From Sandarakinorhabdus limnophila DSM 17366 (GTDB taxonomy: Bacteria; Pseudomonadota; Alphaproteobacteria; Sphingomonadales; Sphingomonadaceae), in assembly GCF_000420765.1 (NCBI RefSeq), contig NZ_ATVO01000005.1, forward strand, positions 124,001 through 188,000: a stretch of 64,000 nt of DNA, read 5' to 3'. A program made the translations under genes and the position numbers. The first letter of the stretch is position 1; every line of letters begins with the position of its first letter. Shown here piece after piece: positions 1 to 64,000 of the stretch. The notes beneath the pieces were generated by a model. That model made no database searches, had not been told where the DNA came from, and was given only the letters and a program-made list of their open reading frames with translations.

Positions 1-915
1 TGGGCGGTGTTTGCCACACCCGATATTCCGGTGGCCACGCTGAAGGCCAAATATGCCAACACCGCCAGCCAGTTCGTGGAACTGTCGCCGGGCACCACCA
101 TCCATGTTCGCGATGAAGGGCCGCGCGATGGCTTCCCGGTCGTGCTCGTCCACGGCTCCAACGCCTCGCTGCACACCTGGGAGCCGTGGGTGGCGCGGCT
201 CACCGCCAAGGGCTATCGCATCATCAGCCTCGATCTGCCGGCGCACGGGCTTTCCGGGCCAACGCCGGAAGGGCTGTACACCAGCGCAGCTTACGTGGGC
301 ATCGTCGAGAAACTCGTCGACAAGCTCGGCCTCACCCGCTTCGCGCTCGGTGGCAATTCGATGGGTGGCGGTGTCGCCTGGCGCTATGCCGTGGCGCACC
401 CTGATCGGCTCTCCGCCCTTATTCTCGTCGATGCCAGCGGCCAGCCGATGCCGAAAGGTTCCTCGCCGCCGCTCGGCTTCCGGCTGGCGCGCGTGCCCGT
501 CGCGCGCGATATCCTCGCCACCGTCACGCCGCGCAGCCTGATCGAAAAGAGCTTCCAGCAGAGCGTTTCCAACCAGGCCATCGCCACCCCGGCCATGGTC
601 GATCGCTATTGGGAACTGCTGCTCTACCCCGGCAACCGCCGCGCCACGGTGCAACGGTTCGGCCAGTACAGCGGCGATGATGGCGCGGCGACCAAGCTGC
701 CCGGCCTTACCGTGCCGACGCTGATCCTGTGGGGCCGGGAAGACAAGCTGATCCCGGTTTCGGTCGCGCAATGGTTCAACAGCCAGATCAAGGGCAGCCG
801 CGTCACCATCCTCGATGGCATCGGCCATATTCCGATGGAGGAAGCCCCCGATCGCAGCCTGGCGCCAGTGCTGGAACTGCTCAGCGCAACGCAAATACCG
901 TCGCAAAGCGCCTGA
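1..915 (+). CDS. alpha/beta-fold hydrolase, 5' end cut by window edge
   Basis: The protein is an alpha/beta hydrolase of unknown substrate. Counting from the GTG at position 7, there is an oxyanion-hole VHG.N motif near residue 50, the nucleophile elbow GGNSMGG with Ser near 118, a late Asp in WGREDK and the catalytic His in GIGHIPME. The frame is already open at base 1 (reading W-A-V-F), so GTG 7 is probably internal and a short N-terminal piece, possibly a membrane anchor, lies outside the window. Its end overlaps the convergent regulator gene by 35 bases. Haloalkane dehalogenase, epoxide hydrolase and esterase relatives cannot be told apart from this sequence. Confidence 0.85.
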   Translation, partial: WAVFATPDIPVATLKAKYANTASQFVELSPGTTIHVRDEGPRDGFPVVLVHGSNASLHTWEPWVARLTAKGYRIISLDLPAHGLSGPTPEGLYTSAAYVGIVEKLVDKLGLTRFALGGNSMGGGVAWRYAVAHPDRLSALILVDASGQPMPKGSSPPLGFRLARVPVARDILATVTPRSLIEKSFQQSVSNQAIATPAMVDRYWELLLYPGNRRATVQRFGQYSGDDGAATKLPGLTVPTLILWGREDKLIPVSVAQWFNSQIKGSRVTILDGIGHIPMEEAPDRSLAPVLELLSATQIPSQSA

Positions 916-1654
916 GCCAACCGATCATCGCTTCGTGCGCCTGATCGGAAAGGGTGATGAAAGCGCGGCGGGCGTCACCCGGATCGGTGCGGCGCACGAA
1001 CACGCCGGCTTCACTCAGGCTGCGCACCCAGCGCAGCGCCGTGGTGGTGGGCACGGCAACGGCCACGCACAGGCTGGAGACGGCGACATCCACCCCCTCC
1101 ATGCGCGCCGCCACCAGATCGAGCAGCATGTCCCAGGCCGGATCGCCGAACAGATCGGCGGGGAAATGGCGATCGCGATCGCGGCGCAGGCGGATAAGGC
1201 GGCGCACCATCGGGGCTGCCACCTGCGCTTCACCCTCCTGTTCGGTGCTGCGGGCCAGTTCAGCCAGCGCATCGGCAATGCGCTGGGCTTCGGCGGACAG
1301 CGCCGAGATATGCTGGGCCGTGCCTGCCTGTTCGGCCACGCGCCAGCCGGTGCCGGCATTCAAAACGCTGCTGGCCACAGTGGCAATCGTATCGGCATCG
1401 TCGCCGGCCAGCACGAAGCCATCGGCGCGGTCCAGCCAGTGAGCGGCCGGCGCCTCGCCTACCGCCACCAGCAACGGCAGCGCCAGCCGGTCAATCAGGC
1501 CTTCCGGCACCTCCGAATCGGCCGGCAACAGCGCCAAGTTGGCCACCACCGCCAGCGGATCGTTACCAGCAGGTAAAATTTCCCAACCAGGCACCCTGTG
1601 CAGGCCGGCAAGCCTGGCTTCGTCGCCGAGGAAAATGATGCGGCAATTGATCAT
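881..1654 (-). CDS. MarR-type winged-helix protein with N-terminal extension
   Basis: This 257-residue protein probably binds DNA. The last ~90 residues look like a MarR winged helix: a recognition-helix-like stretch (VPTTTALRWVRSL), then a wing (GVFVRRTDPGDARRAFITLS) and a closing helix. The first ~110 residues contain beta/alpha alternation resembling a degenerate receiver or Rossmann-like fold (FLGDEARLAGL..., LPLLVAVGEAPA), which I cannot name. It starts at an ATG and is divergent from the truncated sigma-54 activator gene at 1826. Similar MarR-like proteins with an N-terminal extension occur in sphingomonads; the target is unknown. Confidence 0.75.
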   Translation of the reverse strand: MINCRIIFLGDEARLAGLHRVPGWEILPAGNDPLAVVANLALLPADSEVPEGLIDRLALPLLVAVGEAPAAHWLDRADGFVLAGDDADTIATVASSVLNAGTGWRVAEQAGTAQHISALSAEAQRIADALAELARSTEQEGEAQVAAPMVRRLIRLRRDRDRHFPADLFGDPAWDMLLDLVAARMEGVDVAVSSLCVAVAVPTTTALRWVRSLSEAGVFVRRTDPGDARRAFITLSDQAHEAMIGWLRRFATVFALR

Positions 1655-1825
1655 GTTTGCTCCGTAATGGAGAATTCAAAGGCTGTGGATGACTTTCGCT
1701 GCATCATACTGGAAGCATTCACACCTTAAATCAGCGCACTTACCTTGTAACACGAATAGTGCGCGATCGGGGGCAAACCGGAACTTGCGTCATAATGGTT
1801 TATTTTGCGTTAAGGATTATGCGGC

Positions 1826-3436
1826 ATGCGGGGCAAATCCAGGCATAGTTCACCAGTTGCGGTGCGTACTGATCTCCAATTGGCAGCGTTGGTGGGCATC
1901 AGCCCGGCCATTGCTGCCATCCGCTGCGAAATCGACAAGATTGCCGATGCCGATGCTTCGGTCTTGATCACCGGGCCATCGGGCAGCGGTAAGGATGTGG
2001 TGGCCCGGTTGCTGCACCAGAAAAGCCGCCGCGCCGCCCGGCCGTTCGTGGCGCTGAACTGCGCTGCCGTGCCGGCTGAACTGCTCGAATCCGAATTGTT
2101 CGGCCATGAACTGGGTGCCTTCACCGGCGCCGTGAAGGCCCGCGCCGGCCGGTTCGAGGCGGCGCATGGCGGCACACTGTTCCTCGACGAAGTGGGCGAC
2201 ATGCCAGCCGCCATGCAGGCCAAATTGCTGCGCACGCTGGAAACACGGGTGATCGAACGGGTGGGCGGCATGTTGCCGATCAGCGTCGATGTGCGGGTGG
2301 TGGCGGCCACGTCTGTGGATCTCACCGCTGCCATCGCCGCCGGGCGCTTCCGCGCCGATCTGCTCTACCGGCTTGATGTCATCCACATCGCCATGCCGCC
2401 GCTGAATGAGCGGCCGGAAGATGTGCCCTGCCTGGTGCAGCATTTCCTGTCAGCCGCAGCCCGACCGGCGCGTTTCACGCCCGCGGCGCTGGAGGCGCTG
2501 GCCGGCCTGCCGTGGCCGGGCAATGTGCGGGAACTGAAGAATTTCGTCGAACGCGCCTGCATCCACCACGGCGGCGAAATCATCGGCCGCGAGGCGCTGG
2601 GCCAATTGTTGCGCGGCGCCACCTCGCCGCCGCTACCGCCGCCGGCGCGGCCGAACGAGATTGCGCCCCCACCACGCCCGGCGGCGCCCTCGCTGCTCGG
2701 GCCTGACGGCGTGGATCTGAAACAGCTGCTCGCCGATCTGGAACAGGCCTATATCCGGCCCGTCGCACAGCACCAGCGCGCGATCCAGCACATTGCCCAG
2801 TTCACGCACATTGCCGGGCCAATCATGGCTGGCCAGCCGGGCGCGCGCACAGGGGGTGAGCCACGGCACCAGACCATCGCCGCCGGCGCGGCCCAGCAGC
2901 CAGTGGGCGGCAATGGCAACAATATCAGCCGGCCGTTCGGACAGCGGCGCGGTGCGCAACGGGAACACCGCCAGCCGCCAGTAAAGATCAGCGCGGAAAC
3001 GACCGGCGGCCACGTCTGCGGCCAGATCGCGATTGCCAGCTGCAATCAGGCGCACGTCCACCGTCACCGGGCGGGTGGCGCCCACGGCCAGAACCTCGCG
3101 TTCCTGCAGCACGCGCAGCAGCTTGGCCTGCGCGGCGAGCGGCAATTCGGCGACTTCATCGAGAAACAGCGTGCCACCATCGGCGCTTCGGATCAGGCCG
3201 GGCGAAGCGGCATGGGCACCGGTAAAGGCGCCGCGCTCGTGCCCGAACAGCGTGGCTTCCACCATCTGTTCGGCAAGCGCGGCGCAGTTCACCGCGACGA
3301 GGGGGGCTTCGCGGCGAGGGGAGGATTGATGCACAAGCCGGGCCAGCCCTTCCTTGCCAGTGCCGGTGGGACCTTCGATCAGCACACTGGTCGGGCTGAG
3401 CCCAACCCGCGCCGCCAGTTTCAGCAAATCGCATGA
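1826..3436 (+). CDS. sigma-54 activator, C-terminally truncated and fused to antisense sequence
   Basis: Residues ~15-260 form a complete sigma-54 AAA+ domain: Walker A GPSGSGKD, the sigma-54 contact loop GAFTGA, Walker [12 protein letters not shown] and sensor-II-like [12 protein letters not shown] linker with VDLKQLLADLEQAYI follows, which in relatives leads straight into a Fis-type helix-turn-helix. Here homology stops at about residue 310 (base ~2756). The frame then runs on through ~225 codons that are the antisense of the next sigma-54 gene, so this tail is not evolved protein. There is no receiver domain. An AAGGA ribosome site precedes the ATG. The architecture resembles FleQ/FlbD-type flagellar regulators, but without its DNA-binding domain the product is unlikely to work normally. 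Confidence 0.7.
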   Translation: MRGKSRHSSPVAVRTDLQLAALVGISPAIAAIRCEIDKIADADASVLITGPSGSGKDVVARLLHQKSRRAARPFVALNCAAVPAELLESELFGHELGAFTGAVKARAGRFEAAHGGTLFLDEVGDMPAAMQAKLLRTLETRVIERVGGMLPISVDVRVVAATSVDLTAAIAAGRFRADLLYRLDVIHIAMPPLNERPEDVPCLVQHFLSAAARPARFTPAALEALAGLPWPGNVRELKNFVERACIHHGGEIIGREALGQLLRGATSPPLPPPARPNEIAPPPRPAAPSLLGPDGVDLKQLLADLEQAYIRPVAQHQRAIQHIAQFTHIAGPIMAGQPGARTGGEPRHQTIAAGAAQQPVGGNGNNISRPFGQRRGAQREHRQPPVKISAETTGGHVCGQIAIASCNQAHVHRHRAGGAHGQNLAFLQHAQQLGLRGERQFGDFIEKQRATIGASDQAGRSGMGTGKGAALVPEQRGFHHLFGKRGAVHRDEGGFAARGGLMHKPGQPFLASAGGTFDQHTGRAEPNPRRQFQQIA

Positions 3437-3712
3437 TGCAGGATCGGCCGCTGCCGGTCGGTTGGGGGCATCAAAGGCTGCCGCCAGCGCCAGCGCCCAT
3501 TCGGCATCACCCGGTTCGACGTCCACATGCAGCGTGTTGCCCTCCAGCCGGGCGGAGCCTGCAGCGGCCTTGTTAAGCACAAGCCGGCGCGATTTAAGCC
3601 CGGCAACGGGAAACCGTTGATCGCCTATGATCAGTTCCAGATCGGTGCGCTGCCAATCGGCAAGACCGGGGATCCAGGGCAGCGGGGACGGAACAGGGAC
3701 AGGTGTGCTCAT
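2633..3712 (-). CDS. sigma-54 activator (FlbD-like), C-terminally truncated
   Basis: This is the second sigma-54 activator, head-on to the first. After ~110 residues without a recognisable receiver come the AAA+ landmarks: GPTGTGKE Walker A, GAFTGA loop, [11 protein letters not shown] Walker B, and [19 protein letters not shown] near the domain end. After DGPDI (about residue 319) family similarity ends, and the last ~40 residues are antisense reading of the opposite gene. No Fis-type HTH remains. The AAA+ part is most like Caulobacter-type FlbD, which controls class III flagellar genes; that assignment is inference. The ATG is clear. Both genes lose their 3' ends at the same point. Confidence 0.7.
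   Translation of the reverse strand: MSTPVPVPSPLPWIPGLADWQRTDLELIIGDQRFPVAGLKSRRLVLNKAAAGSARLEGNTLHVDVEPGDAEWALALAAAFDAPNRPAAADPASCDLLKLAARVGLSPTSVLIEGPTGTGKEGLARLVHQSSPRREAPLVAVNCAALAEQMVEATLFGHERGAFTGAHAASPGLIRSADGGTLFLDEVAELPLAAQAKLLRVLQEREVLAVGATRPVTVDVRLIAAGNRDLAADVAAGRFRADLYWRLAVFPLRTAPLSERPADIVAIAAHWLLGRAGGDGLVPWLTPCARARLASHDWPGNVRELGNVLDRALVLCDGPDIGLFQIGEQLFQIHAVRPEQRGRRRAWWGRNLVRPRRRR
2748..2762. other. junction of two truncated sigma-54 activator genes
   Basis: Recognisable homology of the plus-strand activator ends after ...LEQAYI at ~2755, and that of the minus-strand activator ends after ...CDGPDI at ~2753-2757. The two meet within a few bases, tail to tail. A single deletion that removed both HTH-coding ends and everything between two convergent genes would produce this arrangement. 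An inversion end point or an assembly misjoin are the alternatives. Confidence 0.65.
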
Positions 3713-3878
3713 GCCCGTCTCTCAGCAAGGCGCGTGCCAAATCGCCTTCCTGAACGACCGCCACCATGCGACGTGGTTAACAAATAATGGCCCGTCAAAA
3801 AGCCGACGGGCAAAGCGTCAGACCGCCGACGCGGCGGGCGTCAATCGTCTGACACTGTCAGTTTCTTGACGCCGGATT

Positions 3879-5030
3879 TCAGGCCGGAATCAGGCCCGGC
3901 TCGGCCGCCACGGTGGCCACCATCGTGCCACCGGCCACCAGCCGATCGCCGATATAGGCCACCGCGGCCTGGCCGGGGGCAACGCCAAACTGCGGTTCGG
4001 CAAAGCGCAGCATGTCGCCTTCGATCCAGCCCTGCGCCAGCGGTGCCATCGATCGCACCTTCACCATCAGCCGGCCATCAATCGGGCCGAGAAGATTGGC
4101 GCCATCCAGTTGCACCGCGCGCACCGCCAGCGCTCGGCGCGGCCCGGCGATGACACGGTTCTGCGCGGCATCGATGCCGATCACATACAGCGGCTCGGCC
4201 TGGCCACCCAGTTCAAGGCCGCGGCGCTGGCCAACGGTGAAACGGTGGATGCCATTGTGGCCGCCAAGCACCCGGCCAGCGACATCGACGATCTCGCCGG
4301 GCCGAGCCAGTTCCGGCCGGATCTTCTCCACCACAGCCGCATAATCGCCGCCCGGCACGAAGCAGATATCCTGGCTGTCGGGCTTGGCCGCCACGACCAG
4401 GCCAAAGGCTTCAGCCAACGCGCGGGTTTCGGCCTTGGCCAGCCCGCCCAGCGGGAAACGCAGATAATCGAGCTGGCTTTGCGTGGTGGTCCACAGGAAA
4501 TAGCTCTGGTCTTTTCCCGGATCAGCGCCGCGATGCAGTTCGGCGCCATCCGGGCCATCGATGCGCTGCACATAATGGCCGGTCAGCAACGCCTCGGCCC
4601 CCAGATCGCGGGCAAGCGCGATCAGATCGGTGAACTTCACCGTGCGGTTGCATTCAACGCACGGCACCGGGGTCAGGCCCTTGGCATAGGAGTCGACGAA
4701 ATTGTCGATCACCGCTTCGCGGAAGCGGCTTTCCATATCGATGACATAATGGGCGATGCCCAGCCGCTCGGCCACGGTACGCGCGTCGCGGATATCGGCC
4801 CCGGCGCAGCAGGCGCCTGGCCGGCGTGCAGCGGCACCCTGATCATAGAGCTGCAGCGTAATGCCCACCGTGTCGCAGCCGGCAGCCGCTGCCAGTGCCG
4901 CTACCACCGACGAATCGACCCCGCCCGACATGGCGACGGCCACTCGCCGGCCAGCCAGAGGCGCCAGCACGTCGCGCGCGCTGGCGGGCAGCGCGTCAAG
5001 ATCGAGGGGAAAGGCGGCGGGCATGTTCAT
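3879..5030 (-). CDS. mnmA: tRNA-specific 2-thiouridylase MnmA
   Basis: MnmA thiolates U34 of tRNA-Lys, -Glu and -Gln using ATP and persulfide sulfur. It has the PP-loop SGGVDSS near the N-terminus, the catalytic cysteine regions (PVPCVECN and [11 protein letters not shown]), the TGHY motif and a C-terminal beta-barrel ending in [11 protein letters not shown]. With the ATG at 5030 the protein is 383 aa, normal for the family. The frame is open to a TTG at 5072 and also has ATGs at 5054 and 5024; none has a strong ribosome site, so the start is uncertain by up to 14 residues. It is single, convergent with nothing, and divergent from sciP. Confidence 0.95.
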
Positions 5031-5166
5031 GGGTTCAGGCGGCGCAATGGGCATGCGGCCGGTTGTCGTCAAGGGGCGCGCCCGGTAAAGCCAGGCCGCG
5101 CGCCGCCGTCATGATGAATGGTTCATCCCGTTTCATCGGCCCCGCGCGCCGACAGGAGGCAAATCC

Positions 5167-5445
5167 GTGTCTTTCATGTCTCCACCCCCGCCCGGATCCG
5201 CTGACGATTCGTTGCCTCCCAATGATACGGTGCGTTGGGTGCCCAGCCGCAAGGCCGCCGTGCTCAAGGCGATCCGGGAGGGCCACGTCAGCCTAGAAGA
5301 CGCTTGCAAGCGTTGGCGCTTAAGCATTGAAGAGATTCAACTTTGGCAGCGCGCCGTGGACAAGGTGGGCACACCTGGCCTGCGGGTGACTCGGGTGCAG
5401 ATCTATCGTCCACTGTTTAAATCGGATGAATCATATGGTAAATAA
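5167..5445 (+). CDS. sciP: DUF1153 protein, SciP-type CtrA inhibitor
   Basis: This 92-aa protein is the DUF1153 helix-turn-helix. The core reads VRWVPSRKAAVLKAI, then SLEDACKRWRLSIEE, WQRAVDK and GLRVTRVQIYR. In Caulobacter SciP binds CtrA and blocks it from activating transcription in swarmer cells; the same role here is inferred from family membership and from position, since ctrA follows 137 bp downstream on the same strand. A start at the second Met (residue 4) is also possible. It ends in TAA, and the sequence after it is unusually AT-rich for this genome. Confidence 0.88.
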   Translation: MSFMSPPPPGSADDSLPPNDTVRWVPSRKAAVLKAIREGHVSLEDACKRWRLSIEEIQLWQRAVDKVGTPGLRVTRVQIYRPLFKSDESYGK

Positions 5446-5582
5446 TGAGTCAACTTTTGGAATAATTTGGAGAATTTTCTAAAGAGGTGTTTACGGATGC
5501 TCATAAATCAGGTTAAGAATACGCAGGGGTGTGTGCCGGGCTTGTTGCGCCCGGCGGTCAATCCGAACTCGGAGACGTATGC
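5446..5582 (+). promoter_or_regulatory. AT-rich leader upstream of ctrA
   Basis: The 137-bp gap between sciP and ctrA is strikingly AT-rich compared with its surroundings. It holds a TTAA at 5513-5516 and further A/T runs (AATAATTTGGAGAATTTTC) that suit a regulated promoter. No perfect TTAA-N7-TTAA CtrA box is present. A ribosome site GGAG lies at 5571-5574, 8 bases before the ctrA ATG. Its role as the ctrA promoter is inferred. Confidence 0.45.
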
Positions 5583-6287
5583 ATGCGCGTTCTTTTGATT
5601 GAAGACGACCGTGCAATGTCTCGCAGCGTTGAGCGCATGCTCGACGAAGCGAGCATCGAGCACGAAACTGCGGGCACAGGGGAGCTCGCGCTCGAATTTG
5701 CTCGAACCTATGAATTCGATGTGGTCATGCTGGACCTCACGCTGCCCGATATCAGCGGTCATGAAGTGCTGCGCCAACTGCGCCAACTGCGCATCAATAC
5801 GCCGGTGCTGATCCTGTCGGGTGATGCCGAAACCACCAGCAAGGTGACCGGCTTCGGCGCGGGCGCCGACGATTATGTCACCAAGCCCTTCGACCGCCAG
5901 GAACTCATGGCCCGCCTGCACGCCCTCGTGCGGCGCAGCCAGGGTCATGGCCAGTCGCTCATTGTCACCGGTCCGGTAGCAGTTGATCTGGCGGCCCGAA
6001 GCGTGTCGGTGGACGGCAAGCGCGTGGCACTGACCGGCAAGGAATATGCGATCCTCGAGATGCTGTCGCTCCGCAAGGGAATGACGCTGACCAAGGAAAT
6101 GTTCCTGACCCATCTTTATGGTGGCCGCGACGAGCCTGAACTGAAGATCATCGACGTGTTTGTGTGCAAGCTGCGCAAGAAGTTGCACCAGGCCGGTGCG
6201 CCGTCGTCCGGCTGCATAGAAACCGTTTGGGGCCGCGGCTATGCGCTACGCGACCCGGAACCCAGTGAATATCCTGCCGTGGCCTGA
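5583..6287 (+). CDS. ctrA: cell-cycle response regulator CtrA
   Basis: CtrA is the OmpR-type master regulator of alphaproteobacterial cell cycle, motility and gene transfer. The receiver has the acidic pair EDD at 7-9, the phospho-Asp in [13 protein letters not shown], Thr in LSGDAE and Lys in VTKPFDR. The winged-helix output contains [17 protein letters not shown] and [24 protein letters not shown]. The start MRVLLIEDD is chosen over an upstream in-frame codon because GGAG sits 8 bases before it and CtrA orthologues begin with this sequence. It gives 234 aa. A strong terminator follows. Confidence 0.96.
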
Positions 6288-6313
6288 TCAGGTCACGGCA
6301 CGCTTCTTCCACG

Positions 6314-6342
6314 AAGGCCGCTGGGCAACCAGCGGCCTTTTT
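6314..6342 (+). terminator. rho-independent terminator after ctrA
   Basis: A perfect 11-bp stem (AAGGCCGCTGG / CCAGCGGCCTT) closes a GCAA loop and runs into TTTTT. It sits just after ctrA and also faces the end of the convergent trmJ gene. Confidence 0.9.
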
Positions 6343-6347
6343 GGTTG

Positions 6348-7082
6348 TCAGGATGGCCGGCGTGCCTGCACCAAATGGCGCACGACGCCGCGGAGGAACT
6401 GCACTTCCGCGCCGGTAAATCCCGGGCGCGTCAGCACGTTGCGCAGCATCCACCGTGCGGTTTCGGTTTTGCCGGGCGCGGGATTGAAAAAGCCATTGGT
6501 TTCCAACCGCGAGTCGATCGTCGCGATCAGCCCGGCTAGTTCATGCTGGGCCGCCGGGCCGTCGCTATTGACCAGCCAGGTGGGTGGCGGCGCGTCATGG
6601 CCCATCACCCAAGCATAGCCCAGCACGGCGACGGCCTGCGCCAGGTTGAGGCTGCCGAAATCGGGATTGCTGGGAATGGTGCAGATGGCGTGGCACTTCA
6701 GCAGATCCTCGCGCACCAGTCCGGTGCGCTCCGGCCCGAACAACAGCGCGGATTTGCCGGGCAGCGCCTGCAGTTCCGCCACACAGCCGGCGGGCGACGT
6801 CACGCGGCGAACCATGTCGCGCGTGGTTTGCGCGGTGCCGATGGTCAGATGGCAATCGGCAATCGCCTCGGCCACGCTATCAAACACGCGCGCGTTCTCG
6901 ATCACCTTGTCCGCACCAGCCGCAGAGGGGCCGGCGTCCGGATTGGGCCAGCCGTCACGTGGTTGCACCAAGCGCAATTCGGTCAGGCCGAAATTCAGCA
7001 TGGCGCGGGCCACAGCGCCGATGTTCATGCCCAGTTGCGGGCGCACGAGGATGATCGCGGGCGGATTGAGGGGCAGGCTCAT
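6348..7082 (-). CDS. trmJ: tRNA (cytidine/uridine-32-2'-O)-methyltransferase, TrmJ family
   Basis: This SpoU/TrmH-superfamily RNA methyltransferase has a trefoil-knot fold and uses S-adenosylmethionine. The motifs are present in order: motif 1 around GMNIGAVARAMLNFG (conserved Asn and Arg), motif 2 LLFGPERTGL, and motif 3 IPSNPDFGSLNLAQAV. The ~80-residue C-terminal extension typical of TrmJ is present (LIATIDSRLETNGFF..). At 244 aa it fits the family. It is the last gene of a minus-strand run that includes nrdR, with 31 bp between the two. Specificity for position 32 is inferred from family. Confidence 0.92.
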   Translation of the reverse strand: MSLPLNPPAIILVRPQLGMNIGAVARAMLNFGLTELRLVQPRDGWPNPDAGPSAAGADKVIENARVFDSVAEAIADCHLTIGTAQTTRDMVRRVTSPAGCVAELQALPGKSALLFGPERTGLVREDLLKCHAICTIPSNPDFGSLNLAQAVAVLGYAWVMGHDAPPPTWLVNSDGPAAQHELAGLIATIDSRLETNGFFNPAPGKTETARWMLRNVLTRPGFTGAEVQFLRGVVRHLVQARRPS

Positions 7083-7113
7083 GAGGTCGCCCTAGCCGGT
7101 TTGTCTGCGCTTG

Positions 7114-7593
7114 TCAGTCGGGCTTGCCCTTCACGCCGTTCACGGCCTCGCTCAGCCCGCCTACGAACGTCTCGAAGTCCTTGGCTTCACGGAAATCGCG
7201 ATAGACAGAAGCAAAACGGATATAGGCCACCGGATCGAGCGCTTTCAGCGCTGCCATCACCAGTTCACCCACCGTATCGGCTTCGATCTCGGCCTCGCCC
7301 AGCGATTCCAGCTGGCGCACGACGCCGTTGACCAGCCGCTCGATGCGTTCGGGCTCCACCGGGCGCTTGCGGCAGGCGATCTCGATCGATCGCGCCAGCT
7401 TGTCACGGTCGAACGGCTCGCGCTTGCCGCTCTTCTTGACCAAGGTGAGTTCGCGCAGTTGCACGCGTTCGAAGGTGGTAAAGCGTCCAGCACAGGCCGG
7501 GCACTGCCGCCGCCGCCGGATCGACGCGCCATCATCGGTGGGACGGCTGTCCTTCACCTGGGTGTCGTCATTGCCGCAAAAGGGACAGCGCAT
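7114..7593 (-). CDS. nrdR: transcriptional repressor NrdR
   Basis: NrdR represses ribonucleotide reductase genes in response to (d)ATP. The N-terminal zinc ribbon is complete (CPFCGNDD ... [13 protein letters not shown]), followed by the ATP-cone domain ([15 protein letters not shown] ... [11 protein letters not shown]). At 159 aa it has the usual length. Its ATG overlaps the TGA of the upstream small membrane-protein gene, so the two are translationally coupled. The order glyA, small gene, nrdR matches a common alphaproteobacterial arrangement. Confidence 0.97.
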
Positions 7594-7979
7594 CAGGGCC
7601 TCTTGGTGATGGTGCGCAGGAAACCGAGCGCGGCGCCGATCAGCGTGCCCCAGAACAGGCCGATGAAGGAGAAAATCAGCCCGACGAAAAAGCCCACCGC
7701 AGCGCCCGCCATCACGTTGCGGCCCACATCGGTGCCGCCCACCGGGCCAGCCTTGGCAAACAGATCGTCAGCGCCCTGCTTGAATTTCGCGCCAGTGGGA
7801 TTGTCGAGCAGATCGTCCACCACCTGGCCCGCCTTGGTGAAGCCGGCATCGGCAATATCGGCAATCTGCTTGCCGGTCTCGTTGTCGAGCGCGCGCTTGG
7901 CCGAAGCCACTGCATCCTCGGCGGCTTGGGTCAGCTTGTCAGGCTCCGGCTTTGGGCCGCCTGCTTCATCCCCCTGCAT
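7593..7979 (-). CDS. small membrane protein between glyA and nrdR, function unknown
   Basis: A 128-aa protein of no family I can name. The first ~80 residues are charged and predicted helical ([22 protein letters not shown]). The last ~45 hold a glycine-rich double hydrophobic segment ([21 protein letters not shown], then [10 protein letters not shown]) that ends in basic residues. This suggests an inner-membrane hairpin with a cytosolic helical domain. The stop overlaps the nrdR start by one base and glyA ends 31 bp away on the other side, so it is very likely co-transcribed with both. Confidence 0.75.
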
Positions 7980-8010
7980 CCGCGTTTCTCCCCCGAAATG
8001 GCGAAGCGGA

Positions 8011-9315
8011 TCAGACCGGATAAATCGGGAAACGCGCGCACAGCGCCCGCACCCGCTGGTTCACCGCCTTTTCCACTTCAACATTGCCATCATGCCCATT
8101 GGCGGCCAGCCCGTCCAGCACGTCGGCAATCATGTCGCCAATGGCCTGGAACTCGGCAATGCCGAAACCGCGGGTGGTGCCGGCCGGCGAGCCGACGCGG
8201 ATGCCGCTGGTCTGGGTGGGCGGCAGCGGATCGAAGGGCACGCCATTCTTGTTGCAGGTAATGCCGGCGCGCTCCAACGCTTCATCGGCCTGCTTGCCGG
8301 TAATACCCTTGGGCGTCAGGTCGATCAGCGCCAGGTGGGTATCGGTGCCGCCAGCCACCACGGCGCAGCCGCGCTCCACAAGCCGCGCCGCCAGCGCCTG
8401 CGCGTTGGAGATCACGGCCTTCGAATAATCCTTGAAGCCCGGCTGCAGCGCTTCGCCAAAGGCGACCGCCTTGGCGGCGATAACGTGCATCAGTGGACCG
8501 CCTTGCAGCCCGGGGAACACCGCGCTGTTGAACTTCTTGCCCAGTTCGGCATCGCGGGAAAGGATCATGCCGCCCCGGGGCCCACGCAGCGTCTTGTGGG
8601 TGGTGGTCGTCACCACGTCGGCATGCGGGATCGGCGACGGATGGATACCCGCGGCCACGAGGCCGGAAAAATGCGCCATGTCCACCAGCAGACGGGCGCC
8701 TACCTTGTCGGCAATGGAACGGAAACGGGCGAAATCGATGATGCGCGGATAGGCGGAACCACCGGCAATGATCAGCACCGGCTTGTGCTCCACGGCCAGG
8801 CGCTCGACCTCGTCATAATCGATCAGATGGTCTTCACGGCGCACGCCATATTGAATGGCGTTGAACCATTTGCCGCTCATCGCCGCCTTTGCACCGTGGG
8901 TAAGGTGGCCGCCGGCATCCAAGCTCATGCCCAGGATGGTGTCGCCGGGCTTGGTGAGCGCCAGCATCACGGCGCCATTGGCCTGCGCGCCGGAATGCGG
9001 CTGCACGTTGGCGTAGGCAGCGCCGAAAAGCTCCTTGGCGCGGTCGATCGCCAGCTGTTCCACGATATCAGAGGGATGGCAGCCCTGATAGTAACGCTTG
9101 CCGGGATAACCTTCGGCATATTTGTTGGTGAACACCGATCCTTGGGCTTCCAGCACGGCGCGGGAAACGATGTTCTCCGACGCGATCAGTTCGATCTGGT
9201 TCTGCTGGCGGTCAAGCTCGGCGGCAATCGCAGCGGCCACAGCAGGATCACTCACCGCAGCCGGCGTTTCGAAGAAGCCATCGGGGCGGATTTCCGTAAC
9301 GGGACGGGTGCTCAT
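8011..9315 (-). CDS. glyA: serine hydroxymethyltransferase GlyA
   Basis: GlyA is a PLP enzyme that interconverts serine and glycine and charges tetrahydrofolate with one-carbon units. Visible motifs are IELIASEN near the N-terminus, [15 protein letters not shown], the PLP-lysine segment [16 protein letters not shown], and the C-terminal [16 protein letters not shown]. An upstream in-frame codon exists, but MSTRPVTEI is preferred because GAGGAG precedes it and orthologues begin there, giving 434 aa. It starts 11 bp after rpiB, so the two form an operon. Confidence 0.96.
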
Positions 9316-9326
9316 TCTGCTTCTCC

Positions 9327-9755
9327 TCAACCCAATTTGGCGACGCGCCCGGCATGGCGGCCACCTTCGAACGGCGTGTTCAGAAATTCGGCCACACAAT
9401 CACGGGCGGTCTCGATGCCGATTATCCGGCTGCCCAGCGCGATGCAATTGGCATCATTATGCTGACGGGCCAACCGCGCCATCAAGCCGCTGGTCACCAG
9501 CGCACAACGGGCGCCGGCAATGCGGTTAACGGCGATGGAAATGCCGATGCCGCTGCCACAAACGGCAATGCCCTTTGCGGCGCGGCCCTGCGCCACCGCC
9601 TCCCCCAGCGCATGGCCGAAATCGGGATAATCGACACTGGCCTCGCTACCGGGCCCCAGATCGAGCACATCGTGGCCCTGGTTGCGCAATTCTTCGGCCA
9701 GCATCACCTTCAAGGCGTATCCGGCATGGTCGGAAGCAAGGGCAATCGTGGGCAT
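9327..9755 (-). CDS. rpiB: ribose-5-phosphate isomerase B
   Basis: RpiB interconverts ribose-5-phosphate and ribulose-5-phosphate in the pentose phosphate pathway. The protein has [10 protein letters not shown] at the N-terminus, the catalytic Cys in [14 protein letters not shown], and RHNDAN-like [12 protein letters not shown] with the conserved C-terminal GGRHAGRV. At 142 aa it is typical. It is the first gene of the rpiB-glyA-(membrane protein)-nrdR-trmJ run. The LacAB/RpiB family also includes allose-6-phosphate isomerases, but the glyA neighbour favours RpiB. Confidence 0.95.
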
Positions 9756-9794
9756 CGGGGGCGACTCCGGAAGAGTGCCCGCTCTCTAGCCGCA

Positions 9795-10487
9795 TCACAC
9801 CGCCGTGCCAACCAGCCTGCCAATTCCTGCCGTCAGCGCCATCGCCAGCGCGCCCCAGAACACCACGCGCACCACCGGCCGCAGCGGCGGCGCGCCACCG
9901 GCCTTGGCGCCGACATAACCCAGCAGCCCAAGGAACAGGATCGAGCCGCTACCCTGCCCCAGCGCCATCATGTTCATCGGCAGCAGCACGGCGAGCAGCA
10001 GCGGCAGCGCCGCCCCCACGGTGAAGGTGCCTGCCGATGCAAGCGCGGCAACCACGGGGCGGGCCGTGGTGATATCGGTGATGTTCAGTTCGTCGCGAGC
10101 GTGCGCCGCCAACGCATCATGCGCCATCATCTGGCTGGCCACCTTGTGGGCGGTTTCGGCATCGACGCCGCGTGTCACGTAAATGGCCGCAAGCTCTTCA
10201 TGTTCATGTTCGGGACTGGCGGCCAATTCCGCCCGTTCACGCGCCAGATCCGCACCTTCGGTATCGGCCTGGCTGCTGACCGAGACATATTCCCCCGCCG
10301 CCATCGACATGGCGCCAGCCACCAGCCCGGCGATGCCCGCCACTAACAGCGCCGGTCGCTCCGCCCCCGAGGCGGCGACGCCCAGGATCAGGCTGGCAGT
10401 GGAGACAATCCCGTCGTTCGCCCCCAGCACGGCTGCCCGCAGCCAGCCGGCACGGGCAACAAGATGGGTCTCGCGGTGGCTGCGCAT
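9795..10487 (-). CDS. VIT1/CCC1-type Fe2+/Mn2+ transporter
   Basis: A 230-aa membrane protein of the VIT family, which moves ferrous iron or manganese. The N-terminal helix pair contains the family signature GANDGIVSTASLILGVAA and AGAMSMAAGEYVSVSSQ. A soluble helical insert with many Glu residues (ERAELAASPEHEHEEL) fits the metal-binding loop, and three further helices follow with the family's PLLLA/GYVGAKAGG ends. It is monocistronic and runs away from the downstream plus-strand SnoaL-like gene. Confidence 0.9.
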   Translation of the reverse strand: MRSHRETHLVARAGWLRAAVLGANDGIVSTASLILGVAASGAERPALLVAGIAGLVAGAMSMAAGEYVSVSSQADTEGADLARERAELAASPEHEHEELAAIYVTRGVDAETAHKVASQMMAHDALAAHARDELNITDITTARPVVAALASAGTFTVGAALPLLLAVLLPMNMMALGQGSGSILFLGLLGYVGAKAGGAPPLRPVVRVVFWGALAMALTAGIGRLVGTAV

Positions 10488-10669
10488 GGATCCTCCGGCG
10501 TTGTGGCCTGTGTTTATCGGTCACCGCGTCCAGCTACGCAATCGGGGGTGCTGCCGGGTTGACAGGCCTGACCGGGCCATTTGCCCAATGGCGACTGCGG
10601 GTGAGATTGAGGCATATTCTGCCAACGGCGCGCATGACGCGGGCCCCACAGATATGGATCGAACCAGCC

Positions 10670-11044
10670 ATGGCCAGCACCACCAGCCACGCCAATATCG
10701 TGCAACGCGGATGGGAGGCGGTGGGCCGCGGCGATTGGGACACGCTGATCGCGGACTATCTGCCCGACATGCTGTTCGTGATGCCCGGCCAGACTGACAT
10801 GCTGCACGGCACGGCGGCATTTCGCGGCGCGCTGGAAAACCTGGGCGCTGCCCTGCCGCCGGGTTTCGAGATCACCGGCCTGCGGCAGATTTCGGATGGC
10901 GATGAGGTCGTCTCCATCCTGAACTGGGCCAGCACCAAATGTGCCGGCGGCAGCCAGCTTGCCGTGCTGTTCCGCTTTGTGGGTGACAAGATCAGCGAAG
11001 AACGCTGGTTTGTCGATACGGTGCAGTGGAAGGCCTGTTTTTAG
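10670..11044 (+). CDS. SnoaL/NTF2-like protein
   Basis: A 124-aa cone-fold protein of the SnoaL-like (NTF2) superfamily. Typical features are the opening helix (IVQRGWEAVGRGDWDTLIADYLPDM), the FVMPG.. strand, the mid-protein GTAAFRGALENL helix and the closing strands ending in WFVDTVQWKA. Family members bind or isomerise small molecules; no catalytic residues can be assigned. An upstream in-frame codon at 10559 was rejected because the extension is Arg-rich and unrelated to the fold. It ends in TAG, a stop otherwise rare in this window. Confidence 0.75.
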   Translation: MASTTSHANIVQRGWEAVGRGDWDTLIADYLPDMLFVMPGQTDMLHGTAAFRGALENLGAALPPGFEITGLRQISDGDEVVSILNWASTKCAGGSQLAVLFRFVGDKISEERWFVDTVQWKACF

Positions 11045-11070
11045 ACCGGGGGCTGACCGGGGCAGGCGGG

Positions 11071-11092
11071 AATCGCCCCCACGGGCGTTTTC
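11071..11092 (+). terminator. possible weak terminator after the SnoaL-like gene
   Basis: CGCCC at 11074-11078 pairs with GGGCG at 11083-11087 across a CCAC loop and is followed by TTTT. The stem is only 5 bp. The rest of the ~290-bp gap up to the OmpA-like gene shows no other clear element. Confidence 0.35.
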
Positions 11093-11336
11093 CCCACTAC
11101 GCCTGAACGTCACAACACCCCCGCCGTGGCGGCACGGCTTGTCGCGCCCTGCGCACCGTTCAACCGCGCTTTGGCCTGCTGTGCCAACCATGTTCATTCG
11201 GCAGCAATGGCGACAGGACGGAAGTGCACAACGGCAGCAATGGCCAAGGGCGACGAGGTTGCCCGATTACAGGGTTTGGCATGCCATCAGGGGCACCGGC
11301 AGCCGCGCCGCAACCGAACTGCAAGGGATTAAGCCG

Positions 11337-12194
11337 ATGAACATCATGACCAGAACAGCCAGTACGACAGCGATCATGCTCGCTATGGCCGTAGCCGCAC
11401 CAGTCGCCGCCCAGAATGCACCCACCGTGCCCGACGCCCCCAACACTCAGACCGTGACTGGCGAACGTCCGCAGCCTGGCCCCGAAATCAAGGGCATCAT
11501 TTCGGCGCGCAGCGGTGATCGCATGGCGGTGACCGCCGAAGATGGCACCAAGACCATCATCAGCATCGACGACGCCACCCAGGTGAAGGGCAGGACCGGC
11601 CTGTTCGGCGGCAAAGGCAAGTTCGGCGCCGCCTCGCTGATGAACGGCCTGCCAGTGACGGTGAAGACACTGCAGGCCGGCGACGCGCTGGTGGCCAGTA
11701 TCGTTACCTTCCGCGGCAATGATTTCAAGACCGCCGCCATGATCCGACAGGGCACGGCGCAAGGCTTTGAAGAACAGTCCGCCGCCACTGCCGCGCTGCG
11801 CGGCCGCGTTGCCGATATCGACAATTACAACGTGAAGGCCACCACAAACGTCTATTTCGACACCGGCAAATGGATCCTGTCAGATCAGGCCAAGGCCGAA
11901 TTGTGCAATGCTGCGGCCACAGCCGAAAAGACACCCAACGCGCTGCTGCTGGTGGTCGGCTACACTGATTCCGTGGGCGACGAGGATTACAACCAGGAAC
12001 TGAGCGAAAAACGGGCCAGCCGGGTGTTGGCACATCTGCAGCAGGTGTGCCGCTGGAAACAATTCCGCACCCTCACGCCCAGCGGCATGGCCGAATCCGA
12101 TCCGGTGGCCGACAACAGCACCGATGAAGGCAAGGCCCAGAGCCGCCGCGTTGCCGTCAACGTGTTGGTAAGCAAGGCTGTCGACGGACTGTGA
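11337..12194 (+). CDS. OmpA-family cell-envelope protein
   Basis: The 285-aa product begins with a signal peptide (MNIMTRTASTTAIMLAMAVA ending at AAQ). Residues ~45-140 form a small beta-rich domain (GIISARSGDRMAVTAEDG, TIISIDDATQVKG) that resembles DUF5666-like barrels. The C-terminal ~115 residues are an OmpA peptidoglycan-binding domain (VYFDTGKWILS, VVGYTDSVGDEDYNQELSEKRASRV, and R149-type RRVAVNV). It should tether to the cell wall in the periplasm. The start was chosen for the signal peptide and the AAGGGA ahead of it. It has no operon partner. Confidence 0.85.
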   Translation: MNIMTRTASTTAIMLAMAVAAPVAAQNAPTVPDAPNTQTVTGERPQPGPEIKGIISARSGDRMAVTAEDGTKTIISIDDATQVKGRTGLFGGKGKFGAASLMNGLPVTVKTLQAGDALVASIVTFRGNDFKTAAMIRQGTAQGFEEQSAATAALRGRVADIDNYNVKATTNVYFDTGKWILSDQAKAELCNAAATAEKTPNALLLVVGYTDSVGDEDYNQELSEKRASRVLAHLQQVCRWKQFRTLTPSGMAESDPVADNSTDEGKAQSRRVAVNVLVSKAVDGL

Positions 12195-12245
12195 TCGAAC
12201 TGGCGGGCGGCAGGATTGGCCTGCTGCCCGCTTATTCGTCCCTGT

Positions 12246-13289
12246 TCATTCGAACGTCAGATCACCCGTCTCCGGCACTTCGAAATGCCGCGCCACATCG
12301 TCGTCGCTGATCGCCTCGAGCGTGGCGGGCTGCCACTTGGGATTGCGATCCTTGTCGATCAGTTGGGCGCGGATGCCTTCGAAGAAATCATGGCCGTTCC
12401 GGATTTCGCACACCATGCGATATTCGTTGATCAGCGCGTCCTCGATCTCCACTCCGCGCGCGGCGCGCAGGCCGGTGAGGCTCAGCTTGCAGCTGATCGG
12501 GGACATGCGGCGGATGGTGGCGGCCTGTTCCTGTGCCCAATCATCGCCGGCATCCAGACTGGCCATGATGTCTTCCATCCGGTCATGACCAAAATGATAA
12601 TCGATGGCATCGCGATACGCGGCGAGCGACGGTTCTCCAGCGACTTCGTCGAACGCGGCCAGCACTTCGGCCAACGGCTCGTGGCTAGTGGCGAGCAAGT
12701 CGCACAGGGTCGGCAGATGCTGTGACAGCACATAATGGGTGGCGATCCCGCAATAGCGCAGATCCGCCGCCTTCAGCCGCGCGCCGGTGAGCGCCAGCCA
12801 GGTACCAATCTCGCCGGGCAGTTTCGCCAGCGCATGGGTGCCGCCGACATCGGGGATCAGGCCGATGCCGGTTTCGGGCATGGCGAACAGCGTGCGTTCG
12901 GTAGCGATGCTGTAGGGGCCGTGGATCGAGAGGCCCACGCCGCCGCCCATGGTGATGCCGTCGATCAGCGCCACCCACGGCTTGCCGCAACGGGCGATGG
13001 CCTGGTTCATGCGATATTCGTCGTGGAAGAACGACTCCCACAAGGCCCGGTTCTGCCGGCCCTCGCGGCCGAGAAGCGCAACATCGCCGCCTGCGCAGAA
13101 CGCCCGCTCGCCGGCGCCGTCGATCACGATGTGTTGCACCTCGTGGTCGCCCATCGCATCGATGACGGCGCGATGGATGGTCACGGCCATCGGGTGGTTG
13201 AGTGCATTGAGCGCCTGCGGCCGGTTCAGCGTGATCCACAACGCATGGCCACGGCGTTCAACCAGGACTTCGGGTGCGGTTTCGGTCAT
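12246..13289 (-). CDS. enoyl-CoA hydratase/isomerase family, 3-hydroxyisobutyryl-CoA hydrolase-like
   Basis: A crotonase-fold protein of 347 aa, longer than simple hydratases and matching 3-hydroxyisobutyryl-CoA hydrolase (valine catabolism). Visible: NRPQALNALN, the oxyanion loop CAGGDVALLGREG, GITMGGGVGLSIHGPY, the catalytic Glu region PETGIGLIPDVGGTHAL, and the HIBCH C-terminal extension (DFFEGIRAQLIDKDRNPKWQP). The gene overlaps the upstream thioesterase stop, so both are translated from one message. A 3-hydroxyisobutyrate dehydrogenase family gene, a possible next step, lies at 53.3 kb. Confidence 0.9.
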   Translation of the reverse strand: MTETAPEVLVERRGHALWITLNRPQALNALNHPMAVTIHRAVIDAMGDHEVQHIVIDGAGERAFCAGGDVALLGREGRQNRALWESFFHDEYRMNQAIARCGKPWVALIDGITMGGGVGLSIHGPYSIATERTLFAMPETGIGLIPDVGGTHALAKLPGEIGTWLALTGARLKAADLRYCGIATHYVLSQHLPTLCDLLATSHEPLAEVLAAFDEVAGEPSLAAYRDAIDYHFGHDRMEDIMASLDAGDDWAQEQAATIRRMSPISCKLSLTGLRAARGVEIEDALINEYRMVCEIRNGHDFFEGIRAQLIDKDRNPKWQPATLEAISDDDVARHFEVPETGDLTFE

Positions 13290-13738
13290 TGGCGGTCCAC
13301 CAGCTTGCTGGGGCCATCCAGTTCGATCGGGATGGCCGACGTGGTGAGGCGGGCGAGCAAAGTGCCCTCCTCGTCGAACAGATCTGCTTCCATGAAGGCG
13401 ACGCGTTTGCCCAGCTTCAGGCAGCGGCCTTCGGCATAGAGCGGCACACCGGCCTTGGCAGGCGCAAAGAAGCTGGTTTTCAGCTCGATCGTCGGGATGC
13501 CGATGCGCTTGCCGCTCTTGATGATGGCCGCAAACGCGGCGGCATCATCCAACATGGCAACCACGATGCCGCCCTGCACATTGCCCATAGGGTTGCGGCA
13601 GGCATCGATCGGCTGAAACTTCATCTTCACCCGACCGGCGGCGCTGTCGATCTCGAGAATCTCCTGCCCCAGGATCGCAGCAGTGGGCGGCACGAAGCGG
13701 TTCATGCGCGCTTTCAGATCGTCGTCGTTCAGGGCCAT
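13286..13738 (-). CDS. hotdog-fold thioesterase (PaaI/YiiD type)
   Basis: A 150-aa hotdog thioesterase that should hydrolyse acyl- or aryl-CoA. The family signature helix reads NPMGNVQGGIVVAMLDDAAAFAA, with the paired strand IPTIELKTSFFAPAKAGVPLYAEGRC. The frame extends upstream, but MALNDDDLKARMNRFVPP starts where relatives do. It overlaps the HIBCH-like gene by 4 bp and lies 7 bp after murI, so the three probably form one operon in the order murI, thioesterase, hydrolase. Confidence 0.88.
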   Translation of the reverse strand: MALNDDDLKARMNRFVPPTAAILGQEILEIDSAAGRVKMKFQPIDACRNPMGNVQGGIVVAMLDDAAAFAAIIKSGKRIGIPTIELKTSFFAPAKAGVPLYAEGRCLKLGKRVAFMEADLFDEEGTLLARLTTSAIPIELDGPSKLVDRQ

Positions 13739-13745
13739 TACGGTC

Positions 13746-14534
13746 TCACCTGCTAATCTTGAGGCCATAGCGGTGCAGCGCCGGTGCCAGCGCGTCAACC
13801 TGTTCGTCATGCCGAGTGAACAGCGCAGGACCGCGCCCTTCACCCTGGCGCCCGCGGTCGCCAAGCAAATGGGCCACCCGCCGGGCGATGCCGGGCCCGC
13901 CGTCGACAAAGCCCATCCCCGGCGCTGCCGCCTGCAACTGCGGCAGCAGCAGCGGGAAGTGGGTACAGGCCAGCACGATCTGATCGATGCGCTCGCCGCC
14001 CTTCTGGCTGGTCAGCCCCGCCAGTTCCGGCGCAACGTCCGCTGCTGTCACCGGTTCGCCCCGCAAATGCGCTTCGGCAAGCTCCACCAGCCGCGCAGAT
14101 CCGTGCAGCAGCACCGTGCAATCGGCGGCATGATCGGCGGAAAGCCGCGCCACATAGGGCTGGCGCACCGTCGCCATCGTGCCGAGCACGCCGATTACCC
14201 GCGATTTCGACATTTCCGCCGCCGGCTTGATCGCCGGCACCGTGCCAACCACCGGCACGTCCAGCACCGCCCGGGCGTGGGCCAGCGCGATGGTGGAGGC
14301 GGTGTTGCAGGCAATCACGATCAAGTCCGGCTGCAACCGTTCAGTGAGCCGGCCGAGCAACGCACACACCCGTGTGGCCACCTCCATCTCGGTCTTGGTG
14401 CCGTAGGGAAAGCCTGCATTATCCGCGACATAGCTGATATCGATGGCCGGCAGCGCCGCGCGTACGTCATCAAGCACGGACAAGCCGCCCACGCCGGAAT
14501 CCAGCATCAGAACATGCGTGATGGCCGCCTCCAT
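13746..14534 (-). CDS. murI: glutamate racemase MurI
   Basis: MurI makes D-glutamate for peptidoglycan. Both catalytic cysteines are in place: IACNTAST near residue 75 and LACTHFPLL near 185. The N-terminal LMLDSGVGGLSVL and the FPYGTKTE motif are also intact. At 262 aa it is normal. It is the first gene of a short minus-strand operon and is divergent from a PEP-CTERM protein gene about 185 bp away. Confidence 0.96.
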   Translation of the reverse strand: MEAAITHVLMLDSGVGGLSVLDDVRAALPAIDISYVADNAGFPYGTKTEMEVATRVCALLGRLTERLQPDLIVIACNTASTIALAHARAVLDVPVVGTVPAIKPAAEMSKSRVIGVLGTMATVRQPYVARLSADHAADCTVLLHGSARLVELAEAHLRGEPVTAADVAPELAGLTSQKGGERIDQIVLACTHFPLLLPQLQAAAPGMGFVDGGPGIARRVAHLLGDRGRQGEGRGPALFTRHDEQVDALAPALHRYGLKISR

Positions 14535-14718
14535 GCAAGCTTTGCCCGGCTCATGTCATGGCTGGCGGCAAAAGGCAAAACGCGCCGCAAAATCGTGCTC
14601 AACAAAGCATGAATTGGCTTTTTCAGCCCTGAAATTTTCCAGCATCCGCCTTCAACATCGGTGACCAGTATCCGGTTTCGGGTGCTGCCGGCGAATGGAA
14701 CAAAAGGGAAAAAGCGCG

Positions 14719-15564
14719 ATGTTCAGGCAGATCATCATCGGAACCGCCGCCCTGTTCGGGTTGGCCAGCACCGCCCAGGCCACGGTGGAGATTTCCACCA
14801 CCGCCCGTGGCCTGTTCAGCAGCGTGCGCGTGGTTGGCCAGCCGCTCACCTCGGTCGGGCCGGTTGCTCCCGTCAGCGGCCGCACCTCGCCCGGCTATGC
14901 GCTGAACAACAGTGCTGCCTCGCTGGCCGCCAGCGTCGGTCTGGGTACGGTCTCCGGCGTCACCGCCACGCTTGGCCTGAACAGCGGTGCCATCGCCACC
15001 GCGGCCAGCGCCAACGGCACCACCCCGATTGACACCAGCAGCGGCAGTGCCAGCGCCACGGTGAGCAATCTCGATGTTGGGCTGGTCACCAGCCTGCTGG
15101 GCGTGCCGACATCGATCCTCTCGCTCACTGCCGGCCAGGTGCAATCGGTCACCACGGTCGACAAGCTTGGCGGCACAACCTCGTTTGTCGGCGGGTCACT
15201 CTTCTCCAACCTCGCGCTCAGCGTCAACGGTAGTTCGGCATTCAGCCTTGGCAGCAACGCGCAGGTAGCCCCCAACTTCGTCGCCTTTAACCAAAATGGC
15301 CTGAAAGTGAGGCTGAATCAGCAGTTTGCCAGCAACTTCGATAGCACGCGGGTGCTGATCACCAACGCCATCGGCATCAGCTTCACCAACTATCTGCTCG
15401 ACGGCCGCAGCCTTTCCGGCAGCATCACCGTTGGCCAGTCGCTGGCTGAGTTCATGGACAGCAGTGGCGATCCGGTGCCGGAACCGGCCAGCTGGGCGCA
15501 GATGCTGGCCGGTTTCGGCTTCGCTGGTGCCGCTGCCCGCCATCGCCGTGCACTGAGGGCTTGA
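14719..15564 (+). CDS. secreted PEP-CTERM (PEPxxWA) sorting-domain protein
   Basis: A 281-aa exported protein. It has a signal peptide (MFRQIIIGTAALFGLASTAQA), a Ser/Ala/Gly/Thr-rich beta-type body of low complexity without a named domain, and a C-terminal sorting signal: PEPASWAQMLAGFGFAGAAA then RHRRALRA. PEP-CTERM proteins are handled by the exosortase/archaeosortase system and usually belong to the cell surface or exopolysaccharide matrix. No exosortase gene is in the window. The start follows AAAAGGGA. The regulators PrsR and PrsK are encoded 10 kb downstream. Confidence 0.9.
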   Translation: MFRQIIIGTAALFGLASTAQATVEISTTARGLFSSVRVVGQPLTSVGPVAPVSGRTSPGYALNNSAASLAASVGLGTVSGVTATLGLNSGAIATAASANGTTPIDTSSGSASATVSNLDVGLVTSLLGVPTSILSLTAGQVQSVTTVDKLGGTTSFVGGSLFSNLALSVNGSSAFSLGSNAQVAPNFVAFNQNGLKVRLNQQFASNFDSTRVLITNAIGISFTNYLLDGRSLSGSITVGQSLAEFMDSSGDPVPEPASWAQMLAGFGFAGAAARHRRALRA

Positions 15565-15597
15565 CCTGCGGCCACGGCCTGCGGCTATGCCCAGTGC

Positions 15598-16479
15598 ATG
15601 GCCGAAACCACCACCATAACTGATACGGATTGGCCGCCGCCGCTGCCCGATGCCAGTGGTTTCGTAGCACCACCTGTGCCGGGCGTTGGTGGGGCGCTGG
15701 CGCGCCTTGCCCGCGCGCTGGCGGCGGATCCCGGCGGTGGCCGGCGGGTGGCGGCACGCGGTTTGTGGTTATTGGCGGTCGCAGCGCTATGCGTGCCGCT
15801 GCACATGGCCTGCCGGCGCCTCGGCCTGCCCTCGCCCTGGGCCCGCCGTTTTCTGGGCTGGAGTGCACGCGCCTGCGGCATCCGGGTGCGCAGCATCGGC
15901 CAGCCGGTGGCCCGCGATGTCTTCTACATCGCCAATCATCTCAGCTGGACCGACGCGCTCATCCTGGGCGGTCAGACCGGCACCGTTTTCGTGGCGCAGG
16001 ACGGCATCGCGATCTGGCCCGGCCTCGCCTTCATCTGCCGCCTGAACGACACCATCTTCGTCAACCGCAGCGACCGCATGGGCGTACCGGCCCAGATCGC
16101 CGCCATGCGCACGCAGTTCACCCGCCACAGCCGCATCGCCATGTTCCCCGAAGCCACCTGTTCCGATGGCCGCCGCCTGCTGCCGTTCAAGGCGCCGCTG
16201 TTTGCCATGCTGATCCCGCCCCCGCCGGGCGCCACGCTGCAACCCGTAGTTATCGATTGCGATGAAGCCGGCCGCGACCTGGCCTGGGTCGGCATGGAAA
16301 CCGGCGCTGCCAATGCGTGGCGGCTGCTGTCCCGCCCCGGCACCTGGGAAGCCCGCGTGCATTTCCTGGAACCCTTCAGCCCCGCCGACACGCCCGACCG
16401 CAAGGCGATTTCCGCCCGCGCCCGCGCCGCCATTGCGGCGAAATTGTCGGAAACGCTGGGCGGCCGGCCGGTAGCGTGA
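15598..16479 (+). CDS. lysophospholipid acyltransferase (PlsC family)
   Basis: A 293-aa glycerolipid acyltransferase. The catalytic HX4D motif is present as NHLSWTDA, and the substrate motif reads FPEATCSDGRRLLPFK, an Ala replacing the usual Gly of FPEGT. An N-terminal membrane segment (GLWLLAVAALCVPLHMACRRLG) follows a Pro-rich cytosolic stretch. It probably transfers acyl chains to lysophosphatidic acid or an ornithine/other lipid acceptor at the inner membrane. The neighbours give no extra clue to the substrate. Confidence 0.88.
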   Translation: MAETTTITDTDWPPPLPDASGFVAPPVPGVGGALARLARALAADPGGGRRVAARGLWLLAVAALCVPLHMACRRLGLPSPWARRFLGWSARACGIRVRSIGQPVARDVFYIANHLSWTDALILGGQTGTVFVAQDGIAIWPGLAFICRLNDTIFVNRSDRMGVPAQIAAMRTQFTRHSRIAMFPEATCSDGRRLLPFKAPLFAMLIPPPPGATLQPVVIDCDEAGRDLAWVGMETGAANAWRLLSRPGTWEARVHFLEPFSPADTPDRKAISARARAAIAAKLSETLGGRPVA

Positions 16480-16567
16480 TCGCGGCGCGGCCAAGAGACT
16501 GACATTCCTGACCGTGGTGCGCGGCCTGTCACCACGCTAGACGTGGAAGACACTGCTCGAAAAGATC

Positions 16568-17956
16568 GTGCCGGAAGGATCTGAATTGGCGACTGCACCT
16601 CCATCGCCGTTGCTGACAGCCCCGATCGGCCCCACCCTGCTGCGCCTCGCCGCGCCCAACATCGTTTCCATGGTGATGTCGTCGCTCACCATGATGACCG
16701 AGGCCTTTTATGTCGGCCAGCTTGGCACCGCGCCGCTGGCCGGGCTGGCGCTGGGATTTCCGATGATGATGCTGATGGGGATGCTGTCGGCCGGCGCGTT
16801 CGGCGGCACCATCACCGGGGCGGTGTCGCGGCGGCTGGGCGCGGGCGATCGTGCCGGTGCCGAGGAAGTGGCCGTGCATGCCGTGCTGCTGATGGTGGTG
16901 CTGGCCAGCCTCTGCGCTGCGGTGTTCCTTTTGTTTGGCCGGTCGATCTATGGCGCGCTGGGCGGCTCCGGCATCGTGCTGGAACAGGCGCTGGCCTATT
17001 CCGATACGCTGTTCCTGGGCTGTGTCAGCCTGTGGTTGTCAAACGCGCTGGCCGGCATCGTGCGCGCCACCGGCAACATGGGTGTGGCGGCCCGGATCGG
17101 CGTCATGGGATCAGTGTTGCAGGTCTGCATTGCCGGAGTGCTGGTGTTCGGGATGGGCCCGTTCCCGCGGCTGGGCATCGCCGGGGCGCCGGCCGGAATC
17201 GTCATCAGCAGCACGATATCGACCATTCTGATGCTGATCTTCCTCACCACTCGCTGCCGCGAACTGCGCCTGCACTTTACCGGCGTGAAACTGCACTGGG
17301 CACCGATCATCGCCATCCTGCGAATCGGCGGATTGGCCGCGATCAATCCGTTCTGCACCTTGGCTTCGGTGCTGGTCATCACGGCCGCCATGGCGCGCTT
17401 TGGCACCGATGTGCTGGCCGGCTATGGCATTGGCGCGCGGCTGGAGTTCCTGGTCGTGCCGATGATCTTTGGCCTGGGCGCGGCTTCCACCGCCATGGTG
17501 GGCGTGCATTTCGGCGCGCGGGAGATCGCCCGCGCCCACACGGTGGCCTGGACGGCCGCCGGCTTCAGCGCCATCCTGGCCGGCGCGATCGGGCTGGTGG
17601 CGTCGCTGTTTCCGGGGCTGTGGGCCAATCTGTTCACCGCCGATGAAGCGGTGCGGGCTGCAGCCCGTGCCTATCTGCAAACCGTCGCGCCCTTCTATGC
17701 CTTCTTCGGCGTGGCAACCTGCCTGTTCTTTGCCTCGCAGGGCGCCGGCCGCGTGTTGTGGCCGGTGATTGCCGCACTGGTGCGCGTGGTGGTCATCGTG
17801 GGCGGCAGTGCCGTTCTGGCCGGCAACTCCGGCGCCCAGCCGGCACAGTATTTCATGATCATCGCCGCCGGCATGGTCGCCCATGCGCTGGTTACGGCCA
17901 GCGCCATCCGCCTGGGCGCCTGGACCCAAGGCAACCCGCAGGCCGCCACCCGGTGA
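16568..17956 (+). CDS. MATE-family efflux transporter
   Basis: A 462-aa multidrug and toxin extrusion protein, Na+- or H+-coupled, with twelve predicted helices in two similar halves. Family cues: PTLLRLAAPNIVSMVMSSL..TEAFYVGQLGTAPLAGLALGFP, a GAVSRRLGAGD loop, and the second-half repeat AINPFCTLASVLVITAAMARFGTDVLAGYGIGARLE. It starts at GTG; a TTG six codons later is the alternative. The substrate cannot be inferred. Confidence 0.93.
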   Translation: MPEGSELATAPPSPLLTAPIGPTLLRLAAPNIVSMVMSSLTMMTEAFYVGQLGTAPLAGLALGFPMMMLMGMLSAGAFGGTITGAVSRRLGAGDRAGAEEVAVHAVLLMVVLASLCAAVFLLFGRSIYGALGGSGIVLEQALAYSDTLFLGCVSLWLSNALAGIVRATGNMGVAARIGVMGSVLQVCIAGVLVFGMGPFPRLGIAGAPAGIVISSTISTILMLIFLTTRCRELRLHFTGVKLHWAPIIAILRIGGLAAINPFCTLASVLVITAAMARFGTDVLAGYGIGARLEFLVVPMIFGLGAASTAMVGVHFGAREIARAHTVAWTAAGFSAILAGAIGLVASLFPGLWANLFTADEAVRAAARAYLQTVAPFYAFFGVATCLFFASQGAGRVLWPVIAALVRVVVIVGGSAVLAGNSGAQPAQYFMIIAAGMVAHALVTASAIRLGAWTQGNPQAATR

Positions 17957-17987
17957 CAGCCCGCCCCGCATCTGCAAGGATGCGGGC

Positions 17988-18749
17988 ATGACCGACACAA
18001 GCCATCTGCTGGTTGACCGTCAGGGCCCCATCGTGACGGTGACGCTGAACCGCCCCGAACAGCGCAACACGCTGTCGCTGCCGCTGATGCTGGAACTCAC
18101 CCACGTATTGCAGCAGATCGGCAGCAGCGATGCGCGCGGCGTCATCCTTGCCGCCAATGGCCCGGTGTTTTCAGCCGGGCATCATTTCGCCGACATGGCC
18201 GGCCATAGCCACGCTGAGGTGCGCGAGCTGTTCCGCATCTGCACCGAGATGATGGACCTGTTGCAGGCCCTGCCACAGCCAGTGGTGGCCCGCGTGCACG
18301 GCCTCGCCACCGCAGCCGGTTGCCAACTGGTCGCCACCTGCGATCTGGCCGTGGCGGCAGCCAGCGCCAGCTTTGCCCTGCCCGGCGGCAAGGGCGCCCT
18401 GTTCTGCCACACGCCGCTGGTCGCCGTGGCCCGCAACCTGGGCCGCAAGCGGGCGCTGGAACTGGCAATGACCGGCGACCCCATCGATGCGCAAACCGCG
18501 GCCGAGTGGGGCCTGGTCAACCGCGCGGTGCCCGATGACGAGCTGGAAGCCGCCACGCTCGACCTCATCACTCGCGCCACGCGCGGCGCGGCGGAATCCA
18601 AGGCGGTGGGCAAGCAGGCCTATTATCGCCAGATGGAGATGCCGCAGCCCGCCGCCTATGCCCATGCGGGCGATGTCATGGCCAAAAACGCAGTGGGCGT
18701 CGCCGCGCAAGACAGTTTCCGCGCCTTCCTCGACAAGCGGAAGCACTGA
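17988..18749 (+). CDS. enoyl-CoA hydratase-related protein
   Basis: A 253-aa crotonase family member. It shows LNRPEQRNTLSLPLM, GPVFSAGHHFADM in place of the canonical AGADL, ATAAGCQLVATCDLAVAA (oxyanion) and GLVNRAVP. The GHHF variant resembles the ECHDC3-type subgroup, whose reaction is unclear. It follows the MATE gene by 31 bp. Another crotonase gene follows ~110 bp downstream on the same strand; they differ too much to be a recent duplication. Confidence 0.86.
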   Translation: MTDTSHLLVDRQGPIVTVTLNRPEQRNTLSLPLMLELTHVLQQIGSSDARGVILAANGPVFSAGHHFADMAGHSHAEVRELFRICTEMMDLLQALPQPVVARVHGLATAAGCQLVATCDLAVAAASASFALPGGKGALFCHTPLVAVARNLGRKRALELAMTGDPIDAQTAAEWGLVNRAVPDDELEAATLDLITRATRGAAESKAVGKQAYYRQMEMPQPAAYAHAGDVMAKNAVGVAAQDSFRAFLDKRKH

Positions 18750-18856
18750 TCCGAACCTGCCAGAAGCCGCGTCCCTCCCATGTTTGGGCATCGACACGGC
18801 AGGGCGATTGCCTGTTCACTCTACACCACACAGCAGCACGGGGCGGAGCCGAAGCC

Positions 18857-19675
18857 ATGGTCTATGAAGACATTCTCTACAGTGTTTCCGATGGTGTTGC
18901 CGTCATCACCCTGAACCGCCCTGACCGGCTCAACGCCTGGCGCGGCGAGATGGCCCGCGATGTGAAGGCCGCCATGCGCGCTGCCAGCGACGATGATGCG
19001 GTGCGCGTGATCGTGCTGACCGGCGCCGGCCGCGGCTTTTGCGCCGGGGCTGACATGAACATGCTGCAAGCCATCCAGAGCGACGGCGCCTCGGCCCGCG
19101 CCGCCGCCGGCCCGGCCGATTTCGATCCACAAGCCCGCGCCGATTTCCGCATGCAGAACAGCTGGTTTCCCGCCGTGCCCAAACCGATCATCGGCGCCAT
19201 CAACGGTGCCTGTGCCGGGCTCGGCATGGTCTATGCGCTCTACACCGATATCCGCTTCGCCTCCGATGCGGCCGTGTTCACCACCGCCTTTGCCAAACGC
19301 GGCCTGATCGCCGAACACGGCATTTCCTGGCTGTTGCCGCGCCTGATCGGCTTTGCTGCGGCCGCCGATCTGCTGTTTTCGTCGCGCAAGGTCGATGCCG
19401 CCGAAGCATTGACGCTGGGGCTGGTGACGCGCGTTTTCCCAACGGCCGAGTTCGAAGCCGGCGTGATGGCCTATGCCAAGATGCTGGCCAACGACGTGTC
19501 GCCGCGTTCGCTGCGCGAAATGAAGCGCGAGCTGTGGAACGCGCAGTTTGAATCGCTGGGCGAAGCGATTGCCGCCGCCGATGCCGACATGGCCGGCAGT
19601 TTTGCATCGGAGGATTTCAAGGAAGGCGTCGCGCATTTCCTGGAAAAGCGGCCAGCGCGCTTTACCGGCCGCTGA
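18857..19675 (+). CDS. enoyl-CoA hydratase/isomerase family protein
   Basis: A 272-aa crotonase with ITLNRPDRLNAWRGEM, the oxyanion loop GFCAGADMNML, GACAGLGMVYALYTDIRFAS and a KRGLIAEHGISWLLPRLIG helix. The Glu in AEHG sits where the catalytic acid of hydratases is found. It is likely an enoyl-CoA hydratase or isomerase in acyl-CoA degradation. It precedes an ACS-type MFS transporter by 95 bp on the same strand, which may import an organic acid feeding this pathway (inference). Confidence 0.9.
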   Translation: MVYEDILYSVSDGVAVITLNRPDRLNAWRGEMARDVKAAMRAASDDDAVRVIVLTGAGRGFCAGADMNMLQAIQSDGASARAAAGPADFDPQARADFRMQNSWFPAVPKPIIGAINGACAGLGMVYALYTDIRFASDAAVFTTAFAKRGLIAEHGISWLLPRLIGFAAAADLLFSSRKVDAAEALTLGLVTRVFPTAEFEAGVMAYAKMLANDVSPRSLREMKRELWNAQFESLGEAIAAADADMAGSFASEDFKEGVAHFLEKRPARFTGR

Positions 19676-19770
19676 GCCTGCGCCGGGTTGGCTGGACTGG
19701 ACGGCGACGCTGACTGGACGACAACCCTGCCAGCGGCCATGCTCCCGCCAATGGGGCGGAGGCAGCAGAC

Positions 19771-21081
19771 ATGACAACAGGAACGTCTGCAGCATCGGCT
19801 GAGGGGTTTGCGCCCGGCATGCCCGAACGCGTAATGCGCAAGGCCCAACTGCGGCTGCTGCCCCTGCTGTTCTTCGCCTACATGATCGCCATCATCGATC
19901 GCGCCAACATCAGCTTTGCCGCCCAGACGATGAACGCCGATCTCGGCTTTTCGGCCAGCGTGTTCGGCTTTGCCGGCGGCATCTTCTTCGTCAGCTATGC
20001 CCTGCTGGAAGTGCCGTCGAACATGCTGATGATGCGTTTTGGCACACGGCTGTGGGTGACGCGGATCATGATCAGCTGGGGCGTGATTTCCGCCGCCCAG
20101 ATGTTCGTGACCACGCCCATGCAATTCTATGCGCTGCGTTTCCTGCTCGGCGCGGCCGAAGCCGGCTTTTTCCCGGCCATCCTCTATTACGCCAGCCTGT
20201 GGTTTCCGGCGCAGTGGCGCGGCCGGGTGATCAGCCGCTTTTACGTGGCCCAACCCGTCACCCAGATCGTGATGGGCCTGGTTTCGGGGCCGATCCTGGG
20301 GCTGGAAGGCGTGTCGGGCCTGCACGGCTGGCAATGGCTGTTCCTGCTGGAAGCCTGCCCTGCGGTTCTGATGGGGATCATCATCTGGCGCTTTCTGCCC
20401 GATGCGCCCGACCGCGTTGGCTGGCTGGCGCCGGACGAGCGCCGCTGGCTGACCGGCACACTCGCCGCCGAAGCCAGCAGCAGCACCGCACATACAAGTG
20501 TGTTCAAGGCCATTTCCGACCCGCGCCTCCTGATGTTCGGCATCATCTGGTTTCTTTGCACCGGCGGCCTGAATGCCTATCTGGTGACGATGCAGCTGAT
20601 CCTGGCCGAAAAGACCGGCTTTTCGGCCAACAGCGTCGGGCAATTGACGGCGGTGTGCGGCATCGTCGGCGTCATCATGCTGCTCGGCGTCAGCGCGCGC
20701 AGCGACCAACGGCAGGAACGTTTCTGGCACGTGATCCTGCCTTGGGCCGTGGGCGCCGGCGCCTTCATCGCGCTTGCCGTGTCCAATCTGCAAGTGGTTG
20801 CCATCATCGCTGCCGTGCTGATCGCCGCAACAATTTTGCCGGTCCACTCCGTGTTCTACGCCGCCCTCACCGAAGGATTGCACGAACGCCACCGCGCGGT
20901 CAGCATCGCCGCGGTCAACACCTTCGGCCAGTTCGGCAGCTTCCTGGCCACCAGCGGCTTCGGCGTCGCCCGCGATGCCACCGGCAGCTACAACGCCGGC
21001 CTCGCCGCCATCGCGGCGGGCGCGGTGGTGAGTGTTGTCCTGCTCAATTCGCTGAGGCTGAAGACCGTCGCCAAAGCGTAA
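19771..21081 (+). CDS. MFS transporter, anion:cation symporter (ACS) type
   Basis: A 436-aa, twelve-helix major facilitator. The ACS subfamily signature is clear: AYMIAIIDRANISFAA in helix 1, SYALLEVPSNMLMMRFGTRLWVTRIMISWG, RFLLGAAEAGFFPAILYY and PTQWRGR-type PAQWRGRVI. Known members carry organic acids such as glucarate, tartrate or phthalates. Its position behind two crotonase genes supports a role in uptake of a carboxylic acid, but the substrate is unknown. Confidence 0.9.
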   Translation: MTTGTSAASAEGFAPGMPERVMRKAQLRLLPLLFFAYMIAIIDRANISFAAQTMNADLGFSASVFGFAGGIFFVSYALLEVPSNMLMMRFGTRLWVTRIMISWGVISAAQMFVTTPMQFYALRFLLGAAEAGFFPAILYYASLWFPAQWRGRVISRFYVAQPVTQIVMGLVSGPILGLEGVSGLHGWQWLFLLEACPAVLMGIIIWRFLPDAPDRVGWLAPDERRWLTGTLAAEASSSTAHTSVFKAISDPRLLMFGIIWFLCTGGLNAYLVTMQLILAEKTGFSANSVGQLTAVCGIVGVIMLLGVSARSDQRQERFWHVILPWAVGAGAFIALAVSNLQVVAIIAAVLIAATILPVHSVFYAALTEGLHERHRAVSIAAVNTFGQFGSFLATSGFGVARDATGSYNAGLAAIAAGAVVSVVLLNSLRLKTVAKA

Positions 21082-21142
21082 GTGCGCTTGTGGGATTGGC
21101 GGCACTGGTGACAGCGCCGCTTTGGCCGGCTAATCCACCATC

Positions 21143-22138
21143 ATGACTCACGCTGCCTACCCCGCCGCCCGCCTCCGCCGCACCCGGATGACCGCCTGGA
21201 GCCGCGATCTGCATCGCGAGACGTCGCTCAGCCCGGCCAATCTGATCTGGCCTCTGTTCCCGACCGAAGGCCACGATGAAGCGGTGCCGGTGGGCACCAT
21301 GCCGGGCGTATCGCGCCTGTCGGTGGACCGGCTGGCCAAGGCCGCCAAGGAAGCCGCCGCGCTGGGCATTCCCGCCGTCGCGCTGTTCCCGCACACCCTG
21401 CCCGAACGGCGCAGCGAGGATGCCAAGGAAGCGCTGAACCCGGACAATCTGATCTGCCGCGCTATCCGCGCCATCAAGGATGCGGCGCCCGAAATCGGCG
21501 TGCTCACCGATGTAGCGCTCGATCTCTACACCAGCCATGGCCATGATGGCCTGTTGAGCGACGCTGGCGAGATCTTGAACGACGCCACGGTGGAGATGCT
21601 GGTTGGCCAGTCATTAAACCAGGCCCGCGCCGGCTGCGATATCATTGCCCCGTCCGACATGATGGATGGCCGCGTCGCCGCCATCCGCGCCGGGCTGGAG
21701 GCAGACGGGTTCCACAACACCCAGATCATGGCCTATTCGGCCAAATATGCTTCGGCCTTCTATGGCCCCTACCGCGATGCAGTGGGCAGCGGCGGCGTGC
21801 TGAAGGGCGACAAGAAAACCTATCAGATGGATCCGGCCAATGCCCGCGAGGCGCTGCGCGAAGTGGCGCTGGACATCGCGGAGGGCGCGGATTCGGTGAT
21901 GGTGAAGCCGGGGATGCCCTATCTGGACATCATCCGCGCCATCCGCGACGCCTTCGACGTGCCGGTGTTCGCCTACCAGGTGAGCGGTGAGTACGCGATG
22001 CTGGAAGCCGCGATTGCTGCCGGCGTGCTGGATCGCAACAAGGGCGTACTCGAAGCCTTGATGAGCTTCCGCCGCGCTGGTTGTTCGGGTGTGCTGACCT
22101 ATCACGCGCCGCTGGCGGCGCGGCTGATGGGGGCATGA
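21143..22138 (+). CDS. hemB: delta-aminolevulinic acid dehydratase HemB
   Basis: HemB condenses two 5-aminolevulinates to porphobilinogen in heme synthesis. Both active-site lysines are visible (MAYSAKYASAFYGPYRDA and VMVKPGMPYLDI). The metal loop reads DVALDLYTSHGHDG with Asp instead of Cys, marking the zinc-independent, Mg2+-type enzyme of alphaproteobacteria. At 331 aa it is typical. The stop overlaps the argC start (ATGA), opening a coupled chain of four genes. Confidence 0.97.
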   Translation: MTHAAYPAARLRRTRMTAWSRDLHRETSLSPANLIWPLFPTEGHDEAVPVGTMPGVSRLSVDRLAKAAKEAAALGIPAVALFPHTLPERRSEDAKEALNPDNLICRAIRAIKDAAPEIGVLTDVALDLYTSHGHDGLLSDAGEILNDATVEMLVGQSLNQARAGCDIIAPSDMMDGRVAAIRAGLEADGFHNTQIMAYSAKYASAFYGPYRDAVGSGGVLKGDKKTYQMDPANAREALREVALDIAEGADSVMVKPGMPYLDIIRAIRDAFDVPVFAYQVSGEYAMLEAAIAAGVLDRNKGVLEALMSFRRAGCSGVLTYHAPLAARLMGA

Positions 22139-23175
22139 TGGGCGAACGCGTGCGCATCGCTGTTTTGGGGGCTTCGGGTTACACGGGGGCCGATCTGGTG
22201 CGCTTGGCGCTCACCCACCCGCGCATTGAGATTGCCGCGTTGGCCGCCAATGCCAAGGCCGGGCAGACGATGGCGCAGATCTGGCCGCATTTCGCGCCCT
22301 ATCCGAACCTGCCGCGGCTGGTGAAGGCGAACGAGATTGATTTTGGCAGCATCGACGCGGTGTTCGGCTGCCTGCCGCACGCGGCGTCGGCGGAGCTGCT
22401 CTCCACCCTCACCGGCCCGCGCATCATCGATCTTTCGGCGGATTTCCGGCTGAAGGATGCCGACACCTATGCCGATTGGTATGGCGGCGCGCACCCGGCG
22501 CCCGGGCTGCTGCCCGAGGCGGTGTATGGCCTGACCGAGTTTGCGCGGGAAGCGCTGCCGGGCGCGCGGATTGCCGCCTGCCCCGGCTGTTATCCCACCG
22601 CCGTGCTGCTGGCTTTGCTGCCGCTGGTGGCCGCCCATGCCATTTCGGCGGACAATATTACCGTCAACGCGCTGTCGGGCGTGTCGGGCGCCGGGCGCAG
22701 CCTGAAGGAAGCCAATTTGTTTCCCGAAGTGGCCGAAGCCGTCCACCCCTATGGCATCGGCCGTCACCGCCACATGCCGGAAATGGAGCAGGAGCTGAGC
22801 TCACGCGCGGGCAAGCCGGTGACGATCAGCTTTACGCCGCACCTGGTCCCGATGAACCGGGGCGAGCTCGTCACCTGCATCGTCGAAACCCCGCACGGCC
22901 CGGACTATCTGCGCGAGGTTCTGGCCGACGCCTATACCGACGAACCGTTCGTGCACCTGTTGCCCGAAGGCGTTGCCCCCGCCACCCGTATGGTGCGCGG
23001 TTCCAACCACGCGGTGATCAACGTTTTCGCCGATCGCGTGCCCGGCCGCGCCATCGTGATCGCCGCCATCGACAATCTGGTGAAGGGCTCTTCGGGCCAG
23101 GCCATCCAGAATTTCAACCTGATGTTCGGCCTGCCCGAAACCATGGGGTTGGAACAGGCCCCGCTCTTCCCGTGA
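22135..23175 (+). CDS. argC: N-acetyl-gamma-glutamyl-phosphate reductase
   Basis: ArgC reduces N-acetylglutamyl phosphate with NADPH in arginine synthesis. It has the nucleotide motif VLGASGYTGADLVRL, the catalytic Cys in ACPGCYPTAV, and the His in GIGRHRHMPEMEQ. Two consecutive ATGs overlap the hemB stop; the first gives 346 aa. The product is the long form found in many proteobacteria. Its own stop overlaps the next gene's GTG. Confidence 0.96.
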   Translation: MMGERVRIAVLGASGYTGADLVRLALTHPRIEIAALAANAKAGQTMAQIWPHFAPYPNLPRLVKANEIDFGSIDAVFGCLPHAASAELLSTLTGPRIIDLSADFRLKDADTYADWYGGAHPAPGLLPEAVYGLTEFAREALPGARIAACPGCYPTAVLLALLPLVAAHAISADNITVNALSGVSGAGRSLKEANLFPEVAEAVHPYGIGRHRHMPEMEQELSSRAGKPVTISFTPHLVPMNRGELVTCIVETPHGPDYLREVLADAYTDEPFVHLLPEGVAPATRMVRGSNHAVINVFADRVPGRAIVIAAIDNLVKGSSGQAIQNFNLMFGLPETMGLEQAPLFP

Positions 23176-23699
23176 TCGAAACGGCCCGCCTGATCCTCAG
23201 GCCTTGGCGGGACGATGATCGTGTGCCGTTCGCCGCCATGGGGGCCGATGCCGACGTGATGCAGCATCTGGGGCCGATCATGGACCGCGCCGGCAGCGAT
23301 GCAGTTGTGGACCGGTTGATCGCTCTCCAAGCCGTGCTCGGCCACACATTCTGGGCGGTGGAGCGGCGCGATACCGGTGCCTTCATTGGCTTTTGCGGGC
23401 TGAAGATGGCGCCATTGGGCATAACCGGCCTGTCGGGCTTTCCTGAAATCGGCTGGCGGCTGGCGCGTTCGGCCTGGGGCCAGGGTTTTGCCAGCGAAGC
23501 GGCGCGGGCCAGCCTCGACTGGGGCTGGCAAAAGGGCATGACCCGCATCGTCGCCATGACCGTGCCGGCCAACACGCGCAGCCAGGCGGTGATGCAGCGC
23601 ATTGGCATGCAGCGCCGGCCCGATCTGGATTTCGACCATCCGTTGCTGGCCGCCGACAATCCGCTGCGGCCGCATATCGTCACCGAGATCTGCCGATGA
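23172..23699 (+). CDS. GNAT-family N-acetyltransferase (RimJ/RimL type)
   Basis: A 175-aa GNAT protein that should use acetyl-CoA. The RimJ/L pattern starts with IETARLILRPWRDDD, then EIGWRLARSAWGQGFASEAARASLDWGW (acetyl-CoA binding) and MTVPANTRSQAVMQRIGM. It starts at GTG overlapping the argC TGA and ends overlapping the ATG of the next gene. The acceptor is unknown; despite position it need not act in arginine synthesis. Confidence 0.88.
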   Translation: MIETARLILRPWRDDDRVPFAAMGADADVMQHLGPIMDRAGSDAVVDRLIALQAVLGHTFWAVERRDTGAFIGFCGLKMAPLGITGLSGFPEIGWRLARSAWGQGFASEAARASLDWGWQKGMTRIVAMTVPANTRSQAVMQRIGMQRRPDLDFDHPLLAADNPLRPHIVTEICR

Positions 23700-24211
23700 C
23701 TATTCACCCATTTGGTTCTGACATGCCACAGATTGCCGATGACGTGTTCATCGCGCCGGGCGCCCACGTGATCGGCAAGGTGAGCATCGGTGCCGGCAGC
23801 TCGATCTGGTTCAACTGCGTGCTGCGCGGCGACGTGGGCCGGATCACGGTGGGTGAGCGGACCAACATCCAGGATGGCACGATCGTGCATGTGACCGGCG
23901 GCCGGTTCGATACCCACATCGGCGATGACGTGCTGATCGGACACGCCTGCATCATCCACGGCTGCCGGCTGGAGAACCACGCCTTCGTTGGCATGGGCGC
24001 CATCGTGCTGGATGGGGCGGTGGTGGAACCTGACGCCATGCTGGCGGCTGGCGCATTGCTCACACCGGGCAAGGTGGTGAAGAGCGGGGAATTGTGGGCC
24101 GGGCGACCGGCGAAGTTCCTGCGCAGCCTGACAGCGGCCGAGATTGCCGGCAATCGGGCCGGAGCGGCCGGTTATGCCAGGCTGGCGCAGGTGTATCGTG
24201 CAGGCGGATAA
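23696..24211 (+). CDS. gamma carbonic anhydrase-like hexapeptide protein
   Basis: A 171-aa left-handed beta-helix protein with hexapeptide repeats (IGAGSSIWFNCVLRGD, ITVGERTNIQDGTIVH, IGHACIIHGCRLENHAFVGMGA). Metal-binding histidines are present in VHV, GHACIIHG. This is the YrdA/PaaY type of gamma carbonic anhydrase, often zinc-binding. It is coupled to the GNAT gene by an ATGA overlap and ends the hemB-argC-GNAT operon. Confidence 0.92.
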   Translation: MTIHPFGSDMPQIADDVFIAPGAHVIGKVSIGAGSSIWFNCVLRGDVGRITVGERTNIQDGTIVHVTGGRFDTHIGDDVLIGHACIIHGCRLENHAFVGMGAIVLDGAVVEPDAMLAAGALLTPGKVVKSGELWAGRPAKFLRSLTAAEIAGNRAGAAGYARLAQVYRAGG

Positions 24212-24214
24212 GGC

Positions 24215-24628
24215 TTATTTGTCAACGCCTCTCACCTTGCCCCACTGGCGGGCGGCGGTGTAGCCAAGATAGCCAGTACCAAACAAGGCATAGAGCGGTT
24301 CGGGCAGACCATTCAGATAACGGGTCATGCCGGCGGCGATATCATGGGCCATCTGTGGCTGCACGGCCGCGATGAGCCCCATCGGGATCGACCACATCAG
24401 CAGCGCATACATGACATAGAGGAAGCTGGGCCGCGCCCGGCTTGTCCAGGGATCATGGCTGGCGGATTCGGCCACGATGGCGGAGAGCTGGGTGGAGAGC
24501 AGCTCCAGCTCTTGGCTGTTCTGTAGCTTCATCAGTTCGATCTTGGCCGCGTCCCGCGCCCTGGGATCGGGGATGATCTTGTCGAGCAAGCCGGCAACCG
24601 GCGCGATCAGGGCATTGAGGATGGACAT
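24215..24628 (-). CDS. GTA-type holin (three-helix holin family)
   Basis: A 137-aa membrane protein resembling the three-TM holin of gene-transfer agents (Pfam GTA_holin_3TM). An amphipathic start (MSILNALIAPVAGLLDKIIPD), a coiled helix (AAKIELMKLQNSQELELL), then hydrophobic segments FLYVMYALLMWSIPMGLIAAV and LYALFGTGYLGYTAARQWGK. In Rhodobacter such holins release GTA particles with an endolysin. No other GTA gene is visible nearby. CtrA, which controls GTA release in Rhodobacter, is encoded in this window. It lies 3 bp from the convergent carbonic anhydrase gene. Confidence 0.75.
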   Translation of the reverse strand: MSILNALIAPVAGLLDKIIPDPRARDAAKIELMKLQNSQELELLSTQLSAIVAESASHDPWTSRARPSFLYVMYALLMWSIPMGLIAAVQPQMAHDIAAGMTRYLNGLPEPLYALFGTGYLGYTAARQWGKVRGVDK

Positions 24629-24757
24629 GGGGTGGGCCTTTCCAGTTGGAGGGAGGCCAAATTCTAACCAATATGGTTCATGTAGGACAGGCGCAAGCAA
24701 GCCACTGCTGCTCCCCCTGAGAGGGGAGCAAACGCTTGACTGAATGTCTGAAGAAAA

Positions 24758-24834
24758 TGGTCGGAGCGACAGGATTCGAACCTGCGACCTCCAGACCCCC
24801 AGTCTGATGCGCTACCAGGCTGCGCTACGCTCCG
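24758..24834 (-). tRNA. tRNA-Pro (anticodon GGG)
   Basis: A complete cloverleaf reads on the minus strand: acceptor CGGAGCG pairing with CGCTCCG, D arm GCGCAGCCTGGTAGCGC, anticodon arm TCAGA-CTGGGGG-TCTGG (anticodon GGG), and T arm with GGTTCGAATCC. The terminal CCA is encoded. It reads Pro CCC/CCU codons. An inverted repeat (TGCTCCCC/GGGGAGCA) lies ~30 bp past its 3' end. Confidence 0.96.
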
Positions 24835-24891
24835 AGCCGAGGGCGGGCTTAGGGGCTATCGCAGCGTGATGCAACCCCATTCTCTGGCCCC

Positions 24892-26253
24892 TCAGGCGGC
24901 GTTCTCGAGCCCATATTGCTTGAGCAGGTCATAGAGCGTCGGCCGGCTCACCCCCAGGAACTTGGCCGCTGTGCTGACATTGCCATCGGCACGCAGCATC
25001 GCCCGGCGAATGGCCTGGCGATCGGCAGTCTCGCGCGCAACCTTCAAGGTGAGGGCGGCTTCGTCGCTGCTGTTGACCAGATCGAGATCGGCCGCGGTGA
25101 GGCGGCTGCCTTCGGCCATGATGACGGCGCGCTTCATGCGGTTTTCCAGCTCGCGCACATTGCCCGGCCACGGCCAATCGGAGATGGCGGCGATGGCATC
25201 AGGGGTAAGGCCCTTGAAATCCCGGCCATTTTCGCGGGCGAAGCGCGTGAGGAAATATTGCGCCAGCAGCACGGCGTCACCGGGCCGTTCCTTCAGGCCG
25301 GGGATGCGCACAACGATTTCCGCCAGGCGGTAGAACAGGTCTTCGCGGAAGCGCCCGGCCGCGATCATCGCATCCAGATCCTGATGGGTGGCGCAGACGA
25401 TGCGCACATCAACCGGGATGGTCTTGCGGCCGCCCACGCGCTCGATCACCCGTTCCTGCAGGAAACGCAGCAGCTTCACCTGCAGCGGCAACGGAATATC
25501 GCCGACTTCATCCAGGAACAGCGTGCCGCCTTCGGCCATCTCGATCTTGCCAGGCTGGGTTTTCACGGCGCCGGTGAAGGCGCCTTTTTCATAGCCGAAC
25601 AGTTCCGATTCCAGCAGATTTTCCGGAATGGCGGCGCAGTTGATGGCCACAAAGGCCTCACCTGCCCGCGCCGAGGCATTGTGCAGGCCCTTGGCCAGCA
25701 ATTCCTTGCCGGTGCCCGAAGCACCCAGCAGCATCACCGACACATTGGCTGTGGCCACCCGCTCGACCATGCGGGCCACCTTGATCATTTCCGGCGCCGC
25801 CGTGACGATGCCGCCCAGCACCTTGTCACCACTGTTGCCGGCTTCGGCGAGACGACGGTTTTCGGCTTCCAGTTCCGCCACATGATAGGCGCGGCGCACG
25901 ATCAGGCCGAGTTCATCGATATCGACCGGTTTGTGATAGAAATCGAAAGCTCCCATGGCGATGGCGCGCCGCGCGCTTTCGCGCGCACCGTGGCCGGAAG
26001 CGACGATCACCTTGGTGTTCGGACGCGTGGCCAGGATGGCTTCCAGCGTGGCGAAGCCTTCCGTCACGCCATCGGGATCGGGCGGCAGGCCCAGATCCAG
26101 CGTCACCACCGCCGGCTGGTGCGTGCGCAGCGCGTCCAGCGCGGCCTCGCGATCACCGGCCAGGATCACCTCCTGGTCTTCGTAACTCCACTTCAATTGG
26201 CGCTGCAGGCCGGCATCATCTTCCACCACCAGCAGCTTGGGCTTCTCACTCAC
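24892..26253 (-). CDS. prsR: PEP-CTERM system response regulator PrsR
   Basis: A 453-aa NtrC-type regulator: receiver (LLVVEDDAG, phospho-Asp in [11 protein letters not shown], Lys in HKPVD), AAA+ domain ([43 protein letters not shown]) and C-terminal Fis HTH ([26 protein letters not shown]). The receiver variant [15 protein letters not shown] is diagnostic of PrsR. With PrsK it controls genes for PEP-CTERM proteins from sigma-54 promoters. All motifs are intact. Its start overlaps the end of prsK by 4 bp. Confidence 0.95.
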
Positions 26254-28376
26254 GCCTGTTCCCCTTCCGCCAGCAGCGCGGCCTTCCCGGCTGCGCCCCC
26301 AACTGCGCTGTTGCCACCAACAAGCGGCAGGGTGATGGTGAAGCTTGTGCCTTCGCCTTCACGGCTGGCCACGTCAAGCCGGCCGCCGTGGGCCCGGGCA
26401 ATCTCCCGCGCTTCGTAAGCGCCGATGCCAAACCCGCCGGCCTTTGTCGAGGTGAACGGCTGGAACAATTCCTGCCTGATGAACCTGGCCGACATGCCGT
26501 GGCCGCGATCGGCGAGCGTGACGACAAGTTCGCTGCCCGCCACGGCCACGTCGAAGCGGATCGGGGTGCCGGCCGGGGAGGCATCGATGGCATTCTGCAG
26601 AAGGTGCGCGAACATCTGTTCCAGCCGGGCGGCATCACCAGAGACCATCGCGTGATCAGCCTTGTCACCCACATGCAGGGTCGGCGCCGGCCAGGCGCCG
26701 GCCCGTGATTTCACCAGCAGGCGAAGCAGGCTGGCAACAGGCACTGGTGCGTCTGCCGCGGGCAGCCCCGTGGCGCGCTGCGAGAGCCACGACAGCAGGG
26801 CGTTCATCTTGCCCACCGATTCCTTCAGTGTTGCCACCATGTCGGTCCGGAATTCCGGATTGTCGGCATGGCGTTCGGCATTGCGCGCCAGCAAAGACAA
26901 TTGGCTGACCAGATTCTTGATATCGTGCAGAATGAAGGCAAAGCGGCGGTTGAATTCCTCGAACCGGCGCGCCTCTTCCAATGCCGACTGGCCGCGGCTT
27001 TCGGCGACATAGCTGCCCACCTGACGGCCAAGCGTTTTCAGCAGTTCCTCGTCTTCCCAGCCCAGCCGGCGCGGCACCAGACTGCGACCGATCAACAGCA
27101 CACCGGCCAGCGCATCGCGGTTGAAGGCCGGCAGCACCAGCCAGTACCGCCGATCGGCCGCCAGCCACGCCGGCAGTTCGGGCGCACCGGGCAATTCGCC
27201 ATCGCGCACCATTTCAAGATCGAGCAGCCGATCCTGCCGCAACCAGGCGACCAAGGGCGTGTCCATGGCCAGCGCTTCGGGCGGGCGATCGGCCATCTGC
27301 TAGGTGGCGCCAGGGCTGAAGCGATCATCATCGGGCACCAGCAACCAGCCGCCGCGCGCTTCCAGCACGCTGGCCACGGCCTGGACCACGCGTTCGGGCA
27401 ACCCTTGCGCATCGCCCGGTGCCGAAACGGTGGCGATAAAACGCAGCCATTCACTGCGATAATCATAGCGGTAGCGGTAGAAATTGCGTGCGATCGCCAC
27501 CCGCAGTCAGGCCCGGAACCGATCCGACACCAGGATGACGGCGGCCAGCATGATGGTGGCAAACAGGAAGCTGACCTGCAGCAGCGTGCCCCAATTGCCG
27601 CCCACCAGTTTCAGCGCGTAGGCCAGCAGCGACATGGCGATCAGGTAGAAACCAACGCCGGAGAAGGCGACGGTCTGGAAGGCAACATTGCGCGATACCC
27701 GCGCGCCGCGCACCCAGTTTTCGCGGGTGGCAAACAGGAACAGCAACACCAGCAGCGCGCTCACGGCGCCACGGATGTTGTAGAGATCGACTGAGGCCGG
27801 CGGCAGCAGGAAAGCCAGCGTGTAGAAGTTCAGATCATAGAGGAACAGACCGGCCAGGCCGATGGCGAGCAGACGAATGCCGGAAAGCTGGCCACCGCGT
27901 GAAGCGATGTAGAGATTGTGGCTGAGCACGAGACCGGTGACCGAGGCTGCAATGCGGATCACCAGGAACAGGCTGGCCACCACATCGCCTTCACCCACCA
28001 GAGCGCTCTGTCCGGCGCCGGCGATATCGATGACGAACTGCAGGGCGAGCACAAAGCCGAGGATGCCGCCCACCCAGAAGGAAGAGCGGCCCTCGCCCTC
28101 GCCGCCCAGCCATGTTGGCCGCAGCAGATACAGCAGCACCCCGATCCAGGCCCCGACCTTCAGGGTTTGCAGCCGCGAGATCCAGGGTTGCAGGCCGGGG
28201 TCAATCAGCATGCTGGCAGCAAAGCTGCCCGCCCACAACGCGGTTACAAGAGCGGCACCGGCCAGCCACAGATTGATGCCGCGGCGCTGTTTGGAGAGTG
28301 CTGCGAAGAACAGGCCAACATAGGCGATCAGCGCCAGCAAGTGGCTGAGCAGGCCGACTTCGGTGAGCGCGATCAC
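26250..28376 (-). pseudogene. prsK: sensor histidine kinase PrsK, interrupted by two in-frame stop codons
   Basis: Read from the GTG at 28376 (GGAG ahead of it), one frame covers the whole kinase of ~708 codons. It has eight or so membrane helices (to codon ~285), a GAF-like region, the histidine box FILHDIKNLVSQL, and the ATPase N/G boxes LLQNAIDAS and GGFGIGAYEAREI. The frame contains TGA at codon 290 (bases 27507-27509) and TAG at codon 359 (27300-27302). In homologues the first position reads RAW.RV, so it is probably TGG to TGA; the second may also be TGG to TAG. Without readthrough only the membrane part is made. Fragments 27300-27500 and 26250-27296 could start on internal codons. Confidence 0.8.
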
Positions 28377-28527
28377 CTTGGCGCTCCATGCGAACTGGTC
28401 TGAACTCTTGTCACCGCGATCTGTCCCTGCGCCCGTCTGGCCGCAGCCTATCGTCATGCGCGCCAAAGTGCCACCCCGTGCACCAGGGCTGATCATTGCA
28501 ACAGCTGTGATCATCTATCTTGTAATA

Positions 28528-28539
28528 AGCATGTATGCT
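28528..28539. promoter_or_regulatory. candidate MarR operator over the marR promoter
   Basis: AGCAT-GT-ATGCT is a perfect 12-bp inverted repeat centred 17 bp before the marR start. It overlaps a plausible -10 (TATGCT). The location fits autorepression, as in other marR-efflux operons. This is inferred from position only. Confidence 0.5.
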
Positions 28540-28550
28540 AAATTCTGGGC

Positions 28551-29033
28551 ATGAACTCGCTTGCCGCCACTGTGGAACCGGCCATCGTGCCCTTTGCTTC
28601 GCCCGATACCATCGGCGTGCTGGTGTCCGACGTAACCCGGCTGCTGCGCCGCCGCTTCGATGCCCAGGCGCGGTCCATCGGTGTGTCCCGCGCGCAATGG
28701 CGGGTGCTGATTGCGCTGGCCCGGGCCGAAGGCATCAACCAGGCCGGCCTTGCCGAGCGTCTGGATGTGGAAACCATCACGGTTGGCCGCATGGTCGACC
28801 GGCTGGAAGAGGCCGGGCTGGTGGAACGCCGGGCCGATCCTGCTGATCGCCGGGCCTGGCGGCTGTTCCTCACGCCGCGGGCGCATCCGATCCTGGCGGA
28901 ACTGCAGGCGGTGGCGGTGGATGTCCGCGCCGAAATGCTGGCGGGTTTGAGCGCTGCCGAAGAAGCGGCGCTGCAAGGCCTGCTGCAGCGCCTGCGCGGC
29001 AACCTGGATGGTCGCGAAGGATCGGCGGCATGA
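28551..29033 (+). CDS. MarR-family transcriptional regulator
   Basis: A 160-aa MarR winged-helix repressor. The HTH reads INQAGLAERLDVETITVGRMVDRLEEAGLVERR and the wing ADPADRRAWRLFLT. It heads an operon with emrA- and emrB-like genes, with its stop overlapping the emrA ATG, so it very likely represses the efflux pump and responds to a phenolic or hydrophobic ligand. It is divergent from prsK. Confidence 0.93.
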   Translation: MNSLAATVEPAIVPFASPDTIGVLVSDVTRLLRRRFDAQARSIGVSRAQWRVLIALARAEGINQAGLAERLDVETITVGRMVDRLEEAGLVERRADPADRRAWRLFLTPRAHPILAELQAVAVDVRAEMLAGLSAAEEAALQGLLQRLRGNLDGREGSAA

Positions 29034-30061
29034 ACCAGCGCATCGATCCGCCGGTGGCGAGCACAACATCTCCCTCTCGCTGGCGCAGCCGCGTGGCGAT
29101 GCTGTCGGTGCCGCTGCTGGTGGTGGCGGCCGGGCTGTGGCTGTGGCTTTCCGGGTTGGGCCAGGTGACGACCGACAATGCCTATGTGCGGGTCGACAAG
29201 CTGGCGATTTCCAGTGACGTCACCAGCCGGGTGCGGCGGGTGTTCGTGGTCGAGAACCAGCCGGTGAAGCGCGGCCAGGTGGTAATCGAGCTGGTTGATA
29301 CCCCGTTCCGCATCGCGCTGGCCCAGGCCGAAGCCCGGCTGGCCGATGCGCGCCGGCAGGTGCGCGGCCTGCGCAATGATACCGGTGGTAGTGCCGCCGA
29401 TGTGGCGGCCAAGCGCGAGGCGCTGGACTTTGCGCTGACCGAGATGGAGCGCCAGCAGACATTGCTTGACCGCGGCTTTGCCACCCGTGCCCGGCTGCAG
29501 CAGGCCCAATATTCGGTGGCCAATGCCCGGGCCGAACTGAACCGCGCCCTTTCTGACGACGCCGCCGCCCGCACCGCCGCCAATGGCGTGCAGGACGTGG
29601 AGCAGCACCCACTGGTGATGACGGCGGCTGCGGTGCGTGACAAGGCGGCGTTTGAACTGGCGCGCACCAAACTGATCTCACCCGCCAACGGCATCGCCAC
29701 CCAGACCAGCCGGGTGCTGCCGGGCCAGGTGATGGTGCAGGGCGTCGCCGCTTTCAGCGTGATGGTGACCGACAGCGCCTATGTCGAAGCCAATTTCAAG
29801 GAAACCGAACTGCAGGACATGAAGGTCGGCCAGCGCGCCGAGGTGCAGCTGGATGCCTTCCCCGATCATGTGCTGCGCGGCCATGTGGACTCCATTGGGG
29901 TGGGCACCGGCAGCGAATTTTCCGTACTGCCGGCACAGAATGCCACCGGCAACTGGGTGAAGGTGGTGCAGCGCGTGCCGGTGCGCATCAAGCTGGATGG
30001 CAAGCCACCAGTGCCATTGATCGCCGGCCTTTCGGCTGAAGTGAAGGTGATCACCAAGTGA
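29030..30061 (+). CDS. emrA: HlyD/EmrA-type efflux adaptor
   Basis: A 343-aa periplasmic membrane-fusion protein. One N-terminal helix (AMLSVPLLVVAAGLWLWLSGLG) is followed by the biotinyl-lipoyl-like segment (TDNAYVRVDKLAISSDVTSRVRRVFV), a coiled-coil hairpin (EARLADARRQVRGL..ERQQTLLDRGFATRARLQQ) and the beta-barrel half (TDSAYVEANFKETELQDMKVGQRAEV). It should bridge EmrB to an outer-membrane channel. It overlaps both neighbours (ATGA, GTGA). Confidence 0.93.
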   Translation: MNQRIDPPVASTTSPSRWRSRVAMLSVPLLVVAAGLWLWLSGLGQVTTDNAYVRVDKLAISSDVTSRVRRVFVVENQPVKRGQVVIELVDTPFRIALAQAEARLADARRQVRGLRNDTGGSAADVAAKREALDFALTEMERQQTLLDRGFATRARLQQAQYSVANARAELNRALSDDAAARTAANGVQDVEQHPLVMTAAAVRDKAAFELARTKLISPANGIATQTSRVLPGQVMVQGVAAFSVMVTDSAYVEANFKETELQDMKVGQRAEVQLDAFPDHVLRGHVDSIGVGTGSEFSVLPAQNATGNWVKVVQRVPVRIKLDGKPPVPLIAGLSAEVKVITK

Positions 30062-31602
30062 GCAGCGCTGCCCCGGTGGCAGGGGCGCGATCAGAAGCGT
30101 CGCCGATCACCGTCACGCTGGTGGTAATGCTGGGCAGCTTCATGACCATCCTCGATTCCACCATCGCCAACGTGGCGCTGCCGCACATGCAGCCCAGCCT
30201 GAACGCCGCCGCCGACAGCATCACCTGGGTGCTGACCAGCTATATCGTCGCCACCGCCATTGCCACGCCGCTCACCGGCTGGCTTTCGGCGCGCATCGGC
30301 CGGCGCACCCTGTTCCTGTGGAGTGTCGCGGCTTTCACCGCCGCTTCGGTGCTGTGCGGCATTGCCAGCAGCCTGGAAGAGATGGTGCTGTTCCGCATGA
30401 TCCAGGGCGCCGCCGGGGCCTTCATCGCGCCGCTGGGCCAGGCCTATCTGCTCGATGTGTGGCCGCCCGAAAAACATGGCCCGGCCATGGCCTGGTGGGG
30501 CGTTGGCATCATGGTCGGGCCGATCCTGGGCCCGGTGATCGGCGGCTGGCTCACCGACAGTTTCGATTGGCGCTGGGTGTTCCTGATCAACCTGCCGTTC
30601 GGCATCATGTGCCTGACCTGGGCGGCGGCCATCTTGCCGGAACCGCAGCTGGAGCAGCGACGCTTCGACATGACCGGCTTTGCCCTGCTGGCCGTGGGCA
30701 TGGCGGCGCTGCAACTGGGCCTTGATCGCGGCCAGCAGCTGGACTGGCTGGAAAGCTGGGAAGTGCGGGCCGAGTTCGGCATCGCCATCGCCGGCCTGTG
30801 GGCCTTTGGCGTGCACGCGCTGGCCACGCCGGGCGGCATCATTGATCGCGAACTGCTCACCGATCGCAACGCGCTCACCGGCATGGTGTTCATCACGCTG
30901 GTGGGCTTCCTGCTGGTCGCCACCACCGCGCTGCTGCCCACGATGCTGCAAACGCTGTATGGCTATCCGGTGGTATCGGCCGGCGCGCTGATGATGCCGC
31001 GCGGGATTGGCATGATGATGGCGATGATGGCCGCCGGGCAACTGGTCGGGCGCGGAATTGATCCGCGATTGATGCTGGCCGCCGGCTTCACGATCACCGG
31101 TGCAGCCTTGTGGGGCATGAGCCTGTTTTCCCCGGTGCAAGGCGCTTCGCTGTTCGTGATCACCGGGTTTTTCCAGGGCGCCGGCCTGGGTCTGATCTTC
31201 GTGCCGCTGAATACGATGGCCTTTGCCAGCCTGCCGATGCGGCTGCGCGCTGATGCGTCGGCCATCTACATGCTGCTGCGAAACATCGGCGGTTCGGTGG
31301 GGATCAGCCTGGCGGTTGCCCTGCTGGAACGCCAGACCCAGACCGCGCACGCCGATCTGGGCGGCGGCATCACCCCGTTCAATCTGCCCTGGGCCGATCC
31401 AGCCACCCTGGCTGCAGCCGGTGCCGGCAGCGTGGTGGCCATGCTGGATGGCGCGGTGAACAAGCAGGCATTGATGATTGCCTATATCGATGTCTATCGC
31501 GCCATGGCGTTCATGGCCTTTGCCATGCTGCCACTGCTGCTGGTGTTGCGCCGGCCGCGGCGGCCCGCATCAAAGGCCGACGTGGTGCATCTGCCCGAAT
31601 GA
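30058..31602 (+). CDS. emrB: DHA2-family drug/H+ antiporter EmrB-like
   Basis: A 514-aa MFS transporter with 14 predicted helices. Signatures include SFMTILDSTIANVALPHM (motif D1), WVLTSYIVATAIATPLTGWLSARIGRR (motif A) and GVGIMVGPILGPVIGGWL (motif C of antiporters). It starts at GTG overlapping the emrA stop. With EmrA it forms a tripartite exporter of hydrophobic toxins. It closes the operon. Confidence 0.95.
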   Translation: MSSAAPVAGARSEASPITVTLVVMLGSFMTILDSTIANVALPHMQPSLNAAADSITWVLTSYIVATAIATPLTGWLSARIGRRTLFLWSVAAFTAASVLCGIASSLEEMVLFRMIQGAAGAFIAPLGQAYLLDVWPPEKHGPAMAWWGVGIMVGPILGPVIGGWLTDSFDWRWVFLINLPFGIMCLTWAAAILPEPQLEQRRFDMTGFALLAVGMAALQLGLDRGQQLDWLESWEVRAEFGIAIAGLWAFGVHALATPGGIIDRELLTDRNALTGMVFITLVGFLLVATTALLPTMLQTLYGYPVVSAGALMMPRGIGMMMAMMAAGQLVGRGIDPRLMLAAGFTITGAALWGMSLFSPVQGASLFVITGFFQGAGLGLIFVPLNTMAFASLPMRLRADASAIYMLLRNIGGSVGISLAVALLERQTQTAHADLGGGITPFNLPWADPATLAAAGAGSVVAMLDGAVNKQALMIAYIDVYRAMAFMAFAMLPLLLVLRRPRRPASKADVVHLPE

Positions 31603-31606
31603 CCGC

Positions 31607-31978
31607 TCAGGCCGGCGGCGGCGTGAGCCCCACCAGTTTCATCACCACCACTTGGCTTTGCATCACCACCAGCCACCACAGGCAGGCCCGGCCAATGCGG
31701 CCCCAACGCTGCCCGGCCATCAGCAGCGATGTGGCCAGCGCCGGCACCACAAAGCCCACCCAGATCACCCAGGCGGTGGCGATGGTCATCACCCACGGCG
31801 GTGCGCGCGGCGGCGCCAGGATCAGCGCGCCGGCCAGGATGGCGCACAGCCAGGCCGTGGCCAACAACGCCACCAGCCAGCCGGTGAGGCCCTTGGGCCG
31901 ATCCACGAACTGGGCGATGAGCAGACCCAGCAAGGTGGCCAGCGCAATCGGGATGGCGTTGATAACGATATAGATCAT
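31607..31978 (-). CDS. small membrane protein, DUF1761-like
   Basis: A 123-aa protein of four hydrophobic segments (MIYIVINAIPIALATLLGLLI, LVALLATAWLCAILAGALI, ATAWVIWVGFVVPALATSLL, CLWWLVVMQSQVVVMKLVG). The third segment WVIWVGFV..LATSLL..GQRW resembles DUF1761 membrane proteins. No function is known. It runs against the emrB gene, ending 4 bp from it. An upstream in-frame codon was rejected because it overlaps no better ribosome site. Confidence 0.7.
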   Translation of the reverse strand: MIYIVINAIPIALATLLGLLIAQFVDRPKGLTGWLVALLATAWLCAILAGALILAPPRAPPWVMTIATAWVIWVGFVVPALATSLLMAGQRWGRIGRACLWWLVVMQSQVVVMKLVGLTPPPA

Positions 31979-32040
31979 TGCGCCAGCTTGCCGGCTTTCG
32001 CGGCCCATGCAAGGAAAAGCCGGCTATTGGAGGACCCAGA

Positions 32041-32487
32041 ATGAGCGTTTTGCCCCCCCTGCTTTTGGGCCGATTGAACCATGTCGGCATCGCCTGCGTT
32101 TCGATTTACGACACCGTGGCCATGTATGGCCGCCTGTTCGGCGCGACCGTTTCGCGGGCCAAGTTCGATCTGCCGGCGCAGGGCGTGCGCGTCGCCTTCA
32201 TCGATGTCGCCAACAGCCAGCTGGAACTGATCGAGCCGTTGGGCGATGATTCACCCATCCACGGCTTTCTGAAGAAGAACCCCAATGGCGGGCAGCATCA
32301 CGTCTGTTTCGAAGTGAAAGACATCATCGCGGCGCGTGATGCGATGCGGGCGCGCGGCGCCACCGTTCTGGGCACCGGCGAGCCGCGCATGGGCGCCCAC
32401 GGTGTGCCGGTGATCTTCGTACACCCGCGCGATACCAGTGGCGTGCTGGTGGAGTTGATGCAGGAGCCGCCGGAAGGGCATCACTGA
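32041..32487 (+). CDS. mce: methylmalonyl-CoA epimerase
   Basis: A 148-aa vicinal-oxygen-chelate protein that interconverts the (S) and (R) forms of methylmalonyl-CoA in propionate/valine/isoleucine breakdown. Metal ligands are visible: His in RLNHVGIAC, Gln-His in GGQHHVCFEV and Glu in LVELMQ. TGEPRMGAHGVPVIFVHPRDTSGVLVEL is typical. The start follows GGAGGA at 32028-32034. A stem-loop follows. Confidence 0.95.
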   Translation: MSVLPPLLLGRLNHVGIACVSIYDTVAMYGRLFGATVSRAKFDLPAQGVRVAFIDVANSQLELIEPLGDDSPIHGFLKKNPNGGQHHVCFEVKDIIAARDAMRARGATVLGTGEPRMGAHGVPVIFVHPRDTSGVLVELMQEPPEGHH

Positions 32488-32492
32488 CAAGG

Positions 32493-32521
32493 AAAAGGCC
32501 GGAGCAGTGCTCCGGCCTCAT
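32493..32521. terminator. bidirectional terminator between mce and the YqjD-like gene
   Basis: A perfect 10-bp stem (AGGCCGGAGC / GCTCCGGCCT) has a 3-nt loop AGT. On the minus strand it runs into TTTTCC and on the plus strand into CATTTC, so it can end both convergent genes. Confidence 0.8.
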
Positions 32522-32552
32522 TTCAGACGGGCTGCGGTTGGCAGCGGCCCGC

Positions 32553-32912
32553 TCAATCCTTCTTGCGGCCGCTCAGCAGCCAGCCGACCACGAAGCCCAG
32601 CGCGATGCCGGCACCCAGCGCGGCGAGCGGCTGTTCCTGCACGGTGGTGCGCACCTTGGCAGTGCCTTCTTCGGCCACCTTCTGGGCGCGTTCCTTGACT
32701 TCGCGGGCCTTTTCCGGGGCCGCATCAGCCAGTTCACGGGCCTTGGCGGCGGCCTTGTCATAGGCGGCGCTGGCAGTTTCCTTGGCCTTGCCAATGGCCT
32801 TGTCGGCCTGATCCTTCAGGTCACCCTTCAACTTCTCGATCTTGCTGGCCGCGGTTTCGATGGTTTCGGCAACGGCGGGCATGGTTTCCGTGGTTTCGCT
32901 GTTATCAGACAT
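32553..32912 (-). CDS. YqjD/ElaB-like helical membrane-anchored protein
   Basis: A 119-aa protein, rich in Ala, Lys and Glu. Residues 1-85 form a long amphipathic helix with heptads (ETIETAASKIEKLKGDLKDQADKAIGKAKET). A C-terminal hydrophobic segment (LAALGAGIALGFVVGWLLSG) ends in RKKD. This is the layout of the DUF883/YqjD-ElaB group, which anchors at the inner membrane and in E. coli associates with ribosomes and stress responses. The role here is inferred only from architecture. Confidence 0.75.
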   Translation of the reverse strand: MSDNSETTETMPAVAETIETAASKIEKLKGDLKDQADKAIGKAKETASAAYDKAAAKARELADAAPEKAREVKERAQKVAEEGTAKVRTTVQEQPLAALGAGIALGFVVGWLLSGRKKD

Positions 32913-32999
32913 GGCGCAATCCTTTCGAGGGCAATCGATTCAACAGACCGAAGTTAGTGCGTGAGGCGACAGATTTGAAGTCCGTATTGACCACATAAC

Positions 33000-33407
33000 T
33001 CACTCATCCATCCGAACCTTGCCACGGCCTGCCTTGACGCCGGCGCGCGTGGTCTTGGAATCCAGCCGGCGCTGCTTCGATCCCAGGGTTGGCCGTGTCG
33101 CCCGGCGCTTGATCGGGCGGATGCAGGCCTGCGCCACCAATTCGGCAAGCCGCGCCCGCGCATCAGACCGATTCTGCACCTGATCGCGGAACCGGTTGGC
33201 ACTGATCACGATGACACCATCGCCGGTGGCGCGCCGGCCGGCCAATTTCAGCAGCCGTTCCTTCACCTCGTCCGGAAGGCTGGGTGAAGCCACCACGTCG
33301 AAGCGCAGCTGCACCGCCGATGAAACCTTGTTGACGTTCTGGCCGCCGGGACCGCTCGAGCGCACGAACGATTCAATCAGTTCGTCTTCCGGGATGGTTA
33401 TCGCCAT
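33000..33407 (-). CDS. arfB: alternative ribosome-rescue factor ArfB
   Basis: ArfB (YaeJ) rescues stalled ribosomes by hydrolysing peptidyl-tRNA. The catalytic GGQ lies in RSSGPGGQNVNKVSSAVQLRFD, and the basic C-terminal tail that enters the mRNA channel (RPIKRRATRPTLGSKQRRLDSKTTRAGVKAGRGKVR) is complete. At 135 aa it has the normal length. It is divergent from the GST gene. Confidence 0.95.
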   Translation of the reverse strand: MAITIPEDELIESFVRSSGPGGQNVNKVSSAVQLRFDVVASPSLPDEVKERLLKLAGRRATGDGVIVISANRFRDQVQNRSDARARLAELVAQACIRPIKRRATRPTLGSKQRRLDSKTTRAGVKAGRGKVRMDE

Positions 33408-33447
33408 GATGTGCGCCTAACCCGATTCGATTGCGGAGGCTATTGCC

Positions 33448-34080
33448 ATGATCATTGTTCACCATCTCAACAACAGCCGCTCTCAACGCATCCTGTGGCT
33501 GCTGGAAGAACTGGGTACGCCCTACGAGATCAAGCATTACAATCGCGATGCCGTGACCAATCTGGCGCCGCCGGAACTGAAGGCCGTTCATCCGCTGGGC
33601 AAGAGCCCGGTGATCGAAGCCGACGGCAAGATCATCTTTGAAAGCGGCGCCATCACCGACTGGATCATCCGCAAACACGGGCAAGGCCGCTTCATGCCAG
33701 CGCCGGGGACGGCGGCTCATGAGGATTATCTGATGTGGCTGCATTTCGCCGAAGGTTCGGCGATGACACCGTTCCTGCTGGCGCTCTACACCGCCCGGTT
33801 GGGCGAAGCCGCCGCGCCGCTGGCCCCGCGCATTCAGGAACAGATTGGTGCGCATGTCGCCTATTTCAGCCAATGCCTTGGGGAAAACGACTGGCTGGTG
33901 AATAACGAGCTTTCCGGCGCAGACATCATGATGAGCTTCATCGCCGAAATCGCCACCATGCAGGGCCTGGGCGCGCATTTCCCCAACGTGGCGGCTTATG
34001 CGAAGCGCCTGCAGTCGCGCCCGGCGTGGATCAAGGCCGCCGAGCAGACCGAGCCTTACAATTTCCGCATTGCCGGCTGA
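33448..34080 (+). CDS. glutathione S-transferase family protein
   Basis: A 210-aa GST. The N-terminal thioredoxin-like half has NSRSQRILWLLEELGTPYEI (catalytic Ser region), HPLGKSPVIEADGKIIFESGAI (cis-Pro and the SGAI glutathione-binding loop). The helical C-terminal half includes DWLVNNELSGADIMMSF. It is a bacterial Beta- or Nu-type GST with unknown electrophile. Its end overlaps the convergent transporter gene by 25 bp. Confidence 0.92.
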   Translation: MIIVHHLNNSRSQRILWLLEELGTPYEIKHYNRDAVTNLAPPELKAVHPLGKSPVIEADGKIIFESGAITDWIIRKHGQGRFMPAPGTAAHEDYLMWLHFAEGSAMTPFLLALYTARLGEAAAPLAPRIQEQIGAHVAYFSQCLGENDWLVNNELSGADIMMSFIAEIATMQGLGAHFPNVAAYAKRLQSRPAWIKAAEQTEPYNFRIAG

Positions 34081-34946
34081 CGGGTCGCCAGCAGATTGAG
34101 CGCTAGGCCGCCGATGATCAGCGCGGCGGCCAGCAGCTTCCATGGCGGCAGTGGCTCACCAAGGAACAGCGCCGTGGAGGCCATGCCGAACACCGGCACC
34201 AGCAGCGACGTGGGCGCCACGCTGGTGGCCGGATAGCGCGCCAGCAGCCAGCCCCACGCGCCATAGCCGAACAGCGTGTTGCCAATCGCCTGCCACGCCA
34301 CCGCCACCCAGATGGCGGGCGTGGTGGCCTGCAGCGCGGTCTCGATGGCCGGCCAGCCTTCGAACCACAGCGCCAGCCCAGCCAGCGGCGGCACCGCAAA
34401 CAGTGACGACCAGGTGATGAAGCCCAGCATGTCCACCTTGCCGGCAGCACGCTGGGCCATGTTGCCCAGGCTCCAGCCAAAGGCCGCGCCCAGCACAAGG
34501 GCGATGCCCACGATGGTTACTTCGCCGCCGGTGTGGCCGGCGATCACCGCGACGCCACCAATCGCCAGTGCCAGCGCGCCATATTGCAAGGGTTTCAGCC
34601 GTTCACCGCTGGTCATCATCGCCATGCCGATGGTGAAGACGACCTGGCTCTGCACAATCAGGCTGGCCAGGCCGGCGGCGATAAAGCCGTTGATGGCAAT
34701 GAACAGCAGGCCGAACTGGCCCACCCCGATGGCGACACCATAGCCGGCCAGGATGCGCCACGAAACGGCAGGCCGGCGCACAAAGAAGATCAACGGGAAC
34801 ACCACGGCGGCAAAGCGCAGGGTGGCAAACAGCAGCGGCGGCAGGCTGTGCAGCGTGGCGCCGATGATGGCGAAATTGCTGCCCCACACCATCACCACCG
34901 CCAGCGCCAGCAGCAGGGCGCGCGGGCTGAGCGCGGTGCTGCTCAT
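34056..34946 (-). CDS. EamA-family (DMT) transporter
   Basis: A 296-aa drug/metabolite transporter with ten predicted helices in two EamA repeats. The start LLLALAVVMVWGSNFAIIGATLHSLPPLLFATLRFAAV is the family hallmark, and the second repeat begins near GIALVLGAAFGWSLGNMAQRAAG. It resembles RhtA/YdcZ-type exporters of amino acids or metabolites. Its start overlaps the Bcr-type gene's stop by 4 bp. Confidence 0.92.
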   Translation of the reverse strand: MSSTALSPRALLLALAVVMVWGSNFAIIGATLHSLPPLLFATLRFAAVVFPLIFFVRRPAVSWRILAGYGVAIGVGQFGLLFIAINGFIAAGLASLIVQSQVVFTIGMAMMTSGERLKPLQYGALALAIGGVAVIAGHTGGEVTIVGIALVLGAAFGWSLGNMAQRAAGKVDMLGFITWSSLFAVPPLAGLALWFEGWPAIETALQATTPAIWVAVAWQAIGNTLFGYGAWGWLLARYPATSVAPTSLLVPVFGMASTALFLGEPLPPWKLLAAALIIGGLALNLLATRQPAMRKL

Positions 34947-36139
34947 CGCGGTTTGGCGAGCAGGTGATAGGCCGCCGCCGCCACCAGCAGTGCCACGGCC
35001 ACATTGGCCGCCAGCGGCCGCGCCGTGCCATCATACATGGCCGCGGCCAGCGCCGATGCGGCAGCGCCCATACCGAAGTTGATGCCGCCCATCAGGCCGG
35101 AAATCGCCCCGGCCCGCAGCGGATCGACATTCAGCGCGCCGGCCGAAGCATTAGCGGCAATGAGTCCGTTCGAGGACAGCGCCACGAACACCGCCGCCAG
35201 CACGACCGGCACCGGCGCGTCGAACAGTGCCACCAGCCAAAGCGCCACACCAGCCGCCGCTGCACCCAGCGTTGCCAAAGCCAGTATGGCATCAGGTGAA
35301 CGATGCTTCAGCAGCAGGCGGTTGACCTGGCTTGATCCGACGACGCCCACGGCAATGGCGGCAAACACCAACCCGAACTGGCTTTCGGAAAAGCCCCAGC
35401 TGTTCACCACCAGATCGGGCGATGCCGCGATATAGCTGAACAAGGTGGCGCCATTGGCCGCGCCGACGAGCAGATAGCCGATCAGGCGCTTGTGACCCAG
35501 CAGCCGGGCATAGGCGCTCAGCACGTCCTGCCCGCGCGCCGCCTGCGCGGTGGCGGCGGAGCGGCTTTCATCCAAGCGCAAACCGACGGCCGCCGAAATG
35601 GCGACGCCCACCGCCACGAACGCATAGAACACGGCGTGCCAGCCTGCTGCGGCCGCGATCCAGCCGCCAACGGTGGGCGCCAGCAGCGGCGCGATCGCCA
35701 GCACCAGCATCAACAGGCTGAAGATGCGGGCGGAATCGCGGTGGTCATAGCGATCGCGCACGATGGCGCGGCAGGTGACCATGGCGGCACAACAGCCCAG
35801 CGCCTGGAAAAAGCGCCCGGCCACCAGCGCCTCGATCGTAGGTGCCAGCGCGCAGAACAGGCTGGCCGCCACATAGACCGCGCAACCGATCAATATGGTC
35901 GGCCGCCGCCCGATCCGATCACTGAGCGGCCCGAAGAACAATTGCCCCAGCGCCATGCCGACGAAGAACGTGGACAGCGTAAGCTGCACCGCCGCCGCCG
36001 ACGTGCCGTAATCGCGGGCGATGGCCGGCAGCGTGGGCAGATAGAGATCGATGGTGACGGCGCCAAACGCCGTCAGCGACCCCAGCAGCAGGATTTCACC
36101 CAGACTGGGCTGGCGAATTGAGGCAGTTGGGGCAGGCAC
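34943..36139 (-). CDS. Bcr/CflA-family MFS drug exporter
   Basis: A 398-aa, twelve-helix MFS transporter. It matches the Bcr/CflA group through GAVTIDLYLPTLPAIARDYG, FVGMALGQLFFGPLSDRIGRRP and RFFQALGCCAAMVTCRAIVRD. Such proteins export bicyclomycin, chloramphenicol or dipeptides. It starts at GTG and is co-directional with the EamA gene through a 4-bp overlap, so both exporters come from one transcript. Confidence 0.93.
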   Translation of the reverse strand: MPAPTASIRQPSLGEILLLGSLTAFGAVTIDLYLPTLPAIARDYGTSAAAVQLTLSTFFVGMALGQLFFGPLSDRIGRRPTILIGCAVYVAASLFCALAPTIEALVAGRFFQALGCCAAMVTCRAIVRDRYDHRDSARIFSLLMLVLAIAPLLAPTVGGWIAAAAGWHAVFYAFVAVGVAISAAVGLRLDESRSAATAQAARGQDVLSAYARLLGHKRLIGYLLVGAANGATLFSYIAASPDLVVNSWGFSESQFGLVFAAIAVGVVGSSQVNRLLLKHRSPDAILALATLGAAAAGVALWLVALFDAPVPVVLAAVFVALSSNGLIAANASAGALNVDPLRAGAISGLMGGINFGMGAAASALAAAMYDGTARPLAANVAVALLVAAAAYHLLAKPR

Positions 36140-36195
36140 GCTGCAGCGCTTAGGCTGCCAGACGCCTGAAGGGAAGCGCGCGAATGGCGCAGGCC

Positions 36196-38127
36196 TCAGG
36201 CCCGCGCCGCGCCCTCATCAACCGCGTTGACGCTGTTGTGGCGCAGCGCGTCGAGCACGGTGCGCACGATGCCGGCAGCGTCCAGCCCTGCATCGGCATA
36301 TTGCTTCGCCGGGGCGTCGTGATCCTGATAGATATCGGGCAGGCGGAGCGTGCGAACCTTGAGGCCGGCATCGGTCAGGCCTTCGTCGCTGGCCAGCGTG
36401 AGCACATGGCTGCCGAAACCGCCAATCGCGCCTTCCTCGATGGTGATCAACACGTCGTGGGTAGCGGCGAGCTTGCGGATCAGCGCCATGTCGAGCGGCT
36501 TGGCAAAGCGCATGTCGGCAACGGTGGTGGAAAGGCCCTTGGCGTCGAGTGTGTCGGCGGCGGCCAGCGCTTCGGCGAGGCGGGTGCCGAGCGACAGGAT
36601 GGCAACCTTGCTGCCCTGCCGCACAATGCGGCCCTTGCCGATTTCGAGGCGGGTGCGGGTTTCGGGAATGGCGACGCCGGTGCCTTCGCCGCGCGGATAG
36701 CGCAGGGCGATGGGGCCATCGTCGTAAATGGCCGCAGTGTGCACCATGTCGGCCAGTTCGGCTTCGTCGGCAGCAGCCATCACCACCATGTTGGGCAGGG
36801 TGGCGAGATAGGTGACATCAAACGAACCGGCGTGGGTGGCACCATCGGCACCGACCAGGCCAGCACGGTCAATCGCGAAGCGCACGGGCAGATTCTGCAG
36901 CGCCACATCGTGCACCACCTGATCATAGGCGCGCTGCAGGAAGGTGGAATAGATGGCACAGAACGGCCGCATGCCCTGCGCGGCCAGGCCGGCAGCGAAG
37001 GTGACGGCGTGCTGTTCGGCGATGCCGACGTCGAAGCTGCGTTCCGGGAAGGCCTTGGCAAAGCGGTCCACACCGGTGCCCGATGGCATGGCAGCGGTGA
37101 TGGCGACGATGTTGGGATCGCGCTTGGCTTCCTCGATCAGCATGTCGCCGAACACATTTTGATAAGCCGGCGCCTTGGGCTGCGCCTTGTGCTGGGTGCC
37201 CGAAACCACGTCGAACTTCACCACGCCATGATATTTGTCGGCACTGGCTTCGGCCGGGCCATAGCCCTTGCCCTTTTGCGTAACGACATGGATCAGCATC
37301 GGGCCTTCCGCGGCGTCGCGCACATTTTCGAGCACTGGCAGCAGGTGATCGAGATTATGGCCATCGATCGGGCCTACATAATAGAAGCCCAGTTCCTCGA
37401 ACAAGGTACCGCCACCCTGGGCGAAACCGCGGGCATATTCATCGATGCGCGCGGCCGCCTTCTGCAGCGGCGGCGGCAGCACCTTGCCAGAAACCTGCTT
37501 CAGATATTCGCGCAGTTCCAGGAACTTGCGGCCCGAAAGCAGCCGCGACAGATAGGACGATAGCGCCCCCACCGGCGGCGCGATCGACATGTCGTTGTCG
37601 TTGAGGATCACCACAAGCCGGTTGCCGGCCTCGCGGGCATTGTTCATCGCCTCATAGGCCATGCCGGCCGACATGGCGCCATCGCCGATCACCGCAATGC
37701 CCTTGCCCGGCTTGTTCATCATCTTGTTGGCGACGGCAAAGCCCAGCGCCGCCGAGATCGAGGTGCTGCTGTGCGCAGCGCCGAACGGATCATACTCGCT
37801 CTCAGTGCGCTTGGTGAAGCCGCTGAGGCCGCCGCCCTGGCGCAGGGTGCGAATGCGCTCGCGCCGACCGGTGATGATCTTGTGCGGATAGGCCTGGTGG
37901 CCGACGTCCCACACCAACTTATCGTCCGGCGTGTTGAACACATAATGGAGAGCGACGGTCAGCTCGACCACGCCAAGGCCGGCACCGAGGTGGCCCCCGG
38001 TCACCGAAACGGCGTGGATCATTTCCTGGCGGAGTTCATCCGCCAATTGCCGCAACTGCCCGGGTTCCAGCCGGCGCAGATCGGCCGGAATGTTGACTTG
38101 GTCGAGAAGCGGGGTTTCAAGCGTCAT
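36196..38127 (-). CDS. dxs: 1-deoxy-D-xylulose-5-phosphate synthase
   Basis: DXS condenses pyruvate and glyceraldehyde-3-phosphate to start MEP isoprenoid synthesis. TPP-binding features include [39 protein letters not shown], the catalytic Glu in [15 protein letters not shown] and the [15 protein letters not shown] loop. At 643 aa it is complete. An ATG at 38127 is used instead of a TTG at 38142. It shares no operon. Confidence 0.97.
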
Positions 38128-38185
38128 GAGAACGGCTCGCAATCGATGAATCTTTAGTAATTGCCCTTAGCGAGAATGGCGGGGC

Positions 38186-38217
38186 CTGTCATCCGAAGTG
38201 TCAATCCAACATGACAG
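38186..38217. promoter_or_regulatory. inverted repeat and -35-like box upstream of dxs
   Basis: CTGTCAT (38186-38192) and ATGACAG (38211-38217) form a 7-bp inverted repeat. On the minus strand a TTGACA lies between them, at 38204-38199, but no good -10 follows at 17 bp. This may be a promoter with an overlapping operator. Confidence 0.3.
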
Positions 38218-38249
38218 TTTCATTGCCGTAGCACGGCATCATGCTGATT

Positions 38250-38726
38250 TCAGGCGCAGTTTGCGCACAGGCCGCGCACTTCGATCACCGGGCGCACCGG
38301 GGTGAAGCCCGCCGCCAGCGCTGCACTGCGCACGTCGCCGGTGATGCGGTCATCATCAACATGAGTCGCCCCGCCGCAGCGGTCACACACCAGGAAAATG
38401 CAATCGTGCGGACAATCGGGGTGGACATTCGCGATGAAGGCGTTGGCGCTTTCGACCCGGCTGGCCACGTTGTTGGCCACAAACAGATCGAGAATGCGAT
38501 AGACGCTGTTGGCGGCAATGCGGCGGCCGCTGGCCGTGGAAACCGCATCGGTCACATCATAGGCCGAAACCGGGCGATCATATCCTGCAAGTGCGGCAAA
38601 CACGGTTGCGCGCAGGGGCGTCCATTGCTCGCCGGCGCTTTTCAGCCGGGCTTGGGCGGCGGCGGCAAGATCGGCTCGGCTGTGATGCTGGCCGTGGCTG
38701 TGGGCGGGATGTGCCATGATCTGCAT
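38250..38726 (-). CDS. zur: Fur-family zinc uptake regulator (Zur-like)
   Basis: A 158-aa Fur-family repressor. The winged helix (TPLRATVFAALAGYDRPVSAYDV, ANSVYRILDLFVANNVASRVES) is followed by a dimerisation half with two Cys pairs (LVCDRCGGATHVDD, GLCANCA) and HPDCPHDCIF. The Cys4 site and lack of classic Fur HHXHXX spacing favour Zur over Fur. A second ATG at residue 4 is possible. It follows merC 53 bp downstream on the same strand, a pairing that fits zinc control. Confidence 0.88.
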   Translation of the reverse strand: MQIMAHPAHSHGQHHSRADLAAAAQARLKSAGEQWTPLRATVFAALAGYDRPVSAYDVTDAVSTASGRRIAANSVYRILDLFVANNVASRVESANAFIANVHPDCPHDCIFLVCDRCGGATHVDDDRITGDVRSAALAAGFTPVRPVIEVRGLCANCA

Positions 38727-38779
38727 ATCGGGCTTTGCGGCCCGCCATGCAAGACGGCGGGTGGTTCAGGCCCAAAGGC

Positions 38780-39145
38780 TCAGGGGAGGCGCAGCGCCTT
38801 CATGTTCTGCCAGTGGGCAAACGCCAGGATCGCCACACCAGCGACGGAAACCAGCATTTCGGCGACCGCGCCATGTTCCACCGCCAGCGAGATCGCCATG
38901 ACCGCCAGGCCGACCACGCCCATCATGCCGATATCGCTGCGGCCATGCCGGCGCCAGCCGCGCCACAGCGCCACAGCCGCCAAAGGCATGGCCAGCATCA
39001 GGCCAATGAAGTGCACCCGGTGATCCAGCCAGTCACCCGTGAGCGCAAACACGGTCAGCAGCACGAACCCGGCCATGCAATGCAGCAGGCACAGGCCCGA
39101 CAGGCCGATGGCGATTCGATCGAGGAGGCTGCTGGGCAACGGCAC
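38780..39145 (-). CDS. MerC-domain membrane protein
   Basis: A 121-aa, four-helix membrane protein. The MerC pattern is LSGLCLLHCMAGFVLL in helix 1 with a Cys pair, then a HRVHFIG loop and three more helices. MerC proteins bind Hg2+, but in sphingomonads this MerC/Zur pair is associated with zinc homeostasis, not mercury. It starts at GTG (no upstream ATG), 9 bp from a palindrome-like operator. No merA or merR is near. Confidence 0.85.
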   Translation of the reverse strand: MPLPSSLLDRIAIGLSGLCLLHCMAGFVLLTVFALTGDWLDHRVHFIGLMLAMPLAAVALWRGWRRHGRSDIGMMGVVGLAVMAISLAVEHGAVAEMLVSVAGVAILAFAHWQNMKALRLP

Positions 39146-39154
39146 GCGATTGGT

Positions 39155-39167
39155 GTTACATTATTAC
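39155..39167. promoter_or_regulatory. candidate Zur operator upstream of merC-zur
   Basis: GTTACATTATTAC is an imperfect palindrome (GT.A.A-T-T.T.AC) and AT-rich in a GC-rich setting. It also contains two TTACAT direct repeats 8 bp apart. It lies 10-22 bp upstream of merC, where a Zur repressor would act. The assignment is by position and resemblance to Zur boxes. Confidence 0.4.
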
Positions 39168-39276
39168 ATCCTTGGCGACAACCCCTTTTGGCCTGACGGC
39201 ACTGGGCCGGCTCGCGCGTTGCCATGCAGATTGCCGGCCGCTAGACACCAGAATTCCCTGATCTGGAGATTGCCCG

Positions 39277-40887
39277 ATGCGCGCCCCACAAGCCCAGCTT
39301 CTTGCCCTGCTGCTTGCCGGCGTTGCCGCCCCAACACTGGCTGCGCCTGATCTGGCGATGGTGGCGCGGATTACCGATGAAGCCATGAACCACGGCGAAG
39401 TGGTGGATACCGTGGCCTATTTGACCGACCGGATCGGGCCGCGCATGACCAATTCGCCTGGCATGCGCGTGGCCGAACGCTGGACGCAGGACAAGTTCAA
39501 GGGCTGGGGTCTGACCAACGTGCGCACCGAAGGCTTTGATTTCGGCCGCGGCTGGTCGATCGAAAGCGCCAGCGTCACGCTGGAATCGCCGCGCCGCATG
39601 AGCCTGCGGACCATTCCGGTGGCGTGGACCCCGGGCACGCCGGCCGGCGGCATCACCGCGCCGCTCATCGTTGCACCAATGAAGAAGCCGCGCGATTTTG
39701 CCGAATGGAGCGGCAAGTTGAAGGGCAAGATCGTTGCCATCAGTTTTCCGCGCCCGCCGGCCGATGCCACCAAGCCGGCCTTTTTGCGGATGGAAGACAA
39801 GGCAATCGGTGAGCTCGACGAGTTTCAACAGCCGGTGACCGCATCCGACGACGGTGACGGCTGGTTCAAGTTCATCCAGTTCGGCAAGCAACTTGACGAA
39901 TTCCTGGCCAAGGAAGGCGCCGTGGGCTGGGTGCGCATGAGCTACCGGGACAACGGCCTGCTGCACGGCGAAGGTTATCAGCACCGCGACACGCCCAAGC
40001 TGCCCGGACTGGAGCTGACCGCCGAGGATTATCGCCGCCTCGCCCGCCTGGCGACGCAGGGCGACGTGACGCTGACCATCACTTCGCAGGTCAAGTTCGA
40101 CGACAGCGATCCCAATGGTTACAATGTCTTGGCCGATCTTCCGGGCAGCGACGCCAAGGCCGGTTACGTGATGGCCGGCGCCCACCTTGATAGCTGGGTG
40201 GCCGCCGATGGCGCCGCCGACAATGGCGCCGGTTCGGCGGTGGTGATGGAAGCGGCGCGCATCCTGGCGGCACTGAAGGTGAAACCGAAACGCACGATCC
40301 GCTTTGCGCTGTGGTCAGGCGAAGAGCAGGGCCTCTATGGTTCGGCCAACTATATCGAACGCCACTTCGCCAGCCGGCCGGCCAACCCGGATCCGGTGAA
40401 GGCCAGGCTGAGCTATGATTTCAAGCTGGGCCAGTATCCGATCGAAAAAAAGGCCGATTACAATCTGTTGGCGGCCTATTTCAACATGGATAACGGCGGC
40501 GGCAAATTCCGCGGCATCCATGCCGAAGGCAATTTCGCGGCCGTGCCCATCCTGCAGGAGTGGCTGTCGCCATTTGCCAGCATGGGTGCCAGCACGGTTG
40601 TCGCCAGCCCGACCGGTGGCACCGATCACGAGTTCATGCAGGCCATCGGGCTGCCCGCGTTCCAGTTCATCCAGGATCCGCTGGATTATGGCACGACCGT
40701 ACACCACAGCAGCGTCGATACCTTCGATCACCTGCGCCCTGCCGATCTGCGCCAGGCCTCGGTGATCCTGGCCAGCCTGCTGTGGGAAGCCGCCAACGCC
40801 GACAAGCCGTTGCCCGCCAAGCCCCTGCCAACCAAGCCGAAAATGACCGATCCCTTCCGTTATGAAGATCCCGACAAGAAGTATTGA
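39277..40887 (+). CDS. secreted M28-family zinc aminopeptidase
   Basis: A 536-aa exported metallopeptidase. After a signal peptide (to APTLAA) it carries an M28 core with zinc ligands: His-Asp in MAGAHLDSWVAADGAADNGAGSAVVMEA, Glu-Glu in LWSGEEQGLYGSANYI, Asp in YFNMDNGGG, and His in TTVHHSSVDTFD. A PA-like insertion lies between. It probably removes N-terminal residues in the periplasm or outside the cell. ATG and ends are clear; it is followed by ctaA. Confidence 0.93.
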   Translation: MRAPQAQLLALLLAGVAAPTLAAPDLAMVARITDEAMNHGEVVDTVAYLTDRIGPRMTNSPGMRVAERWTQDKFKGWGLTNVRTEGFDFGRGWSIESASVTLESPRRMSLRTIPVAWTPGTPAGGITAPLIVAPMKKPRDFAEWSGKLKGKIVAISFPRPPADATKPAFLRMEDKAIGELDEFQQPVTASDDGDGWFKFIQFGKQLDEFLAKEGAVGWVRMSYRDNGLLHGEGYQHRDTPKLPGLELTAEDYRRLARLATQGDVTLTITSQVKFDDSDPNGYNVLADLPGSDAKAGYVMAGAHLDSWVAADGAADNGAGSAVVMEAARILAALKVKPKRTIRFALWSGEEQGLYGSANYIERHFASRPANPDPVKARLSYDFKLGQYPIEKKADYNLLAAYFNMDNGGGKFRGIHAEGNFAAVPILQEWLSPFASMGASTVVASPTGGTDHEFMQAIGLPAFQFIQDPLDYGTTVHHSSVDTFDHLRPADLRQASVILASLLWEAANADKPLPAKPLPTKPKMTDPFRYEDPDKKY

Positions 40888-40940
40888 TGCGGCATCAGGT
40901 GGGGTTGGCCGGCATGAACTTTGGGCCTAGGGAGGCGTCC

Positions 40941-41966
40941 ATGGCTTCCCTCGCCGCCTCGCTTCCCCGTTCCGATGCCCGCCCGCGCGACGTGGCGGTG
41001 TGGCTGCTCGGCATCGCCGCCCTGGTGTTTGCCATGGTCGTCGTCGGCGGCATCACCCGGCTCACGGAGAGCGGCTTGTCGATCACCCGCTGGGATGTCG
41101 TGTCGGGTACACTGCCGCCGCTCACGGAAAGTGAATGGTTTCGGCAGTTTACGCTGTATCAGCAGTCCAGCCAGTATCAGTTGATGAACCGCGGCATGAG
41201 CCTGGCCGAGTTCAAGGGCATCTTCTTTTGGGAATATGTCCACCGCCTGTTGGGTCGCCTGATCGGCCTCGCTTTTGCGCTGCCGTTGGCGTGGTTCTGG
41301 ATTCGCCGCAAGATTCCAGCTGGTTACAAGCCGCGGCTGCTCGCGCTGTTCGCCTTGGGTGGCCTGCAGGGCGCCATCGGCTGGTGGATGGTCGCCTCCG
41401 GCCTCGTCGATCGTACCGAGGTGGCGCCGGAACGGCTGGCGGTGCATTTGTCCAATGCTTTCATCATCATGGCCGGCTGCATCTGGACCGCGCTTGATCT
41501 CATCGATGGCGATAAGCCTCGTCACGACCGCCCTCGCGTCTGGGTGTGGCCGCTCACCGCGCTGCTGGCCGTGCAGATCGTCTGGGGCGCCTTCACCGCC
41601 GGCTTGCGGGCCGGCCATGCCAGCGACACCTGGCCGCTGATGTTCGGCGCGCTGGTGCCCGACGGGATCCTGGGCCGCGCCATCGACGCGGTCAGCGATC
41701 CGGTGAGCGTGCAGTTCATCCACCGCAGCCTGGCCTGGATTGCCGCCGGCGCCGTGCTGGCGGTGGCCGCGCGGTTGTGGCGCGCGGGCGGCGGTGTCCG
41801 GGCGCTGGCGCTGGGTGGCGTTGTGCTGGCGCAGTTCGTTCTGGGCGTTTCCGTTATTCTGAACCACGTGCCGGTCTGGCTCGGTGTCGCCCACCAGGCC
41901 GGCGCGGCGCTGCTGGTGGCAGCCGTGGTCTGGGCGGCGCATTGGTCGAGAAGGGGTCCTGCATGA
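40941..41966 (+). CDS. ctaA: heme A synthase (COX15/CtaA family)
   Basis: CtaA oxidises heme O to heme A for aa3-type cytochrome oxidases in the inner membrane. The heme-ligand histidines sit in WEYVHRLLGRLIGLAF, RLAVHLSNAFIIM, VQFIHRSLAWIAAG and GVAHQAGAALLV, and GGITRLTESGLSI is the type-2 signature. At 341 aa it is normal. The ATG at 40941 has GGAGG at 40931, better than the in-frame codons further upstream. Its stop overlaps the DUF2237 start. Confidence 0.95.
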   Translation: MASLAASLPRSDARPRDVAVWLLGIAALVFAMVVVGGITRLTESGLSITRWDVVSGTLPPLTESEWFRQFTLYQQSSQYQLMNRGMSLAEFKGIFFWEYVHRLLGRLIGLAFALPLAWFWIRRKIPAGYKPRLLALFALGGLQGAIGWWMVASGLVDRTEVAPERLAVHLSNAFIIMAGCIWTALDLIDGDKPRHDRPRVWVWPLTALLAVQIVWGAFTAGLRAGHASDTWPLMFGALVPDGILGRAIDAVSDPVSVQFIHRSLAWIAAGAVLAVAARLWRAGGGVRALALGGVVLAQFVLGVSVILNHVPVWLGVAHQAGAALLVAAVVWAAHWSRRGPA

Positions 41967-42322
41967 CCGCGAAGAATGTGCTCGGCGGGCCACTGCTGCC
42001 CTGCTCGCTGGAACCGCTGACCGGCTGGTATCGCGACGGCTGCTGCAACACCGATGCGGCCGATGCCGGCCTCCACACCGTCTGCGCCGTGATGACCGAG
42101 GAGTTCCTCGCCTTCAGCCAATCAGCTGGCAATGATCTGTCGACGCCGCGCCCCGAATATGGCTTCCCCGGCCTCAACCCCGGTGACCGCTGGTGCCTGT
42201 GCGCTGGCCGCTGGGAAGAGGCCCGCATCGCCGGGTTCGCGCCGGAAGTGGTTCTGGAAGCCACCCACGCCAAGACACTGGAGATTACCATGTTGGGTCA
42301 CCTCCAGGCCCACGCCGTGTGA
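41963..42322 (+). CDS. DUF2237 family protein
   Basis: A 119-aa protein of the conserved but uncharacterised DUF2237 family: KNVLGGPLLPCSLEPLTGWYRDGCCNTD, then TVCAVMTEEFLAFSQSAGNDLSTPRPEYGFPGLNPGDRWCLCA.RW and VVLEATHAKTLEI. Several conserved cysteines are present. It is coupled to ctaA (ATGA) and to the NUDIX gene downstream by overlapping GTGTGA, so all three lie in one operon. Confidence 0.9.
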   Translation: MTAKNVLGGPLLPCSLEPLTGWYRDGCCNTDAADAGLHTVCAVMTEEFLAFSQSAGNDLSTPRPEYGFPGLNPGDRWCLCAGRWEEARIAGFAPEVVLEATHAKTLEITMLGHLQAHAV

Positions 42323-42780
42323 TCACCCCGTGGGACGGCGCGGACTTCGCCGGCGCCAAGCTGGCGGCGCTGGTTGACGGCCACATCCTCACCTATCGCC
42401 GCGACAACAAGCCCGGCATCCCCTGGCCCGGCCTGATCGATCTGCCCGGCGGCGGCCGCGAGGGCGATGAAAGCCCGGCCCTGTGCGCCTTAAGGGAATT
42501 GCACGAGGAGTTCGGCCTGCACCTGCCCGAACAGCGCATCTGGTGGGCGCGGCCCTTCCCGGCGATGGATGCGCGCAGTGGTTCCTTGGGCCGCACCGGC
42601 TGGTTCCTCGCCGCCACGATCACAAGAAGCGAAGTGAACGCCATCCGCTTCGACACCGAAGGCCACAGCCCACAACTGCTTGGACTGGACGCGTTTCTGG
42701 CCGCCAGCGACGCGATTGCGCCCCTGCAGCAGCGTCTGCGGCTGGTGCTGGAGACGCCGCGAAACGGCGCGGTGCTATAA
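42319..42780 (+). CDS. NUDIX hydrolase
   Basis: A 153-aa NUDIX pyrophosphohydrolase. The Nudix box reads GGGREGDESPALCALRELHEEFGL, fitting GX5EX7REUXEEXGU. The substrate is likely a nucleotide or sugar diphosphate; nothing visible separates the options. It starts at a GTG that overlaps the DUF2237 stop. It is followed by a rplM promoter. Confidence 0.88.
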   Translation: MITPWDGADFAGAKLAALVDGHILTYRRDNKPGIPWPGLIDLPGGGREGDESPALCALRELHEEFGLHLPEQRIWWARPFPAMDARSGSLGRTGWFLAATITRSEVNAIRFDTEGHSPQLLGLDAFLAASDAIAPLQQRLRLVLETPRNGAVL

Positions 42781-42809
42781 TACCACATGCCAAAAACCCC
42801 GGTTTTTCC

Positions 42810-42838
42810 TTGACCTGCACGGGGGTTTGCACGATACG
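42810..42838 (+). promoter_or_regulatory. candidate promoter for rplM-rpsI
   Basis: TTGACC (42810-42815) and GATACG (42833-42838) are separated by 17 bp, upstream of the ribosomal-protein operon by ~60 bp. It lies outside any gene in a 120-bp gap. Confidence 0.5.
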
Positions 42839-42900
42839 CCGGCTCGACGCCGGGGCCAAAACCTCGGCCGTTTCGCATTTTGAAGAATGGAATCAACGCC

Positions 42901-43377
42901 ATGCTCACCCGGATCACCGCATCGGCCAAACCGGCCGAGATTGAAAAGAAGTGGCTGCTGATCGATGCCGAAGGCCTCGTCGTCGGCCGTCTCGCTTCGA
43001 TCATCGCCAACCGCCTGCGCGGCAAGCACAAGACCAACTACACTCCGCACGTCGATTGCGGTGACAACGTGATTGTCATCAACGCCGACAAGGTGCGCTT
43101 CACAGGCAAGAAGACCACAGACAAGGTTTACTATCGCCACACCGGTCACCCGGGCGGCATCAAGGAAACCACTCCGGCCAAGATCCTGGAAGGTCGCTAT
43201 CCGGAACGCGTGCTGATCAAGGCCGTGGAACGCATGGTGCCGCGCGGCCCGCTGGGTCGCGATCAGATGCGCAACCTGCGCGTCTTTGCCGGTGCCGAGC
43301 ATCCGCATGTCGCCCAGTCGCCGGAAGTGCTCGACGTCAAGTCGATGAACCGCAAAAACACCACGCTTGCTGGTTGA
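42901..43377 (+). CDS. rplM: 50S ribosomal protein L13
   Basis: L13 is an early-assembly protein of the large subunit. The sequence [55 protein letters not shown] is diagnostic, followed by [12 protein letters not shown] and [14 protein letters not shown]-type [20 protein letters not shown]. At 158 aa it is slightly long, as in alphaproteobacteria. The ATG at 42901 replaces an upstream TTG. rpsI follows 10 bp later, the usual pair. Confidence 0.98.
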
Positions 43378-43387
43378 GGGATAAGAA

Positions 43388-43897
43388 ATGTCTGACAATC
43401 GCCAGTCCCTGTCTGATCTCGGCAACATGGATGCCGATGCACCCGTCAACACCGCCCACACCGGTGGTGGCGGCCCGCCCGCCCCGCTGCGTGAGCAGGA
43501 AATCGATGCGCAGGGCCGCGCCTATGCCACCGGCAAGCGCAAGAACGCCATCGCCCGCGTGTGGCTGAAGCCCGGCACCGGCAAGATCACGGTCAACGGC
43601 CGCGATCAGACCGTCTATTTCGCCCGCCCCTCGCTGCGCCTGGTGATCAACCAGCCGTTCGACGTGGCCGAACGCCGTGAGCAGTATGACGTGGTCTGCA
43701 CCGTGGTTGGTGGTGGCCTTTCGGGCCAGGCCGGCGCCGTGAAGCACGGCATCGCCCAGGCGCTGACCAAGTATGAACCGATCCTGCGCACCCCGGTGAA
43801 GCAGGCCGGCTTCCTGACCCGCGATCCGCGCGTTGTCGAACGCAAGAAGTACGGCAAGGCCAAGGCCCGCCGCAGCTTCCAGTTCAGCAAGCGCTGA
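43388..43897 (+). CDS. rpsI: 30S ribosomal protein S9
   Basis: S9 sits in the small-subunit head; its C-terminal KR tail reaches the P site. The core starts at [28 protein letters not shown] and ends SFQFSKR. The first ~40 residues are an acidic, Gly-rich extension seen in many alphaproteobacterial S9 proteins, so 169 aa is not abnormal here. It is co-transcribed with rplM and followed by a terminator. Confidence 0.98.
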
Positions 43898-43917
43898 TCC
43901 GGTTCGCCGTTCGAAAG

Positions 43918-43950
43918 AAGGGGGCTGCGCGCAAGCGTGGCCCCTTTTCT
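43918..43950 (+). terminator. terminator after rpsI
   Basis: An AAGGGGGC arm (with a bulge) pairs with GGCCCCTT around an inner CGC-GCAA-GCG tetraloop stem, running into TTTTCTT. Confidence 0.8.
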
Positions 43951-43981
43951 TGTGTATGTCCGGTTGTGCTAGGCCGAGACG

Positions 43982-44728
43982 ATGGCTTCCTCTGCCGACC
44001 TGCCTCACATCGCCTATTTCCACGGTCAGCCCGGCGGCCCTGGTGAATGGCAGGCATGCGCGCCGCCCGGCCTTCGCGCCTTTGCCCCTGATCGCACCAT
44101 GCCGGTCGATACCGCCACCCTTGCCAGGCTGGTGGTCATGCACTGTGCCGATGGGCCAGTGACGCTGATCGGCTTTTCGCTCGGCGCGCCGGTGGCGCTG
44201 GCGGTCGCGCGCGCACTGGGTGATCGGGTGGCGCACCTGCACCTGATCTCGCCAGCGGCGCCGCTGGCCTTGGGGGATTTTCTGCCCGCCATGGCCGGGG
44301 GCGGCCTGTTCCGCCTTGCACGGGCCCGCCCGGCGCTGTTCCGGCTGGTGGCGCAGTTGGAAAGCCTGATCGCCCGCACCGCGCCCGGCTTCCTGTGCGA
44401 TCGGCTGTTTGCCACTGCGGCGGGCGCCGATCTGGCGCTCAGCCGCGATCCGGATTTCCGGCAGGCGATGGCCCAAGTATTGCGCGCCGGGCTGGGCCGA
44501 ACCCCGGCCGGCTTTATCGCCGAAGTGACCGCCTATGCCGCCAGCGGCCCGGCCGATCTTGCCGGCCCCGCCGTGCCAATCACCCTCTGGCAGGGAGACG
44601 CCGATAACTGGACGCCGCCGGCAATGGCCGAGGCGCTGGCCGCCGCATTGCCCGGCCCGGTCACGCTCAATCGGTTGCCGAGCTGTTCGCATTATTCCGC
44701 CTTGCGTGCCGCGCTGGCCCGGTTGTGA
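43982..44728 (+). CDS. alpha/beta hydrolase
   Basis: A 248-aa serine hydrolase. The oxyanion region is FHGQPGGPGEWQ, the nucleophile elbow GFSLGAPVALAV, and the His is in SCSHYSALRAAL, with Asp in WQGDADNWTPP. It lacks a signal peptide. The substrate is unknown. It is co-directional with dsbD, 76 bp downstream, but no functional link is evident. Confidence 0.85.
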   Translation: MASSADLPHIAYFHGQPGGPGEWQACAPPGLRAFAPDRTMPVDTATLARLVVMHCADGPVTLIGFSLGAPVALAVARALGDRVAHLHLISPAAPLALGDFLPAMAGGGLFRLARARPALFRLVAQLESLIARTAPGFLCDRLFATAAGADLALSRDPDFRQAMAQVLRAGLGRTPAGFIAEVTAYAASGPADLAGPAVPITLWQGDADNWTPPAMAEALAAALPGPVTLNRLPSCSHYSALRAALARL

Positions 44729-44804
44729 GGGCAAAGCCGGGCTTGGGGGCGGCCAATCGGCACTGGCCTTTCGCTTTGACGCGCAGGCTGTCAAAAGGCC
44801 GGCC

Positions 44805-46895
44805 ATGATTCGCAGCCTTCTCTCCTTCGTCCTTGCCCTGCTGGCCCTGCCGGCGCTGGCGGTCCCGGTCAGTGACCAGCCGCACACGCGGGTGGAACTG
44901 ATCGCGCAGAGCAGTGCGCCCGCCCCCGGCAAGCCGTTGCAACTGGGCATCGTGCTCACACCCAAGGCCGGCTGGCACACCTATTGGCTGAACCCCGGCG
45001 ATGCCGGCGCGCCGACGCGGGCGGAATGGCGGCTGCCGGCCGGTGTGTCGGCCCCACCGGAACTGCAATATCCAGTCCCGGGCACGCTGGTCGTGTCAGG
45101 CTTGATGAACCACGTCTATGAAAAGCGGAATATCCTGCTGACCCAGATTGACGTGCCGGCGGGCCTGGCAGCTGGCAGCGCCTTCCCGATCGACGTGCAG
45201 GTCGATTGGCTGGTGTGCAGCCACGAACAATGCGTGCCGGAATCGGCCACCCTGTCGCTGCCGTTGGTGGTGGGCGACGGCGCCGATGATGCCACCATGG
45301 CGCCGCAGATCGCCGAAGGCCGCGCCACCCTGCCGCGCGCGCTTGCCGCCACCGCCACGTGGGCGAAAGCCGGCACGCGTTTCGTGCTGAGCGTGCCGAT
45401 GGCCGGCCTCGAAAAGGTGAAGAGCGCCTGGTTCTTCCCCGCTGGTGACGCCGTGATCACCCATGTGACGCCGCAGAAGGTCACGATTGCGGGCGACGCG
45501 CTGCGCATCGAGACGGACGCCGGCACCCCTGGCCCCGAAGGCGAAGTGACCGGAGTGCTGCGCGTCGAGATGGCCGGCGAAGCGCCGATGGGCTTTGCCA
45601 TCACCGCCAAGGAAGGCAGCGTCCCCGGCCCCGGTGCAGCGCTGGCGGCAACCGGCGGCAACGACGATTCAGCGGGCGGCGGTGACGGACCCGGCCTGCC
45701 GCTGATCCTCTTGGGCGCGGTGCTGGGCGGCCTGATCCTCAACGTCATGCCCTGCGTGTTCCCGATCCTCAGCCTTAAGGCGCTGGCGCTGGCCAAGGGC
45801 AATGTCGGCCCGGCCGAAGCCCGCACCGAAGCGCTGGCCTATACCGCCGGCGTCGTCATCGTTGTCACCGCGCTGGGCGGCTTGGTGCTGGCCCTGCGCG
45901 CCGCCGGCAGCCAGGTTGGCTGGGCCTTCCAGTTGCAAGATCCGCGCGTGATCGCCTTCCTGCTGCTGCTGGTCACCGGCATCGCGCTGAACCTTGCCGG
46001 CCTGTTCGAAGTCACGCTGACCACCGGCAATCTGGGGCAAGACAAGGCGCGCTCCGGCGGTGCCTCGGGCGCCTTTTTCACCGGCGCACTAGCGGCGTTC
46101 GTGGCCACCCCCTGCACCGGCCCGTTCATGGCCGGCGCGCTGGGCGCGGCGCTGGTGCTGCCCACCGTGCAGGCACTTTCGGTGTTCGCCGGCCTCGGCC
46201 TCGGCCTCGCCCTGCCCTTCCTGCTGATCGGCTTCAGCCCCGCCCTGCGCCGCCGCCTGCCCAAGCCGGGCGCGTGGATGGTCCGCCTGCGCGCCATCCT
46301 CTCCGTCCCGATGTTCCTGACTGCCCTCGCTTTGGCCTGGGTGCTGGGCCAGCAGGTGGGCGTCAACGGCATGGCCATGGGCCTGGCCGGCACGCTGATC
46401 TTCGGCCTGCTCCTGTGGTGGCTGGGCAGCCGGCAACATGGCGGCAAGAGCCTCGCCATCCCCGGCATTGCCAGCCTCGCCACCATCGTCGCCGCCGTGC
46501 TGCTGGTGCCGACCGCCGCCCCGGAAGGCGCTGCGAAAGCCACGACCGCCGCCGCCAGCGAACTGAACGCTGTGAAATATACGCCGGCCGCGCTGGCCGA
46601 GCTTCGCGCCCAGAACAAGCCGGTCTTCCTCTACATGACCGCCGATTGGTGCCTCACCTGCAAGGTCAACGAGAAAGGCGCCATGGCCGATGCGGCGGTC
46701 GCGGAAAGCTTCAAGGCCAAGGGCATCACCGTTATGGAAGGCGATTGGACCCGCAACGACGCCGCCATCTCCACCTGGCTCGCCGAACACAAGCGCGCCG
46801 GCGTGCCGGTCTATGTCTATTATGATCCCACCGGCGGCGAGACGGAACTGCCGCAGATTTTGACGGTGGATGCGCTGACCACGTTAAAGGTGTAA
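44805..46895 (+). CDS. dsbD: protein-disulfide reductase DsbD (thiol:disulfide interchange protein)
   Basis: DsbD carries electrons from cytosolic thioredoxin to periplasmic proteins. All three parts are present in 696 aa: signal peptide; DsbD-alpha domain with WLVCSHEQCVPESA; an eight-helix transporter with NVMPCVFPILSLKALAL and ATPCTGPFMAGAL (redox Cys); and a C-terminal thioredoxin domain with TADWCLTCKVNE. The first ATG upstream of the signal peptide was chosen. It ends in TAA, followed by a repeat-rich gap. Confidence 0.93.
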   Translation: MIRSLLSFVLALLALPALAVPVSDQPHTRVELIAQSSAPAPGKPLQLGIVLTPKAGWHTYWLNPGDAGAPTRAEWRLPAGVSAPPELQYPVPGTLVVSGLMNHVYEKRNILLTQIDVPAGLAAGSAFPIDVQVDWLVCSHEQCVPESATLSLPLVVGDGADDATMAPQIAEGRATLPRALAATATWAKAGTRFVLSVPMAGLEKVKSAWFFPAGDAVITHVTPQKVTIAGDALRIETDAGTPGPEGEVTGVLRVEMAGEAPMGFAITAKEGSVPGPGAALAATGGNDDSAGGGDGPGLPLILLGAVLGGLILNVMPCVFPILSLKALALAKGNVGPAEARTEALAYTAGVVIVVTALGGLVLALRAAGSQVGWAFQLQDPRVIAFLLLLVTGIALNLAGLFEVTLTTGNLGQDKARSGGASGAFFTGALAAFVATPCTGPFMAGALGAALVLPTVQALSVFAGLGLGLALPFLLIGFSPALRRRLPKPGAWMVRLRAILSVPMFLTALALAWVLGQQVGVNGMAMGLAGTLIFGLLLWWLGSRQHGGKSLAIPGIASLATIVAAVLLVPTAAPEGAAKATTAAASELNAVKYTPAALAELRAQNKPVFLYMTADWCLTCKVNEKGAMADAAVAESFKAKGITVMEGDWTRNDAAISTWLAEHKRAGVPVYVYYDPTGGETELPQILTVDALTTLKV

Positions 46896-46938
46896 AAAGG
46901 CCTCCGGCGGGCAGGGTCGCAGACCCTGCACCCGTTCG
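46896..46938. repeat. intergenic palindromic repeat, copy A
   Basis: The segment GCCTCCGGCGGGCAGGGTC followed by GCAGACCCTGCACCCG contains an internal palindrome (GCAGGGTC-GCA-GACCCTGC). It is closely matched by copy B (reverse complement) at 47001-47047 and partly by copy C at 56822-56857. It follows dsbD immediately and could also act as a terminator. Confidence 0.75.
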
Positions 46939-47000
46939 ATCCTGTTTGGCCCCTTACCTGTCATGCTGGCGCTTATTGTGGATGGGCCGCCCGAAAACGA

Positions 47001-47048
47001 AAGCGGGTGCAGGGGCTCAGCCCCTGCCCGCCGGAGGCCCTCTTTTCT
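47001..47048. repeat. intergenic palindromic repeat, copy B
   Basis: The inverted counterpart of copy A: CGGGTGCAGGGGCTCAG then CCCCTGCCCGCCGGAGGCCC, followed by TCTTTTC. The inner palindrome is GCAGGGG-CTCAG-CCCCTGC, so the arms have compensating changes relative to copy A. It abuts the broken nuclease gene's final stop. Copies A and B enclose 62 bp of unremarkable sequence. Confidence 0.75.
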
Positions 47049-48186
47049 ACGCCAGCGTCAACGAAACGGACACCGGCCGGTGATCGCTCGTCTCCGGCAC
47101 TTTCTTCGGCCGCATCGCGTTCACGCGTTCGTGGATGGCATGTTCCACCAGGCCGGCGCCGCTGCGGATGCGGGGGAGCGCGTCTTTTGCCACCAGGCCC
47201 TAGGTGAACATGATGTGATCGAGCAGCAGGTGGGGATCGCGGGTGGGGTCCACCGGGTCCTTGCCGGAGAGTTTGTAGCTCCAGCGCAGGCCCTCCCCGC
47301 TGCCGGTGACGGGGGTGCCGTAATCGAACAGGGCGTGATTGAGGAAGCGTTCGGCTTCAAAGATGCTGCCCTGCAGGTTGCCGATCAGATCGAAATAAAG
47401 GTGCTTGCGTTCAAAAACTTCGCGGCCCGGCCCGTCGTTCAGATCGCCCATCACCATCACCGCCGGATTGGCATCCTGGGCGAAGCGGGCGTCGATATAT
47501 TTGCGGATGTTCTCGGCTTCGGTGGCCAGCTTGATGCGGTCGTTCATCACTTCCTTCAGATAGGGTTCGGTGAATGTGGTGCGGGCTTCATCTTCCCAGA
47601 TGCCGGTTCGGGTGCTGTTGAGCTTGGAGCGCAGGTGCGCGCCGATCAGTTCCACCCGCAGGCCGGCGATGGTGGCGACCAGCACCTGCGGCTGGCGAAC
47701 ATGGTTCCACAGGCCGGCCTTGCGTTCCGCCCAGTAATAGAGGCCCCATTTACCATCCGTGCGCTGTTGATCGGCGGCATCGGCATATTGGCTGGCGGCA
47801 AAGCGGCGCCAGATTTTCGGATCCTGCAGCTCGGCACCCAGTTTCAGCGAGGCCTTGACCAGGAACCAGATCCACTGACTGCCGGAAAGTGGATTATCGG
47901 GATAGCCATAGAGCTTACACAGCGCCTTGCGCGGGTTGTTCGGCAGTTTGGCCAGTGCCTCGGCGGTGCCGGGGATGGTGGGCACGACATAGGGAACGTG
48001 CAGCGTGGCCGCCCATTGCTGCAGCAGCGGCAGATCAGGCGTGGCTTCGGTGATGCACAGGATATCCGGATCCATTTGCGCGATCTGTTCGCGGATGAAC
48101 GGCAACCGCACCGCATCCTTGCCGCCCGGCGCGATCGCGTCGTGCATGTGCTTGATGTTCCAGCTGGTGATCTTGAACTGCGCCAT
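47047..48186 (-). pseudogene. endonuclease/exonuclease/phosphatase family protein, in-frame TAG before the catalytic SDH motif
   Basis: A DNase I-like fold in one continuous frame of 379 codons. It starts at ATG 48186 with FKITSWNIKHMHD, CITEATPDLP, LIGAHLRSKL, MVMGDLNDGPG and LLLDHIMFT. TAG interrupts codon 329 (bases 47200-47202). The same frame then continues for ~50 codons with the catalytic SDHRPV and stops at TAG 47047-47049. The truncated product lacks the SDH motif and should be inactive unless the stop is read through. Substrate unknown. Confidence 0.75.
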
Positions 48187-48292
48187 GGTCGCATCATCCC
48201 CGGTTGCGGCAGGCCTGTTGGCGCTGCCGGTCGTGCGACCCATGGGATGAGTGTCGCTGTTCGCTGGTCGGCTGGGAAGAGTGGTTGCGTGC

Positions 48293-48958
48293 TCAGGTCT
48301 CGCCCGCAAAGCCCAAAACGCGCAGCGCGCCATCGGGCAACGGGCGTTGCAGGGTGGCGGCTTCGGCCCAATCGGCGGTGAGCCAGCGGCGCTGTTCATC
48401 GGCCGTGGTGAGGATCACCGGCATGGCCTTGGGGTGATGGGGCGCCACTTCCGCGTTGGGTTCGCAAGTGAGGAAGCCGAACACGGTGAGAGTCACCTCG
48501 CCTTCGGCCTTCTTGCGGGTGCCGGTCCAGCGGGTGGCGAGGCCGGCGAAGCAGGCCAGCGGATCGTCTGCGGCCGGCGCGAACCATAGTGGCTGGAAGC
48601 CCGCATCCGACTTCACATGTTCAGCGAACGCGGTGAACGGTACCAGGCAGCGATAGGGCGGGGCCAGCCAGCGCCGCCAGTGGGGGCTGGCGGTGTTGCG
48701 GATGTTGGTGATGCCGCGATCGACCGTCTTGCCTTCCAGCGCAAAGGCTGGGCTTGGCATGCCCCAGCGGGCGAGGCTGAGGGTGGGGACAGGAGTGTCG
48801 CCGCGGGCCACGCCGATGATCGGTGCTTCGGCATCGGGATAGAGGCCGCCCAACACCGGCAGATTGCCGAGATTATCCTGCACCGCGCCCAGTTCCAGCA
48901 CGCGGGCAAGATCGCGCAGGGCCTGCTGGCCCTTGGTGAGCGCATAGAGATTGCAAAT
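48293..48958 (-). CDS. SRAP-domain (HMCES/YedK-like) protein, apparent ATT start
   Basis: SRAP proteins form a thiazolidine link to abasic sites through Cys2 after Met removal. The frame reads ICNLYALTKGQQALRDLARVLEL, where relatives begin MCNLYAL, so the start codon appears to be ATT at 48958 with AAGGGG just upstream. An internal GTG at 48901 would remove the catalytic Cys. The rest is complete: NIRNTASPHWRRWLAPPYRCLVPFTAFAEH (active Glu) and HHPKAMPVILTT (His). The length would be 221 aa. Confidence 0.65.
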   Translation of the reverse strand: MCNLYALTKGQQALRDLARVLELGAVQDNLGNLPVLGGLYPDAEAPIIGVARGDTPVPTLSLARWGMPSPAFALEGKTVDRGITNIRNTASPHWRRWLAPPYRCLVPFTAFAEHVKSDAGFQPLWFAPAADDPLACFAGLATRWTGTRKKAEGEVTLTVFGFLTCEPNAEVAPHHPKAMPVILTTADEQRRWLTADWAEAATLQRPLPDGALRVLGFAGET

Positions 48959-49027
48959 GGCCGGCCCCTTTCTGCGCCCATCAAGCGCGGCGGCCGGGGA
49001 TTGGCAAGTGGGGGTAGCGGCGCCGAG

Positions 49028-49107
49028 CTGCGGCCCGGCGGAAACACGCGCCGGGCCGCAGGGTGCAAGCGCCTGAAGCGGGCGGCTTCCGGTCCGCGCG
49101 CTTCAGG
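49028..49107. repeat. two tandem hairpins
   Basis: The first is a perfect 13-bp stem (CTGCGGCCCGGCG / CGCCGGGCCGCAG) with an 8-nt loop at 49028-49061. The second has a 9-bp stem (CCTGAAGCG / CGCTTCAGG) with an 18-nt loop at 49072-49107. No T-tract follows, so they are not classical terminators. They resemble REP-like elements. Confidence 0.6.
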
Positions 49108-49167
49108 GCCTTGGTGGCTGCCGCATGCAGGGGTGCGGGGCAGGCACCGATGGTGGGATGGGACGGC

Positions 49168-49446
49168 TCAGAGCGGGGGCGGCGCCAGAGTCCACATCCA
49201 CAAGATCGTGGCCAGCGTGCCAACAACCCCCAGGCCAAGGCGGCGGGCCATGCGATCCCCGCCCGGAGCCGGCGGCGGCCCCAGGCCAAGCGCGGCGCCG
49301 CTGTTGGAGACCGGCGTATCAAACGCCGAACGCCGGCGCACGGAAAGCACCAGATCGGGCCGTGTTGCAGGGGGTTGCAGCGGCGCATTTGGGGGCGGCG
49401 TACTGGGGCGCGGCGCCGGAGACAATGAACCACGATGAACTGGCAC
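49168..49446 (-). CDS. hypothetical Pro-rich protein, doubtful
   Basis: A 92-aa frame with a Pro-rich N-terminal half and a C-terminal hydrophobic segment (LGVVGTLATILWMWTL). No family is recognised. Because GC-rich DNA opens such frames by chance and there is no clear ribosome site, I give it low weight. The start is an ATG. Confidence 0.3.
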   Translation of the reverse strand: MPVHRGSLSPAPRPSTPPPNAPLQPPATRPDLVLSVRRRSAFDTPVSNSGAALGLGPPPAPGGDRMARRLGLGVVGTLATILWMWTLAPPPL

Positions 49447-49532
49447 GGCGACACCTCAACCCTTGATGACAGGGCGAAATGTGCCACAGGCATCCGCCGC
49501 CAGCGCGGCAGAGCCGGTCCATCATGGATGGT

Positions 49533-51005
49533 TCAGGCGCGGTTTCCGAACCAGATTGGAGGAAGTCGCTGGGCCCACGGCGCTGCCGCCTCCAGCTGGA
49601 ACGCCAGATCCAGCAGACGCGCATCATCGCCGCGCCGGCCGGCAAAATGCATGCCCAGCGGCAGGCCGTTGGTGGCGGTCATGATCGGCACGCTCATGGC
49701 CGCGGCGCCGGCCATGTTCTGCACCGGCGTGTAGGCCACCAGCCGCATCATGTCGGCCACCACATCGGCCGGCGGGCGGCTGTGCGACAGATACCCAATC
49801 GGCACCGCATGGCGACTGAGCACCGGGGTGAGCAGCACATCGTGATCGCGGAAACTGGCATCATAGGCGGCGCGATAGCCCAGCAGCCGGCCGATCAGCG
49901 CCTGGAAATCGGCGGGCGACAAGGCGGCACCCTGCGCGGCCAGATGGTGGGTGAGCGGCTCCAGCTGGGCGACGCCATCGGCGCCCATCATCTTGCTGAC
50001 GAAACCCACCGACTGCGCTGCACTGAAGGCCCAGAAGCTCAGGAAGTCCCGGCCGAAATCCGCCGCGTTGAATGGCCAGCGGGCATCGGAAACACTGTGG
50101 CCCATGCCAGAGAGGAGCGTGCGGGTGCGGGCGATGCCGGCCAACACTTCCTGATCCGGCTGGCTGCCATCGGCGGTGACGGTGATCACCCCGATGCGCA
50201 GGCGTTCGCCCACCGGGCCGGCCAGACGCGGCACGGCGGCGCCCAGCCCGTCGGCAGCGGGCCCCTGCAGCGCCGCCATGGTGAGCGCCGCATCACGCAC
50301 GGACCGGGTGAGCACATGATCCACCGCAATCTCGCCCGGATCATCGGCCGTTTTCTGCCCCGCCATGCGGCCCCGGCTGGGCTTGAAACCGAACAGGCCG
50401 GTGAGCGCGGCCGGAATGCGGATCGAGCCGCCGCCATCATTGGCATGGGCAATCGGCACAACGCCGGCCGCCACTGCCGCCGCACTGCCGCCCGACGATC
50501 CGCCGGGGGAGAAATCCGGATTCCACGGGTTGCGGGTGGCGCCGTGCGACAAGGGCTCGGTCACGCACATCAGGCCGAATTCCGGCGTCGCCGTCTTGCC
50601 CAGCGGCAGAGTGTTCATCTGGGCAAAGGCATCGACAAACCGTTCATTGGCGGTGGCCGGGGGTGCCTTCTCAAACGCGCGGCTGCCGTTGCGGGTGGGC
50701 CAGCCCTTGTAGTCGTTCAGATCCTTGATGAAGGTCGGGATCACCGGCTTGCGGTCATCGGTGGGCAAGGCGTTGATGGCCCGCGGCCGATCGATCAGGA
50801 TGGCAAAGTTCAGCTTGGCCTGCGCGGCCTCGGCCCGCTCCAAAGCTGCCAGCACCGTTTCGCGCGCGCTCGCGTCCCCACTGCGGATGCGGGCAGCTAG
50901 GCCAATGGCATCATCGGCTGCAGCCGCTGCGGCGCGCGCTGGCATGGCAGTCGCCGCCATGGCGCCAGCCAGCAGATGCCGGCGGTTGATGCTGAAATCG
51001 GCCAT
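49533..51005 (-). CDS. Tat-exported amidase (amidase-signature family)
   Basis: A 490-aa amidase. The N-terminus NRRHLLAGAMAATAMPARAAA is a Tat signal. The Ser-cisSer-Lys triad maps to Lys94 (TFIKDLND), GGSSGGS near 168-174 and the nucleophile in DGGGSIRIPAA. It should hydrolyse amides in the periplasm; the substrate is unknown. The next gene on the same strand lies just upstream, separated by a terminator, so it has its own promoter. Confidence 0.92.
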   Translation of the reverse strand: MADFSINRRHLLAGAMAATAMPARAAAAAADDAIGLAARIRSGDASARETVLAALERAEAAQAKLNFAILIDRPRAINALPTDDRKPVIPTFIKDLNDYKGWPTRNGSRAFEKAPPATANERFVDAFAQMNTLPLGKTATPEFGLMCVTEPLSHGATRNPWNPDFSPGGSSGGSAAAVAAGVVPIAHANDGGGSIRIPAALTGLFGFKPSRGRMAGQKTADDPGEIAVDHVLTRSVRDAALTMAALQGPAADGLGAAVPRLAGPVGERLRIGVITVTADGSQPDQEVLAGIARTRTLLSGMGHSVSDARWPFNAADFGRDFLSFWAFSAAQSVGFVSKMMGADGVAQLEPLTHHLAAQGAALSPADFQALIGRLLGYRAAYDASFRDHDVLLTPVLSRHAVPIGYLSHSRPPADVVADMMRLVAYTPVQNMAGAAAMSVPIMTATNGLPLGMHFAGRRGDDARLLDLAFQLEAAAPWAQRLPPIWFGNRA

Positions 51006-51065
51006 GGATGTGCTCCCCGTGTTCTTGCGGGGAAAGTGACATGAGCGGCGTTATCGGGAAAGCAG

Positions 51066-51112
51066 AAAGAAGGGGCCACCGCCCCGGATCTCGTCCGGGG
51101 CGGTGGCCTCCC
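51066..51112 (-). terminator. terminator after the amidohydrolase gene
   Basis: A long perfect stem (GGCCACCGCCCCGGA / TCCGGGGCGGTGGCC) with a 5-nt loop, reading on the minus strand into CCCCTTCTTTCT. It lies between the amidohydrolase and the amidase genes. Confidence 0.85.
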
Positions 51113-51113
51113 C

Positions 51114-52757
51114 TTACTTCCGCTTGAACACCTGTTTCCCGGCCAGCCAGGTGGCCGTCACCTTGATCTTCCACAGATCGCCTTCCGGCGCAGCGAATGG
51201 ATCGCGTTCCAGGGTGATGAAATCGGCATATTTGCCGGGTTCCAGCGTGCCCACCTTGGTTTCGTTGTGGCCAGAGCGGGCGGCCCAGGTGGTGAAGCCG
51301 GCGAAGGCATCGGCCAGGTTCACCTTTTCCCACGGGCGCCATCCACCGGCGGGCAGGCCGTCGCGGGATTGGCGCGTCACAGCGGCGTGCAGGCCGAACA
51401 TCGGATCGGGCGGCTCCACCGGGAAATCGCTGCCGAAGGCCAGTTCAGCGCCGGATTTCTTGATCTGCTGCCAGGCATAGGCGCCGTCCAGCCGGCCTTC
51501 ACCCAGCCGCGCTTCGGCCATGCCCTTGTCGGACGTGGCGTGGGTGGGCTGCATGGAGGCAATGACCTTCAAGCTGGCAAAGCGGCCAAGATCGGCCATG
51601 TCGACAATCTGCGCATGTTCGTTGCGGTGGCGGCGGGCGAGACGCTCGCTGAGCGGCACGGCGGCAAAGCCATCCATGGTGGAGCGGTTGGCCTGATCGC
51701 CGATGGCGTGGACGTTGACCTGGAAGCCATCGCGCGAGGCTTGCGTGATATAGGTTTTCAGCTTGTCGGCCGGGGTGATGTCCAGCCCGCGCGTGTTCGG
51801 CATGTCGCTGTAGGGCGCGATCAAATAGGCACCGCGGCTGCCGAGCGCGCCATCGGAGACCAGCTTCATCGACTGCATGGCGACAAGATCGCCCTCGCTC
51901 CACGGAATCGGGCCATTCGGCGCGATCGCCTTGCGGTTTTCGGGGCCGCCGGCCATCGCATAGATGCGCGCCGTCAGCTTGCCGGCCTTGGCGAAACGCA
52001 CGTAGCGATCCCAGGTCGGCTTATCCATGCCGGCATCATGCGCGCCGGTGAGGCCGACTTCGGCCATGGTTTCCAGGCTCTTTTCCAGCACCAGATCCAG
52101 CCGCTTTTCATCATCATTGGGGATGACGCGGGTGATCAGCGCCATCGCCTTGTCGACAAACACGCCGGTGGGGTTGCCGGCAGCATCGCGAATGATCTCG
52201 CCGCCATCGGGCGCCTTGGAATCAAGGGTGATGCCGGCGGCTTTCAGGGCGGCCGTGTTGGCCCAGCCGGCGTGGCCATCAACGCGCGTGAACCAGGCCG
52301 GGCGGTCACCGGTGACTTCATCCAGTTCGGCAGCGGTGGGGAAGCGGTTGATCAATTTGCCATCGGCATACCAGCGTTCCTGGTTCCAGCCGCGGCCCAT
52401 GATCCAGCCTGTTGCCGGAATGCCCGCCTTGATGCGGCCCAGGGCTTCGGGGATGGAGGCGCTATCACGCAGATCGACCACCAGTTTGAGCTCGCCCAAC
52501 CGCATCACATGGCCATGGGCATCAATCAGGCCCGGCCACAGCGTGGCGCCGGCCATGTCCACCTTTGCGCCGGCGGGCAGCGCCGCGCCGGCTTTCAACG
52601 TGGCCTTCACCTTGCCAGCTTCGTCCACCACCAGCGTCGCAAAGCGCTGCAATTCGCCCTTGCTGTCGAGCGTGTAGCCATTGGCATTGGTGTAGAGCGT
52701 GTCGGCAAACCCCGGCGTGGCGGTGGCGAGCAGTGCGGCAAGGATCAGTTTCTTCAT
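51114..52757 (-). CDS. exported amidohydrolase (YtcJ-like)
   Basis: A 547-aa metal-dependent hydrolase. A signal peptide (MKKLILAALLATATPGFA) precedes the TIM barrel with LWPGLIDAHGHVMRLGE (metal His), GWNQERW, TRVDGHAGWANT, MKLVSDGALGSRGA, NVHAIGDQANR and FGSDFPVEPPDP. This is the YtcJ/LAF3 amidohydrolase subgroup, often acting on N-acyl or formamide-type substrates. It starts at ATG 52757, where the signal peptide begins. GNAT lies just upstream (19 bp). Confidence 0.9.
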   Translation of the reverse strand: MKKLILAALLATATPGFADTLYTNANGYTLDSKGELQRFATLVVDEAGKVKATLKAGAALPAGAKVDMAGATLWPGLIDAHGHVMRLGELKLVVDLRDSASIPEALGRIKAGIPATGWIMGRGWNQERWYADGKLINRFPTAAELDEVTGDRPAWFTRVDGHAGWANTAALKAAGITLDSKAPDGGEIIRDAAGNPTGVFVDKAMALITRVIPNDDEKRLDLVLEKSLETMAEVGLTGAHDAGMDKPTWDRYVRFAKAGKLTARIYAMAGGPENRKAIAPNGPIPWSEGDLVAMQSMKLVSDGALGSRGAYLIAPYSDMPNTRGLDITPADKLKTYITQASRDGFQVNVHAIGDQANRSTMDGFAAVPLSERLARRHRNEHAQIVDMADLGRFASLKVIASMQPTHATSDKGMAEARLGEGRLDGAYAWQQIKKSGAELAFGSDFPVEPPDPMFGLHAAVTRQSRDGLPAGGWRPWEKVNLADAFAGFTTWAARSGHNETKVGTLEPGKYADFITLERDPFAAPEGDLWKIKVTATWLAGKQVFKRK

Positions 52758-52776
52758 TTCGGGTTTTCCCCTGTTT

Positions 52777-53304
52777 TCAAAGGTCTTTGGCCATGAACAC
52801 CCAGTGCGGGAACATGATTTCCGGCACTTCCACTTCCGGATAGGCCGAAATGCACTTGAATCCCAGCCGCTCATAAAGGCCAATCGCGGTTTCCAGCGTG
52901 GGCGACGTATCGATGAACATGGTGCGATAGCCAAAGCCGCGCGCGTCGGCGATCAGCCGCTCGACGAGACGGCGGCCCAGCCCCTGCCCCTTGGCAATAT
53001 CGCGCACATAGACGCGCTTCATCTCGCACACGCCGTCCCGCACGCGGCGCACGCCGCCCATACCGATTGGTTGGCCGTCCTGTTCCAGAATGTAGAAACA
53101 GCTTTCCGGCGGACCGGGGCCGAGCGTTTTCGGCAAGGCCGCAGGCAGATAGGCGCGAATGTCGCCGTCGGGGAAAATGTCGGCCAATGTGATGCCAAAA
53201 CGCGCAGCAACGCCGGAGAACACGAAGTGCAGATATTCGGCGTTGAGATCGATCAGCAGCGCTTCGTCATCCGGCAGGCGCGCAGAGCGCCAGGTGAGGC
53301 TCAC
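52777..53304 (-). CDS. GNAT-family acetyltransferase
   Basis: A 175-aa GNAT protein: MKRVYVRDIAKGQGLGRRLVERLIADARGFGYRTMFIDT is the acetyl-CoA site, and the end AIGLYERLGFKCISAYP is typical. It starts at GTG overlapping the dehydrogenase stop (GTGA), so it is coupled to that gene. The acceptor is unknown. Confidence 0.88.
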   Translation of the reverse strand: MSLTWRSARLPDDEALLIDLNAEYLHFVFSGVAARFGITLADIFPDGDIRAYLPAALPKTLGPGPPESCFYILEQDGQPIGMGGVRRVRDGVCEMKRVYVRDIAKGQGLGRRLVERLIADARGFGYRTMFIDTSPTLETAIGLYERLGFKCISAYPEVEVPEIMFPHWVFMAKDL

Positions 53305-54170
53305 CGCGCCAGCCGCCGGATCAGGCTGGACGTGTCCTGTCGCGCGCCGCCCATGGACTGCACATCGGCATAGAATTGATCGACCAGCGCGCCCATCGGC
53401 AGCGGCACGCCCAGCCGGCGGGCCTCGTCCAGCGCCAGGCCGAGGTCCTTGCGCATCCAATCCACCGCGAAACCGAAATCGAACTGGCCGCGCGTCATTG
53501 TCTTGGCGCGATTGTCCATCTGCCAGCTTTGGGCGGCGCCCTTGGAAATCACGTCCACCACCGCATCCATGTCCAGACCCGCCTTCAGGCCCAGCGCCAG
53601 ACCTTCGGACAGGCCCTGCAAAATGCCGGCGATGCACAGTTGGTTGACCATCTTGGTGAGCTGGCCGCTGCCGGCCGGCCCCATGTGGCCGATGCGTTGG
53701 GCGTAAGCCTGCATCACCGGTTCGGCGGCGGCAAACGCGGCTTCGGAACCGCCCACCATGATGGTGAGCTTGCCATTTTCGGCCCCGGCCTGGCCGCCGG
53801 AGACGGGCGCATCCACCACGTGCAGGCCGCGCGTTTCGCCTTCAGTGGCGAGCCGGCGGGCAATCGCGGCGGACACCGTGGTGTGATCGATGAACAGCGC
53901 GCCGGGCGCCATGGCGGCGAACGCACCATCGGGGCCGAGCGTGACGGCTTCCAGATCGGCATCGGCGCCCACGCAGGCGATCACCACATCAGCGCCCGTC
54001 GCAGCGGCGGCAGGTGTCGGCGCGGCGCGGCCACCATGGGCGGCCACCCAGGCGACGGCCTTTTCGGCAGTGCGATTGTAAACGGTGAGAGTGTGCCCGG
54101 CCGCCGCGAGGTGGCGCGCCATTGGCCCACCCATCACGCCCAGCCCCAGATATGCGATGTTCTTGCCCAT
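53301..54170 (-). CDS. NAD(P)-dependent beta-hydroxyacid dehydrogenase (3-hydroxyisobutyrate dehydrogenase family)
   Basis: A 289-aa oxidoreductase. Rossmann start IAYLGLGVMGGPMARHLAAAGH, substrate loop VDAPVSGGQAGAENGKLTIMVGG and the catalytic Lys in GQLTKMVNQLCIAG identify the family (HIBADH, glyoxylate/succinic-semialdehyde reductases). It may act in valine breakdown with the HIBCH-like hydrolase at 12.2 kb, or reduce semialdehydes. It is followed by the coupled GNAT gene. Confidence 0.92.
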   Translation of the reverse strand: MGKNIAYLGLGVMGGPMARHLAAAGHTLTVYNRTAEKAVAWVAAHGGRAAPTPAAAATGADVVIACVGADADLEAVTLGPDGAFAAMAPGALFIDHTTVSAAIARRLATEGETRGLHVVDAPVSGGQAGAENGKLTIMVGGSEAAFAAAEPVMQAYAQRIGHMGPAGSGQLTKMVNQLCIAGILQGLSEGLALGLKAGLDMDAVVDVISKGAAQSWQMDNRAKTMTRGQFDFGFAVDWMRKDLGLALDEARRLGVPLPMGALVDQFYADVQSMGGARQDTSSLIRRLAR

Positions 54171-54216
54171 GCGCCGGCCTTAACGCCCGCGCCGCGCCTA
54201 AGCAATCAGAGCAGGA

Positions 54217-54600
54217 TCAATTGGGCAGGAACAACGACACCACGTCGCGGGCCAGCCGCGCCGGGCGCATGGTGGCAACATCGATGCAGCACCAGGTGCT
54301 TTTCACTTCGGCGATCACCTGCTCGCCGCGCTTGAACATGGTGGTGAAAAACGCCCGCGCGCCCTGCACATTTTCGGCGACCACGCTGGCCACCACATTG
54401 TCTTCCAGGAACGCCGGCGCGCGGTAACTTATATTGTGATTGAGCGCGACCCACAGATGATTGGCCACCGCTTCGGGCGGCGCGGTGTTCTGCCAATAGG
54501 CCACCACCGCATCCTGCACCCAGCGCAGATAAACGGCGTTATTGACATGGCCCATATGGTCAATGTCTGCCGCTGCGACTGCAACATCGTGCCGATACAT
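54217..54600 (-). CDS. acyl-CoA thioesterase (4HBT type)
   Basis: A 127-aa hotdog thioesterase. The Asp/His signature is in ADIDHMGHVNNAVYLRWVQDA and the paired strand in VALNHNISYRAPAFLEDNVVA. It resembles YbgC/FadM-type hydrolases of short acyl-CoA. Translation is taken to begin at the ATG at 54600; an upstream extension is Gly-rich and unlikely. It is divergent from ilvA. Confidence 0.87.
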   Translation of the reverse strand: MYRHDVAVAAADIDHMGHVNNAVYLRWVQDAVVAYWQNTAPPEAVANHLWVALNHNISYRAPAFLEDNVVASVVAENVQGARAFFTTMFKRGEQVIAEVKSTWCCIDVATMRPARLARDVVSLFLPN

Positions 54601-54731
54601 CACCCGATTCCCATCTTTACCAATATTTCCACCATGCTCACCCGCCCGCTCACCGGTCAAGTCGGCAACCAGCGCATACCCAATACGGACAATGGGTAGC
54701 GCGGCTGCAACTGCGGCGTTATGGAACAGGG

Positions 54732-55976
54732 ATGAACGCTACTGCTCCTGTTTCGCCGGCTCCACTGCCGATCGCCCTTGCCGATGTGGAGGCTGCTGCG
54801 TTGGCCATTGCCGGCAAGGTGATCCGCACGCCGTGCCTGAAATCGGAAACGTTGAGCGCGATGACCGGCGCGCAGGTGTGGCTGAAGTTTGAGAACCTGC
54901 AGTTCACCGCAGCCTACAAGGAACGCGGCGCGCTCAATCGCCTGCTGACGCTGACCGCGGAAGAACGCGCCCGCGGCGTGATCGCGGCGTCGGCCGGCAA
55001 CCACGCGCAGGGGTTGGCCTATCACGCCCGCCGGCTGGGCATCCCGGCCACCATCGTGATGCCGCGCTTCACGCCGATCGTGAAGGTGCAGCAGACCGAA
55101 AGCCACGATGCCAATGTCGTGCTGTTTGGCGAGAAATATGATGATGCCAGCGCCCACGCGCTGGAACTGGCCGAGAAGAAGGGGCTGGTTTACGTCCACC
55201 CGTTCGATGATGCCAAGGTGATGGCCGGCCAGGGCACTGTGGGCCTGGAGATGCTGGAAGACGTGCCGGAACTCGATACGCTGGTGGTGCCCATCGGCGG
55301 CGGCGGGCTTATCTCCGGCATTGCCACGGTGGCCAAGGCGCAGAACCGTGAGATCAGCGTGATCGGCGTTCAGGCGGAGCTTTACCCCTCCATGTATGCC
55401 GCGATGAAGGGCCAGAGCGCCACTTGCGATGGCGATACGCTGGCCGAAGGCATCGCCGTCAAGAACCCCGGCGTGTTGACCCAACAAGTCGTGCGCGCGC
55501 TGGTCGACGATATCGTGCTGGTCGGCGAACGCGATCTGGAACGCGCCGTCTCCCTGCTGCTCGGCATTGAAAAGACCGTGGTGGAAGGCGCTGGCGCTGC
55601 CGGCCTGGCCGCCCTGCTCGCTCACCCGCGCCGTTTCAAGGGCGCCAAGGTTGGCCTGGTGCTGTGCGGCGGCAATATCGATACGCGCCTGCTCGCCAAC
55701 GTGCTGCTGCGCGATCTGGCGCGCTCCGGGCGGCTCGCCCGCCTGCGCATCCGGCTGAAGGACCGGCCCGGTCAATTGTTCGAAGTGGCGCGCATCTTTG
55801 ATCAACAACAGGTCAACATCCTGGAAGTCTATCACCAGCGCGTGTTCACCAACCTGCCGGCCAAGGGCCTGATCACCGATATCGAATGCGAAACCCGCGA
55901 TCGCGATCACCTCGATCGGCTGGTGGAAGCCCTGCGCGCCGCCGGTTACGAAACAAGGATGGTTGAAGCGGACTGA
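54732..55976 (+). CDS. ilvA: threonine ammonia-lyase
   Basis: A PLP enzyme converting threonine to 2-oxobutanoate and ammonia. The PLP Lys is in FTAAYKERGALNR, the phosphate-binding loop in VPIGGGGLISG, and the start of the catalytic part in LKFENLQFTAAYK. A C-terminal ACT domain (RLRIRLKDRPGQLFEVARIFDQQQVNILEVYHQR) points to the regulated catabolic/biosynthetic form with a single ACT. At 414 aa it fits short IlvA/TdcB enzymes. It is monocistronic. Confidence 0.94.
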   Translation: MNATAPVSPAPLPIALADVEAAALAIAGKVIRTPCLKSETLSAMTGAQVWLKFENLQFTAAYKERGALNRLLTLTAEERARGVIAASAGNHAQGLAYHARRLGIPATIVMPRFTPIVKVQQTESHDANVVLFGEKYDDASAHALELAEKKGLVYVHPFDDAKVMAGQGTVGLEMLEDVPELDTLVVPIGGGGLISGIATVAKAQNREISVIGVQAELYPSMYAAMKGQSATCDGDTLAEGIAVKNPGVLTQQVVRALVDDIVLVGERDLERAVSLLLGIEKTVVEGAGAAGLAALLAHPRRFKGAKVGLVLCGGNIDTRLLANVLLRDLARSGRLARLRIRLKDRPGQLFEVARIFDQQQVNILEVYHQRVFTNLPAKGLITDIECETRDRDHLDRLVEALRAAGYETRMVEAD

Positions 55977-56063
55977 ATTAACGCCTGGGGACTGGCCAGC
56001 CGCGTAAAGTCACGTTAACGTCGCCGTTATCGGGGGAGCAGTGGCAGTCGAGGGTCTTCACGG

Positions 56064-56798
56064 GTGACGGATCAGTCTTATCGATTTCCGCGTTTTTTCG
56101 TGACGGCCCCTTCGGCCTGCCCCTATCTGCCGGGACGGACCGAACGCAAAGTCTTCGCCGAACTGAAAGGCGATGACGCGCCGGCCATGGCCGAAGCCCT
56201 GGGCCGCATCGGCTTTCGCCGCAGCCAGAATGTCGTTTACCGGCCCAGCTGCGATGGCTGCAACGCCTGCATCTCCGTCCGCGTGCCAGCCAGCCGCTTC
56301 AAACCGGGCCGCAGCCAGAAGAAACTGCTCGCCCAACACGCCGATCTGGATGTGCACGCCTGCGAACCCTGGGCCACCGAAGAACAATGGAGCCTGCTGC
56401 GCCGTTACCTCGGCGCCCGCCACCCCGATGGCGGTATGGCCGCCATGGACGCCCATGATTTCTCCGACATGGTGGAACAATCGCCCGTTGATACAATGAT
56501 GGTGGAATATCGCGAGCGCACCACCGATGGCCGCCTCGGCCGCCTCATTGGCTGCTGCCTCACCGACAAGCAAACCGACGGCCTGTCGATGATCTACAGC
56601 TTCTACGATCCCGATCTGGTTGAGCGGCCCGGCATGGGCAATTTCATCATCATGGACCACATCACCCGCGCCGCCCGCGCCGGGCTGGCCTTCGTGTATC
56701 TGGGCTACTGGATCGAAGGCTGTTCGCGCATGGCTTACAAGACGAAATTCCGCCCGGTGGAAGCGCTGATCGGCGGCCAGTGGCGGGAAGTGGACTGA
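56064..56798 (+). CDS. bpt: aspartate/glutamate leucyltransferase (arginyltransferase family)
   Basis: Bpt adds leucine to N-terminal Asp or Glu and marks proteins for ClpSAP degradation. The N-terminal domain has [13 protein letters not shown] and the Cys motif [13 protein letters not shown], and the C-terminal GNAT-like domain has [24 protein letters not shown] and [15 protein letters not shown]. At 244 aa it is complete. It starts at GTG. A TAACG-TCGC-CGTTA inverted repeat lies ~30 bp upstream. Confidence 0.93.
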
Positions 56799-56821
56799 CG
56801 CGGGCCTCTTGCAGGCACAAC

Positions 56822-56857
56822 GAGGGCCTCAGGCCCTGCCCGCCGGAAGCCCTTCTT
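56822..56857. repeat. intergenic palindromic repeat, copy C
   Basis: GAGGGCCTCAGGCCCTGCC then CGCCGGAAGCCCTTCTT is a degenerate match to copy B, keeping CCCTGCCCGCCGGA-GCCCT. Its inner palindrome is AGGGCCTCAGGCCCT. It lies between bpt and the convergent PEP-CTERM gene. Confidence 0.65.
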
Positions 56858-56901
56858 CCTGAAAATCCCGTTGGCGTTGCGCGGTCATTGTAAACTGAGT
56901 G

Positions 56902-57699
56902 TCAGGCGCGGCTGGTTGCTGCGCTTGCCCACCGTTGCCGCCGGGAGACTGCACCCACCAGGCCGAAGCCGGCGATCAACAGGGCCCAGCTGGCGGGCTC
57001 CGGGATGGCGGCGGCCTGACCGAAGCCGCCGACGGACGTGCTGAAACGGATCGAGGTTGGGGTGGCGTTTTCCAGACCCGGCGGGTCGATCCGGTTTTCG
57101 AAATAGAGCGCCCAGAAATAATTGGTGCCACCACGCAGGGCGCCCATGGGGATTAGCACTTCTTGCGCGTCGGCAGCGATCCAGCCGCTATCAAAAGCGT
57201 AACGGCCGCGATCATTATCGAAGATGGTGAAGCGCTGGCCAGCCCAGTTGGCATTGCTGGCCTGCACGAAGCCACCGCCCAGGGACACCAGCGCATCGAT
57301 TTTCGTATCGAGCGTGGGCAGTGATCCGCCTGACAATGTCGGTGCCAGCGACCAGGCATCCTGCGTGTATTGGAAGGAGTCGAACACGCTGCCGCCGTTT
57401 GTGGCGGCAAACACGGAATAGCGCCCGAACGAGCGCGTACCGGAAAAGCAGCAGTCTGTGGCCAGCAGAGGATCGCCGAAGGCAAACAGGGAGCGAAAGC
57501 CCGCTGGGGTGCTGGTGAAGCCGGAGGAAAAATTGGAACCGAGGGCCAGTTGCGCGAACACCTGGGAACCGGTGCCCGGCGGCCCGCCTTGCGGGAGGAA
57601 GTTCCGGGCAAACTGCAGACCGACCACTTCAATATTGGCTGCCGCTGGAACGGCTACCGTCAGGGCGAACAGCCCCAGTATCATTTGCGCGCGACGCAT
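56902..57699 (-). CDS. PEP-CTERM (PEPxxWA) secreted protein
   Basis: A 265-aa exported protein: signal peptide to PAAANI, a beta-rich body with a GAYCF-like CCFSGTRSFGRYSVF and a PHxDPPG-type region, and the terminal PEPASWALLIAGFGLVGAVS with RRQRWASAATSRA. The body is not a recognised domain. It should reach the surface through the PEP-CTERM system. An alternative Met at residue 6 is possible. It is convergent with bpt. Confidence 0.88.
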   Translation of the reverse strand: MRRAQMILGLFALTVAVPAAANIEVVGLQFARNFLPQGGPPGTGSQVFAQLALGSNFSSGFTSTPAGFRSLFAFGDPLLATDCCFSGTRSFGRYSVFAATNGGSVFDSFQYTQDAWSLAPTLSGGSLPTLDTKIDALVSLGGGFVQASNANWAGQRFTIFDNDRGRYAFDSGWIAADAQEVLIPMGALRGGTNYFWALYFENRIDPPGLENATPTSIRFSTSVGGFGQAAAIPEPASWALLIAGFGLVGAVSRRQRWASAATSRA

Positions 57700-57792
57700 A
57701 TATACTCCTGCTGACCCCTATTATTGCCGTGATCTTCACGCAGGCTGGGCCATTCGTCAATCATGATATTGAAAAAGACCGAAAATCTCTCC

Positions 57793-58737
57793 TCACGCGT
57801 GCGGAATCAGCCGGTCCAGCATCCCCGACGCCACGGCGGCTTTCACATGATCGATGAAGGCGCGCAGCTTGGGGAGCACCTGGGCGTGGCCGGGGTAGTG
57901 GAGGAAGAGGCCGGGGCTGGAGGTAGCCATATCGCCCAGCACGACTTCCAGTTCGCCATCGCGCACCTGTCCGAGGACGAGCGGCTCGCTGACTTGCGCC
58001 AGGCCCATGCCCCGCTGTGCGAGCGAGACCACCGACGCCATATCGTTGACGATGACCCGGCCTTTCACCGCCACTTCGATGCTACGGTTGCCGTCCAAAA
58101 GGCGCCACGGCATCATGGCGCCGCTGGAGATGCGCTGGCGGATGCAATTGTGCTGTTTCAGATCGATCGGGGCATAGGGCCGACCATGTGCCGCGAGATA
58201 GGCAGGTGACGCCACGGTGACGAAGCGGAAGGCAGGCGACAGGCGCACGCTGATCATGTCTGCCTCCAGCAGTTCGCCCACCCTGATGCCGGCATCGTGC
58301 CCGCTGGCGGCCAGATCGATCAGCGCATCTTCGCCGGTCACTTCCACGTCCACATCAGGATAGCGGGCGCAGAAATCGGCGATGATCGGTTCGATCAGGA
58401 TCGGCACCACCGATCGCGGCATGTTGAGCCGGAGCAGCCCGGCCGGGCGGCCCCCATAGGTGCGCGCGCCTTCCCACGCGCTCACCAGGCTGGCGAAGGC
58501 GGGGGCGGCCTGGGCGTGGAACAGCGCGCCGGCTTCGGTGAGGCCCACCGAGCGCGTGGTGCGGATGAACAGCGGCACGCCGATGCGCTCTTCCAGCTGG
58601 CGCACTGTCTGGCTGATGGCCGACGGCGAGACACCCAGATCCTCGGCGGCTTCGCGGAAGGAGCGTCGCTCCGCCACGCGCAGGAAGGCTTCGAGGCCAT
58701 CAAGCAGATTGCGCGGGATTGTGTAGCTGTTCTTCAT
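57793..58737 (-). CDS. LysR-family transcriptional regulator
   Basis: A 314-aa LysR regulator. The HTH is FLRVAERRSFREAAEDLGVSPSAISQTVRQLEERIGVPLFIRTTRSVGLTEAG and the ligand-binding half ends in LHYPGHAQVLPKLRAFIDHVKAAV. The ATG is clear; an upstream extension is antisense to the neighbour. It is divergent from a small secreted protein gene across 100 bp, which is the usual setting for a LysR target. Confidence 0.93.
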   Translation of the reverse strand: MKNSYTIPRNLLDGLEAFLRVAERRSFREAAEDLGVSPSAISQTVRQLEERIGVPLFIRTTRSVGLTEAGALFHAQAAPAFASLVSAWEGARTYGGRPAGLLRLNMPRSVVPILIEPIIADFCARYPDVDVEVTGEDALIDLAASGHDAGIRVGELLEADMISVRLSPAFRFVTVASPAYLAAHGRPYAPIDLKQHNCIRQRISSGAMMPWRLLDGNRSIEVAVKGRVIVNDMASVVSLAQRGMGLAQVSEPLVLGQVRDGELEVVLGDMATSSPGLFLHYPGHAQVLPKLRAFIDHVKAAVASGMLDRLIPHA

Positions 58738-58837
58738 GGGGCGACAATCATTGCGTGGATTAACTTGGGTCTGAGTGTGACTTAAAACCCAGTCATCGGC
58801 AAGCCACCGCCCGCCGAACAACATAAGGACCCAGACC

Positions 58838-59134
58838 ATGATCGCACGCTCCACAATCGACCGCCTGACCATCGCCGCCCTGATGCTGACCGCCACCCTG
58901 CCCATTGCCGCGATCACCCCGGCGCACGCCGGCACCACCCAATGCACCGTGCAGGCAGAGCAGCTGCGCACCGAAGCCGCCATCGCCAACCCGCAGGATG
59001 CCGCCAAGGCGCTGCGTTCGATAAAGATCGCCGAGAAGATCTGCGCTGAAGGCAATGCCCACGAAGCCGCGAAGAAGTTCGCCCAGGCCCGCACCCAGTT
59101 CGCCAGCACCGTGCAGTTCGCCGAGCGGCGCTGA
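58838..59134 (+). CDS. small secreted protein, unknown function
   Basis: A 98-aa exported protein with a signal peptide ending at PAHAGTTQ, then a mature region of ~68 residues that is mostly helical (EQLRTEAAIANPQDAAKALRSIKIAEKICAEGNAHEAAKKFAQARTQFAS) with two Cys. It looks like a TPR-like or four-helix secreted protein. It is likely regulated by the divergent LysR protein. A strong terminator follows. Confidence 0.75.
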   Translation: MIARSTIDRLTIAALMLTATLPIAAITPAHAGTTQCTVQAEQLRTEAAIANPQDAAKALRSIKIAEKICAEGNAHEAAKKFAQARTQFASTVQFAERR

Positions 59135-59171
59135 GACCCGTCAGCCGGCGCCCTCCCGCCGGCTGGTCTTG

Positions 59172-59208
59172 CGGCGGCCACCCAGACCCGGGGTGGCCGC
59201 CGTTTTTT
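59172..59208 (+). terminator. rho-independent terminator after the small secreted protein
   Basis: A perfect 12-bp stem (CGGCGGCCACCC / GGGTGGCCGCCG) with a 7-nt loop runs into TTTTTT. Confidence 0.92.
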
Positions 59209-59211
59209 CGT

Positions 59212-60714
59212 TCAGAGTCCCGCCCGCGCCACCAGCCGCGCGGTGGAGGGATCGAAGCCCAGATCCTCCCCGGCCAGCAGGGCATTGGCCAGTTCCTTGC
59301 CCAGTTCCACGCCCCATTGATCGAACGGGTTGATGCCGAGCAGCACGGCCGCCACGAACGTCCGGTGTTCGTAAAAGGCGATGAGCGCACCCAGTGTCGC
59401 CGGATCGAGGCGATCGAGCAGCAGGGTGGAGGATGGCCGGTTGCCGCTGAATGTCTTGGCGTGGGCCAGCGCTTCGTCGCCGTCGGACAGCGCCAACGCC
59501 GCTTCGAAACTGCGCCCCTTCAGCAACGCGGCGCCTTGCGCGAAGCAATTGGCCAGCAGTTGGCGATGGTGGGTGGCGGGCAGATCGTGCGCCGGTTCCA
59601 GCACGGCGACAAACTCCACCGGGCCCACGCAGGTGCCCTGGTGGATCAGCTGGAACACGGCGTGCTGGGCATCCGTGCCGGTTCCGCCCCAGGTGATGGC
59701 GGCGGTTGGCCCGGCCAGCGGGCTGCCATCGTGGGCGACGCCTTTGCCGTTCGATTCCATTTCCAGCTGTTGCAGATAGGAAGGCAGCAGCCGCAGCCGT
59801 TCATCATAGGCAAACACGCCGCGCGTCTGATGGCCCTGGCCGTGGGCGGCCCACACATCGGCAAGCGCGGCCAGCACCGGCAGATTGTGCGCCAACGGGG
59901 TGTCACGGAAATGCGCGTCCATGGCGGCGGCGGCGGCGCGCAACTGGCTGAGCGCGTCCGGCCCGCAACGGATAGCGAGCGGCAGGCCAACGGCGGACCA
60001 CAGCGAGTAACGCCCGCCCACGCTTTCGGCGAAGGGTAGCACATGGCCGGCACCCCACGTGGCGGCGCGATCCGGGCGGGCGGTGATGGCGATGCAGTCG
60101 GAGCGGCGACCGGCCAGCCGCGCCAGGGCGGTTTCGGCGTTGGTCATGGTTTCGGCGGTGGTGAAGGTTTTCGAGATGATGACCAGCCGCGTTGTTGCCG
60201 ATTGGCAGGCGGCCAGTGCGCGGTGCAGCGCCTCCCCATCGATGTTGGAGACGACATGGATCGTGGGCCCATCCCCGTCACGGCCCAGCGCATCGTTCAG
60301 CAGCGCCGGCCCCAGCGCCGAACCGCCGATGCCGATCAGGATCACGTCGCTCACCCCCTGGGCGCGGAGCTGCTCGGCGATGCGCGCCACGTCTTTGGCG
60401 GCGGCCTGGGCAACGGCCACATCCACGGCATTGCCGACCCCGCGTTCAGCGGTATGGGTGGCGGCGCGGCCTTCCGATAGGTTCACGACCTCGCCCGCCA
60501 GCAGCCGCGCCCGCCAGCCCGGCAGATCGGCAGCGGTGCAGGCGGCCAGCAATTGATCCAGCACCGGCAGCGGCAGCGCGAGGCGCGACAGATCCATGTG
60601 CAGCCCGCAGGCACTGGCCGACAGGCGGGCCAGCCGATCAGGCTCGCCCGCAAACAGGGCGCGGATATCGACCGGTTCAGCCCCAGCGGCGCGGATGGCA
60701 GCAAGATGATCCAT
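59212..60714 (-). CDS. pgi: glucose-6-phosphate isomerase
   Basis: Pgi interconverts glucose-6-phosphate and fructose-6-phosphate. The sugar-phosphate site is in ILIGIGGSALGPALLNDAL, ISKTFTTAETMTNAETA and GGRYSLWSAVGLPLA, and the catalytic His and Lys lie in THHRQLLANC and GINPFDQWGVELGKELA. The first ATG with this N-terminus is at 60714, giving 500 aa; a longer frame is open upstream but is not used by relatives. It is divergent from rnc. Confidence 0.95.
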   Translation of the reverse strand: MDHLAAIRAAGAEPVDIRALFAGEPDRLARLSASACGLHMDLSRLALPLPVLDQLLAACTAADLPGWRARLLAGEVVNLSEGRAATHTAERGVGNAVDVAVAQAAAKDVARIAEQLRAQGVSDVILIGIGGSALGPALLNDALGRDGDGPTIHVVSNIDGEALHRALAACQSATTRLVIISKTFTTAETMTNAETALARLAGRRSDCIAITARPDRAATWGAGHVLPFAESVGGRYSLWSAVGLPLAIRCGPDALSQLRAAAAAMDAHFRDTPLAHNLPVLAALADVWAAHGQGHQTRGVFAYDERLRLLPSYLQQLEMESNGKGVAHDGSPLAGPTAAITWGGTGTDAQHAVFQLIHQGTCVGPVEFVAVLEPAHDLPATHHRQLLANCFAQGAALLKGRSFEAALALSDGDEALAHAKTFSGNRPSSTLLLDRLDPATLGALIAFYEHRTFVAAVLLGINPFDQWGVELGKELANALLAGEDLGFDPSTARLVARAGL

Positions 60715-60806
60715 GCGACATGTTTTCCAGCCTTGGGCGTGCGAAGTCCAGCCCTGTTGCGGCCAAAGGCTTGACCGGCTGGTGCAATCGGCCCACGGCG
60801 AAGCCG

Positions 60807-61544
60807 ATGACTCGAAAGCGCAAGGCGATGCCCGATCCGGGGCCCGGCCCCGAATTGGCCCGTGCCGACCGGATGGAGCGGCTGGCGGCGTTCGCACGCG
60901 ACGTGCTGGGCCATGAATTTGCCGATCTGGCGCTGCTCGATCGCGCGCTCACCCATGGCAGCGCCACCCGCCAGCCCGGCGCCAGTTACCAGCGGCTGGA
61001 ATTCTTAGGCGATCGCGTGCTTGGCTGCGTGGTCGCTGGCCTGCTCTATGGCCAGCATGATGAAGCCGAAGGCCGCTTGACGGCGCGGCTGCACGCCATG
61101 GTGGAAGGCCCGGCCAACGCCCGCGTGGCGCGCGCCTGGAATGCCGGCCTGCTGATCGCGATGGAACCGGTAAGCCGCGGCAAGGGCCTGGCCGACAGTG
61201 ACAATGTGCTGGGCGATGTGGCCGAAGCGGTGACGGCGGCGGTGTTCATCGATGGCGGCTGGACGGCGGCTTCGGCGTTTGTCACCCGCCACTGGGGCCC
61301 GATGATGCAATCGGATCACCCGTTCCTGAACGATCCCAAGAGCGCCCTGCAGCAATGGGCGCTGAAACGCCGGCTGGGCATGCCGGATTATCTGGTTGTG
61401 AACCGCGATGGCCCCGATCACGCGCCCGTGTTCACCGTGGAAGTGACGGTGCGCGGCGCCCCGCCGGCCAGCGCCACCGGCAAATCCCGGCAAGAGGCCG
61501 AAAAGGCCGCCGCCACCCTGTTGTTGAAAAGCCTTGAAGCATGA
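60807..61544 (+). CDS. rnc: ribonuclease III
   Basis: RNase III cuts double-stranded RNA, including rRNA precursors. The signature YQRLEFLGDRVLGCVVA carries the metal acidic residues, DVAEAVTAAVFIDGG the second catalytic Glu, and the C-terminal dsRBD runs from DPKSALQQWALKRRL to the end. At 245 aa it is normal. Its stop overlaps the era ATG (ATGA). A start at the Met 8 codons later is possible. Confidence 0.96.
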   Translation: MTRKRKAMPDPGPGPELARADRMERLAAFARDVLGHEFADLALLDRALTHGSATRQPGASYQRLEFLGDRVLGCVVAGLLYGQHDEAEGRLTARLHAMVEGPANARVARAWNAGLLIAMEPVSRGKGLADSDNVLGDVAEAVTAAVFIDGGWTAASAFVTRHWGPMMQSDHPFLNDPKSALQQWALKRRLGMPDYLVVNRDGPDHAPVFTVEVTVRGAPPASATGKSRQEAEKAAATLLLKSLEA

Positions 61545-62455
61545 CCAGTGAACTGACCCCCATCACCACCCGCTGCGGCACCATCGCCGTTGTTGGCGCG
61601 CCCAACGCAGGCAAATCCACCTTGGTCAACGCGCTGGTGGGCCAGAAGGTCGCCATCGTCTCGCCCAAGGTGCAGACGACGCGGCAGCGGCTGGTGGGCA
61701 TCGCCATCCATGAGAGTGCGCAGATGCTGCTGGTGGACACGCCCGGTATCTTTGCCCCTCGCCGCCGGCTGGACCGCGCCATGGTGAAGGCGGCCTGGGA
61801 TGGCGCGACCGATGCCGAGGTGATCGTGCTGGTGATCGATGCCAAGGCTGGTCTGAAAGGCGATGTGCCCGAGATCATCGCCACCTTGGCCGATCGCCGT
61901 GAACCGAAATTGCTGGTGCTCAACAAGGTTGATATCTGCGTGAAGGAGCGGCTGCTCGATCTGGCCAGCCGCTGCAACGAACTGGCGACGTTCGAAGAGA
62001 TCTTCTTCATCAGTGCCAGCACCGGGGATGGCGTTACCGAACTGAAGGCGGCGTTGGCCGCACGCCTGCCGCTGAGCCCGTGGCATTATCCGGAAGACCA
62101 GTTGAGCGATGCCACCACCCGGCTGATGGCGACCGAACTGACGCGCGAGCAGCTGTATCTGCAATTGCATGCCGAACTGCCCTACGCCGCCACCGTTGAA
62201 ACCGAAAAGTGGGAAGAGCGCCGCGACGGCAGCGTGGCCATCCACCAGCAGATCATCATCGAGCGGGACAGCCAGAAGGCCATCGTGCTGGGCAAGGGCG
62301 GCAGCCGCATCAAGGAAATCGGCGCGACGTCGCGGGCCAACATTGCCGACCTGCTGGGCCGCAAGGTCCACCTGTTCCTGCACATCAAGGTGCGCGCCGA
62401 TTGGGGGGATGACCGCAGCCTCTACAGCGCGGTCGGCCTCGATTTCGTGGATTAA
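61541..62455 (+). CDS. era: GTPase Era
   Basis: Era is an essential GTPase that binds 16S rRNA in 30S assembly. G motifs: GAPNAGKSTLVN (G1), TTRQR (G2), DTPGI (G3), NKVDIC (G4) and SAS (G5). The KH domain is at the end (KAIVLGKGGSRIKEIGATSRANIADLLGRKVHLFLHIKVR). It is the second gene of an rnc-era pair. The expected next gene, recO, is separated by an inverted PEP-CTERM gene. Confidence 0.97.
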   Translation: MTSELTPITTRCGTIAVVGAPNAGKSTLVNALVGQKVAIVSPKVQTTRQRLVGIAIHESAQMLLVDTPGIFAPRRRLDRAMVKAAWDGATDAEVIVLVIDAKAGLKGDVPEIIATLADRREPKLLVLNKVDICVKERLLDLASRCNELATFEEIFFISASTGDGVTELKAALAARLPLSPWHYPEDQLSDATTRLMATELTREQLYLQLHAELPYAATVETEKWEERRDGSVAIHQQIIIERDSQKAIVLGKGGSRIKEIGATSRANIADLLGRKVHLFLHIKVRADWGDDRSLYSAVGLDFVD

Positions 62456-63162
62456 GCTGCGACGATCCGCTGGCGGCGCGCCATCGCGCCGATCAAGCCA
62501 AAGCCGGCAATCAGCATCGCCCAGCTCGATGGTTCCGGGATGGGATCGCCGCCCGGATTGAAGCCGCCATCGTTGGTGCCCATGCCGACACCGGAAGTGC
62601 CCAGGCCGCTGCCGGTGATGGATTGGTAGCGCACGATGAAGTTGTTGAAGATCACCGAGGTGATGTTGTTGGCGAAGCTCAGCGCGAATTCCTGTGTCGC
62701 CACATTGCCGTTGGTCACGCCGCCGCCGCCACCGCCGCTGCAGTTATTGTTGGCCGTCAGGCAGAAATCGATGGTGGTCTGGCCGCCAATCTGCGGGAAG
62801 CCGGCGTTGATGACGGCTGTGCCGAACGGACCCGAAATCGGGGTCGCCCCGATGATTTCCGGATTGCCGTTGAAACCAAAGCTGGAGATGCGGCCACCAA
62901 CGGGTGCGGTGGAAAGCGTGTTGTCGATCTCGGCAGAGAAGTTCCAGATCTGCCCGGCCACGCTGTTCAGGGTGAACGTGATCGCCGAGGCCAGACCAGA
63001 CTGGTTCTGTTCGCCGATGATGCCATTGTAGGTGTAGGTGAACGACTTGCCGACATCGGCCGACGTGACCGTGATCGGCGAATTCACCAGCGGCACCACG
63101 GCGGCTGCCGGAGCCGCCACCAGAGCCAAGGCAAAAGCGAACGCAAATCTGTTTATGGTCAT
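62452..63162 (-). CDS. cistern-type PEP-CTERM secreted protein
   Basis: A 236-aa exported protein with a signal peptide to AAPAAA, then a beta-sandwich body with ITVTSADVGKSFTYTYNG, RISSFGFNGNPEI and a GGGGGGVTNGN loop leading to IVRYQSITG. This layout resembles the cistern family of PEP-CTERM proteins of sphingomonads. The sorting tail is PEPSSWAMLIAGFGLIGAMA with RRQRIVAA. It overlaps era by 4 bp and is divergent from recO. The start is taken at ATG 63162. Confidence 0.85.
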   Translation of the reverse strand: MTINRFAFAFALALVAAPAAAVVPLVNSPITVTSADVGKSFTYTYNGIIGEQNQSGLASAITFTLNSVAGQIWNFSAEIDNTLSTAPVGGRISSFGFNGNPEIIGATPISGPFGTAVINAGFPQIGGQTTIDFCLTANNNCSGGGGGGVTNGNVATQEFALSFANNITSVIFNNFIVRYQSITGSGLGTSGVGMGTNDGGFNPGGDPIPEPSSWAMLIAGFGLIGAMARRQRIVAA

Positions 63163-63277
63163 TAACAAACCGTTACTAATACATAGATAGTCGATTCGGT
63201 TCCCTGAATCAATTCTAATTTTTTGGTTAACGTGCATATTTGCTGCGCCGGTCACGCTTGCCACTATGATGGCCGCC

Positions 63278-64000
63278 ATGATCCGCGTTGAACCTGCACT
63301 GGTGGTGGCCCTTGCCCCCCACGGCGAACATGCCGTGGTGGCGCGATTCCTGTCGGCGGATCAGGGGCTTGTCGCGGCCTATGTGCAGGGCGGGCGCGGG
63401 CGCAAGCTGCGGCCGGTGCTGCAGATCGGCAATCGCGTCGCGCTCGATCTGGTGACAAGGTCAGCCGGGCAACTGGCCTTTGCGACCGTGCATCCGCTGG
63501 GCACCAACATGGCGATGATGCACGGGCCGGCGGCGCTGGCGCTGGTCGATTATCTCGCCAGCCTGTCGGCCACCTGTTTGAACGAGGGCGAAGCCCAGCC
63601 ACGGCTGTTCCCGTTGTTTGATGCGCTGTTTGGCGCGGCGGCCGCGGGCGCGCTGGCGACAGACGTTGGCCCGGCTTTGGTACGGCTGGAATTGGCGCTG
63701 CTCGCCGAACTTGGGCTGGGCCTCGATCTAACCAGTTGCGCAGCCACTGGCGCGACCAGTGATCTGGCGTTTGTTTCGCCCAAGTCTCGCCAGGCTGTGA
63801 GCCGTGGCGCCGGGGAGCCTTGGGCGGCCAAATTGCTGCGCTTGCCCGTCTTCCTGCTGGGTGAGGGCGAATCCAATGCCGCTGCCATTGCCGACGGCCT
63901 GGCGCTCACGGGGCACTTCCTCGCCCGCGAAGTATTGCGTGATGGCGTGGCGGCAAAGCGCTGCTGGACAGCCCGCGAACGGTTGGTCAGCCTGCTCACC
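63278..64000 (+). CDS. recO: DNA repair protein RecO, 3' end cut by window edge
   Basis: RecO loads RecA onto SSB-coated DNA and anneals strands. The N-terminal OB fold reads ALAPHGEHAVVARFLSADQGLVAAYVQGGRGRKLRPVLQIGN, typical of alphaproteobacterial RecO, and the central zinc-like region and C-terminal helices follow (FPLFDALF, LVRLELALLAELGLGLDLTSC, FLAREVLRDG). It runs off the end near its terminus. It restores the rnc-era-recO order across the PEP-CTERM gene. Confidence 0.92.
   Translation, partial: MIRVEPALVVALAPHGEHAVVARFLSADQGLVAAYVQGGRGRKLRPVLQIGNRVALDLVTRSAGQLAFATVHPLGTNMAMMHGPAALALVDYLASLSATCLNEGEAQPRLFPLFDALFGAAAAGALATDVGPALVRLELALLAELGLGLDLTSCAATGATSDLAFVSPKSRQAVSRGAGEPWAAKLLRLPVFLLGEGESNAAAIADGLALTGHFLAREVLRDGVAAKRCWTARERLVSLLT

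Follow-up and report, generated by a model that had tools for sequence, protein, structure and literature searches.

A gene of the SRAP (YedK/HMCES) family in Sandarakinorhabdus limnophila DSM 17366 opens with ATT where its relatives carry ATG. The question raised by this locus is whether the ATT is a weak but working start, a regulated one, a lost one or an error in the sequence. The window analyzed here is the whole 64,000-nucleotide stretch of contig NZ_ATVO01000005.1 in which the gene lies, and positions are counted from its first letter.

The SRAP frame and its only possible start

Read from the ATT, the coding frame occupies 48293-48958 on the minus strand and comprises 221 codons and a stop, as judged by translation and Pfam; it begins ATT TGC AAT CTC and is open down to its TGA. 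The ATT lies at 48956-48958 and is directly followed, at 48953-48955, by the TGC codon for Cys2, the family's abasic-site cross-linking residue (PMC9436759). A Shine-Dalgarno-like (SD) AAAGGGG at 48965-48971 ends 6 nt before the ATT. The frame and the upstream AAGGGG described in an earlier note on this DNA are both confirmed. The first ATG, GTG or TTG in frame is the GTG at 48899-48901 that the same note had singled out, and its use would indeed drop Cys2. In the other direction 48 codons lie between the ATT and an in-frame TGA at 49105, and ATG, GTG, TTG, CTG, ATT, ATC and ATA are all absent from them. The ATT is the sole table-11 start on the 5' side of the Cys, and the protein has no conventional start to use. 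Some 70 nt 5' of the gene, at 49028-49060 on the minus strand, is a 12-bp perfect inverted repeat with an 8-nt loop and no T run, which is present in three congeners too.

The statement that SRAP proteins need Met-Cys holds insofar as the Cys must be N-terminal. As an absolute need for Met-Cys it is slightly overstated, since N-terminal sequence preceding the Cys, even a tag, is reported to be removed (PMC3765255). Such removal is no rescue for the window gene because no upstream start is available, and an N-terminally extended product was ruled out on the same ground. Conditional on initiation at the ATT, Cys would be residue 2 of the product.

The predicted protein is otherwise an ordinary member of its family, scoring 62.1 bits against the Pfam SRAP profile PF02586 (cut-off 27.1). 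Its best solved relative is 2aeg, whose TNVR, SFAE and HEKAMPV align with TNIR, AFAE and HPKAMPV in the window protein, the regions of the active-site Asn, Glu and His (roles in PMC9436759 and PMC3765255). Translation and this alignment reveal no stop, frameshift or active-site change. The gene is the one SRAP match across the whole genome (2.61 Mb, 11 contigs, 99.99% complete).

A lineage-specific start codon

When the first codon in relatives was compared, as the earlier note had proposed, all 11 congeneric orthologs (Sandarakinorhabdus or Sphingomonadales records, 70-95% identical) proved to have ATG-TGC. The start-codon change is lineage-specific. The GAAAGGGG core is also found in the two nearest ATG sisters, where the duplex energy is -8.5 kcal/mol; the window's is -7.0. 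Because the congeners have ATG and the SDs of the sisters are no weaker, the ATT is a private change without SD compensation. Predicted mRNA folding around the start gave no clear difference between the window's ATT and the ATG sisters.

A single-base difference that is absent from 11 of 11 congeners, in a species represented by one genome, could also be a sequencing or assembly error, in which case the true start would be ATG. This is rather unlikely given a 99.99% complete genome in 11 contigs, and given that prsK alone has convincing in-frame stops among 49 syntenic genes (45,420 bases; of two further flagged genes, one reads as a spurious frame and the other has its stop ahead of the start). 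That both stops fall in the same gene suggests genuine decay and not scattered errors. The relaxed constraint on SRAP described below is, moreover, independent of the base in question. The prsK-type gene, for a PEP-CTERM histidine kinase, lies at 26253-28514 on the minus strand; it has an in-frame TGA at 27509 and a TAG at 27302, at both of which the congener G010 has TGG, and it looks like a pseudogene from its sequence.

Start codons were checked in 48 syntenic genes, and in two of them the window's codon at the common start is not ATG, GTG or TTG. Both cases were explained on inspection, one by an ATG three codons on and the other by a 12-base insertion just past the start. For 7 of the 48 no common start could be placed by script, SRAP among them, as its frame in G010 extends further upstream. 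Near the start of a gene other than SRAP, at 11328-11330 on the plus strand, the window has ATT where G010, G007 and G021 have ATG; unlike SRAP, that gene can still start, because an ATG follows three codons on.

Relative to three congeners, the window SRAP branch carries 7 nonsynonymous and 3 synonymous private changes, compared with 271 and 843 in the remaining compared genes of the region, which were polarised with two congeners (Fisher p 0.003). Codon 147 alone accounts for three of the ten SRAP changes, and high ratios are also seen in a few other genes of the region; the numbers are only suggestive of relaxed constraint. It may be that the start has been lost, and that the gene is an early pseudogene yielding no useful protein in a lineage undergoing gene loss. 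The relaxed constraint and the absence of any SD gain are in keeping with this, as are the two in-frame stops of prsK in the same window and a genome that is small for the genus. By gene content, SRAP is dispensable in the genus: a match is absent from 2 of 24 genomes, and several others have distant matches only. We nevertheless consider loss unlikely, for the gene is free of stops, frameshifts and active-site changes, and AUY starts are evidently usable in the SRAP genes of other genera.

Start codons across the SRAP family

Rare starts are hard to count, because gene-calling programs for the most part expect ATG, GTG or TTG. An obligate N-terminal second residue, however, fixes the start codon without annotation. 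The N-terminal residue with which SRAP chemistry works is Cys2 (PMC9436759), so the codon preceding the Cys is the start regardless of how the gene is annotated. At 253 deduplicated SRAP loci this codon is ATG in 212, GTG in 27, TTG in 3, ATT in 1 (the window) and ATC in 10, the last not an unbiased rate since earlier sightings of ATC had prompted the searches in Aureimonas and Acetobacteraceae. ATA, CTG, ACG or any other codon was found at none of the 253. Five of 258 deduplicated proteins had been dropped for lack of a Cys at the aligned position, and two N-terminally incomplete Acetobacteraceae matches (G534) were left out. A closer estimate of the rate comes from class-wide canonical SRAPs not picked for ATC, with one ATC (L501) in 79 resolved loci, two of which (L432 and L434) were mis-anchored and read as ATG by eye. 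This sample began with 97 canonical matches, of which 90 were covered; 10 of these were unresolved, and in one more of them, the SRAP-family gene L517, Cys2 is replaced by Pro. Among 70 deduplicated viral loci with sufficient upstream sequence there was no ATC or ATT.

Because random decay of ATG should also yield ACG and ATA, ATC is best taken as a real start in these genes. On a tree of 183 proteins the 11 ATC and ATT rows need at least 10 changes. AUC is commoner than UUG in the SRAP clade (10 against 3 in 253) and comes with stronger SDs: the median duplex energy is -10.65 kcal/mol for ATC genes and -5.7 for ATG genes, and 7 of 10 ATC but 28 of 208 ATG genes reach -10 or below (p 1e-4, with rows not all independent). 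All 10 ATC genes are at -6.4 or below, a range that includes the -7.0 of the window, an SD stronger than the ATG median and weaker than the ATC median. Three Aureimonas species have ATC in common, with GGGAGG or GGGGAGG upstream, at a synonymous divergence of 0.7-0.84 and an omega of 0.12-0.17; by these measures their SRAP is very probably made and used, and the ATC kept under purifying selection. In Lichenicola cladoniae the RefSeq annotation of WP_171834201.1 itself begins at the ATC codon. Judged from such sequences, the family shows that rare starts can be stabilised where the SD is strong. We found no description of rare SRAP start codons in the literature searched on SRAP/HMCES and start codons.

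Five of the 10 ATC genes (L052, L058, L078, L096 and L228) have an upstream in-frame ATG, GTG or TTG, and their products may be N-terminally extended and autocleaved; the other five have none. Translational coupling to an upstream ORF was considered as well, and no common pattern was seen among SRAP loci. In many ATG genes (e.g. L049, L106 and L128) there is no SD, and a TANNNT-like hexamer lies just 5' of the ATG, a layout that would point to mRNAs with a very short leader or none; an SD is present in every ATC gene.

As a control, glmS is a second gene in which the catalytic Cys comes right after the start; its product begins MCGI at sampled loci. In 80 genomes searched, its start is ATG at 82 of 82 deduplicated loci, with three N-terminally incomplete matches left out and one row printed as ATA (L378) that is a mis-anchor, the ATG-TGC lying nine bases upstream. 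A general tendency of these genomes towards AUH starts is thus not supported. In essentially the same genomes ATC or ATT is found in 11 of 99 SRAPs and 0 of 82 glmS genes (Fisher p 0.001), a comparison that includes the window, is tilted to families where ATC was seen, and sets SRAP beside a gene that is probably more highly expressed. The positive control for rare starts was infC (L424-L427, L418, L419 and L422), whose apparent start, as read from sequence, is ATA after AGGAGAG at all four loci read in the window's genus and elsewhere, after a GGAG-like SD, ATC in Acidiphilium, ATT in Aureimonas and CTG in Pseudoroseomonas. A search of the window for GTTC-N7-GTTC, the LexA/SOS motif, gave 0 matches with 1.19 expected by chance, and control by LexA is not supported.

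The low abundance of the Escherichia coli yedK protein, tabulated at 0.176 ppm (PMC9841429), is consistent with a gene able to tolerate weak initiation. The choice of codon may be partly explained by overlap. Every ATG-TGY start contains AUGUG, which can initiate at the overlapping GUG (PMC9841429). ATC removes this GUG and leaves only a weak CUG, while ATA-TGY creates an out-of-frame AUG, which may help explain why ATC is found and ATA never is. Overlap avoidance is not the sole cause, because glmS has the same AUGUG and shows no ATC. For 61,358 ancestral AUG starts, Belinky et al. (PMC5622118) report switches to GUG, UUG, CUG (2) and AUU (1), and AUC goes unmentioned in the available part of that paper. 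It is possible, though on balance doubtful, that alphaproteobacterial SRAP genes make up a class, so far undescribed, in which output is set by AUC or AUU with a strong SD and the protection of abasic sites is IF3-gated, and that the family, its start pinned by Cys2, serves as a natural, annotation-free record of initiating codons.

The window gene and known rare-start systems

Our preferred reading, held at about even confidence, is that the window gene yields a low level of Met-Cys product from the ATT, as a recent, weakly translated hypomorph that is perhaps heading for loss. A one-base G-to-T substitution in the Sandarakinorhabdus lineage would have turned ATG into ATT at the only possible start. 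The AUU should still be readable by the initiator tRNA with fMet, the SD-like AAAGGGG would position the ribosome, and we infer that the cell probably still makes an intact Met-Cys SRAP, at a small part of the ancestral rate. This start would be unable to shift downstream as those of ordinary genes can, since the protein needs Cys2 at its N-terminus. Elsewhere a change of this kind has been stabilised, in several SRAP genes with AUC and a strong SD under purifying selection. The hypomorph reading would mean a genome whose sole SRAP is all but switched off. A silent gene would show relaxed constraint just as well, however, and no gain in the SD accompanies the change; the present computations do not tell a hypomorph from a dead gene or a base error.

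Of the outcomes posed by the earlier note, low-level translation or a lost start, the first is plausible as far as AUU initiation goes, because AUC with a strong SD recurs as the start of SRAPs elsewhere and infC of the genus apparently starts at ATA. Its comparison with the regulated start of infC fares less well. An evolved, IF3-gated ATT that holds SRAP low and responsive, in the manner of infC or sigR, would be consistent with the recurrence of AUC starts with strong SDs in the family, and has a precedent in sigR, where GTC with AGGAGGTG is repressed by IF3 (PMC5472188). We regard it as quite improbable and favour a recent hypomorph, because the ATT is not conserved in the genus, its SD has not been strengthened and constraint on the gene seems relaxed. 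IF3 gating has been demonstrated for sigR (PMC5472188) and might also apply to some rare SRAP starts.

Among known systems the closest is SRAP/YedK/HMCES itself, with which the window gene shares the PF02586 domain, Cys2 and the Asn, Glu and His regions, and from which it departs in having ATT where its 11 nearest orthologs have ATG. A weak start codon is also found in the IF3-limited genes infC and pcnB (AUU), ccpN (AUA), cvfC1 (AUU) and sigR (GTC). The starts of these genes are experimentally supported and several are conserved, whereas the ATT of the window is not conserved and is known from sequence alone. The AUC SRAPs combine a weak start with a strong SD, a design described in PMC5472188 and PMC13009471. 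Those of Aureimonas and Acetobacteraceae belong to the same family as the window gene and have the same fixed start position and an AUY codon. They differ from it in having ATC, in the stronger SD of 7 of 10, and in conservation among relatives: all 11 congeners have ATG where the window has its rare start, while ATC is conserved across the three Aureimonas species.
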